Assembly: GCF_032362555.1 (NCBI RefSeq)
Contig: NC_083507.1
Location: forward strand, 3,289,001 to 3,353,000
DNA length: 64,000 bases
Origin: Amyelois transitella
Lineage: Eukaryota > Arthropoda > Insecta > Lepidoptera > Pyralidae
Direction: 5' to 3'
Made by a program: the position numbers and the translations under genes
In this document: one piece after another, positions 1 to 64,000 of the stretch
Layout: each line of letters begins with the position of its first letter
Position numbering within the stretch: the first letter of the stretch is position 1
Notes under the pieces: generated by a model
Database searches by the model: none
Told to the model about the DNA's origin: nothing
Seen by the model: the letters and a program-made list of their open reading frames with translations, nothing else

Positions 1-3000
1 CGAATCGTTGCGTTGCGTAGAATCGCTGTCGACACGGAACACGCTTCGCAAAGCGTTCCTCAGCGCGAGAGACGCCGGATTGCCGCCCGCGTCCGGTGCG
101 GAGGAGGTCGGTGTGGGCAGTTCCGTTTCAGTAGGAGTGCCATTGGCTGTTATTGGCGACCCAGTGGCCGTGGCTAAAAGCAAGAAATAGGTCATTTTGA
201 CTTCGAAGATATTCTTTAGATAATCGCATATGTACTACTTAAGGTAAGTTAAGTCGTTGTTCCCGGCTGTCATCTTTAGATGGCAGTTGTAAAGCCATAT
301 ATGTATATAGACACATCAATGTTGGCCACTCAACATACACAGACGAAAATTGCTGAGTGTTAATCTTTTATTAGGTGGTGGATCACATTTGTGCTATATT
401 TAAATGTTTTTTAGAAATAAAGGTTCACCTAAAAGACACACGCAATCTTAAAATATAAAGGAAATAGCTACTCACCAGGCGAGCCGAGGCAGATGTGCGA
501 CAGCAAGCTAGACAGTTTTTGCTGATCAGCGACGCCGATGAACTTGCACGCGGAGATACAAAGTGCGCTGCCGAATTCAGTGGCTTCGCAACCGGTGAAT
601 ATTTTGATGAAAAGTCTAAAAGGAAGGCAAGAAACATAAATATTTAGACTATTACTACTCTATGTATAATATCTACGACTTAAAATATATAAACTACCCT
701 TCCTTAACATTCGAACAAAGAGGTTTCTTACAGGACTTAATATATATCATATTAAGTCCTGTAAGAAACCTCTTTGTACAAAATTAAATGAACTTACTTG
801 ATAACCCGTTCAGAATAAGCATTCCGTGCGTTGGGTGCCGAGAGCAGAATTTTGCCGAGCGAATAGATCGAGTTGTCAGTGAATACGGATTCGTACGCCT
901 GCCTGCCGGGTTGGCGTTCCAAGATCTTCTCCCAGTACCTCACCTATAGAGAAACAAAGTTAATACATAAATTTCGAGAGCTGCAAGACGCATAATTTTA
1001 TAGAATACGTGCCTATCGATCACAATGGATGATCTTATTGTCATTGCGGAAGCTTAGTACGGCTATGTTAAATTAATCATAATCGAATCATTTCATACGT
1101 TATTTCATAAAAAATGTAATCTACTGACGACTACTAGTTTTAAATAAAAAGTATCCAATTCAAGATGACTCGCCCATAGCGGGTGCAATGTGTTTAATTG
1201 TACTTGTACCTACAATCAAGTATAAAAAAACTAGATACACAATCCACAACAGAAAACTGTCCTCACCAAATGACCGTCCACTCGACGTTTTGGGTTGCCT
1301 TTCATTCAGTATCATTCGTCGGTTCCAAGTGTGAACATGCCGCAGTGCTCAGTGAAAAATGTAAAAATCACATGTGCAGAACGTTAAAGGAATATGGAGT
1401 GTAATTTTTTAGGTAAGTACTTCTGTTATTAATACAATATGCATGAAATTCCATTATATTTTAGCCAAAAAACCTTTTAAAACATTATTTTAGTTTATAT
1501 TTATGACATTCGGCAAGTGTATAACCCTTGAAATTGAATAGACACTAGGGGAACTTACAAATCCTGTAACTTACAAATGTGAATAGTTTTTTTATACTTG
1601 CTTGAAGACTTGTACAATAAATTATACGATGAGGGTAACTAAAGAAGAAACTTAAAAAATAATCATCACCATAATAAAAATAATAAAAACACAACTCTCT
1701 TACCATATGTCTGAGGGTTTTCTCCGTCGATGGTTGAAGATGGTCCACCAAGACCATATATGTGGTCCTCAAGATATGCTCATGTATGAGTTGCTCCGAC
1801 TTTTGCGGCTGAGGAACCAGGGTATTAAGGGTCGCGGTCAGCGGCTCAGACATGAACTCGAGTCGCTCGTCAGTCTAGAAGAAATTATTATTAAAAATTT
1901 CGAAGCCTTATAGCAGTTCCTGTCCACCATAACAAAAAAATACATATATTATTTTTATATTACAAAAAAAATTTGCTCCTTTTTGAAAATAAAAAGGTCT
2001 ACCCATTATCAAACGTATATTTATGATAAGGTATTTTAACTTCTTACCAATGCGGGAACAATAAGGTCCAATGTCTTCTTAGTAAGATCAGGGTTGTCAG
2101 CCAGCTTCGAAGCTCCAACTTCCAACAGTTTAGCGGCGGAGTACGCCAGCATCATGAGTGAGGGTCCGATGGAATATTTGGGATTGGCGCTGATGAGCTC
2201 ACAGTGTGACGTCACCAAGGTTAGCACCGCGCTCTCTGATGGTATTATGTCCGACGCGTAAAAGGCCTAGGAATTTCAGGATAGTATATCAACATTTTGA
2301 TTCCACGAAAGAAAATTGTATTTAAAAATAATTCCAAAGCTTTCTTGGGAACTAATTTCTCTTATAAAACATAATTTCAGATTGGCAAGAAAGCTTTCAC
2401 GTAAAATTATAGAGACAGGTCTTATACATGATACATGACTCACCAAGTTCATGCACGCGAGCGGCGGCGGCGACGCCAGCCGGTCCAGGGCGGCCAGCGC
2501 GGGCGCGGGCAGGTGCGCGCGCAGCCACGCGGCCAGCGACGGCGCGCCCGCCGCTCCGCCCGCCGCGCCGCCCGCCGCGCGCGCGCCGCCGCCGCACACC
2601 TGCAGGCGGGCGCGCACCACGCCCGCTTCCGACGCGTTCGACGACACCTCCATTAGGGGCTCGAGTTCCGCGCTTGCGCTTAGTCTGCGGACAATGAAGA
2701 TAAGACAGTTACATAGTCACGAGGAAACTACTATTTAATTTGAAAGAAAACTATGGCGTATAATCAGAGCTTGCTGGCAAAAAATATAGAGCTAGAATAT
2801 TTTGACATGGCGTCGCTGAGGATGATATGAGAAATGACGATATAATAGACTTAAAGTTGAAAATGATGAGTAAAATGCCAGATCTAAAACAAATCAGCAA
2901 AGGGTTAAGAACGTAAACGAAATAACAGAATGTGTATCTTACCGGCAACAATCCAATATAGTTTCGAGCAGATCCAGTAAATCAGGCATAAACTGATGCG

Positions 3001-6000
3001 CCTCCGTGGCCGAGGTGGTATCGGCGAGACAAACTTTCAGTCTCACTAAGACAGAGTCGCAAGAAATTACATCCAACAGCGATGGCAATCCACTTGCTGC
3101 AATAAAAAAAAAATTTAATGTATGCTGGAATCGTCGCAAGTGGGAAGATGTAGTTTGTATCTACTTGCCCCTCCGGAAAAACGGTGTAATATAAAATCCG
3201 GACATTACCTCTTTATTTCAAACAGTTTACTTTATACATACAATTCTTACCAGTAATATTTTGCTTCAAATGCTTGATAGTCTCAGATGCCAGCCAGGCG
3301 GTGTATTTTATGTTATCGCAGGATGTGCTAACACCAGCAAGAAGATTTTCCGCATACTGCAAAAAAAATATGATTAAACTATGTTTTAAAATAATTATCT
3401 CGATCTAATTAGTAACAGTCTCTGGTCCATCAAGTGGGCGATTACCTATACTACTACGCTCGACGGAATATGACGAGTTCCTTGAAATTTTGATATACGC
3501 CCCGCCCAATGCCACTTCAACTAAATAACAACTAATCCTTGCGCTTTGTCGGTAAGTTTGGTTGTTCTAAGGATCTCCTAATTCCCAATACAATACACAG
3601 AGAAATTTAAACAGAAGTTATTTCTACAGCTCGCTACAAAACCCTACCTATAGCCAAGAAATAAATCGTCATTATGTAAAGTTACGTACACCATTACAGA
3701 AAAGACATACCTGTGTGTACATTCCCTGCTTGACGAGCGCGTCTTTCAGCCACGGATTGAACACCTTCTTGTTATCAGCTCTCGGTGCCCAAATGACCGC
3801 GTGCAGAGGCAATGGCGACGGCAAATCGGCGCTGGTGCCCGCTTGGAGCTTGTCCATGTGAGGAGTAGCGGGCGGCATGCTTATCACCAATCTGATGAAA
3901 AAATTGAATATTGAATTCTCAGATATATGTGCGCCTAGTCAGCTGTCCCACTGTTCGATATACCAGGTTGGTTTAGAAAGTTAAGATCAAGATGCAAATA
4001 ATATTTTTCGGATTGTAAGTTTATGTATTTCTATCACAAAACGGTCAAAAAGCAAAACACAAAGATCTTAAGGACTGCTGAAACTTACTTAACATTGATT
4101 TTGATACGCAACTAAGAATACGCTCTTATTACTCCTATTACCCTAATTTTATTATGAGTTTTTGTGTTTTATCTATATTAGACTTACCTCCAAGCAGTCT
4201 GGAAGCAGTAATGCGCCGCGGCGAGAGCGGTGGGCGACGAAGCGTACTGCGGATTGTCGCACACGCAAGCGGAATTGAGAAGCGCCAATAGTGCGTCCAG
4301 TAACAACGGGTACTTCAGCTTGTGAGGCGTGCCGAGTACGAAGTTGCACGCCAAACCGTCGAATTTAGGATTTTCCTGTACACAATTCGAATTTTAAATC
4401 AATCCGTGGCACAGTGTATTACTATGAAAATTACCAAAAATCGTCTATAGCGGAGGGCAACGTCATTAATCTGTATACCAATCAAAGAATATTTAAAGTG
4501 CAAATTAAAAGGAACAAGGACAGACAGACAGACCTTGCGTTTTTCCGTCGAGGATAAAATAAACGTGGTCAAGTGTCAAGTCAAGTCAAGTCAAGGGACA
4601 AGTCAAGTGACGATAGTCAAATCAACTATCAATCAAGACACAGAACACATTTACATCTGTCAACCATTATCTCACCTGATTATTGATCTCAGCATTAGTC
4701 AGAGCATAGAACTTGGGCCTCATAGACGTCTCGTCCTGCGACAGCCTCCTGTAGGCCTGCTCAATGAAGGGCACTTCGCAGTAAATGCGCGCTTTCAACT
4801 GTCCATTGTCTGTGGTCGTCTTGGCGCCGTTAGTGGCGGACTCGGACGTAGGCTGCGCGAGGCCGGGCGCGATCACAAGGTTCCATTCGATCTGAAAATT
4901 GATGGTAGTTACAACCTTGTCACATTGAAAATCTGTGCTTTTTCATGTGATTTAAAAATAACATTAATATCATCTGAAATTTTAATCACAGTTTTAACTC
5001 AGTAAATGATATAAATTATAAGATGCTTAGTGATTAATCTTGAGCATGCAGAATGATAAGAATCAAAGATCCTTATATGAGTTCATATATTTTGTATACC
5101 TGTTGCAGCAGAGTCTGTGGCGCGTCATACAGATGCCTCATCAGGTACTCCAGCAGCAGCATGAGGCGCGTGGTCAGCATCAGTTGATGAGGAGCTAGGG
5201 TCATCGCACGCTTTCTGTCGCTGATAGCCAGGGTTTCTACCACCTGTGGGTATTAAATGTTATTAAAATAAATGTATTTAGATGGATTTATTGAAGCAGG
5301 CGACTTGTTTAAAGAACGGCTTTTTTAATGCAGCAGTGCATATCGTCTTTTCTGTGTCATAAAATCTAAAGTAATAACTAACGTAAGGGAGATCTTTTTT
5401 GATTGTAATAACATTGAATATTGATTAATTATTATCATTAATAATATTCGATCAGATTTCTAAATTATACAAAACAAATGAATATTTTCTTGTAGGTATT
5501 GTAATTTATTGTAATAATGAGACAAACCTTGATGATGGCGTTAGAAGTCATCAGAAGTACAGATTTCTTCTGCATAAGAGTCAGCGAATGAAACAAATAC
5601 ACCAACAATTGGGCGTGCTCGACATTTAAATCTATAAAAAGAAAAAATGTTATTTTAGAGAAAATATCTATTCTGAGTTTCAACGAAATATTTTATTAAC
5701 TTTGTTGATATGTTCAGAAAAAAAGCTTTCTAGATAAATATCATACAATGAAATCATTGTACCTTCATAATCATGGTCCTGCGATGGTTGCGATAGGAGG
5801 GCGCACTCTTGCAGTGTGTTCACGATCTTATGCCACATTGCTAAGATACTGTTCTCTCTTTCGGCCGCTGATTTGCTGAGTACCATCCCTCCGAGCAACT
5901 TCACTACACGGGGACCGACCTGAATCAAAACAAAAGTATTGAAAAGAGTTGCACATCTATTATAATTTATAATAATTAAAAGAAAACTCTATAAAAATTA

Positions 6001-9000
6001 AAACTTTGGTATCTGCAATGTCTTTTCCATTTTATTCTTATCATTTTAAACCAACATTGAAACTTTATTACTTATACACTTTTTCCCTCTCATCTTGTTG
6101 CTATCAATGTAATCCAGTTGCTAGCTGCTTCGAAGTTCTGGGTTTGTATTCCGGCATTTAAATTGGGTTTTGTTCTAATTGTCATCTATGAACAAGAGAA
6201 TGTCGTATTTCAATATACATATCGAGTGCAAAAAAATCCACCTTGACTGTTTGGAAGCAGCCTGAGTTAATTTTTCCTACAACTTTAACAAAACCAAACC
6301 GGATCACCTATTGGCAAATATGTTATTTTGAGACCTGTAGCGGCATCATGTTGGTTCTCTCGGAGCCGGCACACAGCAGCTGCTGCTGCAGCGCCGGCTG
6401 CAGCGCCGCGAAGGCGGGCGCGCCGGTCAGGTTGTGCAAGTAGCGCACCAGCGCGGAACTGAACGCGCCGTACAACGCGCCCAGTCGCGCCCCGAAACAC
6501 GATGATATTGTGCCTAGACAAACAAAGTACATAATATATATAAAAAACGAAAATCATTGATTAGTTTGATTTATAACCGAAATTCTTCCTCACGAGGACG
6601 AGATGTCCGACTAAAATGCGTGGAGGCACAGGTTTAAATCATATCTGCTCAAATCAGTAATCACTGTGTACACCTCCAGGTACTTGCGCATTTCAGTCGG
6701 AAATCTTACTGATTCGACCGACGCTCTTGTCTTTTCGTTCCGAGTTATCAGTTGGTTAACATAGGTCACATTCAGATTTTTGGGCGCTCAAGATTATTCG
6801 TGATATGTTACCAATCTACCAAGACAGATCGATTTTAAAATACGGATACTTCAAATCAGTCTCTTCCCACAGAGTTCACAATATTAAAAGCAATACTAGA
6901 TGCATTGTTAGGACGTTACTACTCCTACTTAAAAATAATAAAATAACAAATGAAAGGTTCACAATATACCTGTATCAGTGCGAGCGGTCTCCCTGTCGAG
7001 ATCCTTGGCCAGTGCCGCGAGCAAAGCCTGGTGTGCGTCGTGTAGCTGTAACGCAGTCTGGCCGAGTCGGTCCGAACCCTCGCTTATGATCTCATCTGTC
7101 AGCAGGGTAAACACTTCTGTCGCCAATGTTATGTACTGCAGGAAAAAAAAACATTAGTAACTGTTTGGTGTCAGAAAGTGATCTGGATGATCCCATAAAA
7201 CAACTCTAATCTTTTCATAGCATATTAAACTGCTTTTAGGGATTCAAACAAGCTTCGTAACAAATAGCTAGGAAGTCAATCGAGATACGCTATAAGATCA
7301 GTCACCAGGTGGCAAAGATTACGTTTTTGCATCATAAGATACTTTTTATTAAAAGGTATGTTGCGCGAGATATATTTTTCTTAAACTTTCCTTCTCAGTT
7401 AGGCATATATAAACAAAAAATATATATTAAAGCTCAATCTTTTCATTGTAAAAATGCAGTTGATTATGCCTGTCTTAGGGTTGACATTTTTAGAATGTTT
7501 TCAGACTCACCGAGTAGGGTTCTGATTTATCCGGCACTATAGGATGGTTATGCCTTGCGGGGGCGTCGCTAGGATTAGCCTCGTTGGGGGCTCTCGTACC
7601 ACCGTCTGAGGCCTCTGGCGCCACCAGCGTAGACTCGAACCACAGCCCGAATAGCGGCTCACTGTCTGCTAGACAACGTTATATTAGTTATAAGTCCATA
7701 TTCCTATTCCCCTATGCCACAATCGACAATCCTACCCTCAAGTTGCGCACACATACCGGGGCAAGGAAGTAGAGAAAAAAAGAGAATTTGTTCGTAATAT
7801 TAAAGTACAAACGTCTGTACCCGGTTTATTGTATGTAGCAAATATAAAAAGAGATAAGTAAAAAATATATATACGAACAACCCTAAAGCCTATGCCATTT
7901 TTTGTGTTCATCTAAAACACCTATTTAAAATATAATGTAAAAAGTACCTTTCAAAATATCCAAGAGTTCACCAGTAAAATAAGTATTAATATCACAATTC
8001 TCAACAACTATATAAACTTATTTCTTCATATGAACAACAACACATACCATCATCAGTCTCCTCGTCCTCGGAGCAGAGGATCATGTCCTGGAAGTAGACG
8101 GTGGAGTCCGAGCGGTCGGGGTCCGCGTCCTGGTGCTGCTTCTGTACCACGGCGCGCTTCAGGTTGGTGGCCTTGCGGTAGCATACCACGCCCAGCGCCA
8201 CCAATAACTGGAGAACGAATGAACATTTTAATAACTTTTTTCTTACTCTTCATTTAATTTCAGAGATAAGTAGAGAAAGATAAGGCATAAGGCAAGGTTT
8301 GTCAACATATAAATTGCTATTGTACTAGACGTTACCGACCGATACTCATTACTACGCTTTTATTTATTGATCACAATTTTGTCATATATGTATGTACATC
8401 AATGTATGGGGACAACACTGGTGACAAATCCTTACGGCCATCTAGTGATGGCAGCTGTTAAAAAAAGCTTTACATTTAGATTAACTAACGTAGCAAGCAC
8501 TGTATTACATGACCTAATATAGTACAACAACAGCAATACAATCTAGTATATTCCATCTAGTGCGCGATTGTGCGCGAGGTGATTATGCTAGCACGCGCGC
8601 AACCTGGCCACGCTGTGTTCTTCAATCGCCTCCAGAGACCTACGCATCACATATAAAGCGACATCCCACCTGATGCAGCGGCGCGGCCGCAGCCAGCCGC
8701 AGCTCCCGCTGGTGCGCCGTGTGCTGCGCCAGGACGTGCAGCGGCGCGGACGGCGCGCTGGACACGCTGCGCCCCACGCTCAGGGCTTCCAAACGAGCGT
8801 CCGCCAATAAGGCGCCCACCCACGCCAGGCAGCGCCCGCCCAGGGCCACCCACACCACGCCCAGCCCTTGTTGCCTGGAGAAGTAACACAAACTGATTCT
8901 AAACGCGGTAACGGTACAACCACATCCCACAACTTTAATTGGATAAATATTTATAACCCCGGCATTAATAGTTACAGACCCAACTTTAGCCTACTTTTTA

Positions 9001-12000
9001 TTCAATGTTATTATTCTCCTCAAATTAGTCCTCGTCTATTACAGAAAATTTCGGAAACTGTCTACGTACATCAAATTTAATTCAGCCGAAAATAAATTAT
9101 TTTCGGACATTATCAAAAATATTAAACATCAGCTAATGTTCATTGATAAACAGTATAAGTCTTACATTTTAGTCAAATTGTATGGTCTCGAAGGTGTCTT
9201 GGCGGGACTCTTCCCCGGTGTGGTAGAGGGGCACGGCGCGCCCGCCAGAGCGTGATGTAGACCGCATAGCAACACCCAGCCACCGATCATCAAGTGGTTT
9301 TGATATATCTAGCAGAAGAATAAATATTATTTTACTGTAAACTCAAGCAAACAAAATGGCATCTGTCTTAACAAATATCTATAGGCTATGCCGCCTCCCC
9401 CAAACCCAGATGCAAGGCCGCAGCAAGGCTCACGCGACACCGTTTTTATCGCGCGATAAACTATCGCCGTTTCGCTTTTTATTATGACGTGTCATACTAA
9501 GGAGGCAGGCTGAAGAAAACCATATATTAATTTGTCATGTGGAGTACATTTACAACTGCTTATAATAATGGAAGAGCTGCTAAAGACAAATTAAAGAAGA
9601 CAAACAAATTTAAAAGAAATCATTTCTAACAATTAAGTAATAAACAAAAAAAAGCAATGAGTTCTATTCAAATTTGTAAACCATTTTTCAGCAACAAAAA
9701 GAATCTTCATAATAGAAAATTGAATATTTTATTAATTTAAATCTAATCTTATAATGGAAAGAAAAAAAGAAAAAAATGTTTTCTACTTACGTAACCGCCG
9801 GCACGTGTGGACTGTTTGAATGTCTCCCCGACTGTGCTGTACAAACTGAGGGCGCTCTCCACAAGTGTAGCTGTCTGTTGTTCCATTTCCTCGTCTTTTG
9901 GATGAAGGGAAGCCTGCAATACAAATTTATATTTAAGTCTATTGTTGTTGTTAAGAATACAAAACTACATTTAAATAAACTCCAGTAAACATGTAACTAG
10001 ATAAGTACCAAAGAAAGTGATTAATGCTATTCACAAAGTTTTAAACTTTTATAAATTATTTAATTTAGACAGAGTGTTTGGAAAAGCTGCTACACAAACT
10101 TTTCCAGGGAACCCCTTGACTGTTAATCAATCTATTTACCTGTGCAGTGGCACAAAGCAGCCAAGCAGTACTAATGTCACTTAGTGTGGCGATTCGATCC
10201 GATGTAAACGGTTCGAGGCATGGTAAAGACAGGGCAAGTCTGCACACATGGACCTCATTCACCAGGAAATGTAACCTAAAACAGAACATTATTATTACAT
10301 TACATTTTTGGCATGTTTCTATCTGCTTTCAATGATCAATGTGGAAGTCTTAAGTATCAGCAAGATAGATATTTTATCAGCAAAATAAATAAGGAAACTA
10401 ATTGGGCTGTGTCTCCTTTGTTCTTCTATATTAAACATACATACATTAAATCACGCCTCTTTCTCGGAGGGGTAGGCAGATGTTACATCTTTCCACTGGC
10501 ATGATCTCTACATACTTCTTTCGTTCAGTTTTAGGTACACTTGAACTGACCTTCTGCCAGAATGTCTATGTCTATTTATGTTCATTACTATCCAATTGAA
10601 ATATTACGACAAACACAAGAAATATTGACACGCAGAAGAGCTCACTTACAGAGATGCATCTGAGTTGAACTGTGGCGCTGTGGCACTGTCCTTGGCCGCC
10701 TGCCAGCGGTTCAGGTACCGCTGCAGACACGGTAGAGACGAGCACACCTTCAGGACTACGGAGCCCGCGCGCAGCTCCATCAGTATAGACGCGCAGGTTG
10801 TGGACACCCATTTCTGAAAAACAATTATATGAAAATTAATACCACTTCCTTTAAACCCACAGCTTTGCCCACGCGAATGCAAAAGAATACCGATTCTTCG
10901 CGAATCCCGCGGGAGCTAAGGCTATTACCGGGATGAAAGGTTGTCTTCATACGCACTATATGTATGCAAAATTTCCTGCAGATCGGGTCAGGAGTATATC
11001 TGTGAAGAGAACAAACAAACAAACCCACTTTCGTATTTACAATATTAGTATGGATGACTTTTTGGTTTAGGCCATTGAAGGATAAAGAACTTTATGGAAG
11101 TTTCATTTGAGTAAACAATGAATAAAGTGATAAACTCCTGAAGTAAAAAAAAATTACCTTAACATCAATAGCAGACTGTGGGGTAGCATTCCCATCCTTA
11201 TTACTTTCAATGCTGTCTTTACTAACAGGAGACAGAACTGTGGGGACTGGTTGGGCCTGAGATGTCATCATCGAAGTTACAGGGTTCCTCAAAGGTGCCG
11301 TCAACTGCTCAAGAAGCGCATCAGATCGCCGCTGGGCATTCGACGGTGGCTGTTTCTCAGATGTTGCAGACTGAGTTGATAATGATGTGATTGGGCTTGC
11401 AATCACAGACGACTTTGTAGTTTGTGTTTCTGTAAATGAGGACTTTGTTAAGATTGCCTGTGCTGTTATATAAAAACAGTAACCATAAACAGTAACCACG
11501 AAAACAGAAGAAAATAATAAAAATATACAATTATAGAATATTTTATATTATTACTTCACCTGGTGCATTAACATGTGCTGGTAATTTTGCATTTTTCAGC
11601 AAAGAGGTCAAAATTACTAAGTCCGATTGTGGGTAGCCACCGCCATCAATGCCGCAGAGTCCCACAATGGGGAGCAAGAGCTAAAATAGATAAAACAGAA
11701 TGTACATAAATGGCAAGATTTCTGTTAAAAATGTTGTTAGTTCTTATTAGAAACTAGCTGTCCCCGCGACTTCGTCCGCATGGAATAGTTATTCTGAGCA
11801 TCATTGAAGCCCTCAAGGATGAATAATTTCCCCATATATAATATAATTTAATATAATTTCACATATTCCATTATTTCTTAGCTCCTTATGTTATATAGCC
11901 AAAAGCCTTCCCCGATAAATGGTCTATTCAACGCAAAAAGAAGATTAGCGATTAGTGCGTTCAAACAAACTCTTCCGCTTTATAATATTAGTATAGATTA

Positions 12001-13782
12001 TTCTTTTCCTACTAATATTATAAATGTGAAGGTTTTTAAGTATGTCAGGATGTCAGTATGGACTGTCACTCTTTCACGCAAAAACTACTAAACCAACTAA
12101 ATTTGGTATGTAGGTCGCTGAGGACCCAGAATAATTTATAGGCTACTTTTTATCCCGGAGTCCCAGCGGGAATGATTCCACGCGGACGAAGTCGCGGGCG
12201 GCCTCTAGTAACTTATATTTTATAAGCAACTAGCTTTTGCACAGAACTTCGCACCCATAGGAATTTCCAGAAATTGCCTTATTCTCTCTAAAAGTCTATT
12301 CTACCTGCGTATCAAAATTCATTAAAATCAGTTCAGTAGATTTTCAGTTTATTGCTCACAAGCATACAATTTTTTTTCTCTTTATTATTAGTGTGGATGT
12401 GGATGGATATATGGGTTGGTAGTTGGTCAATTAAATGATAAAATATCAATTTTAAATACAATATTTCAGCAAAATATCAATGTCCAGAGATAGATCTCCA
12501 AAGCTCTTTAGAGATAAAGTGACAACATGTTTGCAAAATATTTGGTGAATTGAAACTACCAAAAGCTCTGATAAGTAAAGCCTTGTCATATAGTAGATCA
12601 ACCAAAACACAATTTTACATTCTTTGCCAAAACAAAACATGACAAAATTTAAAACAAAATATTGGAAAATTTGCTTGACATTTCAAAACATCTTTTAGAC
12701 TTAATCAATCATACCCTTAAGCAAATGCATTACCTGCTTGACAGAGATGCTTGGTGCAGTAGTGGCTGAAGTGTCATCATAGCTCAATCCGGCTTCAGAG
12801 AGCTTCTTGAGTATTTGTCTAAGTATGATTCTAAATGCATCGCGAGCAGTGCTCAGCTGGTCACTAGGCACTAAAATAAGGAAATATATTACTAAACTGT
12901 GTGTTGATTTAATAAAATCCATACTCAGAAGCTCCTCATTATACAGGTTTGCATAATATTATGAAAGTGTAATACATAATGATCTCAGAGAGAAAATAGG
13001 TTCTGTTTTAATTTAAAAAATACTAATCAAAATTTTACCAGCAACTTTCCCATGCTAATAAGGTATTGGAGTTGTTTTTATATAAACATGATAGAAAAAT
13101 CAGTACTTACAATTGTTTGCATTTATGCTGATGAAGTGTGCCGAAAGGCAAGCAAAGCATGTGTAGAACAGGTCGTAAATGTCTTCATGGTTCTGGAATT
13201 CACTCTCACTGAGGGAAAAATGAAATAGAGATGCTATATTTAGATAATCTTTCTAGAAAATTGAGTGTAAAGACCTATATATAGTTGGAGAAAGAATATT
13301 GGCTGTTCTAATTTATAAAGGGAGGGTAGACAACTGTTAGTTAAATTTTCTGTTAGTTAAAAATCGTTGCTTTTCTGGTAAATAACCGCCAATCGCATGA
13401 ACAGAAAGTCATGGTATTATGATTTGGTGAATGGGTAGAAAATTAATGTGATTCTTCTTATAAGAATAAAGTTACATGGAAAAGTAGGTGACATGAATTG
13501 CTTCCTTACGAATAGACGAGTGATAATATTTTAAATTTTATATTTAAGATTATACGTCAAATAATAAGAATAAATGCGTAAAAATAAACAAATATGCGGG
13601 TAAAAGACGGCTAGACACAAATCGTAGAATCTGATTAAAAGAACACTCTTAGGTTTTTACCTTTTAATGATGGCTTGTATATTTTCTACAACATCATTTT
13701 TGTCGAAAAATGGGCCATATAGCGCTGTTAAAATTGGTTTTACAGTTGTTGACCATTCAATATTTCCTCCTGAAGCGGCCAT
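1..13782 (-). CDS. UBR4: E3 ubiquitin ligase UBR4 / purity of essence, N-terminal 28 exons (3' truncated by window edge)
   Basis: This gene encodes the giant N-recognin E3 ligase UBR4 (p600; poe in Drosophila). Exons, read right to left, are 13661-13782, 13111-13208, 12734-12870, 11560-11680, 11158-11429, 10650-10813, 10140-10275, 9791-9913, 9166-9308, 8670-8874, 8048-8207, 7511-7668, 6970-7135, 6335-6513, 5763-5919, 5528-5631, 5100-5243, 4676-4891, 4188-4375, 3711-3891, 3251-3356, 2943-3096, 2444-2684, 2048-2266, 1704-1874, 798-943, 476-615 and 1-173. All have GT-AG ends and the frame stays open for about 1508 codons. Family landmarks include SESE near residue 41, [12 protein letters not shown]-like [31 protein letters not shown] and DIIPSES. 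The residues are mostly alpha-helical HEAT/armadillo-like, with an acidic stretch (SEDEETDDD) near 555. The UBR box and C-terminal E3 module of the family lie beyond the left edge. The start is the first ATG, in MAASGG, which matches the family N-terminus. Confidence 0.93.
715..777. repeat. Perfect inverted repeat, 29-nt arms, 5-nt loop
   Basis: Arms 715-743 and 749-777 are exact reverse complements, separated by atatc, in the UBR4 intron between exons 27 and 26. RNA from either strand would fold into a long hairpin. Confidence 0.92.
3128..3185 (+). mobile_element. Short LINE-tail relic in UBR4 intron 21
   Basis: tcgcaagtgggaagatgtag, tttgtatctacttgcccctc and cggaaaaacggtgtaat resemble the ggcaagtgga-gagatgtagtctctgcctac part of the LINE tail, extended to its end. 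It lies between exon 22 (2943-3096) and exon 21 (3251-3356). Confidence 0.45.
4568..4608. repeat. (CAAGT)n tandem repeat in UBR4 intron 18
   Basis: A run of imperfect 5-bp units (gtcaagtgtcaagtcaagtc and onward) lies in the intron between exon 19 and exon 18. Confidence 0.75.
6585..6790. mobile_element. Degraded tRNA-SINE-like fragment in UBR4 intron 14
   Basis: taaaatgcgtggaggcacag followed by gtttaaatcatatctg resembles the head of the SINE at 48700-48778 (aagatgcgtgaagcgcatggaggcacaggttta). The rest is too diverged to place. It lies between UBR4 exon 14 (6335-6513) and exon 13 (6970-7135). Confidence 0.4.
9437..9497 (+). repeat. Dispersed short repeat with TTTATCGCGCG core
   Basis: ccgtttttatcgcgcgataa, actatcgccgtttcgctttt and tattatgacgtg align with the reverse complement of about 58975-59035. 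It lies in UBR4 intron 8. Confidence 0.6.
10425..10565 (-). mobile_element. LINE 3'-end fragment in UBR4 intron 6
   Basis: cacgcctctttctcggaggg, taggcagatgttacatcttt and tgaactgaccttctgccag align with 41970-42115, the 3' part of the LINE tail. It lies between UBR4 exons 7 and 6. Confidence 0.65.
10855..11055 (-). mobile_element. Degenerate RTE-like fragment in UBR4 intron 5
   Basis: cgcgaatcccgcgggagcta, ggatgaaaggttgtcttcat, gcaaaatttcctgcagatcg and tttacaatattagtatggat are characteristic pieces of the same broad retroposon class. It lies between UBR4 exons 6 (10650-10813) and 5 (11158-11429). Confidence 0.55.
11752..11998 (+). mobile_element. RTE-like retroposon 3' end in UBR4 intron 4... 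left half of a back-to-back pair
   Basis: It runs from aactagctgtccccgcgact to tttataatattagtatagat in the intron between UBR4 exons 4 (11560-11680) and 3 (12734-12870), that is intron 3. It shares its middle (catcattgaagccctcaagg, cgataaatggtctattcaac) with the copy at 38233-38505. Confidence 0.7.
11999..12212 (-). mobile_element. Related retroposon end, opposite orientation
   Basis: It begins with ctactaatattataaatgtg and ends ccacgcggacgaagtcgcgg plus gcggcctctagta. This mirrors the termini of the preceding element, so the two lie tail to tail. A further fragment of similar type continues at about 12225-12405. Confidence 0.6.
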
Positions 13783-13921
13783 TTTCGGAAGAATGAAAAG
13801 ACGAAATTCTGACTTTATGACTAAATCTGACAGAATTTATTTCTAGAATTATATGAAATGACAATGTCAAGTGTGATATTTTTTTAAGACTGATTGTGTG
13901 ATTCTTTGAATACGTACTAAA

Positions 13922-14160
13922 ACATACATACATATAATCACGTCTATATCCCTTACGGGGTAGACAAAGCCAACAGTCTTAAAAGGACTGATAGGCTACG
14001 TTCAGCTGTTTAATGATAGAAATGAGATTCAAATAGTGACGAGTTGCTACCCTGTCGCCTAAAAGAAGAATCCCAAGTTTATAAGCCTAACCTTTAGTCG
14101 CCTTTTACTACATCCATGGGAAAGGGATGGATTGGTCCGGTGGTGCAGGGAACCACAAAA
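13922..14160 (-). mobile_element. (TATG)n-tailed short retroposon, copy 1
   Basis: This is a member of the short family that recurs at least 14 times in the window. In element sense it starts TGCCGTGTGG and ends in TATG repeats; here it is reversed, so it opens with acatacatacat. The near-duplicates acgtactaaaac on the left and acgtacttaaac on the right look like a target-site duplication with one mismatch. Confidence 0.75.
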
Positions 14161-14493
14161 CGTACTTAAACAAAAACCAAATTACGCCTTTTTCCTGGAG
14201 AAGTTGACAGAATTAACTATCAGATCATCACCTTTTATTTTCGTAGAGTAAAAAGAATAAAAATTTGTACTTCGGCGTCCAAAATGCATAAAGTTGCATA
14301 CATGCAAAGAAAACATTAAATATTGTTTGAGTGGATAAAGCATATCGAGGTAACAAAGTAAGGAATCGAAGTTATAACAAGTTAAGTCTCTCATCCCGAA
14401 AAAAGGAATGTAGGTATGTTCCCCCGGAATTGTTTATGAACGACAATGTGTTGAGCACCGCATCATATTTCGGCACAGAGCGGCGCGTACCTA

Positions 14494-14860
14494 GGCGTCG
14501 GTGGTAGAATTGGTAAGTTGCCTGGTTAAAATGCGTGTGGCGCAAAAAGGCCCAGGTTCAAATCCCACCTCGGCCATGTACCAATGACTATTTCCGAATG
14601 ATCTTATGGTGCGATGCTCTTACAGAGAGGGAACACATCGCGAGGAGAATTGCACATTCAGGGAACTTGATGTGCAACCATGATCGATCCAATATGGGTT
14701 AGGTTCCTCTGCAAAAGTTGCGGAGGTCTGACAAGAGTCGCTTCGTGTAAAGCCTGACTCATACAATTTAGAATCCATGGTCAAAGGTATACTCGGTCAC
14801 GGAATCCTGTTCAGAGTGGTGAGAATGCAACCGGGACTAAAGCCGCCATTTTATTAACCA
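14494..14860 (+). mobile_element. tRNA-headed SINE
   Basis: The first 80 bp look like a degenerate tRNA. There is an A-box-like segment (tggtagaattggtaagttg) and a B-box (GGTTCAAATCC) about 60 bp later, as in a pol III internal promoter. A non-tRNA body follows, ending near gcaaccgggactaaagcc. Homologous pieces occur at 40560-40800, 43155-43330, 48690-49230 and 54525-54580. The cloverleaf is not intact, so this is not a functional tRNA gene. Confidence 0.75.
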
Positions 14861-15251
14861 GGTTTCATGATCTGGTCAGCACTACTTCATGATCTGGCCA
14901 TCCATGTCCAAGGTTTTTGAAACGGACTGGTCGGGGGGTGGTAGCCACTTACTGTGAAAATTCTTAAGGATTAAAATCTTCGCTGGTTTTACTTTGTTAA
15001 GACTCATGAGTCTTAACTTCAGCTTCTAAGTCACGTCGCCATGCAGGTAGTCATTACTGTAGTGTCGAAGTCTTGGTCCGCATGTTTGAGCACCTATCTA
15101 TCAATGTCTCGGATGACAAACTAAAGCCACCTGTCAAGTGTCAATTCAAAGTCAAAGAAAAGTTTTGTTGTCGCCAAATTTTGTTAGTAGGATAGGCAAG
15201 AAAACTAATCAATAAAATCGTGTTGGTATACGTTATTATTACACTATTACA

Positions 15252-18200
15252 ATGTCGGAAAAGCAAATGAAAAGGAAGTTGTCCTCTGAAAATGGTACCG
15301 ACATATCTGGTAATTAATTTTTATACCCTACGATAGGTTGTTACTGCTGTAGTGTTGACTGTAGAGCGGTTCCCAACGTTTATATAGGTCACTGTTTGAG
15401 ATTTTACTTTAAAAATCGGTCTGGCAGAATAGTCCGGTGGGTTGTCTCGGAACCAAGTTTTAGAATGCATGTTCATAACTCTTCTTGGAATAACAATACA
15501 GAACCCAAGCCACTCTTAGATAATAGAGCCAGGCCCTCTTTCGGTCATTTATGTGAATCCACCCATTAAAATATGTTGCTAGTAGTTAAATCCAGCTGAG
15601 AATTGAACTGGGAATATGCCATGAAGATTTGTTTGCTTTGCTTTTATCTTGTTCATTCATTAATTATTTGTATTAAAATGACTGTTGCAGGACCACCACT
15701 TAAATCAAAAAATATCCAGTGCCCGTATTTGGATACAATAAATCGACATGTACTTGATTTTGACTTTGAGAAACTGTGTTCTGTTTCACTTACTAGAATC
15801 AATGTTTATGCTTGTTTAGTCTGTGGTAAATATTTCCAGGTTAGTTAATCTTTGTATACTTTGTTTATTATATATATTCTTCTCTGTATTCCACCTTTAT
15901 GTATGCAAAATTTCATGGAAATTGGAAACTACTAAGTTTTGATGGGAAAGATGAAAAACGAACACACTTTCATTTAGAATGGACAATCATATTAGTGTGG
16001 AAGTACTATTGAAGTAGTTCTTTAATAATCTTTTCCCATAATCTGAATCTTGAAGTTGCTATGATGCTAATCAAAGTTGTGTGATTTTGATTTTAATAAA
16101 ATTTATATCCTTATATTTTAGGGTAGAGGAACCAACACCCATGCCTATACACATTCTGTAGCAGATGGTCATCATGTCTATTTAAATTTACATACCTTAA
16201 AGTTTTACTGTCTGCCAGATAACTATGAAGTTATAGGTAAGTAATCCTATTATTATACTTCACTTATTAGTTAATTTTTCTGTAAAGCTGTTTAAAAGAT
16301 TCCAATCTAAATTTAGGAATTTAAAAAATACTATGGTTTCGTAATAGGTATCTACTTAAGAACAATTTTTATTATAAATTATAGATTCATCACTGAATGA
16401 CATCAAGTATGTCTTGAATCCAATATTTACTGCGGAACAGATAAAGCAGTTGGACACGGACACAAAGATGTCTAGAGCTATTGATGGTACCATGTACATG
16501 CCTGGCATTGTGGGCCTTAACAACATCAAGGCGAATGATTACTGCAATGTCATACTACAGGTAAGTCTAGGGCAATCTTATTTCTAGTAGGTAATGGATT
16601 CAATTGCCTGGCTTGCTGCCACAAAAGATGATTTGTACTGAATACTTAAATCTTTGATGGCCATGGACAATTTGAGACAATTATTGGAATCTTGTGTGCC
16701 GTACCAACAACACCTTAGCAGGTTTAAATTCCAAGAAAAATTGCAAGAAAAGAGATCCCATTGCACTGAAGCATAGCATAGGAAGGTGCAACCGAGAATA
16801 TAGAAATATGAGAATAATGACCTCAGCTGTATAAAACATAACAGAATCCATTATCAAATTGCAAACCTTACTAGGTCGTATGACTACTTAATGGGTGGAT
16901 TTACATATACTTAAAGCCAAGGACTTCCTATGATCAGACCAGTTTTCTAGTTAGTAATTTCTCTGTATAATCTACAATATTAATTATTTATAGAACTGTC
17001 CACATGTTAATAAGTTTTAATTTTTGTAGTGCCTGTCGCAAGTACGACCCCTGCGTAACTACTTTTTGCGCGAGGAAAACTATGCAGATGTGAAAAGACC
17101 ACCCGGTGACTCATCATTCTTACTGGTGCAACGATTTGGAGAACTTCTTCGGAAATTGTGGAACCCGAGGGCTTTTAAAGCACATGTGTCGCCCCATGAA
17201 ATGCTGCAGGCAGTGGTTCTGTGGTCAAAGAAGAGGTTCCAGTTTATAAAACAGAGTGAGTACTATTAAAGATATAGAAGTAAAATAAAGCAAATGGTTT
17301 GAATGTTTAGCTTGGTGCTCTTTCAAATTGACAGTATAATTGTATTTCAATAAGATGTAATTTTGATTTGACTATATTGTTTCAGGTGATCCAATAGACT
17401 TTATGTCATGGTTTCTTAACTCTCTGCATATGGCTCTGAATGGTACTAAGAAACCAAATAGTTCGATTATCTATAAATCATTTTTAGGGCACATGAGGAT
17501 ATACACAAGGTAGGTTTTGAACTTTGTCAAAGGCGTTAGATCGATAGAAAACGGATAAGAATGTTGCTATACATATATATGATACATTTATCTGTTTGTG
17601 AAAGTCAAAGAAGTTATCCAATCGTAAAATTACACTCGCTGAATCATCAATTTCAGAAAACTCCCTCCGCCCGACGCCGATGACGCGGCGAAAGTGGACT
17701 TGACCAGTGAGGAGTACAATGAGATGATCACGGAATCTCCGTTCCTGTACCTCACCTGCGACCTGCCGCCGACGCCTCTGTTCACTGACGAGTTCAGAGA
17801 GAACATCATCCCTCAGGTTGGTATGAGATCGGCTTAATCTTGTGCTAATATAAATGCAATTTTCGGGATATTGCAACAAAATGTTGACGCAATACACCGA
17901 TCTTCTTTTTGTGACTGTCGGGGCCACTTCGCTAGCTACAACACACTGGCACGAATTATTTTCACTACAATCAAATTACTTACATTAAAAAAGGGGCTTA
18001 ATATAGTATATTATCAATCAAAAAGGCCATAAAGAAAAGTGGTGGTATACTTTTCCATGAGTACCTACTGAATAAGTTGTATAGGTATACATTTTTTTTT
18101 GTGATCAGGGGGACTATTCACAAATATGTATAAGGTCTTATCTTCTCTCTCTTTCTGTTTGGTTTACCTTAGAAATAAAGAAAGATAGAACTTTAGGTCA

Positions 18201-19351
18201 TGCAAATTTTTCAAAAACGTCAACTTCACAAATATCCAAACTTAGAATAGAATGTGGGCGAGAGAATACATGCCTTAAGAACATTCGTAAATAGCTCCAG
18301 TAGTCTTTAAACATTAATTTATTGGACAGGTAAAATTTTGTTGTTTTAGGTAAATCTATACCAATTACTATCTAAATTTAATGGTCAGACGTCGAAAGAG
18401 TACAAAACTTACAAGGAGAATTTCTTGAAAAGGTTTGAAATCACTCAGCTGCCGCCGTATCTTATATTGTACATTAAACGATTCACAAAGAACACATTCT
18501 TTGTTGAGAAGAATCCTACGGTCGTCAACTTCCCTGTCAAGTGAGTGTTTCAAAATATCTTTTTATGATGTAAAAATAGATTTTAAACCAATTTTCTTCC
18601 TTACTATACGCATTATATAGATCAAACTGCATATGTATTTTAAAATATGCTTTTCTATTCTGTGGTACAACATATCATCATCATGGGTTCCTTTAGTTAT
18701 TATATTTTAATAGATAATAATTATTTTTTTACAGAAATGTAGATTTCGGCGATATCCTCACGCCGGAAGTGAAGGCTAAGCATAAAGGGCAAACTATATA
18801 TGAATTGGTTGGCAACATAGTCCACGACGGCACGCCAGAGAAGGGCACGTACAGGGCCCATGTACTGCATAAACCAACACAGCAATGGTTAGTACTTTTC
18901 GTCAGCTGTTACTTCTTTTAGGTTACCTACTTATTAAATTCTTTTTCAAACTAAATTGCACTTTTGCTTCTATGTACTTTTTTTTTCGAGACTAACTCAA
19001 TGTGTGTAATTTGTTTGAAATATTTATTTACTTAAAGGAACCGAGTATGCTTTATAATTTATTGGAAAAACTTATGAAAGAAATGTAACCTATGGCAATT
19101 CCTCAGAGAAATCCCATTATTTAATTTCGTCTTTTTTTTTGCATCAAGCGTCGAACTGACATTTCTTTCAAAGCTGGGGCGCTGGGCGCCTTCTCAACTG
19201 GTTCAAGGTTATGTCTTCTCGATGATGATTCAATAAGATTGCCATTTGTTCCAGGTACGAAATGCAGGATCTTCACGTGACCAGTATACTACCGCAGATG
19301 ATCACTCTAACGGAAGCATATATTCAAATATATGAATTGAAGCAGGATTAA
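15252..19351 (+). CDS. USP39: USP39 / Sad1 homologue, tri-snRNP-associated inactive ubiquitin-specific protease
   Basis: Exons are 15252-15309, 15691-15839, 16122-16236, 16385-16560, 17030-17255, 17386-17509, 17657-17816, 18350-18540, 18735-18887 and 19255-19351, giving 482 residues. A ZnF-UBP domain occupies about residues 32-103 (CPYL, CLVCGKYFQ, HAYTHS). An inactive USP fold follows from about 148. The USP cysteine box reads GLNNIKANDYCN, with Asp159 where active enzymes have the catalytic Cys, as known for USP39/Sad1p. In yeast and man the protein helps the U4/U6.U5 tri-snRNP assemble for splicing; acting in the nucleus is inferred from that. The product is shorter than human USP39 because the long RS-rich N-terminus is absent. 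AATAAA signals lie at 19366 and 19371. It is divergent from UBR4 and convergent with TXNL1. Confidence 0.96.
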
Positions 19352-19365
19352 TTTAAGTTTTAAAG

Positions 19366-19405
19366 AATAAAATAAAAAATTTCGTCTTAATTTGTTTTAT
19401 TTATT
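19366..19405. terminator. Overlapping bidirectional poly(A) signal region between USP39 and TXNL1
   Basis: Plus-strand AATAAA hexamers occur at 19366-19371 and 19371-19376, just after the USP39 stop. Minus-strand AATAAA (TTTATT on the plus strand) occurs at 19396-19401 and 19400-19405, about 285 bp past the TXNL1 stop. No other TTTATT was seen between 19405 and 19689, so these are the best TXNL1 signals. The two transcripts would then end within, or past, each other's signals. Confidence 0.6.
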
Positions 19406-19688
19406 GAATATACAAATACCTGATATTACTGAATTCCATTTAACAAACTGTGGCCCATGGAATGACCTTTCACTTAAAATAATGTTGATGTTTCTTTCAT
19501 ATTTTATAAATATGCGACAATATATTAAAACATATTTACTTATTTGACACAGTTTGAGAAATGACTCAATTACATTAATTAATATATACTTATTTTTTAG
19601 AAGAGACAGTTCTCTATAACAAGCTCAACAGATTTACAAAATCGCTTATAACACTGAACTGAGCTCTACTAAAGCCTGTATACGATGG

Positions 19689-22600
19689 CTAGTGACTTTC
19701 GCCCTTTTTGCCGGCAACGCGTTTAAACTCTCCCATGTTGGTGGTGGAGATCGGTGAGCCGTAGAAAGCCAGGTGGTCTATCTGTGTCACCTCGCCGCCC
19801 GACTGGTTGTCTTTCACGAATAACTGAATGTTCTGAACATTCTGGAACTTCACGAATTTCAGCGGTATCGGATTGCCTTCTAGGTCATTTGGGGATAATC
19901 TGTAAAATGAAAATACAACAATAATAATGAGAAATATATTTTTTTTATTACTGTTGTACTTACTCCTAACAATCTAGAATTTTGACAGAATTACAGCATG
20001 ATAAAAAAGAAGGCTTGCAACAATCAATCTAGTACTGTTCCACCTTGAGTCTATAGTATGGATGTTAAAAGTTTTAAGTAGCATAGACATGACCAGTTGT
20101 AAAGTTCTACTTACTCCAAGTCTTGCACAGAAGCATTTCCAGCTGCCTGGTCGAAATCCAGGGTCCTCGGCTGATTTATGAACAATTTCACGAACTTAGG
20201 CCCTTTGTCCGCTGGCGCCTTGATCTTTAGGGAATGCAGCTTTACCAGCTGTGACAAACAAGTATGTTAGTTAACGGTGTATCCAGACATTAACAGTTGA
20301 ATAATTATTAACTCGACTGCCGCGCGTTCCTTACACCTTCCTTGCCCAAATGGATCAGTTATTATGATTTCAACACCTATCCTTTCATATCAACAACTCA
20401 TTTTAGATAAGTCCAATTTTAACCCCAAAATTAGTGATATAAAAATTTACTGGCTTTATGATTCAGTTAGTAAAAGCTCCCATGTTGGTCTGGCAGTGAC
20501 AAAAAAGCAATTGAATGACTTTTAAAATCTGCACAGAAGAGATCTGTGCAGATTTTAAAAGTCATTCAAACCAAAGGCTTGTAGACTTTGTATCCTTTTA
20601 GACCTAGGGCTAGTCATTGTCACTTAATAAGTATTTATGGGACAGATTACACAGATTAAGTTAGCCTCGAAGTAAGTTTGAGACTTGTGTTACGAGATAC
20701 TAACTCAACAATACTATATCTATATATATAAAACTCTTCCGTTACTGAGTGACTGACTGACAGACAACGCACAGTCGAAACTACTGGTCGTAGACAGCTG
20801 AAATTTGGAATGTAGGTTCCTTGGGATATGTAAGGGAGCACTAAGAAAGGATTTTTGGAAATTCAACCCCCAAGGGGGGGGAAAAGGGGTAAAAACGTTT
20901 CTATGAAAAATCTTATTCCTTGGGTTTATAAACTTGAAACTTGGCATGAACACGTACATAGGCAAGAAAATATGTTTGACATTATAAGTTTTTTCAAACT
21001 AACCTCCAATCGTGATTTAGGGGGTGCGATTGGGTGACTGATTTATTAACGCACAGCCGAAACCGCTCGGTATAGGAGTCTGAGATTTTGAACAGAGGTT
21101 CCTTTAGTAACATAAGTGAGCACTAAGAAGGGATTTTTGAAATGTCAACCCCCAAGGGGGGGAAACGGGATAAACTGAGCCGGGGCTGCGGGAAAGTTCT
21201 AACGAGATACCGTGGCCCCGGAACGCAAAGGGCAACTGAAGGAACGAGGTGGGTTTTAGTCAGTAAAAGTCTGACACTCCCTTCCGTTCCACCCAGAGCG
21301 GGAGAGGTCATTTGATGATTTCCCATCCTTAAAAAAAAAGACTTTGTATGACAACTTTCAGTCGTCTCTTTAACATACATAATAACATACATAATTATGT
21401 ACATACATGCATAACATTAATAACATCACGCCTTTAAATCCCTATTTTGTGTTAACACTACCCATACAAACAGCTAAAAGGAAACAAGTGAAGAGACGAA
21501 ATTTGTCCGCATCCATTTTCACCTAAATTCTTAACGTTAATGAGATTTACTTTTTATTATCAGGTCAACCTAATAGCCTCACATGTACGTATAACTTCGT
21601 AAGAATTTTCTTTCAACTCCGAACCGTTGAGGAGTTGTACCTTCCATCATCAGCTCATTCACATGGGATGATGACTATCAGACGCAAATACTTAAACAGA
21701 TCTATGAAATTGTCAAAAACGTAATTGCCTGTAAATTTGAGGTTTGCCCTTGATTTCCCTGGAATACCATCATCAGATCCTGACTAGGTAACAACGGGAC
21801 CAACTTGAAAGTATACTCTACCGAACAAAAAAAGAATCACGTAAATCGGTCCATAAATCTCGGCGTTATCGGTATGCATAAATAAAACACCCGAATTTTA
21901 TTTTCTATTAACTATCACGAGGCTACATCATCCCTGAGTAACACAGGCTATATTTAATTCCAGTTGTAACAAGATTTCAGCCTGTGGAAGAAAAAGCCCT
22001 GTCGAGATCATTAAAAAACGCTATATATAACCGAATTACACGTGGGCGAAGCCGCGGGCGGAAAGCTAGTTTTATAATAAAATAGCAACCCAGCCCCAGC
22101 TTGGCACAGGTGCAATGCTGATACCAAAATACATTTATTACAAAATGTCTTTATATACTCGTTAACAGCATTTATTTTTACATTTTTACTTCTTTATATT
22201 GACAAAGACCTAGAAGCACAAGCTTCGATACTTATATAGATAAAAATCAAAGACCCAGACCAATTAGAGAAAGTATCACTATCTGAATTAAAATTCTTTC
22301 ATTAAGCCATGCCAACTATGGTCTTTTGATGTATATGTATTCTACTTGCATAAATTGTTTTTGCTTTTACCTTACCTGATTGAAAGCAATGTTGATGATG
22401 AGTTGTTCATCACAGTCACTGGCGAGGTACCCGCCGCCGCTGGTGAGGGCGTGCACCATGGGGTGGTCATCGGCCTCATTCAAGCACTCACATTCACTTT
22501 TAGTGATGAAAGTCCCCAAATCCATCTATGGAAAGAACAATCAATTATGGGTAAGTTTACTGTTTATGGCATGATTACACTTCATCATCTCAGTAAAAAG

Positions 22601-24583
22601 TTGTATGGATCTAGATCTCCAGTTGAAAGTGACTAGTACTTAGTATTTTTATAATGTCATATTTTTTTCTATAGTTTCAACAGAAAAAAATTTGTTAATT
22701 TAGAACTTGGTTCTTCGTGGATTTAAGAACAAGAATTGTTTTATCATAGGTTTCACTTCTGTAAGTTTTCTTGACATACTAGTAAATATTTCTTGCCCAA
22801 ATAATGGCACATTTTGCCATGATATTAACATCATAGGCTATTTGACAAAGTTCTAAAAACTATCTTAGGGTATTTATTTGTATATAAGGAGCCCTACAAA
22901 AATACTTTTCTGCCTTTATTACAGCTATTTTATTAAAAATCGAAAAAGAAAATTAAATATTCAAATATGCCGCCAAAACGCGACTTTTAGCAATATGGCG
23001 GCCATGGCATGTAGTGACGTAAATTTCGTGTAAATATCATACAAAGCTTGTTGGTGTTTCGAAAAGTTTTGATTTTCTCTTGTTTTATTTAACTTGTGCC
23101 ACGTCATATGTGTGAAAATAATTAAAATGAGTTCCTATAAATGTTGTGCAGTGCCTCAATGCACTAATACAACAATAAAATCTCCTACGAAACCGTTTTT
23201 TTTTTTGCCGATGGATTTGAATATTCGCAAGAAGTGGTTTCAGATCATGATCTAAGATCAGTGGTTACCAAGATATAATTACATTGATGTTTTCACATTC
23301 CTCAGTTCGGCAGCATAGAAATCTGGATTGTCTTTGAAGAAGACGCCAACCATTATTGCGTCCACTTTTGGTAGGTTTCGACTGTCAGCTTTCGCGGAAT
23401 TGGTTTTCATTATTAAATACCTATGTTATCTGAGTAATCCTGAGCGATCAAACACTTATAAAATTTTGAAAAATAATAGCGAACACTAAGGAACGGTACG
23501 ATCCACAGTCTGTTTATGGATAATTGACGTCATAATAGAAATAGCCAATCACGTTCGTTTTTAGTCACGTGACAGCTGCATAAAAAACCCTAATTTTCTG
23601 AGACGGATTTTGTTAAAATAATGCAATATTTTTATCTCGCGTTATTACAAATCGCTCCAAAAAAATAATATTAAGACGGATGACATAAAAGAAATGTGTA
23701 TTTTTAATACAGTCAAATAGCCTATTAGTACTTAATTTACAAATGTTTTTACATATAGTTAACATTATTAAAATATTAAATGTCAAATAATAACTAAGAA
23801 CACCTACATGTCCTGCGACTGCGCTGTCCTCTTCACCAGCATCTTCTGTACCATAGTACTGTCTTACTTTGCTCTCTAGAGACCCAGGGTCAGCACCTTG
23901 TAGCCGGTCAATTCTTGTCTAAACATATATTGTTAGTTTAATATTTAGTAAAAAACTATAAATAAAAAGTTTTATTCAAGGCTGCAAAATGTGTGCATGA
24001 AAAGTAAGAAACAATGCACACAAACAAATTTCACATTTTATAATTTTGAATTATGTTGATAGTGCAGCCTGTGCTGATTAATGTCAAGATACTGAACTTT
24101 AAGGTATATAAAAGGCACACTTAAACAAGTTATTCATGGTTGGATCTAAAAGTAAGAAACAATTGATAGGTAACCAAATGGTTATTTGGTAAAACTGATT
24201 ATTACTATGGAAGACGTATCAGATTAATAATTACTTACTCGGTTTCTGTAGAAAACAAAAGTTGGCATTGCCGAGATGCCTTGGGCGCTGGCCGTCTCAG
24301 CACATCTATCCACGTCAACTTTGAGAAAAACTGCTCTGGGGAATTTCGCAGGCAATTGCTCAAAAAACGGTGCAATTCTTTGGCACGGAGGGCACCTGAA
24401 ATATACATAAAGATCAGCATCAAAACCAGCCATGGAAATCTTAACGATGACTTGGTAATTTTAATGTGTGGAGGTTATTGCTTACCAAGTAGCGGTAAAA
24501 TCAACGACTACTAGCTTAGTGCCAGCATTAGCCATTTCAGACTGGAAATGAGCCTCATTTTCAATAATAGTGGCTAAACCCAT
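19689..24583 (-). CDS. TXNL1: Thioredoxin-like protein 1 (thioredoxin domain plus PITH domain)
   Basis: Exons, right to left, are 24486-24583, 24239-24395, 23808-23918, 22376-22525, 20115-20248 and 19689-19899, giving 286 residues (human is 289). Residues 1-105 form a thioredoxin fold with the redox motif WCPPC at 33-37 and the cis-Pro segment ISAMPTF. Residues from about 123 form the PITH (DUF1000) domain with ECECLNE, SDCDEQL and FVKFQNVQNIQLFV. The C-terminus GKKGESH is identical to that of human TXNL1 as recalled. In mammals and yeast the PITH domain docks the protein on the 26S proteasome, so a cytosolic proteasome-linked disulphide reductase role is inferred. The active site is unusual: the human site, as recalled, is GCGPC. 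Introns carry a THAP-type element and a nested repeat block. Confidence 0.96.
20511..20569. repeat. Perfect inverted repeat, 26-nt arms, 7-nt loop
   Basis: Left arm 20511-20536 is exactly complementary in reverse to right arm 20544-20569, with a loop of aagagat. It lies in the intron between TXNL1 exons 4 and 5. There is no similarity to the other hairpins in this window. Confidence 0.9.
20719..22075. mobile_element. Nested repeat block in TXNL1 intron
   Basis: The block opens with a tatatatataaaactcttcc motif and closes with gccgcgggcggaaagctagt, end sequences I recognise as widely dispersed in lepidopteran genomes. Two diverged copies of a roughly 105 bp unit (about 20775-20880 and 21059-21165) share a GAGCACTAAGAA core and a CAACCCCCAAGGGGGG end. 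A separate GC-richer piece at about 21170-21330 (gtctgacactcccttccg) looks like a different repeat inserted into or next to the second unit. No transposase or RT reading frame is visible. The class is uncertain. Confidence 0.5.
22834..23724 (+). mobile_element. TIR-flanked element carrying a THAP-domain fragment
   Basis: Terminal inverted repeats of 13 bp (taggctatttgac at 22834-22846; its exact reverse complement at 23712-23724) bound an 891 bp segment in a TXNL1 intron. Inside, 23127-23255 encodes a truncated THAP zinc-finger start. Beyond a TA at each end no clear target-site duplication is seen. It looks like an internally deleted, non-autonomous DNA transposon related to THAP-encoding families such as P elements, but the superfamily is not certain. 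Confidence 0.65.
23127..23255 (+). pseudogene. Truncated THAP-domain ORF (42 aa)
   Basis: The short ORF begins MSSYKCCAVPQCTN and contains FFFLPMDLNIRKKWFQIM before a stop. The Cys-x4-Cys pair near the N-terminus, the following Pro-Phe run and the KKW segment match the first half of a THAP zinc-coordinating DNA-binding domain. The later Cys and His ligands are missing. An 11-T tract lies inside the reading frame, so a length error there is possible. It is probably a transposase remnant, not a host gene. Confidence 0.5.
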
Positions 24584-25282
24584 AGTTATATAAATTAAAT
24601 AAAACAATTTATGAACAATCGAACTAGCGATGACAAGACAACAAAAATGCACTTCACTTCACTTCTGGCAAGCTCTTCAGTCAAAATCAAAATGGTTGAC
24701 TTGACAGTTTTGTTTTTAATATTATTGGCAATGATACGTCGTGTTTGTGGCTCCGTTTTGCTTTTTTTTATATTGAAAGCATTGTTTGTAAGGTTTAAAA
24801 AAAATTATGCTCATTATTTTTCATAACTCTATACCAAATGCATTTAACCTGTATTTAGATTACTATTATGCGGTATTACATTGTTCATGTATAAATACAT
24901 AGAACCACGCCCCTTCCCTTGAGAAATTCACACTTTTCATCCTCCTGTCGTAAATCCCGATTACATTCTTACTACTTTGGAGAGTGGACTGGATAAGTCA
25001 GGTACTTATTTACTTACATAAAGCGACTCCAATCCCCATCTGAAAAATTTTACAGGGAACTAAGCCCTTTTCAAATTACTTTAATAATAACTTTCTATAA
25101 AAAGCAAACGCATATTTTATTGCTCTCTTGATTAGAAGATTCATAACCAGCTTTTATATAAAAAAGCACTTATTTGATAAGTAACGCATGCAACCATTCA
25201 TCAAACACACGGTACCTAAGTATGTACGAGTGATATCACCCAGAATACGATTTTTAATTGCCATAAAATTATCTAAAAGTCA

Positions 25283-25520
25283 TACATACATACGTCTATA
25301 TCCCTTGCGGGGTAGACAGAGCCAACAGTTTTGCAAAGACTGAATGGCCACGTTCAGCTTTTAAGCATAATAAAACAATTGAGATTCAAATAGTGACAGG
25401 TTGCTAATCGCCTAAAAAGAATCCCAAGTTTGTAAGCCTATCCCTTAGTCGCCTTTTACGACATCCATGGGAAAGACATGGAGTGGTACTATTCTTTTTT
25501 TTTCGAATGGTGCCGGAATC
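25283..25520 (-). mobile_element. (TATG)n-tailed short retroposon, copy 2
   Basis: It carries the family core cgtctatatcccttgcgg, gtagacagagccaacag and cgccttttacgacatccat, in the reversed orientation. The head is diverged (ggtgccggaatccacacggg). Confidence 0.75.
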
Positions 25521-25951
25521 CACACGGGCACATCTAAAAGTCATGTTGAACGAAATTGAAATCGTTGGGGTACAAAATAAAGAATTTACCTTATTATCCC
25601 CTTATTATCTAGTGAATAGTTTCTTCCAATTCCGTTTAGTACCTAAGTTGATATTGCGTCAAGTATTAAATATATATATATACCTTAATTTCGCGCACAT
25701 ATTATTAGTTTTATTACTATGAGGTAAGTTTGGTTATAATTCCTTACGATTAGATGGAAATGGAACCCCAAAAAATTGAATTTGAAAAGAGAAGAAGTAA
25801 AAGAGCACACTAAATGGTTGAAAATGAATAAGAAAAACGCAAGACTTTGTAACGATTGTAAGAGGGAAATTCCGCAGGTTCTATCTACTCGTAAACTAAC
25901 CCCTTGGTATTTGTCTTAGCTTTTATATGCAGAGCCTTTATACCTACCTAT

Positions 25952-26134
25952 CTATAATGAGAAAATATTTTTTGTTTTAAACAAAAAATCTCTAAAACTA
26001 TTGCTTAAAATGTTTTCGGAATTGGTTTGACTTAATTTGGCATAGAGCTGGAATAGACTTTCAGGAGCACCGTAGATACTTTTTGAAAATAACCACAGGA
26101 GTGTGAAGACCCACCCAGAAGCTAGTTTTATCAT
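25952..26134 (-). CDS. Possible small secreted peptide (60 aa), unrecognised
   Basis: The ORF begins MIKLASGWVFTLLWLFSKSIYGAPES, given here only as a signal-peptide-like start: a short basic N-terminus, a hydrophobic core to about residue 17 and a small-residue cleavage site near YGA/PE. The remaining roughly 35 residues are polar with no cysteines. There is no family match that I recognise and no clear TATA box. It could be a chance ORF or the first exon of an unrecognised gene. It is divergent from the C16orf89 cluster, about 270 bp from its first ATG. Confidence 0.25.
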   Translation of the reverse strand: MIKLASGWVFTLLWLFSKSIYGAPESLFQLYAKLSQTNSENILSNSFRDFLFKTKNIFSL

Positions 26135-26404
26135 TTATGATTTAGTCATAGAATTATAGGTCTAATATTTCATTTTGTTCTCATCCATTCCGTGTAAAAA
26201 TCAATTTGTAAAGGTTTATCGATGCTAATTGTTTTATGAACAAACGTTTGTGTCTGCATCTTGTTGTGATTTCATTCTAGTTAGTCTTTTATTCAATAAT
26301 GTAATTCACTAATGTTTAACTTCTAGCCATATTACTTACCAACTTTTTTAATAAAATTGATATAAGTTGACTTTGTTTATTTATCCAAGTAATTAAATTA
26401 ATTT

Positions 26405-29400
26405 ATGAACATGAAGTTTTTAGTTTATTCGTGTGAGATAATTCTATTTCTAGCTGCCATTATTGCCCAAGATCCGTCCTGGTCTACGAATCAAACTTTA
26501 GTGGATGCAGATTTAAAAAAATATTTTAAATCTCTAGATAAAATTTTGAATTTTTTTGTGGCAAGAAAGATCTATGTTGACATCATAGTTAATTTTGGAT
26601 TATTTATTTTAAACGGTATGTGACTAAAAGTTTCAATACATGCCTTTTTTTAGTTTAAATACTATATGTTATTAAAAAAAAACTGTTACCTGAAACCTTC
26701 ATGCATCCTATCGTAAGTATGTACTTGTTTCAAAATATTTAAGATGGGAAAGCTTTCTGTATATATATTTGTTGGTAATTCAATTATAACCAGCATTAAC
26801 AGTAATTAAGTTAAAAATATACAGCGTTGATAGATATTACTTATTATTTCACAGTGAATTTAAAAAGACTATTGGGAGACAAAGGCAGCCGGTTACCAGC
26901 CTTCATAAAAAACGACTTAAACAAATTGCTAGTGAAATCTGACCATCTGATTAATTATTTAAAGCTTGTTAAGGAACATAACACAAAACCAGATGATGTA
27001 TATAGAACTCGTGAGTATCCATTGCTGATCTGGTATGATTAATTAGAAGTCAAAATTCATGATTTCGTTATATAAAATAAATCTTTCAGAATATTCTAGT
27101 TAACATTGTCATCTTTTTAATGTATAGGTATATACCTAAATTGGAAAAAAAGTGCATAGGAATTGGAAATTTTCAAGGTATCGCTTCACGCAAACAACGA
27201 AGCCGGTTTACAAAAAACGAAGCCGGTTTGCTAGTTTAAAATAAATTAATTTTTTTTTGTTTTCACAGTATCGGAATTGTTTTCTAATGAAGCTCTATGG
27301 ATAAAACAGATTGAAAACTTTCACCTTTCGAATATAACGCAAAATAATTACGCTAAGGATTACTTAAGGGAACTTTACCCAAGTTGGGACAATTTCATAA
27401 AAGTCAATGATCCTTGGAATTCTATACCTACACCTGAAGAGTCTGGTAAGAATCTGATAATACATATAATAAGTTACGGAAGCGTAGCTACCTAGTTTTT
27501 GTAGATAAGACCAATACAGGCAATAGGTACGGAATGAAATTCAATTAAAATGCATTGGCCACCAGAAAAATGTGTGCTCTGCGCCAATAAAATAAAAATT
27601 TTAGATAATTCTACAGTAATAAGAAGAGCGTAAGTTTTCTTTCATACCTTATTCGAAGTGTAACTAAGCCAATGAACATATAGATATAGGTACACATTTA
27701 ATCACGTCTATATCCCTTGTGGGGTAGATAGAGCCAACAGTCTTGAAAAGACTGAAAGGCCACGTTCAGCTGTTCAAATAGTGAAAGATTGCTAGCCCAT
27801 CGCCTTAAGAAAAGTCCCAAGTTTATAAGCCTATCCCTTAGTCGCCTTTTACGATATCCGTGGGAATCCTTTTTTTAATTGGTTTAAGATTATCGATAAT
27901 AAAAAGGAATGCGTAAGTTTTCACACATCATGCTTTTTTTCTGATTTGATTAATTCCAATGTGATTAATATGATCGTAAAAGTATATGATTATTTCAGAT
28001 ATGTGTTTGGCAAAAATTAGTAGGAATCCTATCAACACTTCCCCTAGAACCCACTCGGTGAAGTGTGACTTACCTGAGGATTGCCATCAATCGGTACTAT
28101 ATGGTACTGATCACGGATATGCATTAACACATAGGTATGTAAAGACACACCAATAAAAAAGTAAAAGAAAAAAGCCTTTCCGCATTTTCTGAACTCTGTT
28201 ACAAGGGATATAGATGTGATAATATGTATGCCTGTAAAATAAGGAATAAAATTAATAAATAAAATTATGTAAATAAACTAAATGAACAATTGCGAATTAC
28301 CAAAAAGAAACATATCTACATACATACATATAATCACGTCTATTTCCCTTGCGGGGTAGACAGAGCCAACAGTATTAAAAATACTGAATGGCCACGGTCA
28401 GTTGTTTGGCTTACTGATAGAATTAAGATTCATATACAGTGACAGGTTGCTAGCTCGTCGTCTTAAAAAGAATCCCAAGTTTATAAGTTTATCCCTTAGT
28501 CGCCTTTTGCGACATTCATAGTAAAGAGATGAAGTGATCTTATTCTTTTTTCTATTGGTGCCAGGAATCACACGGTACAACAAAAAACAAATAAAGTACC
28601 CAGAATAACATTTATTACATTTTAGTCTGTCTGTATAAAGCCGCTGCTAAAACTGGCGGACACCGAATATTTCCAAAATATCTAGGTACTCTATCTACTA
28701 GTTGACTCAGTAAAAAAATTAAAAAATAGTAATTCAGCTTTTTTTTTTCAAAAGAAGCAAGCTGGCATACACTATGTAGATAGTGCTTGCCAGCTCGCTT
28801 CTCTTTCCGTGCACTTTCTTAAAGTTGGGATTACTATTTTAGTTGATTGGCAACAACCTACCTACTGTCATTGTCTGAATTCAGCTGAACCGGGCCGTCG
28901 AGCCTTTTAGAGATTAATGATTCTAGATACCCCGTATGGAATAAAGATTGTTTATTTATTCCAGATTGCTGTTTCTGCAAGTTGCTCGCTATGCACGACG
29001 TTGTCACGTGGTCTCGGAGTTGGAGGATACAAAACTACGCAACAAGTTTTGTTCACTTTGTTACCGCGAGTGCTTGTATATTTCCATGAATGAGTTTCAG
29101 GATATTGACTTATTTTTGGAACATAGTAAGTAAAGCCATAAAGTGATATTAAGCAAAGCTGTTTCTATACATGTGGATACCCTAGTAAAGTACATAGTAG
29201 ATATGAGTTAGTTGCCAACTGAAAAGATTAGCTTTAATGTATAACATAAATATTTTATTTTCTTACCATTATTTTCTTGGCATTTTTTATTATCAAATAA
29301 AATTCTTTCGTGTAAAAAGCTACAAAAATACTATTATTATACTACTACATTTGGGTTATAATCCATTTTTAAATATTTCAATTGTAATTGACTGATGTCT

Positions 29401-30040
29401 AAACTTGAAAAAAATCGACGGTTGATCATGTAATATGACTAATAAAAGCTGCCTGGAGTGCTTTCGTGAGAAGAAAAGTTTATGGTGGTCACGACCCTCA
29501 GTTATGAGCATTCGACGTAGAAGAAGAAGAATAGTAGCAAAAAATGTGATTATTAGAATTTTGTCGGTCCGTATACATTTACTCGCATCGCCGGAAAATT
29601 ATTGCTGCGATTTTGTTAAATGTGTTCGATTCGATCAAACTTTAAAACTGGTAGAAAATAATTTCTCCCCCTGACCCCTCTAAGGGAGCAATACAGAGGG
29701 TCGTATTATGGCGGATGAAGTCTCAGTCAATAGCTAGTTTATTATTCAAATCATCACTTTTAATATTTCAGTTTACTTCTGCTCTCTCGAGGGACACTCT
29801 CAATTCATCAGACGTCGTTGGCTGGCCAAAATAATAAAATCTCAGACGAGAGAAGGCTGCTTTCCAGATTCTCTCGATTATAAGAAAAATATAAGATCGG
29901 GAAGAATAGGCGACGATGATGGCACTAAAATTAATAAAAGATTTAGCATTCTTGGCGGTCGATGTAACGCTCACACTACATCTTTGGCAGCGGGGGTTTT
30001 GGCCGCAGCCGTCAGATTTATATTGGAAACATTTTATTAA
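26405..30040 (+). CDS. C16orf89-like (DUF4735) secreted protein, tandem paralogue A
   Basis: Exons are 26405-26615, 26855-27010, 27269-27445, 27999-28134, 28965-29125 and 29772-30040, giving 369 residues with intron phases 1,1,1,2,1. A signal peptide covers about residues 1-22. Family motifs are GYALTHRLLFLQVARYARRC, FCSLEGHSQFIRRRWL, EGCFPD and CNAHTTS, followed by a FILETFY C-terminus. These match the UPF0764/C16orf89 family, whose vertebrate member is a secreted, thyroid-enriched glycoprotein of unknown biochemical role. Eight cysteines align with the other two copies; A has two more in SLCYREC (exon 5). The loop between GCF and GGRC differs from B and C and lacks the shared WLL segment. 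AATAAA at 30039 overlaps the stop codon. Two retroposons sit in its introns 3 and 4. Confidence 0.88.
27690..27870 (-). mobile_element. (TATG)n-tailed short retroposon, copy 3 (truncated)
   Basis: This partial copy lies in intron 3 of paralogue A. It contains cacgtctatatcccttgtgg, a gtagatagagccaacag variant and cgccttttacgatatccgtggg, and lacks the TGCCGTGTGG head. Confidence 0.7.
28318..28577 (-). mobile_element. (TATG)n-tailed short retroposon, copy 4
   Basis: A near full-length copy in intron 4 of paralogue A, from acatacatacatataatcacg to ggaatcacacggta. Confidence 0.8.
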
Positions 30041-30720
30041 TAAATATTCTCAAGGAATTTAACTGTTTTAACTGTTGTTTTATCAACAACAGAATTCTCC
30101 TTAATTCACTAATTATATGATATCTATTACTGTTTATCTTCTAGTCTCAAAATTTTTAATATTGCGTTACGGTCATTTATTTTCTTTTTTAATTTTCCAA
30201 GATCCCGGGGTAGAAATTGCTTTTATGATAGGGGCCGCCTTTTGTATACTTTTTATTATATATTTTTTTTTGTTTTGTCCTATACGTTTTCTTTTTGGTG
30301 CAATAAAACTTAAGTACATACAACAACACACACGTACCACGTCTCTATTCATCACGGGAAAGACCAACCTCCACGAAAAAGCCAACAACTAAAAGATGAA
30401 TCCCAAGTTCCCTTGATTCCAGAGAGCATCCCACACTCTCCCGGGTGAAGACCTGGGGGGTGGTCCATAAAAAGATTTCCCCACACTTTGATAGCAAAAT
30501 TAAGGGTTTACTTAAATAAATGGTTGTTGATTGACCAGGTTTTTCATAACGTGCTTACAAATCACGTGTAAGAAAATAAAATTGCACACTTAAATTCAGT
30601 TAATTATTGTTCGATAGTTTTAATAGCACTAAAATATTATTATTTGTATAGCTATCGTCGTGATTTTGCATATAGAACGAATAAAAAGTAAGAAATAATA
30701 TTAAAAAATTTATACAAGGC

Positions 30721-33572
30721 ATGATACACACTTTGTGGTTCTATTGGATATCCATGTCACTGTTCACAATTTGTTTTGGTCAACAAATGCAATTTCAAAA
30801 GAAGCAACCACAAGTAAAAGCTCTTATTACTTTAAAAAATAAATTAGATATACTTGTAAAGACTGATTTGAAAGTTCTACTGCCTGTGTTGCATGACATC
30901 CTAAACTTCTATTTGGATAGCAAGAACGATATTGATTTGAATTTGGAGTACGGAATATTTTTATTAAACGGTATGTAAGTATAAAATTAATGTAGCGTTA
31001 AGTAAGATAATTCAAATATACCTATTTAAGATTAAACATCCTGAAGTGAGGCGTGTCTTGGCGAATTCGCTAAGACACCAACAACCAATTGGTTGTTTTA
31101 ACCAAATTTTCTAGGGCTTGCGTTAGGCAGGTATAATCAGATAATGTGGGGTCATTTTATAACGAGAACATCAAATAACTAACAAGATTGATCCTAAATC
31201 TCCCAAAACCATAGGATCAGGTCAACTATTATACACAAAACATCAAAATAATTCATTTTTAAATGCATAATTTACGCTACAATTCATACTTGCAGTGGTC
31301 ATGAAACGACTGACTGAAGAGAAAAGTGCGAGACTACCGAAGTCTATCGCTTATAGTTTAAAACATTTGTTAGAAAAAAATGATGAGCTAATGACTTTTT
31401 TCAAAACACAAGTAAGTCGTGACGTGAACCCTGATGACAAAACACTTAAAAAGAGTAAGTTATTAACTAGTAGATGCGTTGCTTCTACAATGAATTGTAT
31501 TACCTACGTTGATATACAGATAACCTGACCTTTTTAAATTTATTTTTATTTATTTAAGTTACACTCAACCATAAAACTGTGTACGAAAAGCTTATACATT
31601 GTCACCAGTTTTGATTGTTTTTATAGTCAAAATCTATTATATAAATAAAGTTTTTGATTGCCGTAAGAATAAGAATATCACTATCATTCTAATCCAAGTA
31701 AAACTATGCTTATATTTTATAGCCTAGTTTCTTAACATTTATTTGAATTAATGTTGATTACAGTTTTGACATTGTATTCTAATGAGTCCGTATGGATGTC
31801 ACAAGTGAAAAAGTTTGATATAATGCACAGAAAGAAGCAGCATATTAAAGTAAGAACGAGGCTGGTCAGTCAATATAAAAATTTAAGTTTTTATGAAGAA
31901 CTCTGCCAGAACTCCACGCCGACTCCTTTCCAAGCTGGTAAATTTGAGTTTATTTAAATAAAATACTTGAAATTTTCGTTTTAAAGTATTAAAAGCAAGG
32001 AAAGATATTTCTCTATACATTAATGTTTTTTTTCTAAAATATGTCTTTTTTGTATGTGTTCTTTTCAGTAAGTAAAATTTTTGCGAAATTCTGTTCAGTT
32101 TTTCCGATTATGTAGGTATACACTGTTAAACATTAAAATAATATTTTACTTCTTGGTGGTGAATTAAAGGTTTGAAAAGCTTAGTACTTACCTTTCACAC
32201 TTAAATACCTACAAAGAAGTAAGTAAAGGTACAGGTAAAATTTATTTCTTTTTAGATTTTTGTATGCGATTTTTGGCCCAAGTTGCCATCAACAATACTG
32301 TGGTGCACACGTGCAAAGTCCCTTCACCCTGTGTTAGACTATTGTATAAAGGCTCCAGTATTGGATATGCTTTAACACATAGGTATGTTGTATTGTATTC
32401 ATCATAGTAAATAATTTTTAGTTTATAATTTGCTTGACGGGTTGATGGACCAGAACAGAATGGTCCTGGTAATATGTACTTACATATAAACTTTTTGTTA
32501 TCAATAAGACTCTTTAACCACGTTCAGCTGAATGGCATTGAGATTCACATAGTGACAGGTTGCTAGCTTTAAGCCGAAATAACTTGCTGCGCCCTCTCCC
32601 TTTGGAATTTCTTAGTAATAGTAGAGTAACAAACACTTGTCCAAACATATTTACAAACTTTCGCATTGATAATATACTTAGTATAATTTTTATTGATTTC
32701 ATACAAATTTTAGGATTTAATGTTTATTTTAGGTTAATGATGTTACAATTCGCTCGTTTCGGGCGCCGATGTTATTTCGTTTCCGAGCAAAAGGACCGCG
32801 CTCTTGAAGACAGGCTGTGCAAGGACGCCTTGCAAGAGGCGGCTTTCTTGAGCCATAACGATTACAAGTTCGGAGACCTTATGTTAGAACAAAGTAAGAA
32901 TTTACGAGAAAATTTTGCTTAAAAAATCCTAGACTACACTTTATATAAGACCCGCAAGTTCGGAAATAATGAACGGGAAATTAATAAAGGCTTTGGTATA
33001 TTTCCCTTTCATGATCAATTTTTCCATATACTTAGCTCAAATTGTACACGTAAAGAGGGAAGATTTCTATTTTTGTTTGTTAAGAAAAACCTCAAAAACT
33101 TTTTAACAAAAATAGACTCTACATTTATATTTATTATATTTTTTTGGAAAGTAATATTATGGTGGGAGGCCGCCGATAAAATTACAGTAAAAATAGGTAT
33201 ATAATAATATATTGTATAAGAAAAAGGTCCTGTGATATAATATACAATACTGGTATAATAACTAGAATAGCAATAAATCCTTACCGCTTTTCAGTAACTT
33301 TCTGCACGCTGATTGGCCACTTCGAATTCCTAAAACGTTCGTGGTTGGTCCAGCTGGTGCATTTCCGAACTAAAGACGGTTGCTTTGCGGACAAACTGCA
33401 TCATAAGGAGCGACAGAAGTCTAAAGACGCCTTCACATCTGAGGTTCCATGGCTTTTGAATAAAGAATCGAACGCGCATCTTCTCAGTGGTTGGTGTGAG
33501 GCACAGGTCACCAGCGGCGCTTTGACGACTATGGTTCTCGCAGTCAAATATTTGTTGGAGGCGTTTTACTGA
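30721..33572 (+). CDS. C16orf89-like (DUF4735) secreted protein, tandem paralogue B
   Basis: Exons are 30721-30970, 31296-31454, 31764-31937, 32256-32382, 32733-32893 and 33295-33572, giving 382 residues with the same intron phases as A and C. The signal peptide ends near CFG at about residue 20. Motifs are GYALTHRLMMLQFARFGRRC, FCTLIGHFEFLKRSWL, DGCFAD, PWLLNK and an LLEAFY end. The CxxHT motif of A and C reads CEAQVTS here, so the conserved His is replaced by Gln. The C-x5-C pair (CKVPSPC) in exon 4 is kept. AATAAA lies at 33687-33692. It starts 0.68 kb after paralogue A. No stops or broken splice sites were seen, so it is probably expressed. Confidence 0.88.
31053..31097. repeat. Two adjacent palindromes in intron 1 of paralogue B
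   Basis: 31053-31078 is a 26-nt palindrome centred on GAATTC with one mismatched pair. 31080-31097 is a perfect 18-nt palindrome (aacaaccaattggttgtt). They are one base apart. Confidence 0.8.
32508..32575 (-). mobile_element. (TATG)n-tailed retroposon fragment
   Basis: A short relic in intron 4 of paralogue B that keeps ccacgttcagctg, attgagattca and atagtgacaggttgctagc of the family core. Confidence 0.65.
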
Positions 33573-33692
33573 TATTTGTTTTTTTTTAATTATGTATAGA
33601 GAAAACAAGACGAGGAAAAAGGTGGAGGAGAGCTTGCGTGACGTGTAAACTTTTAACAAGTTGTTCTTAGGTCCGAAACCAGGAATAATAAA

Positions 33693-35106
33693 ACCTTTTA
33701 AGATAAGTTTTTTCATTTAAATGTATAATGCTAATATTATAAAGAGAAAACATGTATTCCATTTGTTCTAGAACATATGTTTTTCTTCTCTCACGTAGGA
33801 ATTACCTACACCTAACCACATGCATTATCAAGTCAATATTTTAATTACAGAAAAATAACCCTTACACACTTCTTTTGCTGCATCCTCAATTCATTACTTT
33901 TTGCGAACACGCGTGAGTTTAAGATACTCTTTTATCTTCTGTTTTACATGAACTTGTGTATAAACGGGATGCTTACTTATTAACCTCAAAAATACCTTCA
34001 GAATTGTAATGTATTATTGTTTGCTACGGACAAAATGAAAATGAAACCTACACAATGATGTCAGATTACCCGCGGCGAGGCTTACCCTCGCTATAATTTA
34101 CGTGGAGCTCTCGAACGACTGCGATTTATTTAAATAAAGAAAATCTTTTTTAGGGTTTCGTATGAAAACAAAGCGTTGATAGGATTTTAAGGAAAATTGA
34201 TATAGTTTAATAAAAAACACACACATGGTATATGAAAAAACCTTCGCGGCACATTAGGTCCTGTTATGGGAATGTCCAGTCAGATTTCAGTCCATCTCCT
34301 TGAAGGTCCCATTCCATGAATGTCTACTTTACAAAAGGCTAGTGAGTACCTACTACGCGAACGTTATACGCAACGTAATGACTTCTTCCTTTTTTGAAGC
34401 TGGTTAAAAAGAAATGTGACTGACACTCCAGGTTAATGGTCAAGGGTAAACGCCGGTGCTCTCTCTAGAGTGATGAAGACTGACGCCAGAAAGATGACTA
34501 CTTAGTCGCAACATACAATCTAATTGGTAATTAAGCCAAGCCTACAGTTTTGTAAGAGCAACAAGTGCAGGAGAGACGTTATTGCTTTTTGGACAATTTT
34601 ATGTTTTTTTTTTAACTTTTACTTAGGCGCATTCCCTATTTGATTCTTACTAAAGATAACATGTAAGGTAAACCTACATTGGGCTTCATAAAAAAGTATC
34701 TTTATTGAGAAATTTAAGTAGCGCATAATAAAAGAAACGTTTCATTATATATCAATCATTTAATTATTTTTTTACGGAACGTCTAACGAAATTACTTACT
34801 TCACTATTAAAATTTATGTTTCATTTTATGACAAATAAACCTCTAATTCATAAATGTTTAGATAACACACGGAATTCAAGCAAATTATTTGTTATTGAAA
34901 ATTTATGTAGTATTTCCTAATAATGCATTATACAGATGTGGTCGCTGGGATCTCATTTATTCTTCGTAGGAATAAAATCCCGGATTGACGGAGAGGAACT
35001 ACTCAGTTTTTATTTGAATTCGGTCGCAGAAACATCTGTGTTTTTGAGCAGTTTAGTGTGAAATAGTCGGTGTTTTCATTTTCTCATTGGTCTTAACATT
35101 TAAAAC
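33693..35106. other. Intergenic spacer between paralogues B and C
   Basis: About 1.4 kb of AT-rich sequence. No repeat family recognised elsewhere in this window and no plausible exon was seen. The promoter of paralogue C must lie at its right end; no clear TATA box was found there. Confidence 0.5.
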
Positions 35107-37943
35107 ATGACTTTATTCATGTTATGTGTAATATTTCCAACAGTAGTTTTAAGCATTAATTATACAAATAATCAAAACAATACGAGTTATCAAAAAAATA
35201 CAGTAACAGTATTTCTGAATGAATCAGAAAGACTCCTAAATCGAGATTATAACATTAGCAATATATATAAAAATACACAATCGACTAATAAAAAAATTGG
35301 TCATGTTCAAAAATATAAAAAACCGAAATCGAAAAGTAAGAAAAAAACTAAGCCTAATAATAAAAAGCAAGTTTTCATACCTATCAATAGGAATCTATCA
35401 GATATGCCTGTAGAGTCTGATTTGGAGGACATTTTTAATGCATTGCATAAAGTTCTAGACTTCTTTTTGGAAAATAAAAATGACGTCGATATCAGTGTGA
35501 ATTATGGATTATTTTTATTGAACGGTAAGATTAACATAACATTATAGAGACAAAAACATATACTTTAATAATTTAAACATTAATTAATAACTACTCGTAT
35601 TACAACTTTCGTGTATTTTCAGTGAATTTAAAAACTGTTCTTAAAAATAAGCGCAATAAGTTGCCATCGGGAATAGACTTTAATTTGAAGCATATTCTGG
35701 AGAAAAATGACGAGTTGCTGACTTTCTTCAAAAAGATGGTGGAACAGGACGACGACCCTGATGACAACTTGAGTAAAAGTCGTGAGTTTAAATTGTATCT
35801 GCTAAAAATAATTAACTAAAATCTAATAAAGTCTATTAGAGTTCCCGAGAGAATTTCGGGAAATTCTATTTTAGTGCACCCATACTATATGGGAATCTAC
35901 ATCCCAAATTTCAATTCTTTACACCCAGCGGATTATGCTGTGGGTAGATATATCAGTCAATGAGTAAGTTTCCTTTTTTATTTCAGAAAATATTTCCTTA
36001 GTCAACTTATACGACGTCCATGAGAAACATCTGTAGTCGTTGTAACGCGTACCATACGGCACATACATAATATTAATAAATTCTTGTGTTGTGAACTTTC
36101 AGTGACCAATTTATTCAGCCACGATCGACTATGGATAGATCGCATACGGAAATTCAATGGTTCCCACCAGAATGAAACATTTACGGAGAAGTATGAAACA
36201 CTTGAGTATCGCTACTCACAATGGGCCAAATACCTGGACAACATCGGGGATTTCGAAAAAGCACAACCGCGTCCTGATCAGTCTAGTGAGTATAATATTT
36301 TTGAAAACTGCTTCAAACTCATTTTCGTCTGCAAAAATTGCAACTGAGTCGAGTTCTTATGTCCATTTGTTCTTAAGCCATCATGTGTTGCTAACTAAAG
36401 AAACAGTTAAAAAGTTCTCTCCTTAATAAACATGCATGGCATATAAGCTCAGTTGGTTTCGAAGCCCGCATATAAATAATATCTTACACATACATATATG
36501 TCGCCGTTGGATGCATACATTATGTACTTTTTCTGGTATCTTCTTGATCGGTCGTCATTGCTAAAGTCATTGCTGAATTTAAACTTGTTTTTCTTTATTA
36601 CAATCAGCAGCCTGTAACTATAGTATATAAAACTATTTCAGATCAATGTTTGTCGTTTTTGGCTAAGAATCATGCATCTAAAGATTCCTGGAAGAAAGCG
36701 TGTCGAATACCAATACAATGCAAAAAGCCGCTTGCTCAAGGTACTGACTACGGATACGGGTTAACTCACAGGTAAGTGCAATTAGAATTTGGTATTTTAA
36801 TCAATCAATGCCTACGTGATAATAACACGACAGTAGTTGATTGAACGACAACAAAAAGCAGAAGCTACTATTAATTTATCTGATACTTTGGTCCTTACTA
36901 TGAGATAATTTTCAGATTTTCTTACGGAAATTTATATCCCATTTAACGTGTGAGTGCGGAAACGCTACAATACGTCGTGAATATTGCTTGGTTTAAAATT
37001 TTTTATTTCCCCAATACAATAAAGTACATTGACATGAATTTATCCTGTTCTATGTTATTAGATCAATTAAAATAATGTCCGTATTTTGTATTGACGAATC
37101 TTATTAGTCTGATTTTCATGAAATTTAAGGGTATGTAGGAGCTGACAATAGATTTTTAAAATTCGTGGGGCCTAAATATATTTAGCCACTGACATATATC
37201 AGTCAAGTTTTAGAAATATTCGCAATTTATATATCGTTGCATGAACAGAGTTAGGAATGTGGACGAAGCGAAAGAAGTATGCAGGGATTGTGGCAAGTGG
37301 AGAGATGTAGTCTCTGCCTACCACTCTGAAGTGTGTTAACTACACACTGTGACGTTAACTACACACCAATCTTTCAGGTTACTTTTTCTACAGTTAGCTT
37401 ATTATGGACACCGTTGTTTTGTATTCTCTAACAAAAAGGACGAGGAAATGCGACGACAGTTCTGCAAAAGCTTGTATTCTGAAGCCACGTACATCAGCAT
37501 GAATGACTACGGGGCCATTGACCTTTTCGTGGAACAATGTGAGTATTTATTATCTAATCGAAATATAGCTTCAACAGAGCGTGGTGGAAATCATTGGGAA
37601 AATGCCCGTGTTCAGCAGTGGACGTCCTATGGCTGATAGTGTAACATTGATTCCGTAATTTCCAGTGTGTCTATGCGCCCTGGACGGCCACTTTGAGTTC
37701 CTGCGTCGCTCCTGGCTTCTCAGCATTACGGACTACCAAACAGAAGCCGGCTGCTTCTCCGACTTGCCGATCGAGAAGAGGCCTCGAAGACCTATTTTTG
37801 AGTCAGCTTTGCGGTCCACATGGCTACTGGACAAAGGGGAAAATCAGTACATCCTCGGAGGCATGTGCAATGTCCACACTTCGTCCGCGGCCGCCGCCAC
37901 ACTAGCTTTTGGAGTTAAATTCATCTTGGAAACCTATTACTGA
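35107..37943 (+). CDS. C16orf89-like (DUF4735) secreted protein, tandem paralogue C
   Basis: Exons are 35107-35524, 35623-35781, 36103-36285, 36642-36771, 37378-37538 and 37666-37943, giving 442 residues with intron phases 1,1,1,2,1. The signal peptide is MTLFMLCVIFPTVVLS. Exon 1 is about 170 bp longer than in A and B. It encodes a segment rich in Asn with several N-x-S/T sequons (residues about 18-52), then a Lys-rich stretch (KYKKPKSKSKKKTKPNNKK) near 70-88. Family motifs are GYGLTHRLLFLQLAYYGHRC, LCALDGHFEFLRRSWL, AGCFSD, TWLLDK, CNVHTSS and a FILETYY end. All eight shared cysteines are present. The basic stretch could bind polyanions or be proteolytically removed; this is inference. It starts 1.5 kb after paralogue B. 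Confidence 0.88.
37245..37335 (+). mobile_element. LINE 3'-end fragment in intron 4 of paralogue C
   Basis: The fragment aatgtggacgaagcgaaag, gtatgcagggattgtgg, aagtggagagatgtagtc matches the coding strand of the longer LINE tail at 41945-42255 (minus). A 13-bp direct repeat (gttaactacacac) follows at about 37334-37365, directly upstream of exon 5. Confidence 0.7.
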
Positions 37944-38232
37944 TGTATTGTAATTTAAATTGATGTTGAGGCAAATGCTGTCGTAGATACTTGTACTTAG
38001 TGTCAGAAATAATTAAGGGTATGTTAGTATTTATTTATTCTTATTAATAATTATAGTATTGTACTTTCGTGGTGTCAAAGTCTTTTTTATAGTTTAGAGC
38101 AAAGTTTTTAAACTTAGTTTTGACGGGGCTGTTAGTAAGATAAATAATGCAAATGCAGTGTGTTAATGTTTCATTCATGGAATCCTAATCAAATTTCCAC
38201 TTGAACCGTTTTTTATTTCACTATATATTTGA

Positions 38233-38505
38233 CTAGCTGTGCCCGCGACTTCTTCCGCGTGGAATAGTTATTTTGGGCATCATTGAAGTACTCAAGGATG
38301 AATAATTTTCCCCGTTTTTCTTTGACATTTTCCATTATTTCTTCGCTCCTTAAAGTTGCAGCATGATGTTATATAGCCTAAAGCCTTCCTCGATAAGTAG
38401 TCTATTCAATACAAAAAGAATTTTTCAATTCGAACCAGTACTTCCTGAGATTGGCGTGTTCAAACAAAAAAACTCTTCAGCTTTATAATATTAGTATAGA
38501 TTGGA
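38233..38505 (+). mobile_element. RTE-like retroposon 3' end
   Basis: The copy starts gactagctgtgcccgcgact and ends ctttataatattagtatagatt, a terminal pair repeated at 11752-11998 and familiar from lepidopteran RTE-type or related non-LTR elements. No RT reading frame remains. Confidence 0.7.
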
Positions 38506-38825
38506 TATGTTTAACTAGATACATAAAACACGCTGACACAGCAAGGCTGGGTCTGTGAGTTTATTTCATTTATTACGTTCGGAACATTCAAAGCGCATGT
38601 CATATTCGATCCTGTCCAGTTATTTACAACTATGGCGTAATTAAAATATGTCCCTTCCTCAAGAGAAGTGGACACGTCGAAAGTGACAAGCCAGGCGGCC
38701 TCGCTATGGTTGTATCGATACCAATGCCGGCCGGAAACGCAACCGCCATCAATGTTGCATCAAGCACTTCCGCCCGCAAGGTGTGTGGGTAAAAATATGT
38801 TTTTACAATTTACTGGGTTTAATAT

Positions 38826-39000
38826 GTGCCGTAAGTTTTCCGGCACTCTAGAATAGAACCACTTCATATCTTTCCCATGGATGTTCTTAAAGGCGATTTG
38901 ATCTTGGGCTAGCAACCTGTCACTTTTTAAATTCAATTCCATCATTAAGTCATGCAGCTGAACGTGAATGTGGTTAGCTCTTTTTACTTCGCAAGGGGTA
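38826..39000 (+). mobile_element. (TATG)n-tailed short retroposon, copy 5 (5' and middle)
   Basis: It runs from gtgccgtaagttttccggc through tcccatggatgttcttaaag, gggctagcaacctgtcactt and agctgaacgtg to a tcgcaaggggtatt end. The (TATG)n tail is missing. Confidence 0.7.
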
Positions 39001-39894
39001 TTAATTACTTTAAGATAATTTAATCATACCGTATCTAAAGTTGGCCTTTCGCTAAGTATGCAATACTTAGAATATTGCATCTCATCATCATTGGTTGCAC
39101 CTTAAACAAACAAAAGTGTAAAACAGATTATTTAAAGGAGAAAGATAATTTACCAACCGAACAATTGATAAGGTATGGTGTATGATTGATTTTTGAAAAG
39201 AAAATCATTAACCGCTGATAATATAACGAAAGCTTGATCAAAATCTCATTACGTGACTTGTAAATTGGTGATCAGCAGTGTGTTCACGCCTTTACATGTT
39301 TTGTATGTGTGAACGAATGCTTGTTTAGGTTCAATAGCATTTTACACATATTACCGAATTTTTAGTTTTCAACCTTTTACCATTACCATTCAAATTTTCA
39401 TTACATAAAAAATTTATTAAAAATTAAAAAAATCCCACACAAATTTAAAAAGTAAGAAATAATTCAATAACTCGATCTCAAAGCACCTAAATACTTAGTC
39501 TTGTAGTAAAATCATTATTACCAACCATATCCCGCAATTGTAATGATTCTCACATAGATTTAACAACTTTACCACACATTTGGTTCCTATATAAAAAATG
39601 ACATCAAGGATATTTGCATTAATGATTTGCGAGCACCTTCCGATCAATAAAACAGTATTGTATTAGTCTTCCAATACGTTCTATATTTGTTCTAATTTGG
39701 GTGTCGTCAAATTAAAATTCGGGCTGGGTTCCCCCAGGAGAATGCTGGCTCCATTGTGGATGGTTCCGTTACCTGGTCATCACGTGCCGGCATTCGAATA
39801 TTCTACTTTACTGTAAATGACCCTACGCTCCCAATTTCTTGGAAGTAACGAGGTAATGAAGTATTGTATGAGCAAGGTAATCGGCGTAAGAATT

Positions 39895-40045
39895 TGCTAT
39901 ATTTCTGGACAGGTTGGGAGGCCATTGCCTAAAAGAAAAAGTTTATTGGTTTTAAGTTTTAAGAAGTTTATTAGTCGCCTTTTACGACATCCACGGGATA
40001 GAGATTGAGTGGTCTTACTCTTATGTGTCGGGGACATCACGGGAA
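39895..40045 (-). mobile_element. (TATG)n-tailed retroposon, partial copy 6
   Basis: ggacaggttgggaggccatt, gtcgccttttacgacatcca and agattgagtggtcttactct keep the head half of the family. The tail half is lost. Confidence 0.6.
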
Positions 40046-40205
40046 TTTTTGTTACAAAAGGTTAATGTTTTTGTTGTAAAATTTTAATAAATGACGAATC
40101 TTAAAAGTGAATAAACCTATTATTGTTGAAAATGGAGAGCACGAATGTGTACTGGAGTATATAACTGGTAAGGAAGAAGATTTGAGTTTTTCTAATATAA
40201 TAATT

Positions 40206-40463
40206 TCATAGCACATAACGGACAGTATACATACTACTTAGGCAGAATTCACGAATACATACTATTATTCTAGCTCGTTGGTAGTAAAGCATCAACCGAC
40301 AGACTTCGCCGGCCAATTTCTTATGCAAAATGTCATCCGCAATCGTGATTTCGCCGAACGATCGCCAGGAAGCGCTGTCAATACCAGCAATTTGTAAGCG
40401 TAAACTTTCCATAGAATATGAACGAATGATTAATGCTCTCCTTATTCTAGTATCACACACCAT
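40206..40463 (-). CDS. Unrecognised ORF, 85 aa, possible exon or retroelement relic
   Basis: The ORF contains a non-simple stretch (SLRLQIAGIDSASWRSFGEI, then LHKKLAGEVCRLMLYYQRA) that reads like real protein and is locally GC-richer than its surroundings. There is no signal peptide, domain or family I can name, and no partner exon was found. Either an old transposon fragment or an orphan exon is possible. Confidence 0.2.
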   Translation of the reverse strand: MVCDTRIRRALIIRSYSMESLRLQIAGIDSASWRSFGEITIADDILHKKLAGEVCRLMLYYQRARIIVCIREFCLSSMYTVRYVL

Positions 40464-40559
40464 ACATTGCTGTAATTTAGATATCTCTCTTCCATATTAA
40501 ACACAAAATGACGTTTGCATGCATGTTGATGAGTGCGTCACTAATCATAATTCAAGTGA

Positions 40560-40800
40560 CTCTTATCTTTCTCCTGGCTTTAGCCCCGGTTGCATCCTCA
40601 CCAATATTGAGAGGACCCGGGGTATGCCTTTTACCTTAATCCGTATTGGATCAATCATGGTTACACATCCAGTTGCCTGAATGTGCAGGTTTTCACACGA
40701 TGTTTTACCTCACCGTAAGAGATTCGGTTAGTATTCAAACTAATGTACCTACTTCGAAAATAGTCATTGGTACATGGTTGAGATTCGAACCTGTTCCTTT
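40560..40800 (-). mobile_element. tRNA-headed SINE, reversed copy
   Basis: In reverse complement it carries the B-box-like aggttcgaatctcaaccatg, then ccaatgactattttcgaagt, and ends cggggctaaagccag, parallel to 14494-14860. Confidence 0.65.
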
Positions 40801-41939
40801 TTGCTCTTAATCATGAGTATTTTTTTATGATCTAAGTGTGATTATAGTATCAAGTAACAAAGACTTCAATGCAATTTCAGTGTCGTTTCAGATATTTCAA
40901 TAAGTGTTTATAATCGGTGGAAAATCTAAAAAAAACAGATGTGAATCAACAAATTTTCTTTAAATTCATTAGGAAATACTAGTACCTACTAGTAGTGTAT
41001 GTAAATATTAGCAAAATGCCATTATTGGCACTGGCTAGCCTCAGCCCGTCATTATTTTAATGAACTAATTAAACTGGACTTGGCCAGCATTCCGATCCAT
41101 GTTTCGCAACCTTCAATACAGCTTTGGTAATGACATTTACCTTGTATTTTATTGAAAATAACATTTGGTAAACTTTTTACCTGGCAATTAGATTGCCGCA
41201 TGAATGAGATCACTTATATATATCTGATTACACAAACATCCGGATAAGAAACAGGGCCCAATTTACTAAAGAACTTATGTTTTATTTATCATCATCGCTT
41301 GAAACTTCGTGGTCTGGAAGTGAGTGAGTCCAGTTTTTACACAAAGCCACCGGAGAAGTAGGGAGTCCGTCTGATCCCCATAATCTTGCAAGGAAACCTA
41401 TCTTAGCTTTGATCAAGGCTTCAGGAATCAGTCGCTTAAATTATTGAACACGATCATTTTTTTTTTTGAACCTACTGCTTTTAGAAAAAAATGCTTTAAA
41501 TACTTTTTGTTTACTAAAATAATACCAATGCATTTTTTTTCTTAATTTAGATTGCACTTTGTTCATGAACAACTTATATTTTTCTTCACTGTCATAAGAT
41601 TACTGACATGATAGACAAAACTATTGCCACAATGAGTAACTCAAGTTATCCAATCACTTTTTTGAAATTAGCATGCGTCACGTAGGTATGTATGTATACA
41701 CATTTGTTAAAGATTTCCTCCTTTTTCCTTCAATAAATTTCATCACTTTATTTCAATTTATTTCCTTGAGTTACGTATTCTTAACATTAGCAATAAAACA
41801 CACATGCTTTGAATAATAGAGTAGGTAAGTACAGATGTATTTTATTATCGGTAATTTCTGTTTGGGTTTTTGTATTATGAAAAAAAAAACAGGTAGGAGG
41901 CTGGCAATTGGTGATTGAGAAATTTATCGATTTTTATAT

Positions 41940-42255
41940 TTCATATTACATACATACATACATAAAATCACGCCTCTTTCCCGGAGGGGTAGGCAGAGAC
42001 TACCCCTTTCCACTTGCCACGATCTCTGCATACTTCCTTCGCTTCATCCACATTCATAACTCCTTTCATGCAAGCTCGGCGATTTCCGGTACTTTTGACC
42101 TGACCCTTTACCAGGACGTCCTTAATTTGATAAAGATACGTTTGTCTAGGTCTTCCCACTCCGACCTTTTCCTCCACACTCTCCTTGTATATCTGCTTAG
42201 TCAACCTGTTTTCATTCATCCTCTCCACATGACCGAACCATCTCAACATACCCTT
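41940..42255 (-). mobile_element. LINE 3' end with reverse-transcriptase C-terminal coding remnant
   Basis: The minus strand encodes MLRWFGHVERMNENRLTKQI followed by VGVGRPRQTYLYQI and VDEAKEVCRDRGKW. This is the typical C-terminal tail found downstream of the RT domain in non-LTR retrotransposon polyproteins. It ends in a (TATG)n tail (catacatacatacat at 41949-41963 on the plus strand). The rest of the polyprotein is absent, as expected for a 5'-truncated insertion. Confidence 0.8.
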
Positions 42256-42868
42256 TGATATTAATTTAAAATAATTTTGACAGACATCGAAAAAATTAAT
42301 TCCTTATGGAATTTCACTGCATTTTACACTAATAATTGTCTTGGTTTCTTTAATTATTGTTCGCAGTTAATCTAAGTACCAAAAATTTTTAAATTAGGTA
42401 TTAAATGGTAGCAAAACGGTATTGTGTCTTGTTATTATTCAAACATCGATAATGATCCGGAGGTATCGATGCTTACTCCATGGTCACTGCCCTATATTAT
42501 TTGTTTATTGGTGTACTAGTTAGAAAATCAGTGGTCGTCTAGACGCGTGAAAATCTGTGTCATGTGGTGTCAATGCCCCGCGGTGGTCGAGCCGCCACTT
42601 GAATGGCAAGTAGCATGCTTGAAGGGAATTATAGAACCAATATAAAGATAACAATCATTCTAAGCTTCTGAGCGTAGCTAAAATGTATGTAATTAAACAA
42701 CGTATTTAATTAGTGAAATTTAGTCAAAATTCTGATATTGCTATCAGAAAGTTAATATCCATATCATGGGCTAGTTAATAACAAAATTTGTTAAAACCTC
42801 TCACTTTGTTATGATCGTGTTCCAGATTAAATTATCAGCTGAATCCTTTAAAGGCTTCTTTCCATCAG

Positions 42869-43045
42869 CTATTGGATAAAAATAGACTTTGACTGGAGGT
42901 TGAGTAAGAAATATTTGGTAAGTATATAATTGCCAAAACGTTCGATGACTAAGTACCCTTGAGGGGTGCAACCCGCGCATTCATCAAGGATTGCACAGCC
43001 GGCATTGTTCCTCACACAATGCGCTTGGACACCCACGCACACTTT
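42869..43045 (-). CDS. Possible cysteine-rich exon (58 codons), unrecognised
   Basis: A good 3' splice site (cattaacttacag) precedes an open frame that reads KVCVGVQAHCVRNNAGCAIL, DECAGCTPQGYLVIERF and on to a stop. Six cysteines in about 35 residues suggest a secreted disulphide-rich domain, and the run is GC-richer than the flanks. No family was identified and no upstream signal-peptide exon was found on the minus strand. It could be the last exon of a small secreted protein. Confidence 0.3.
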   Translation of the reverse strand, partial: KVCVGVQAHCVRNNAGCAILDECAGCTPQGYLVIERFGNYILTKYFLLNLQSKSIFIQ

Positions 43046-43154
43046 CTGTAAGTTAATGACACAAAAAATTATGTGTGCAGAAAGGTAGCTTCTGATTTTG
43101 TCAACGTGGCAGTATTTCTCCAAATCTGTCCGGTAATAAATTAAATGAACGGGT

Positions 43155-43330
43155 CAAGGTAGTGGCGTTAGTCCCGGTTACACCTTCACGTCTCTCTGGA
43201 CAGGATGTAACTACCCGGGGTGTCCTTCTAATCTAATCATGGTCAAAAAACCATGCTTCAGGATTGGGTGAGTCAGGTTTTAACACGAAGCGACTCCGAT
43301 TTTATTTCCGCAACCTTTTCAAGAGAATCT
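43155..43330 (-). mobile_element. tRNA-SINE 3' portion
   Basis: The reverse complement contains gtcgcttcgtg, cctgactca and gtaaccgggactaacgcc, matching the last third of the SINE at 14494-14860. Confidence 0.6.
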
Positions 43331-44019
43331 AATCTGTTTAAGCATTTTTCAATCGGGCACCTTACTATTAGACCACCGACGCTCCAACGCGTCTGACTTC
43401 CGCGTAATAAAGGTGAAAATAACTGATTACCTTATGTGTTATTGTTGACAATCCATACACATGTCATTCGTTATTTCTGTAGCAATTATGTTTTGCGTAT
43501 TGATGATAGTTGCAAGGGCGTACTGAATTCACACCTATTTATGTATTCATGTACGTACAATAGATACGTTTTTTAGCAACTGTCGACGATGCGATGGCTG
43601 AATATAATTTAGATGTTACTTTGATTGTTAATAGTATAAGTATAAGAGAGGTGCGGTTTTAGTTTGATTTCGTCACCTACTAGGCGCGTATCACATATTA
43701 TCTCCACTAATCCGTGCAATGCAGTTGGCCTTGCAATTATGACGTCATCAGGAAGCCGGTTGACCAGCGATCAGCCCGTCACTAATGGGAGCATGAACTG
43801 GATCCTACACCTATCGCCATTTTGAACCTTACGACAAGGGAGTATGGTCTGTTCGCCTTTCCAAAAAGTTCAGATCACATTTGTAAGAACCTACGATATT
43901 CTAGACTGCATTTTTGCAGTTGAATTATGTCAAGTAGTGAATATTAATATATAAATTTATGATATTCATTAACTCTTATATACTAAATTGTTGATTGGCT
44001 AAGCAAATATACAAAGGGA

Positions 44020-44160
44020 GTTTGAAAGGGATAGGTGGAGTGGGAAGACCTAGGACGTACCTTGATCAAATCGGAAACGTTCTGGCAAAGGAGCTTGCAT
44101 GAAAAGAGTTATAAATGTGTATGAAGCGAAAGAAGTATGCAGGGATTGTGGAATGTGAGT
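44020..44160 (+). mobile_element. LINE 3'-end fragment
   Basis: aggtggagtgggaagaccta, gtaccttgatcaaatcggaa, atgaagcgaaagaagtatg and cagggattgtgg correspond to the VGVGRPR to EVCRDRG coding part of the element at 41940-42255, in the opposite orientation. Confidence 0.7.
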
Positions 44161-44358
44161 GTTGTGACTATTAGTTCTGTGTACACCGAAAGAGATATAG
44201 CTATGACGCATGTGTATAAATAAATGCCTACTTTATAATAACATCGAATATTTTTAATCTAGTTCACTCAAAGTCATCGAGATTATGAAGAGATTGATTG
44301 AATTAAAGGGAAACAAACAAGATGATCTGTAAGGAAAACTGACAAAACAACAACGTTA

Positions 44359-44535
44359 TTATGTTGATTTTCGTTTCATGACATGAGACAAATGATGCAA
44401 CTGTGTTGCGTAAAAGCTTTTTAGCATGCCGTCTGCGACTTTCCCAGTGGACGCCTCAGAGAAGCACCCCATTTCTTTGTCGGCGGGCCGTGAAATTGAC
44501 ACACTACTATTCCATATTCCGAGCGTTTGGTCCAT
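44359..44535 (-). CDS. Unrecognised 58-aa ORF in a GC-richer island
   Basis: The ORF starts cacaATGG and reads MDQTLGIWNSSVSISRPADK then EMGCFSEASTGKVADGMLKS before a Lys/His-rich end. Its composition is protein-like and it stands out from AT-rich flanks. No domain, signal peptide or matching exon was found. It may be a short coding gene, a first exon or a retroelement relic. Confidence 0.25.
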   Translation of the reverse strand: MDQTLGIWNSSVSISRPADKEMGCFSEASTGKVADGMLKSFYATQLHHLSHVMKRKST

Positions 44536-44849
44536 TGTGACGATTGGAGTGACGAATCGAGATAATAACGGTTTGCTCTTATGAGATTTTACTGTTGGCG
44601 GACAGTTTTAGCTTTTTCAATGTTTTGGGTGACGAAAGTGACGTCATTTATGTATATTTAATCACTCTGCTTAACCCAAAGGACGCCTAATATTGTACTA
44701 TGCAAATTGTATTTTTTACTATATACTACTATAATAATTAGATATCAGATAACATAATATTTCAGCTCAATTAATATTTTAAATGCGAAATAAGTTAGTT
44801 TGTTGCAACTTCACGCATTATCGAACAAATCTGCTTAAATTATGCGTAT

Positions 44850-44985
44850 ATATAAATAAAAGTCTGGAAAAGGTCATAGGGTACTTTTAAGAACTATGGT
44901 TTCCGTGGAATTTCCATATGGGTTTCTTTTGTAGGTGGCGCTAAATTCGCGCAAGCGAAGCTGTGGGTAAAAGCTAGTTATCTAT
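44850..44985 (-). mobile_element. RTE-like retroposon fragment
   Basis: ggtcatagggtacttttaag, tttccgtggaatttccatat, cgcgcaagcgaagctgtggg and taaaagctagtta are diagnostic for the ACTAGCT...GCGAAG-type lepidopteran retroposon end, reversed. Confidence 0.5.
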
Positions 44986-45604
44986 AATATCTTGCTTTGA
45001 GACATTCTCTTCAAAGCTCGACCTTTCTGAACTAAGGTGAGAGGATGAACTCTACATTGGCAATTGAATGTTAGTAAATCCGAAAGTGATTTTGTCGTTT
45101 GTTTGTCTGTTACCTCATCACGCTTTATCCTCGCAGCCAATCGCAGCTATAGGTATGAAGGAAGTACCTTTGAATATGGAAAAAGACCGATCTTGAAGAA
45201 TTAAAGAATGCAGAAAAAAATAAGGGCATACTTGTATGGGTTTCATGAGAGAATAATATCTGAACGTACAACTCAATGTACAGCTGAAAGCACTCAATGA
45301 ATTAATGCGAATTCTTGACGACGACTTTGCGACGGGAGTGAAGTCTCCGGCAAATTCTTGTTTATCCTTGTACGTTTTATAATTTGCAAAGAATATATGT
45401 TACACAATTCAACCAATCAAATGATTCATTTGTATAAAGATGGTAGTAATAATATTAAAATAAATGAATTTTCTAACAATGTGTTGTGCGTGTTACGTAA
45501 TATTTGATTGAGGCTTGTCACACCAAAAGGGTGTTGTTATTATGTGAGGGTATGGACCTCTTTTATAATTAATAGAATACTCTCTGCCTTTTGTCGTTCT
45601 ATTA

Positions 45605-45830
45605 CATTCATACATATAATCATATACCTTGCGTGGTAGAGAGAGCCAACAATATTGAAAAGACTTATCAGTCTTCCACATTCAGCTGTTTAGCCACATT
45701 CAGCTCTTTGACAGGTTGCTAGCCCATCACCAAAAAGAAGAAGCCAAAGTTTATATGCCTTTCCCTTAGTTGTCTTTTACAATATCCATGGGAATAGTGG
45801 TCCTATTATGTTTTCTATTGAGGAAGATAA
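45605..45830 (-). mobile_element. (TATG)n-tailed short retroposon, copy 7 (degenerate)
   Basis: catacatataatcatatacc, ggtagagagagccaacaat, tttgacaggttgctagccc and ttttacaatatccatgggaa keep the order of the family consensus with several changes. Confidence 0.65.
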
Positions 45831-45934
45831 AGAAGTTATGATTACATTAAACGCTCTCAGTGTTTTTCATTCACAGCCAGCTCGTATATTTTTTATGCAT
45901 ACAACCATGGAATTACGTATTTTTTTAAGAAAGA

Positions 45935-46040
45935 GTACGCAGCGTCTTCCTCTTTTCACTTACCACAATCCCTGCATACTACTGTAGCTTAATTCACTTT
46001 AATTACCCCTTTTATGCGAGCTGGTCAAATACAGGGCATT
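45935..46040 (-). mobile_element. LINE 3'-end fragment
   Basis: cttttcacttaccacaatcc, ctgcatactactgtagctta and ccccttttatgcgagctgg align with 42005-42080. Confidence 0.55.
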
Positions 46041-47029
46041 TTTTATAATTATTTTTTATTGCATTTCGTAGCACGCTTGCCCAGCATTGGTGTGGGCTGA
46101 GTATAAATGGATTTCGTACGATTTTCGTGGGTGAGATGTTATCGTCAATATGTACTATTACATCGAATACAAATACCTATTTTGAATCCCAATACGATGG
46201 GCCAAGAGGTTGCGCAACGTTTCAGTAAGAACTCGCAAAGAATATACATCAGACCGGTTATTTGGCATAAAATTCGCGAGTATTCCATTTTATATAATAT
46301 GTTTTTAGGCTTTTTTTACTATTGTTACATGATATATTGACAAAAATGCGATAGTCTACCTAACTCTTAAAAGATTCAATTTTTAACATAGTTTGTCTAA
46401 TAAATATGACCACTTCAACAGATTATATTCCTCATACAATAATTTTAATGGCCGACATAGCTTTGGAACCTTTTTTTTTGGCATATTTACCTATAAATTT
46501 AAATCAGCCCTTTTTATTTTAAACTCATTTAACGAATACAACGTAGTTCACCTTACAGGTACAAAAAAGTTGATATTTAAAGTCAATTTTCCTCCCATTT
46601 TCGTCTGTAGTCCAACATCAGGTACCGCTATGGGGTCAAGACCAGCGGTGGGGTAATGAAGGACATCGGCAGTCTGCGCACACGCCGCTTCCGTTACACT
46701 ATTCTGATATAACTATGACATTTTGCCCATTGGGACCGCAAGTCGGACAGTAAAGTGTGCCAGCGTAACGCGGACGCAGTCATACAATACCACCTGACAT
46801 ATATTTACATATATGGTAATGATGACATTATTTGAAAAACAAATAGGTAGCTCATGGCATAGTTTAATCAAATAAACCTAATCTATTAAAAATACCATTA
46901 CATTACAGGTGTATGTCATATATTATTTAATTTCATTAAAATTATGTATGATCCAAATTCCTTATGGTAAACTTTAAATGATAGAAAAAAAAGGTCAAGT
47001 CAAGATGTACCCAAAACCGAAGACGTGCT

Positions 47030-47105
47030 TGCGTAAAGATATAATGTGGATGAAGCGAAAGAAGTATGCAAGGAGCGTAGCTACAAGAAAGATGTCTCTG
47101 GGATA
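47030..47105 (+). mobile_element. LINE 3'-end fragment
   Basis: aatgtggatgaagcgaaaga, agtatgcaaggagcgtagct and acaagaaagatgtctctggg align with the DEAKEVC coding part of the LINE tail. Confidence 0.55.
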
Positions 47106-47875
47106 CAATAATTTAAAGTGACACATCTCATAATGGTAATCAATATCCTGAATGTCACAGAACTCAGAGAACGCTCGGTCCACTAATGGTAGAATTTCTT
47201 TGGTTCGTGTTGAATACTAAAGCAATATTATTGATTCACTATATTCATAACGGTATCAATTAAAACGGGACCTCATTGTCTCCCATATTTTATTTGGTTT
47301 CATATAAATTATGGAACCTTTAATGAATTAATGAGAAGGACGATCCGGTTTTGTAAGGCAAACTGTTAGTTAATGCATTTGGCATTTAGTATAATATACA
47401 TTGTTTTTGCAATAATGTTTAAATCAAATTAAAAAGATTGTTGGAAACTAAAGATTTTAATATCGTTGAAGTGAAAATGTTCATATCAACTAAAACCTTT
47501 TACGTAAAAGTAATTAATTACTCTTATAATTGAATATAACCTTAAAATTTTTATATGTAGATATATGTAGGTACTTAATTTATGTCGATATTTCAGCCAT
47601 CACACGAAATCGTCAGTTTTAATGGAAGTTATTCATAGCTTTATAACTTGTTGACCTCTCTCTTTGCGCATATAATCATTTTGAGTTATTTCATAGGTAG
47701 GTACAATCCTCATCAATTTTTCAAGAAGTTTTCAATATGCTACGTTATATCCAGATACGCGTGGATTTAGTTATCTTTTAAGTTGACCAAATTATCGATA
47801 CAGGTGAATTTTAAACAGTTCAGTAGTTTCAAATTTACCAATCAAAATGTTATGTTTAAAGATTTAGTAAAGTGC

Positions 47876-48092
47876 CGTGTGGCATTTTCCTGGCACCAAT
47901 AGAAAAAAGAATAGAACCACTTGGTCTCTTTCCTATGGATGTAAAATGCGACTAAAGGAAACGCGCATAAACTTGGGATACTTATTTTAGGTGATGGGCT
48001 AGCAGCGCTGTCACTATTTAAATCTCAATTCTATCATTAAGCCTAACAGCTAAACGTGGCGATATAGACATGATTATATATATATGTATGCA
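47876..48092 (+). mobile_element. (TATG)n-tailed short retroposon, copy 8
   Basis: It opens gtgccgtgtggcattttcct and ends atagacatgattatatatat then atgtatg. The segment covering the paired cttttcaagactg region is deleted. Confidence 0.7.
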
Positions 48093-48689
48093 TTTAGTAA
48101 AGCCATATGAGATCTGCTCACTGATCTCCATAGTGTATATTATAGATCAGTTGACCTGCTGGACTGTAAATAATCGTGTTTGACTCAATAATGGTTCCGT
48201 GAACGCTACCTTTTTTAAATAAAATTCTTTTGTTTTCATTATCGGGCCCTTTTTTATATGACACCAATTACTTTCACAACTTATTCAATACTGTTTTTGT
48301 ACTTACATATACTTTGTTTGCACACAAATATTTTTTATTGTGGAATTAACTAAACTTTATTGCATCTAAAATAATATACAATAGATAGACTTAATACCAT
48401 AATAATCTACCAATCGACCTTTCAGACCAAACTGAGTCTTCAGCTGTGTAACAAAATATAATAATCTCCATCTTAAGTCAATTGATTTGCTATTTACTTA
48501 CAGCTGTTTCGGGTTCAAAAGGCTACTAAAATGCTATCTTCGTTTTGACATTTCGATTACATAAGTGTAAGTTGTGTAACCGGTCGGCACATTCGTAAGA
48601 TTTCCATTTCAAGGTGGACTGCTGGCTTAAGATGTGATAAGACAGCCTATGCTCGAATTGGGAATCATCTTAATTGGCATAGTTAAAAT

Positions 48690-49230
48690 AGGATTAGATC
48701 GTCGGTGGTCAAACCGATGAGGTGACCGAATAAGATGCGTGAAGCGCATGGAGGCACAGGTTTAAAAATTACCTCGATACATACATACATACATATGGTC
48801 ACGTCTATATCCCTTGTGGGCCTTGTGCCACGCTCAGCTATTTTTTGGCTTAATGATAGAATTGAGATTCAAATAGTGACAGGTTGCTAGCCCATCGCCT
48901 AAAAGAAGAATCCAAAGTTCGTAAGCCTTTCCCTTAGTCGCCTTTTACGACATCCGTAGGGAAGAGATGGAGTAGTCCTATTCTTTTTTCTATTGGTGCC
49001 GGCAACCACACGGCATATTATATTATTACCTCGATCATGCACCAAAGACTCATTTTTGGTATAGATAAGTTGGAATACTAACCGATCTTATGATGAGAGA
49101 AAACATCGTGAGGAAAACTGCACATCAGGCAATTGGATGTGTAACGATGATCCAATATGGTTAGGTTTCCGTGTAAAGCCTCCCGACTTCTCTCGAACGA
49201 GTCAAAGATGTTATGAGACTAATGCCTGGA
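48690..49230 (+). mobile_element. tRNA-headed SINE interrupted by a younger retroposon
   Basis: The SINE head (48690-48778) and body (49025-49230) are split by a (TATG)n-tailed element at 48779-49024. The sequence attacctcgat is present on both sides (48768-48778 and 49025-49035) as the target-site duplication. The body contains ggaaaactgcacatcaggca and gatccaatatggttaggttt, as in 14494-14860. Confidence 0.8.
48779..49024 (-). mobile_element. (TATG)n-tailed short retroposon, copy 9, nested in a SINE
   Basis: A near full-length copy from acatacatacatacatatgg to ccacacggcatattat, flanked by an 11-bp exact target-site duplication (attacctcgat). Confidence 0.85.
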
Positions 49231-49316
49231 GGAAAAAGCTGTCAAAATTGGATTATGAAAATAAAAAAAAGTGTGCCGCGTGCTTACTTTAGCAAAGGAT
49301 GACTTCATTTCCTGTG

Positions 49317-49371
49317 GCTTATATTTCCATAGTTGCCTTGTACGCCACAAGGCAACTATGGAAATATAAGC
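49317..49371. repeat. Perfect inverted repeat, 24-nt arms, 7-nt loop
   Basis: Arms 49317-49340 and 49348-49371 are exact reverse complements around tacgcca. It lies in the gene desert, just upstream of a fragment of the (TATG)n family. Confidence 0.9.
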
Positions 49372-49479
49372 ACATTTATCTAGCTAGCAAGCTTACATGG
49401 TCTGGAAGGGAAGAAAAACATATTGTGCGGGTTCTTGTTTCCATGCAAATTGTAAAAGCCAATCAATGGAAAGGCTCAT

Positions 49480-49640
49480 GAACTTGGGATACTTCTAGCA
49501 ACCTATCACTTTTTTTATTTCAATTCCATAATTTTATGAGCTTAACAGCTCACCGTGGTCTTTCTGTTTTTTCAAAACTTGGCTCTATCTACCCCTTAAG
49601 GTAAAAAGACGTAATTATGTATATATATATATATATATAT
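49480..49640 (+). mobile_element. (TATG)n-tailed short retroposon, partial copy 10, with (TA)n tract
   Basis: gaacttgggatacttctagc, aacctatcact, tcaaaacttggctctatcta and aaaagacgtaattatgtata correspond to the 3' half. It runs into a (TA)n microsatellite at 49620-49640. Confidence 0.6.
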
Positions 49641-49965
49641 GTGTTAACACCAATGATTTTGAAAGATACATTGCCCTATGACATACAACGACTTGTTCGA
49701 AAAACGACATTTCCGAGAATGCCCCGTATGAAGCAGTATTAATTTCCTGCTGATATTTTACGAGATGCGATGTTGGTTATTTATTTCTCTTGTTTTACCT
49801 GTAAAAAGTGTACACGTCAATGACAATATAAGTTCATCTGTTCAGCTTTAAAAAAAGAAGAAGATAAAATTTTATTCACGCAGTTTTAAATAGTTCTGTA
49901 ACTTTATGAAACCAGTATATACTGAGTTTTATACTATTTTTTAGATTGTTGATAAGCCACTGTAT

Positions 49966-50037
49966 ATTTGTTCTACGTGTGTGTTTTCCAATAATTCACA
50001 CAGGTGAATTATTGGAAAACACACACGTAGAACAAAT
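49966..50037. repeat. Perfect inverted repeat, 34-nt arms, 4-nt loop
   Basis: Arms 49966-49999 and 50004-50037 are exact reverse complements around acag, giving a 72-nt near-complete palindrome. It is the tightest of the long hairpins in this window. Confidence 0.93.
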
Positions 50038-51049
50038 AAAAACAGATATAGTTTTATCCAATATCCATACCATGTGCTGAAGAACTGATGTAAATTGTTT
50101 AATTGCCAGTAAATTACTAAGAAGAATGCTCGCTAGCAGCGCACGATCAATTTCACTTTTACATTGAAAGCAATAACGAAGTCTGTTTAATTTGTTAAGA
50201 CAATATAACTAGATAACTCTGCGTTTTTAGAACTTTCTCTCTGAAACATGAAGTTCTGGGTTCGCTTCCCGGTCAAATTAAGGTGGAAAATTAGTTCTGA
50301 GTTTCTGGAGTTATGGATATTTTTTATTCATAAATGTTATCGGGTCAGGGTAATAATACCTACAGAATTTTGAAATATAATAATAAAAAAATATGTCGAG
50401 TTCGTTTTAAAACATCATTGCATTAGACATTACCCAATGACGAGTGCATTGAAATTAATTCGTGACTTCGATTGAGCTTCTTCCTCATTTGATATTTAAA
50501 AATAAAATTAAAGAGTCTTTGCGATTACGAAGTAAATCTATTAGAGACGTAGCGTCTGACTTCAAACTGTTAATATCGGGATGAATTATTTTTTCTAATT
50601 GACATAATAGAAGGCAACTAAAAACATAAACTAAATTTATACGTTCTGTCTATTGCGGATCCCGAATTTTGAAGCAATCGGGAATAAACTTTGGCAAGAG
50701 AGAAAGAAAAAAAGCGAACGTTAACGTTACAGTTTGTCACAAGAAAAATTTAGATAATAATAATAAAAAAAAAATAGAGAAATCCTTAAAATAACGTTAC
50801 GTAAAAAAAACGTTTATCCGCATTAACCGCAAAAGCTTTTGTATTTTTCTTTTGACCTTGGACTCCAAAAATCCGCAATATAGGTAAAAAGTAGTAGTAG
50901 TAAATTTTACAATGATCAACCAATTGAAACGATCTTAATATAAATTCATTTGACGCAAAAATTAAGTCTTGGTCTTAACTAGGTCTTGCCTCAATAAATA
51001 CGTAAGTAAATACGTAGTCTGTGTTTAAACTTACTATTTAATCTTATTT

Positions 51050-51055
51050 TTTATT
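51050..51055 (-). terminator. Possible lipase poly(A) signal
   Basis: TTTATT on the plus strand is AATAAA in the sense of the lipase gene, about 170 bp past its stop codon. Confidence 0.4.
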
Positions 51056-51224
51056 TTATAAATTAAATTTATGTTAACACTATACAATTGTTCAGTAACA
51101 ATCAACGCGCATCGGAAATACTCGAATATCTTAGCGGATTTTGAATAATTTTTCGCTCTGACAGCCATAAGGGATGGCCACGCGAAAACTACGTTAAAAA
51201 AGCTATCAGTTTTGCAATTTTTCT

Positions 51225-52487
51225 CTAATTGAGCCACCTTAAATATTCAAATATTTTGAGGAACACCAATCCAGGTGCCAATTTGCCCCAAACATGATTA
51301 TGATGACTCCATCCCGGTTCGGGTACCACAAAATTCTCTAAAAGGTTAGGCAATTTTGAGGTTAATGTAGCTATGTCCTTTAAGGACGACAACCAATCAT
51401 TTCGCCCTGTAATTAAAACTACTGGCGCCGTTATACGAGAAACATTATACTCTGGAGCTGTAGTTCTGCCATACCTTAAAATATTTCCTGTGGATCCTTC
51501 ATCGTAACGCTGAAATCGCTTAGATTGGATGAGCTGTCCAAAATGTGCGATGCTTTTAGAGGAACTGCCACTTAGCAAGTGACCAAACGCAATCGCTAAT
51601 GTCTTCCCGGGTATACCACTTTTGTAGCCGGTGGTAGCCGCAAGTGTAGCGCTGCACAGGTCGTCAGAAGAAACCTGACACAAATATTCTAAAATTAAAT
51701 GTGTCAGTTGATGGCTTGCTAACAATTCGCTGTATCCAGCTGAATCTAAGAATATCTTCAATTGCTGTGTTACATGTGATAGTAGCTTCGGAATAGGGCT
51801 CACGATGTTTGACATCCACGCCACTGGAGCAAGGAGTATGGAAACTTGGATCTTGTCATTGTATTTAGGTCTCAGTGATGCCATTGCCAAAAAGTCCGTA
51901 GTACCTTGTGAATGTCCAATATAATTTATTTTCTGTCGCCGAGTAACAGCCAAAATGTAGTCTATGACTGCAGGTAGATCAAAGTTTCCGTGTTCGTCGA
52001 ATGAGTAATTCCAAAACTTTACATCTTTATCAGGATTGAGCTTGATGTGTCTTCTCGAGTATTTGTTACCTCTGTGATTAGGAGTCCAGACATCATAGCA
52101 ATTTTGAGCGAGCAAATAACCAAGACCTCTTTGTTTTCCTGCTACAATCCATACGTCCGAAGTATCAAATATGCCGTGCATAAGCAAAACAGGATACCCG
52201 GTTTCTATTCCACATGTACTCAAAATCCTAAAGACGGTTAGGACATAGCCATCTTCTGTAGTAACAGTATGTTGTTCAGTATGGTAGCCATGTTTGCTGC
52301 TCAGTTCGGTAAAGTTGAGGTAAGTATCTTCGTAGTAACCCAAAGCCTTCTTGAGAGGTCGCGTCTCAGGGATGGAATACGATATGAGCCCGTTAGGTCG
52401 AGTGCCACGTTGTGTACCGACATTGCACGCGCATATAGTTATAATTAATATCCTTAGCATTGTTCTGATTTGCTTCACTAGTTCCAT
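51225..52487 (-). CDS. Secreted acid lipase (lipase 3 / lysosomal acid lipase-like), intronless
   Basis: A single 420-residue exon. An N-terminal hydrophobic segment (MLRILIITICACNVG, residues 10-24) is a probable signal peptide. The AB-hydrolase-associated lipase region follows (GYHTEQHTVTTEDGYVLTVF, about 67-86), then the oxyanion segment LLMHGIFDTSDVW, the nucleophile elbow GHSQG with Ser193, the acid GRNDW with Asp364, and the histidine motif SHHNHVWG with His395 in the catalytic place. The family motif is usually NHxDF; here the Asp is Asn397 and the Phe is His398. N-x-S/T sequons occur at NFT, NYS and NVS. The family hydrolyses acylglycerols or sterol esters, in insects often in gut or fat body. 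The first ATG is chosen because an upstream TATA box fits a short 5' UTR. The gene is isolated in a gene desert. Confidence 0.94.
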   Translation of the reverse strand: MELVKQIRTMLRILIITICACNVGTQRGTRPNGLISYSIPETRPLKKALGYYEDTYLNFTELSSKHGYHTEQHTVTTEDGYVLTVFRILSTCGIETGYPVLLMHGIFDTSDVWIVAGKQRGLGYLLAQNCYDVWTPNHRGNKYSRRHIKLNPDKDVKFWNYSFDEHGNFDLPAVIDYILAVTRRQKINYIGHSQGTTDFLAMASLRPKYNDKIQVSILLAPVAWMSNIVSPIPKLLSHVTQQLKIFLDSAGYSELLASHQLTHLILEYLCQVSSDDLCSATLAATTGYKSGIPGKTLAIAFGHLLSGSSSKSIAHFGQLIQSKRFQRYDEGSTGNILRYGRTTAPEYNVSRITAPVVLITGRNDWLSSLKDIATLTSKLPNLLENFVVPEPGWSHHNHVWGKLAPGLVFLKIFEYLRWLN

Positions 52488-52553
52488 TTGTTTGTTTACG
52501 TTTTACACTTGAAGTTAACAATGATATGGATTAAATGTGTTCTGCGTAAACAG

Positions 52554-52561
52554 TTTTATAA
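52554..52561 (-). promoter_or_regulatory. TATA box of the lipase gene
   Basis: The minus strand reads ttataaaac about 65 bp upstream of the lipase ATG. A start about 30 nt downstream would leave a 5' UTR of some 40 nt. Confidence 0.6.
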
Positions 52562-53914
52562 GAACCAACTGACCTCAAGCTAAAGGTCTATAAGAAACCA
52601 TGGAAACTCGTAATGTAACAAAGGATCTGTTATTTTCAATTTTATAGATATTGTTAAGGAAAACTGTTTGTTTTTTTGGGGAATTTATAAGTACAGATTA
52701 AAAAACGTTGCACTTGTTTTTTGAAATCTGTATTGGGGCAATTTTGCTTTTAACACAATTTTCTTTTCTTCCTACATATCGAAATATTCTAATAAACTAT
52801 GACCGAATTCTTAGGAAATCTATATGAAAGAAAATGATCGTTTGTTGAAACTCGAATAGTAAATATTGTTGTATTTACTGTCGAGATGACTGCATGAGAA
52901 ACATATGGTTGTGGTTACATTCTGAGGCGTTTGAAAAATAATATCAAATTAGAATCAATTGTTACATCAAGTGTCAGTATTTTATAAAATTATGTTTACA
53001 ATAATATCTAACAATGAATGAATTTTTGAAGGTGATAAGGGTAGGCACAGACTTTGCATAATAGTTATTATGCATTTATGCCCATATAGAAATTTTGTCA
53101 CAACCGCAGATATTAGAAATATACTTAGAAAGTAAACGGCTTAATTAATTAAAATGTTTTTGATAAAACCGATTAAATTGACGTACAATAACAGAAACTG
53201 CTACCTAAACTTTTAGATGAGACTTGGCTTTTTTAATCTAGGTCCTTATATAATCCTTGTGCAGAACATGATGAGTCTATGTCATATATTACCTATATAG
53301 GTATAGCTGTGACTAGATCGCTAGTAAACTATTGGATCCCTTTAACTTGATTATTCGAAAAGATACAGCTTTTTCATACTAAATGTTTATGGATCAGTCA
53401 GAAACCACCACTTAGCCTCCTGGATATTCCACTTAAATAAATAGTACGTAGTTAGTTCATATTTTGTACAAAAATATCATTGATTATTTATAAAAAAAAA
53501 AAACATTTATGTGTGCTCATCCTAAAAAGGCCCTTGCTCTTCTGTTACGTCTTTATTCCATAATTTCCGTATACTCCCATACCTACAAACCTTGACGAAG
53601 AGTGGGTAACTGCCGCTTAATGGTACGTAAACGCTGTATTGTATTGCTTTTTAGTATGGAGGACATTTTAGATAGGGCAAAGATGACAATAGGGATGGGT
53701 ATTTTTGTTATTTACTTCTTCTTCTAAGATGCTTCGCTCCTGCGTGAATTTTCAGGTAATAAGCAATATCATTTGTTACTCCTGAAGGTATTGTCTACCT
53801 TTGTGCAAAATGTTATCAAAATTGCTTTAGTGCTATTGAGTTTATTCGTTACAAGCAAAAACAAATTTAGAAAGAGTGCTTACCTGTTTTTTCTCATTCT
53901 CCCTTAATATTGTT

Positions 53915-53947
53915 CATAAAATTTAATATTCAATATTAAATTTTATG
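53915..53947. repeat. Perfect palindrome, 16-nt arms, 1-nt spacer
   Basis: cataaaatttaatatt at 53915-53930 and its reverse complement at 53932-53947 flank a single c. The low complexity makes it less remarkable than the longer ones. Confidence 0.75.
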
Positions 53948-54524
53948 CAATATTAAAGCCTCGGACAAAATCTCTCTTCCAATTTTCCTCGCTGCTTTTG
54001 TGATTTTACATTATTTTCTTTATGTTCAATTCGTAGGTGATTTTGGTGCAATAAAGTGTTTACATACTTTAGTCTACAAGTTCAAAGGATAAGAGTTCGT
54101 TAAGTCCCGGGCCAATGTTATTAATAAATATATAATTAAAACTCATAGTCGCTTTTTATATTAATATTCAGAGAATCACCATCACCTCTGTTTTCCTGTA
54201 CATCGTTTAAAGGCACCACTTAAGTTCAAGGTTGAAAATAAAGGTTTATTTTTGAGTAAGTTTTAAGATGATTATTATAGAGGTAGTTTAAATTGCTTGC
54301 ATGATCCGGTTTCCTTGTGGTGACAAATGCTCACTCAGAGCTTAGGTTACTTACCGCACGCATTGCCTCATAAAAAGAAATACCAGCTGCCTATTGTACT
54401 CGTTTAGTCCAGTGTAGGCACTACTAGCTTTTCTATAAACATATTGCCTTTACAGATGATTTTAAAAACCTATAGCTATGAAGAAGAAATACGCATAGCT
54501 ATAGATTTCAAGCTTCTTCTTCCT

Positions 54525-54580
54525 CTTCCTCCTGGCGTTCGTCCCGGTTACACCCTCACGTTTCTGGAGAGGAGCCCACA
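54525..54580 (-). mobile_element. tRNA-SINE 3' fragment
   Basis: ctggcgttcgtcccggttac and accctcacgtttctggagag match the reverse of the terminal part of the SINE family. Confidence 0.45.
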
Positions 54581-55959
54581 TAACGCCTTTATAACCGTTA
54601 TCAATCGAACAAGCTCCATTTCAGTGTTTTTATTTTAGACATTTCTATAAGGATTCCCGAGAAACACGATTTTCACGTAAATTGACGAATTTGACGTATC
54701 GTAAATTGCATTATGAACAGTGAAAAATGATCGCCGATTATTCGGAACTTCTCGAAGGACTGTAGGTATATCTCAATAAATTATAGGCAAAAATATGCTC
54801 ATATGATTTGTATTTCCTGTATATCATGTAAATAAAACTATTATATTTTTTTTTCTTTACAAATCCTATGTGTGTGTCATATTTGAAATTTTATGGTACC
54901 CGGATGACACAGGCTATGTCGTGTAGATATTTAATTACGGCTTGTTTTCTGCTCCCAAATGATCGCGGAAGGGTTTGTTATGTAAATTTTAGTTTATTTT
55001 AAAAATAAACAAAGACGTGCACGTATTACGTGACTTATAAATATTTGGAGCTCCGGTTTAAGGAAAGATCAAATTCCACCGCTTGTACGGTTGATATCAG
55101 ATCCTGTTTAGTCGAAATATAATGTAGGATATTTATATTTTATGGACCCTTCATAAAATGATGATTTACGTAACGTCTGGTTTTTAAGCAAAATTGGCAT
55201 TAGGAGGACACACGGGGTAGACAGAGCCAGTAGTAACAAGATTAAAAGGCCACTGTAGCTGTATAACTAATACACACAGGCCCACATTATACTTAAAGTA
55301 AATCGGAACATATATTTTCTAAAGATCAAAAAATACCACATAAAGTAGTTGTTAGTGGTGTTCCAGCAGCAATGATTTCTGAGTTTAGGTTTGAGCACAA
55401 AAATTCCACTTTATCTAGGTATATACCTACTGTTGCCTGTGCGAACATTTACCCGCTTACCCCTCTGCAAAAGAGACGTGATCATTTGTATGTATGAAAC
55501 CTGAAGCTCATACAATCACACATTCAAATATCCGGGTACACTGTAGGTCACTAACCGTTCGATACTAAGTACTCTCGTGATTCCAATGACCTTTCACTGC
55601 TCATCCCGGCAAATGTCAGATTGAGAAATTGTTGAGCGTCGCAAATTATGAAATTTGAATATGTGTCATCGATTTTTCAGAGTTCTATCGATACTCGATT
55701 TTGGTTGTCTGATAATTTTTGTTTTCGATATATTTACTGATAATAAAGTTAATACAAAAAATTTGTACAGATTGAGCTAGTACCAGAATAAGTTTAGGAC
55801 TTGTGTGAGGAGATAGTTACTCAAAGGTCCTAAAAACAGAAACTCTATTACTATTTTCTCTCTTAGCCGCTAAACTAAGCTTGAAATTCGGTAACATATG
55901 ATTCTAATCTTAAAGAGAATGATACCAAAATTTTTCCTTTCATTGGGCGTAAGGGGGCC

Positions 55960-56240
55960 ATACTATATCTCCGGGCGCGCAAGTCAGCCTCACTTGCACC
56001 CGATGCGCCCGATTTATAAACAGACGAGGCTCTTATGATCATCCTCAAGCACTGAAGTCAGTGGTGGGTATGAGGTCCGTATCCCCCTTTTATGACTTCC
56101 ACGCATCGCAACGCCTCAAGTGTTTGCCGACACTTGGTTACTCGCCTGGCTGCGATGTCGGATGAGTCTTGGAGCATGAGGTATTAAGGATCCCCGGGTG
56201 AAATCGATTTCTCAACCAACGAATATGGCTACCAATTTAA
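55960..56240. other. GC-richer block of unknown nature
   Basis: The block (cgggcgcgcaagtcagcctc, gcatcgcaacgcctcaagtg, gatccccgggtgaaatcgat) differs in composition from its AT-rich flanks and has no long ORF. It is probably an old repeat, but no second copy was found in the window. Confidence 0.35.
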
Positions 56241-56257
56241 CTCCATGGATACAGCAT

Positions 56258-56519
56258 ATACATACATACATATGGTCACGTCTATATCACTTGTGGACTA
56301 GACAGAGACAACAGTCTTGAAAAGACTGAATGGCAACGTTCAGCTATTTGGGTTAATGATAGAATTGAGATTTAAATAGTGATAGGTTGCTAGCCCATCG
56401 CCTAAAAAAAGAATCCCAAGTTTGTAAGCCTATCCCTTAGTCGCCTTTTACGACATCCATGGGAAAGAGATGGAGTGGTCCTATTCTTTTTTGTATTGGT
56501 GCCGGGAACCACACGGCAG
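56258..56519 (-). mobile_element. (TATG)n-tailed short retroposon, copy 11
   Basis: A near full-length copy from acatacatacatatggtcac to gggaaccacacggcag, with the full internal order of family motifs. Confidence 0.82.
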
Positions 56520-58045
56520 CAGATATCAGCAGAAATTTATGGAGGGAGGAACAGAGAAACAATGGGATACGTATTAGGCTAAAAACTACTCGAGAGGGAC
56601 CAACTCGCGCTATTACCTTGCAAATGGAACTTGCATCAATTCATGTCTAACGAATAATTAACAACAGTGTCAGTCACCTTAATAATAACGCGTTTCATCA
56701 CATTCTAGTTCGCATAGGCGGGGCCTAGTGTCACGTCACCACATAGAATGCTGAAAAGCATCATTATGTCATTACATGCAAATATGATTTATGTGTAGCG
56801 AAATTAAATTTATACTACTGTAGATATACTGATAGTTGATATTGTTTTTCTCAAAAGAATCATAATTTTGCAAGGCTCATTTGAATATGGGAGATAAGTC
56901 CTTTAGCGTTTGTTTAGGTTGTGGTAGTATTGATTCTGGTCTCTCCGAAGGTCTCATGGTAGCTGCTCTGATCAGAAAATAAAGTCAACGTTGCCTGCAC
57001 CGCACATTTAGATGACTGGATGCGTTTTGTTTTGAAACTATGAATCGATACGAGTTAGGTTCCCATGCAAAGGCCACTGTGGACAGACAGGGGTCGCTTT
57101 TGTGCAAAAAATCTTACCAACTAATACAAATTCACGAGCATGGTCTACTTAAGACTGCTCTCCAGAAAGCTGAGCATTTAACCAGAACTAACGTTTAGTA
57201 ATTTATATTTTATACTCAATTCTGATTGTTCAAGTTGTTTGTTTATGAGGATATGATGAATGTGCGAATGTCAAGTCTAAAATGTCAAGCATTTTATGAA
57301 ATGGTATTTGTGTGCTGGCATTTACTACTCATTGATGGTAGGTTAACTTCAGTTTCACTGGTTCTAGAAATAAATTGTATGCTAAATATATGTATATACT
57401 TATACGTACAAAATATCTCGTTTTTAAACGGTACGTAGACAGAGTCAACAGTCACAACAACAAACTCAAAGGCGCTGCTTAGCTTAAAAGATAAATTAAT
57501 ATATACGGGATAACGATACACGGCATTAGCTAACACATTGTTAGCTTTGGAGCAAGTTCCAGACTTGTGTTAGGACAAACTAATTATATAAAGTATGTCC
57601 TAAATAAGTTGATAAGCCTTCACTATGCTTGATTTTAATATAATAATTACCGTGGGAAGTGAAGGAACTGGTACATTCTATTTTTTTTACTATACTACCA
57701 CGAAAGCTTAATGTTAAGCCATAAAATAGTTTTAACATAACGTAACACTGCGTTTTCAACAATTTATTCCACCAGAGTATAACTACCACAATTTTAATTA
57801 ATATTAAGTGTTATGTTTGGTCAACAATTTGAAAGGAATTTTAATGGATATTGTTTTGTTTAAACTTTCTACTGCATAGTGAATGTGCAAAATTTTCATC
57901 TAGAAACATCTACTTGGTAATATTTAAATAGAAGTTGTTTAGGTAACAAACAAACTTACTGCATTTATAATATTATTTGGGATCATATACAAAATCTATT
58001 CTATTTTTGAATTGAAATATATATTGACATGTCAGAGGGATACAG

Positions 58046-58243
58046 ATGTTAATATGTCCGCAAGTCGTCGACCGCTGGACGAGCGGCTCCGAGGTCTGCA
58101 AGTCTGCGCCGCCGCAATGCGCGGGCGCGGCCACGGAAACAGCCTCCAATGTAATCTTGACTTGTATCCGATCGCAAATTATTGTTTCACAGTTTCCACT
58201 CGATTTGTCGCGGGAGAAAGTCGTGATTTACTCCAGAGAATAA
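58046..58243 (+). CDS. Possible coding exon (65 codons), unrecognised
   Basis: A GC-rich island (about 58060-58180) in AT-rich DNA is open in two frames. The frame starting MLICPQVVDRWTSGSEVCKS and ending LSREKVVIYSRE looks more protein-like. A weak acceptor (gggatacag) precedes it at 58045. No domain or partner exon was identified, so it may be a terminal exon or a CpG-rich regulatory block. Confidence 0.25.
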   Translation: MLICPQVVDRWTSGSEVCKSAPPQCAGAATETASNVILTCIRSQIIVSQFPLDLSREKVVIYSRE

Positions 58244-58974
58244 TTTGAAGCTTAAAATTTGTTTTATTATTCTGTGTTTTTCGATATTGGACAAATGTAT
58301 TACTTCATAAAGTCAAAAAACACTCCATTAAAGCAATTTAAGTTAAGCTAAGCCTCTTTTTCTAGCGCAATTGTTAGAAGCGGTGAAACAAACTACACTG
58401 CGGCCTTTTTCTACACAAATCATAAATTGTAGACAAAAATGTAGACTAATACGTAGGTACATTGTCCTGTCACGACTAATAAAAATGTTGATAATTCCCC
58501 AAAGCTTATATTAAAACATTTAAACGTATATATTCATGCAAAAGTTTAAATATTTATTGGCATGATAAATGTTGTGATAAGATTTGTCCAATTTTTTACT
58601 GACAGCTGCCTGACACAACCTTCTCTGTAGATGCACTTGTGGCTAATGTTTTTATACTTCTATCGGCTACTTACTTTTATAGAGAAATAATTAATAATAA
58701 TTTACTAGAGACTATTATAGAGGCTTTTTGAACAATTTCCCTAAAAATAAGGGAAAGAAATGACACATTGTGCAAAGATACCACATTTTTATGGCCTCTC
58801 CTCATCTCCATCGTTACGTAATCTGTGTCAAGTCTGGCAGCAGTTTGCCACACTGGTGCGGTATAGTAAGGCTTGGTAGAAATAAAAATAAACATGACGA
58901 GTGCATAGAATGAACACTTGAAAAATCCTGGCATCCGCCTATAAATACAATCTTGCCCCAGCGCCAAAAACTAT

Positions 58975-59035
58975 CGTAGTCCCGTTTCACGTCCTAATAA
59001 AAAGGGCAAAAGCGATAGGTTTTCGCGCGATAAAT
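58975..59035 (-). repeat. Dispersed short repeat with TTTATCGCGCG core, second copy
   Basis: In reverse complement it reads ccgtatttatcgcgcgaaaa, cctatcgcttttgccctttt and tattaggacgtg, matching 9437-9497 with scattered changes. It is GC-richer than its surroundings. Confidence 0.6.
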
Positions 59036-59805
59036 ACGGCAACGCGCGTGCGCGAGGGCTGGATTAGAAAATCACATCTTTACACCTGTCTTGACTGACC
59101 TCCACCACCTGGGAAACAGTACATTTTACGACATTCCTCTTTTCAAGACCGTTGATTAGCAATCAAATTAATGTAATTACATATCTTAAAAATTATTTAT
59201 TGGTTCGTTGCAACCGTAGGATTTTAATCACGCTTTATAAGAGCACCTTAACCACTCGTCATTTTAAATTATTTTTTAGACCTCCGACCTTCTTTTGTTG
59301 TCACATCTATATTATCATTATTCTGCAAAACACAAAGGCACGCGGAATATGCGGAAGGTGCATTTTACTGGGGAATTCAGCTCTCAAATTACTTACCACC
59401 TTTTCTTCGTACATAAACAGTGGCAAGGTTTTTTAATGAATATTTATTTAAGTACACGAGCTTTTTTCTTTTTTTTCGAAGCTCAAGTTGATGGTAAATT
59501 TTCTTGCAAGGTTAAGGGCATTCAACTTACTCTACGTCTTAACTCTTTGTAAAGTGTATAAATCATCGAATTGCAATACCTATTTTTTGTTCTCAACTTT
59601 TATAAAAATCTTGAATATGGATTATTATCGTCTTTTGAAAATTAGACTGTCGGAATTGTCACCAGAGTAAAATTATATTTAGGTACTAATTTACTACATA
59701 GCATTTTTATTTGCCAATCACATGATTAAGCACATTTTACGTTAACCTTTTCTGATTACACAACACAAATATCTGAAAGAATACTAATACCGGCAATTGC
59801 AAGAC

Positions 59806-59827
59806 GACTGATAAATATTTATCAGTC
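59806..59827. repeat. Perfect 22-bp palindrome, no spacer
   Basis: The sequence consists of gactgataaat joined directly to atttatcagtc, each the reverse complement of the other, in intergenic DNA. Confidence 0.85.
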
Positions 59828-60368
59828 TATCGAGCAAGTTCATGTAGTTTTACTTAGAAGTTCAACGATATAATGAGTTGGAACAAAACGGGACTAAACC
59901 GCTTAATATTCAAGGAGCGAGCCAAATGCGCGTGGTGCTAGTGGCGACGCACTTCCCCTGCGTTCACGCTTTATAAGAGACTCACAGGACTATTCAAGAA
60001 CATATGTATTTTTAGGGCCCTTTTTCAAAATAGAGAGAGAGGGAGAGAAAGAGAGGAAAGTTGAGACAACATTTAAAAATAGCTGCACTAGGGCTAGGGT
60101 TGCTGCTTTCAAAGTAAGTTATCATTCTGGAAATGTAGAGAAAAGTAAGGGTTCATCTCATGGTTGTTGTGCCAGCTCTTGTTACGTCTAATTCATCAGT
60201 AAAGTGACAGAATGGTAAAATTCCGAAAAGAATTAAGCATTGCTATATCAATTTAAGTGTCTAACTTTAAAACAAGCAATACGAGTGAATTTGAACACGA
60301 TCGTGTTAAATTATCATTGAAATTATATTCAACATATATTTTTTAATCTTTGTCTTTTAATGTTTAAT

Positions 60369-60640
60369 GCCGTGTGGTTCCCGGTACTATTACAAAAAAG
60401 AATAGGACCACTCCATCTCTTTCCCATGGATGTCGTAAAAGGCGACTAAGGGATAGGCTTATAAACTTAGGATTCCTCTTTTAGGCGATGGGCTAGCAAC
60501 CTGTCACTATTTGAATCTCGGTTCTATCATTAAGCCAAATAGCTGAACGTGGCCATTCAGTCTTTTCAAGACTGTTGGCTCTGTCTACCCCGCAAGGGAT
60601 ATAGACGTGATCATATGTATGTATGTATGTATGTCTTTTA
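60369..60640 (+). mobile_element. (TATG)n-tailed short retroposon, copy 12
   Basis: The fullest forward copy: tgccgtgtggttcccggtac at the head, the conserved gtcgtaaaaggcgactaagg and cttttcaagactgttggctc, and a tatgtatgtatgtatg tail. A tcttttaatg duplicate occurs on both sides (about 60353 and 60633), so the insertion appears recent. Confidence 0.85.
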
Positions 60641-60914
60641 ATGCTAGAATATACGCAACATCTCTGAAATGACAGACGGTGACTAATCAATTGCCGATTT
60701 CAGAAATGATGGGCCCAATTTATTGTGTTTGCAATTGATAACATATTAAATCCTCGATATACAAATTAATTGATGAGTTTTGAAGCTCAGAATTTATTAG
60801 GATTTATGGTTTTACTTTGTATTTGGTACCTACTTGAATATTTATGATTATGGTATCTTAAAATATAAAACTTTGAATGTCTAAACATTGAACTTCCTGA
60901 AAATTTATGGTATG

Positions 60915-61100
60915 GTACAGTACATACTTATATCACGGCTCTATCTCTTACGAGGTGAATAGAGCCAACCACCTCACATGTGTTCAAAGCTACGTCAAGC
61001 AAGATGATGTAATGATGGAATTGAAATTCAGATAGTCATAGCATAAGAATTCAAGGTTTGTTAGCTTATCCTTTGATTGGATTTTACAATCTGCATGGGC
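60915..61100 (-). mobile_element. (TATG)n-tailed retroposon, old diverged copy
   Basis: tatcacggctctatctctta, gtgaatagagccaaccacct, attgaaattcagatagtcat and gattttacaatctgcatggg follow the family order but are heavily mutated. Confidence 0.55.
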
Positions 61101-61167
61101 AGACAAGCAGCTAGCACAGACGATTTTTTTTCGATGTCAGATCATAATGGAAGCTTAAATGTTTAAT

Positions 61168-61435
61168 ACATACATACATACATACATATAATCACGTCTA
61201 TATCCCTTGCGGGGTAGACAGAGCCAACAGTCTTGTAAAGACTAACAGGCCACGTTTAGCTGTTTGGCTTTAAGATGGAATTGAGATTCAAATAGTGACA
61301 GGTTGCTAGCCCATCGCCTAAAAGAAGAATCCCAAATTTATAAGCCTACCCCTTAGTCGCCTTTTACGACATCCATGGGAAAGAGATGGAGTGGTCCTAT
61401 TCTTTTTTCTACTGGTGCCGGGAACCACACGGCAA
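61168..61435 (-). mobile_element. (TATG)n-tailed short retroposon, copy 13, with exact target-site duplication
   Basis: A full-length copy flanked by a 13-bp exact duplication (ttaaatgtttaat at 61155-61167 and 61436-61448). The exact duplication and intact consensus mark it as the youngest insertion in the window. Confidence 0.9.
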
Positions 61436-61687
61436 TTAAATGTTTAATGAAATAAGAAATTGCGTTAATTATCTGCATTGCCAACAAACTTTACGAAAGT
61501 GATTTACTAAATACGTAGATACTATTAGTGAAAAATTTGACGTTATTATTGATTACGGTTGTGAAAGTTCGAACTTGTATCATTAGGAGCAAGTTGAGGA
61601 AATTTAAATATTGTTTCATTTGTTTACAATAGAAAGAAATAATAATAGAGAAAAGTATGTTATTTTTGTTTGTTAAATTACATTTCA

Positions 61688-61757
61688 CAGTCTTTTCAAA
61701 ACTATTGGCTCTGTCTTCCCCGTAATGGATATATACGTGATTATATGTATGTATGTA
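61688..61757 (+). mobile_element. (TATG)n-tailed retroposon, 3' fragment
   Basis: cagtcttttcaaaactattg, gctctgtcttccccgtaatg and gatatatacgtgattatatg precede a tatgtatg tail. This is a 5'-truncated copy, as expected of target-primed reverse transcription. Confidence 0.75.
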
Positions 61758-62114
61758 AATAACACAAAATTATTTGGCATTCACTTCAAATGAAATGTGA
61801 AATTTCTGTGCAACAAAAATATTACAAATATACAAACTTATTGAATTGAAAACTATCAATGCACTAATGTCCTACAAGGAGGTGTAAACTCCTCTCACTA
61901 ACGATACTGTAAGCACTATATATCTTTGATATCATAGGTATTCACCTTGCCGGCCTGGCCTTGGCCAAAACCTGAACATCTGAAACGATCGCTTGGAGAG
62001 CCTCATACCTATTCATTAAATTTCCAACGCTTCTTCACGGTTATTATTATATTATGATAATCATATCTTTTTAATGCTTACTTCCATCAATTGATAAATA
62101 TTTTTGGCTATCTG

Positions 62115-62197
62115 TCATGGGTCGACGATGATTTGTTGGCTAATTATATATTATATATATATATATAATTAGCCAACAAATCATCGTCGACCCATGA
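62115..62197. repeat. Perfect inverted repeat, 36-nt arms, 11-nt AT loop
   Basis: Arms 62115-62150 and 62162-62197 are exact reverse complements; the centre is ttatatatata. The arms mix a unique part (catgggtcgacgatgatttg) with an AT-rich inner end. A further (TA)n tract follows at about 62200-62226. Confidence 0.92.
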
Positions 62198-63425
62198 ATT
62201 ATAATATATAATATATATATATATATAGCTTCCGCTCGTGGCTTTGCTCGCGTGAATAGTACCCTATTTCCTTTTCCCAAAAATAAAGATGCATACATAT
62301 ACGCCTAAACTAACATTGGTTTCTCATAAATTACAAATTAATAAAACCACGCGTCTGCCCTATTTAACTAAACTTTATCTATCGTCAGTGAATTAAGCTG
62401 TGTGCTGAAAGATATAGCAGTCCCACATCATATTTGAATACATATATATTTCCTTTCATTTTGTAAATAAGGATTTTTATTGTTTTGTATTTACCAACAT
62501 ACCCCAAATAATAAATTATATTTGTTTACGCAATCGTGTTTTATCTCTGTATCATCAAACTGTGAGTCATCTCATTTTGAGAACACTTTCGCTATCAAAC
62601 GAACAAACAAGTTTTGTGTGAAGTTTATTATTAGATCATAAAGTACGTAAACTACGTTATAATGCTGGTGTGTATTCGGCGACATATTAATAGAGATGTT
62701 ACCAATCACACATACACATATCACGTTTTTAAACCGTACGGCGTAGACACGACTCGAATCCTTCCTTCAGTTTGATGGTTTATTGAATAGAACAGAGATA
62801 AAGATGTAATCATTTAACTAAATTAGGTAAGTCCTTTACTTTAAAAAAAATATCTTAAACGAAATCAATGCTTAATCATATGTCGTTATTTACGGTTTAA
62901 AGGTACAAGAAACTTTTTGAATGAAATTTTAAAATTTGAAGAGTATTTCCTGGTATGAAATGAACAAAAAATGTTTGGCATTGATCTTTAACAGTCGACA
63001 TTTCGAAAATCCTACAAATACTTACGTCGAAGCAAAAATATGCGTCGTTGCAATTCGAATTTCTTTTCAAAAGCACGTTTTATTCTTATTTTTATAAAAA
63101 AAAAATATGCAGCATAAAAATTATGAACTTGAAATTAAACTAATAAGTTTCTTGGATTTCAAGATTTAGCAGTGGGCTCGTTGATGTCTTTTGTTCGCTG
63201 TTATTGTTTGTAATGTAAACATTTACATTTTTAAATTTTCAACACTACTTCAAAAATATGTAAACTTTTTATATTTGAACATCGTCGGGTCCTACCATGA
63301 CAACCCATTTACTTCGACCAATAAAGCGGCGTGATAAATAATATCTAATACAATATCTTGTTTTTTACTTAATTTGAAAAGAGATGAATTAAGCTTAGTC
63401 AAATCAAACACACCTAAAACCGAGC

Positions 63426-63435
63426 TATATAAAAG
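63426..63435 (+). promoter_or_regulatory. Upstream TATA-like box
   Basis: ctatataaaagacacg lies 145 bp upstream of the second TATA box. An E-box-type CACGTG follows at about 63449. It could be an alternative promoter for the same gene. Confidence 0.4.
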
Positions 63436-63570
63436 ACACGCGTGTTTCACGTGGCCTGAATTACTCAGAGCCTGATTAGTATGTTTCGTCACGGGAGCGG
63501 CGCGGGCGCAACCCCGGCAGGGTGCGCGGGCGCCCGGGCGTCGCTTTCCACCGCCGCGCCGCCCACCCGA

Positions 63571-63578
63571 TATAAAAG
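63571..63578 (+). promoter_or_regulatory. TATA box of the right-edge secreted-protein gene
   Basis: tataaaag lies 88 bp before the ATG. An initiator-like gcagtc near 63603-63608 sits about 34 nt downstream, so the 5' UTR would be some 55 nt. The surrounding 63490-63570 is very GC-rich. Confidence 0.7.
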
Positions 63579-63658
63579 CCTTCGTCACCCATTCACCCGC
63601 CCGCAGTCTGTGCTCGAACGTTAAAGTGTCCACTTCTCCTGTGCAAGGACTTACAAAC

Positions 63659-63704
63659 ATGAATTCACGGTGTTTAGTAGTGCTAGCAGCCGCCCTCGCC
63701 GTGG
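63659..63704 (+). CDS. Signal-peptide exon of a secreted protein (5' part only, gene runs off the edge)
   Basis: The exon encodes MNSRCLVVLAAALAV plus one base, followed by a strong donor (gtacgtaa, phase 1). The residues form the start of a classic signal peptide: a basic residue at position 4 and then a hydrophobic Leu/Ala/Val core. A TATA promoter, a short UTR and a tiny first coding exon interrupted inside the signal peptide are typical of insect cuticular and other abundant secreted proteins, but the mature part is outside the window, so the family cannot be named. No second exon was seen before 64000. Confidence 0.65.
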
Positions 63705-64000
63705 GTACGTAATTATTCAAATATTAAGTGAGAAACCTCAGTGATGCTACGGTTTCTGTGAGCGCATGAATGGAAAAATTGCAGCCAATGTGGTGTAACA
63801 GCTCTCACACATAGTCCTGTGATCATGATGGCTATTCTTGTCTCGACAATGCTCATGTGAGCATGATTGTTGTGTGTGATTTCTTTGGGGTGTGCATGGG
63901 ATATTTATATATTGAAAATAATATACTTCTTATGGAAATCAACAGACTTTTCGACATATATATGCAAATAAAAATAATCTGTTTAAAAATTTTAATATTA

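Follow-up and report, generated by a model that had tools for sequence, protein, structure and literature searches.

The locus analysed here raises the question whether a run of exons in Amyelois transitella represents three separate genes of the DUF4735 family, and if so, how old these copies are, how many more the genome holds, and what their proteins might do. The window, which is the whole stretch of DNA that was analysed (64,000 nucleotides, C3:3289001-3353000), was searched with profiles, and the gene models of the cluster were built exon by exon, with boundaries picked by eye and an earlier description in hand. The three models are as follows.

Window 26405-30040, forward strand: c1, DUF4735 gene of 369 amino acids (PF15882 E 5.9e-31, 108.5 bits); coding exons 26405-26615, 26855-27010, 27269-27445, 27999-28134, 28965-29125 and 29772-30040.
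Window 30721-33572, forward strand: c2, DUF4735 gene of 382 amino acids (PF15882 E 5.2e-21, 75.9 bits); coding exons 30721-30970, 31296-31454, 31764-31937, 32256-32382, 32733-32893 and 33295-33572.
Window 35107-37943, forward strand: c3, DUF4735 gene of 442 amino acids (PF15882 E 4.9e-22, 79.2 bits); coding exons 35107-35524, 35623-35781, 36103-36285, 36642-36771, 37378-37538 and 37666-37943.

All 18 coding exons are open, all 15 introns are of the GT-AG type, and each model has the six coding exons and the intron phases 1,1,1,2,1 that the original prediction gave them. The introns of the three genes share identical alignment columns, which provides an independent check on boundaries that were chosen by eye. 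The claim of an intact tandem trio also held, with a start, a stop and a full exon set for each unit on the same strand; on this sequence evidence the units are not exons of a single gene, and the reading of one gene mistaken for three was rejected. A profile scan of the window returned the 18 cluster exons and one weak extra frame (7052-7195, E 0.94). Pairwise identity among c1, c2 and c3 is 34-39%, and both chance likeness and recent duplication are therefore excluded. A blastn comparison of window 25000-39000, in which traces of recent duplication were sought, gave only dispersed-repeat or short-piece matches and no exon-exon pairing between copies at E 1e-5. Alignment of the regions upstream of the copies revealed no likeness beyond AT-rich noise, and neither a bacterial promoter scan nor a small-region repeat search gave anything useful.

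The assignment to DUF4735, for which the original prediction had proposed a profile search, was confirmed. The curated cut-off of PF15882, which we take to be the family named C16orf89 or UPF0764, is 31.2 bits on a profile of 283 positions, and it is exceeded by c1, c2 and c3 as well as by three further genes described below, c4 (63.2 bits), c5 (78.2 bits) and c11 (115.3 bits, the highest score of the six). The match covers profile positions 4-279 in c1, 32-277 in c2, 4-277 in c3, 2-276 in c4, 2-280 in c5 and 9-282 in c11. The six models thus match most of the profile and, like the family, are small and begin with a hydrophobic segment. The other Pfam matches listed for c1, c2 and c3 are all below their cut-offs, and an NCBIfam search with c1 gave nothing above cut-off.

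Several other features lie in the window around the cluster.

Window 8004-8249, reverse strand: frame that resembles E3_UBR4_N weakly (15.6 bits, E 0.0027, short of the 25.1-bit cut-off) and may be part of a large gene on that strand.
Window 19692-19973, reverse strand: exon with a match to the PITH domain (E 3.5e-15), presumably part of a thioredoxin-like 1 gene.
Window 25404-25601: dispersed repeat of about 120 bases, with copies at 28464, 27799, 56397, 61313 and elsewhere, including the introns of c1.
Window 25952-26134, reverse strand: short frame with a hydrophobic, signal-like start, shortly before c1 and read in the other direction.
Window 38514-39023, reverse strand: two adjacent exon-like frames just downstream of c3, with no Pfam match at E up to 1.
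Window 51231-52502, reverse strand: single open frame of 424 codons resembling an acid lipase gene (Abhydrolase_1 E 2.9e-21, Abhydro_lipase E 1.5e-17).

With 25404-25601 as the query, the matches listed include at least 12 in the window, the query itself among them, and more in other loci. A segmental duplication that took in the neighbours was also considered and rejected, as neither the lipase nor the PITH protein had a match other than itself in the window or in loci L006-L032.

The genome, 327,366,114 bases in 33 contigs, was searched with PF15882 and with the protein of the C11 gene as queries. With PF15882, five exons were matched, of which three lie in the window and two on contig C11; c4 and c5 were missed. 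The C11 protein gave a weak match at C3:3634647-3634892 (E 0.0279), and a profile of four genes run over the C3 DNA around it placed 12 frames above the inclusion threshold, which make up two tandem genes. The further copies are the following.

C3:3627584-3630923: c4, DUF4735 gene of 377 amino acids (PF15882 E 3.7e-17).
C3:3631891-3634928: c5, DUF4735 gene of 381 amino acids (PF15882 E 1e-21).
C11:5437604-5442435: c11, DUF4735 gene of 371 amino acids in six exons, modelled by eye, phases 1,1,1,1,0 (PF15882 E 5.2e-33).

The tandem pair c4 and c5 lies about 300 kb downstream of c1, c2 and c3 on the same contig. Their exon junctions were sought with the phases 1,1,1,2,1 prescribed, so that these phases carry no independent weight; even so, the top-scoring junctions give a GT-AG intron in the c1-c3 alignment column in 10 of 10 cases. 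All five intron columns are common to the five C3 genes, and c11 has four of them, lacks the phase-2 intron and carries one of its own. The cluster is thus part of a larger family, with two genes elsewhere on C3 and a divergent one on C11: the expectation of three genes in the window was correct, but as a total for the genome it fell short, since no fewer than six genes are spread over three places. The number six is a lower bound because the PF15882 genome search itself missed c4 and c5; the profile scans covered C3 3279001-3553000 and 3607001-3645500. A profile of all six genes found no convincing extra copy in C3 3353001-3553000 (best E 0.034), and none in C3 3607001-3627000, where the best E was 0.76, or in C3 3279001-3289000, where it was 0.09. 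The weak match in the first of these stretches (C3:3406521-3406619, forward strand, 11.5 bits), between both arrays, may reflect a leftover exon or chance. In comparison with the DUF4735 family generally, what distinguishes this insect is the presence of at least six genes per genome, five of which have one five-intron layout.

Identity ranges over 26-43% among the five C3 genes (10 pairs) and lies at 19-24% between c11 and these. Codon-position comparisons of the C3 pairs give differences of 60-70% at position 3 and 31-46% at position 2, where unrelated sequences of equal composition should differ by 71-75%. All 10 pairs show constraint at position 2, including those near saturation at position 3. 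A dN/dS ratio between copies would be unreliable since synonymous change is near saturation. Judging from the pairwise identities and these coding positions, the copies are old. A tree of the six genes joins c4 and c5 with support 100/100 and separates c2, c3, c4 and c5 from c1 with 93/93, while the fork of c2 and c3 has 59/52. The root is unsure because c11 forms a very long branch, and the order in which the duplications would have occurred is unsure as well. Over the 10 C3 pairs, exons 5 and 6 are the most alike (43% and 40% identity) and exon 3 the least (23%), a pattern compatible with a conserved scaffold at the C-terminal end combined with a variable part.

In c1, c2 and c3 eight cysteines are aligned (C184, C204, C210, C240, C256, C284, C310 and C345 in c1 numbering), as originally predicted and in the motifs that had been listed, down to the CxxH/Q motif, where c2 has CEAQ. 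Eight cysteines also occur in c11, of which seven lie in common columns and C226 is near its column but not in it, so that seven are aligned in all six genes. These seven are among 25 columns that are invariant in the six genes; the others are mostly Gly, Pro, Trp, Phe, Leu and Ala. Charged residues other than cysteine are invariant at six positions (D59, R227, D248, E262, D313 and E366 in c1), from which an active site might still be built. In the THR and GH motifs, c1, c2 and c3 keep the histidine that c4, c5 and c11 lack, whereas the CxxH histidine, as read off the alignment, is kept in two of six genes and is missing in c2 too. The lack of conservation of the GH and CxxH histidines across the six argues against a common metal-binding or catalytic role for them.

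The first exon of c3 differs from those of its neighbours.

Window 35107-35524, forward strand: extended first exon of c3, comprising 139 codons and one further base.

It measures 418 nt as compared to 211 in c1 and 250 in c2. It includes a lysine-rich stretch (residues 69-88, of which 11 of 20 are Lys or Arg), and holds six of the nine NxS/T sites of c3; the other genes have three (c1), four (c2), two (c4), one (c5) and two (c11). This long lysine-rich N-terminal extension sets c3 apart in a comparison with known kin that was made by profile. The hydropathy of the N-terminal 19 residues is 1.26-2.08 in the six genes, which suggests signal peptides in all of them, although hydropathy is no signal-peptide predictor and later segments reach 1.65, above the N-termini of c4 (1.26), c2 (1.39) and c11 (1.62). 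Of the earlier idea of secreted proteins with different N-termini, the first half thus gained secretion-like N-termini, by hydropathy, and the second half stands weakly, mainly through c3.

The founding paper on C16orf89 is reportedly that of Afink et al. 2010. In the literature collection searched, C16orf89 occurs in 87 papers and UPF0764 in 7, whereas the word DUF4735 returned no paper, nor did C16orf89 together with insect. In the parts of the sources consulted, C16orf89 is among the thyroid-enriched genes (PMC5604164), and its function is given as unknown with transcripts enriched in human thyroid (PMC6473073). The human gene is set beside the insect genes here by these descriptions.

In view of the above, we consider that these genes represent an old DUF4735 expansion by duplication, whose products would be secreted, disulfide-braced, non-enzymatic binding or carrier proteins that have diversified since. 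The function in this reading is inferred, and the reading as a whole is about as likely as not. An alternative is that the proteins are enzymes, now or ancestrally, with c1, c2 and c3 keeping the THR, GH and CxxH histidines and c4, c5 and the C11 gene being divergent or inactive. The THR and GH histidines common to the cluster and the several charged residues invariant in all six genes are compatible with this, but it is improbable given that the gene scoring highest against PF15882 is one of the three without the GH and THR histidines, that c2 has no CxxH histidine either, and that protein searches of the six models found no enzyme family at its Pfam cut-off. The distribution of these histidines therefore favours an extracellular binding protein braced by disulfides more than an enzyme that relies on them. 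A ligand-binding barrel with an alpha/alpha toroid fold, like that of prenyltransferases, LanC and complement TED domains, is less probable still. It is prompted by exon 6, where W-L-x2-I-x3-Q-x3-G-C-F followed by GGxCxxHTSxAAA resembles toroid repeats, a likeness seen by eye and in this exon only. Pfam searches found no toroid family, and the 18 sequences of solved structures matched at E up to 10 include none that is meaningful, with repeat proteins and ferritins at the top. When the six-gene profile was compared with itself, no internal repeats emerged, the next-best match having a probability of 0.4%, and the DUF4735 genes differ from the toroid superfamily in showing neither a toroid domain nor helical-hairpin repeats that can be recognised by sequence. 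Searches for relatives in viral and genome contig collections, using patterns from the N-terminal part only, and in phage records found none.

The least probable option is that some of the duplicates have no role and are decaying or not expressed. The dispersed repeat within the c1 introns and the upstream regions that match only at the level of AT-rich noise would be consistent with decay, but the 36 coding exons of the six models contain no stop or frameshift, and the constraint on position 2 extends to every C3 pair.

The preferred mechanism, that of diversified secreted binding proteins, would start from an ancestral gene that already carried the shared introns and underwent tandem duplication; part of the array would then have come to lie about 300 kb off, while the divergent gene sits on another contig. 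Each protein would be exported by means of its N-terminal hydrophobic segment and fold around up to four disulfide bonds, to serve in an extracellular binding or carrier role rather than as an enzyme. The C-terminal half, encoded by exons 5 and 6, would act as the conserved scaffold, and the choice of partner would lie with exons 1-3, which change faster. In c3, the lysine-rich stretch perhaps holds the protein on acidic glycans of the matrix.

What the locus shows is an old expansion, in this lineage, of a family that is known yet uncharacterised; its genes are intact, and it is no new type of system. A more specific and tentative proposal is that the C3 genes form a secreted family peculiar to one clade, which arose from a single conserved DUF4735 gene, perhaps that of C11, with a fixed cysteine scaffold and fast-changing partner-binding exons. 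If this is true, the insect would offer a natural variant series in which a first biochemical function for the C16orf89 family could be sought. Six intact paralogues per genome can show which cysteines and other residues are indispensable and which exons are variable, beyond what single sequences reveal. In a genetically tractable insect single copies could be removed, which would give a genetic foothold for the DUF4735 family.
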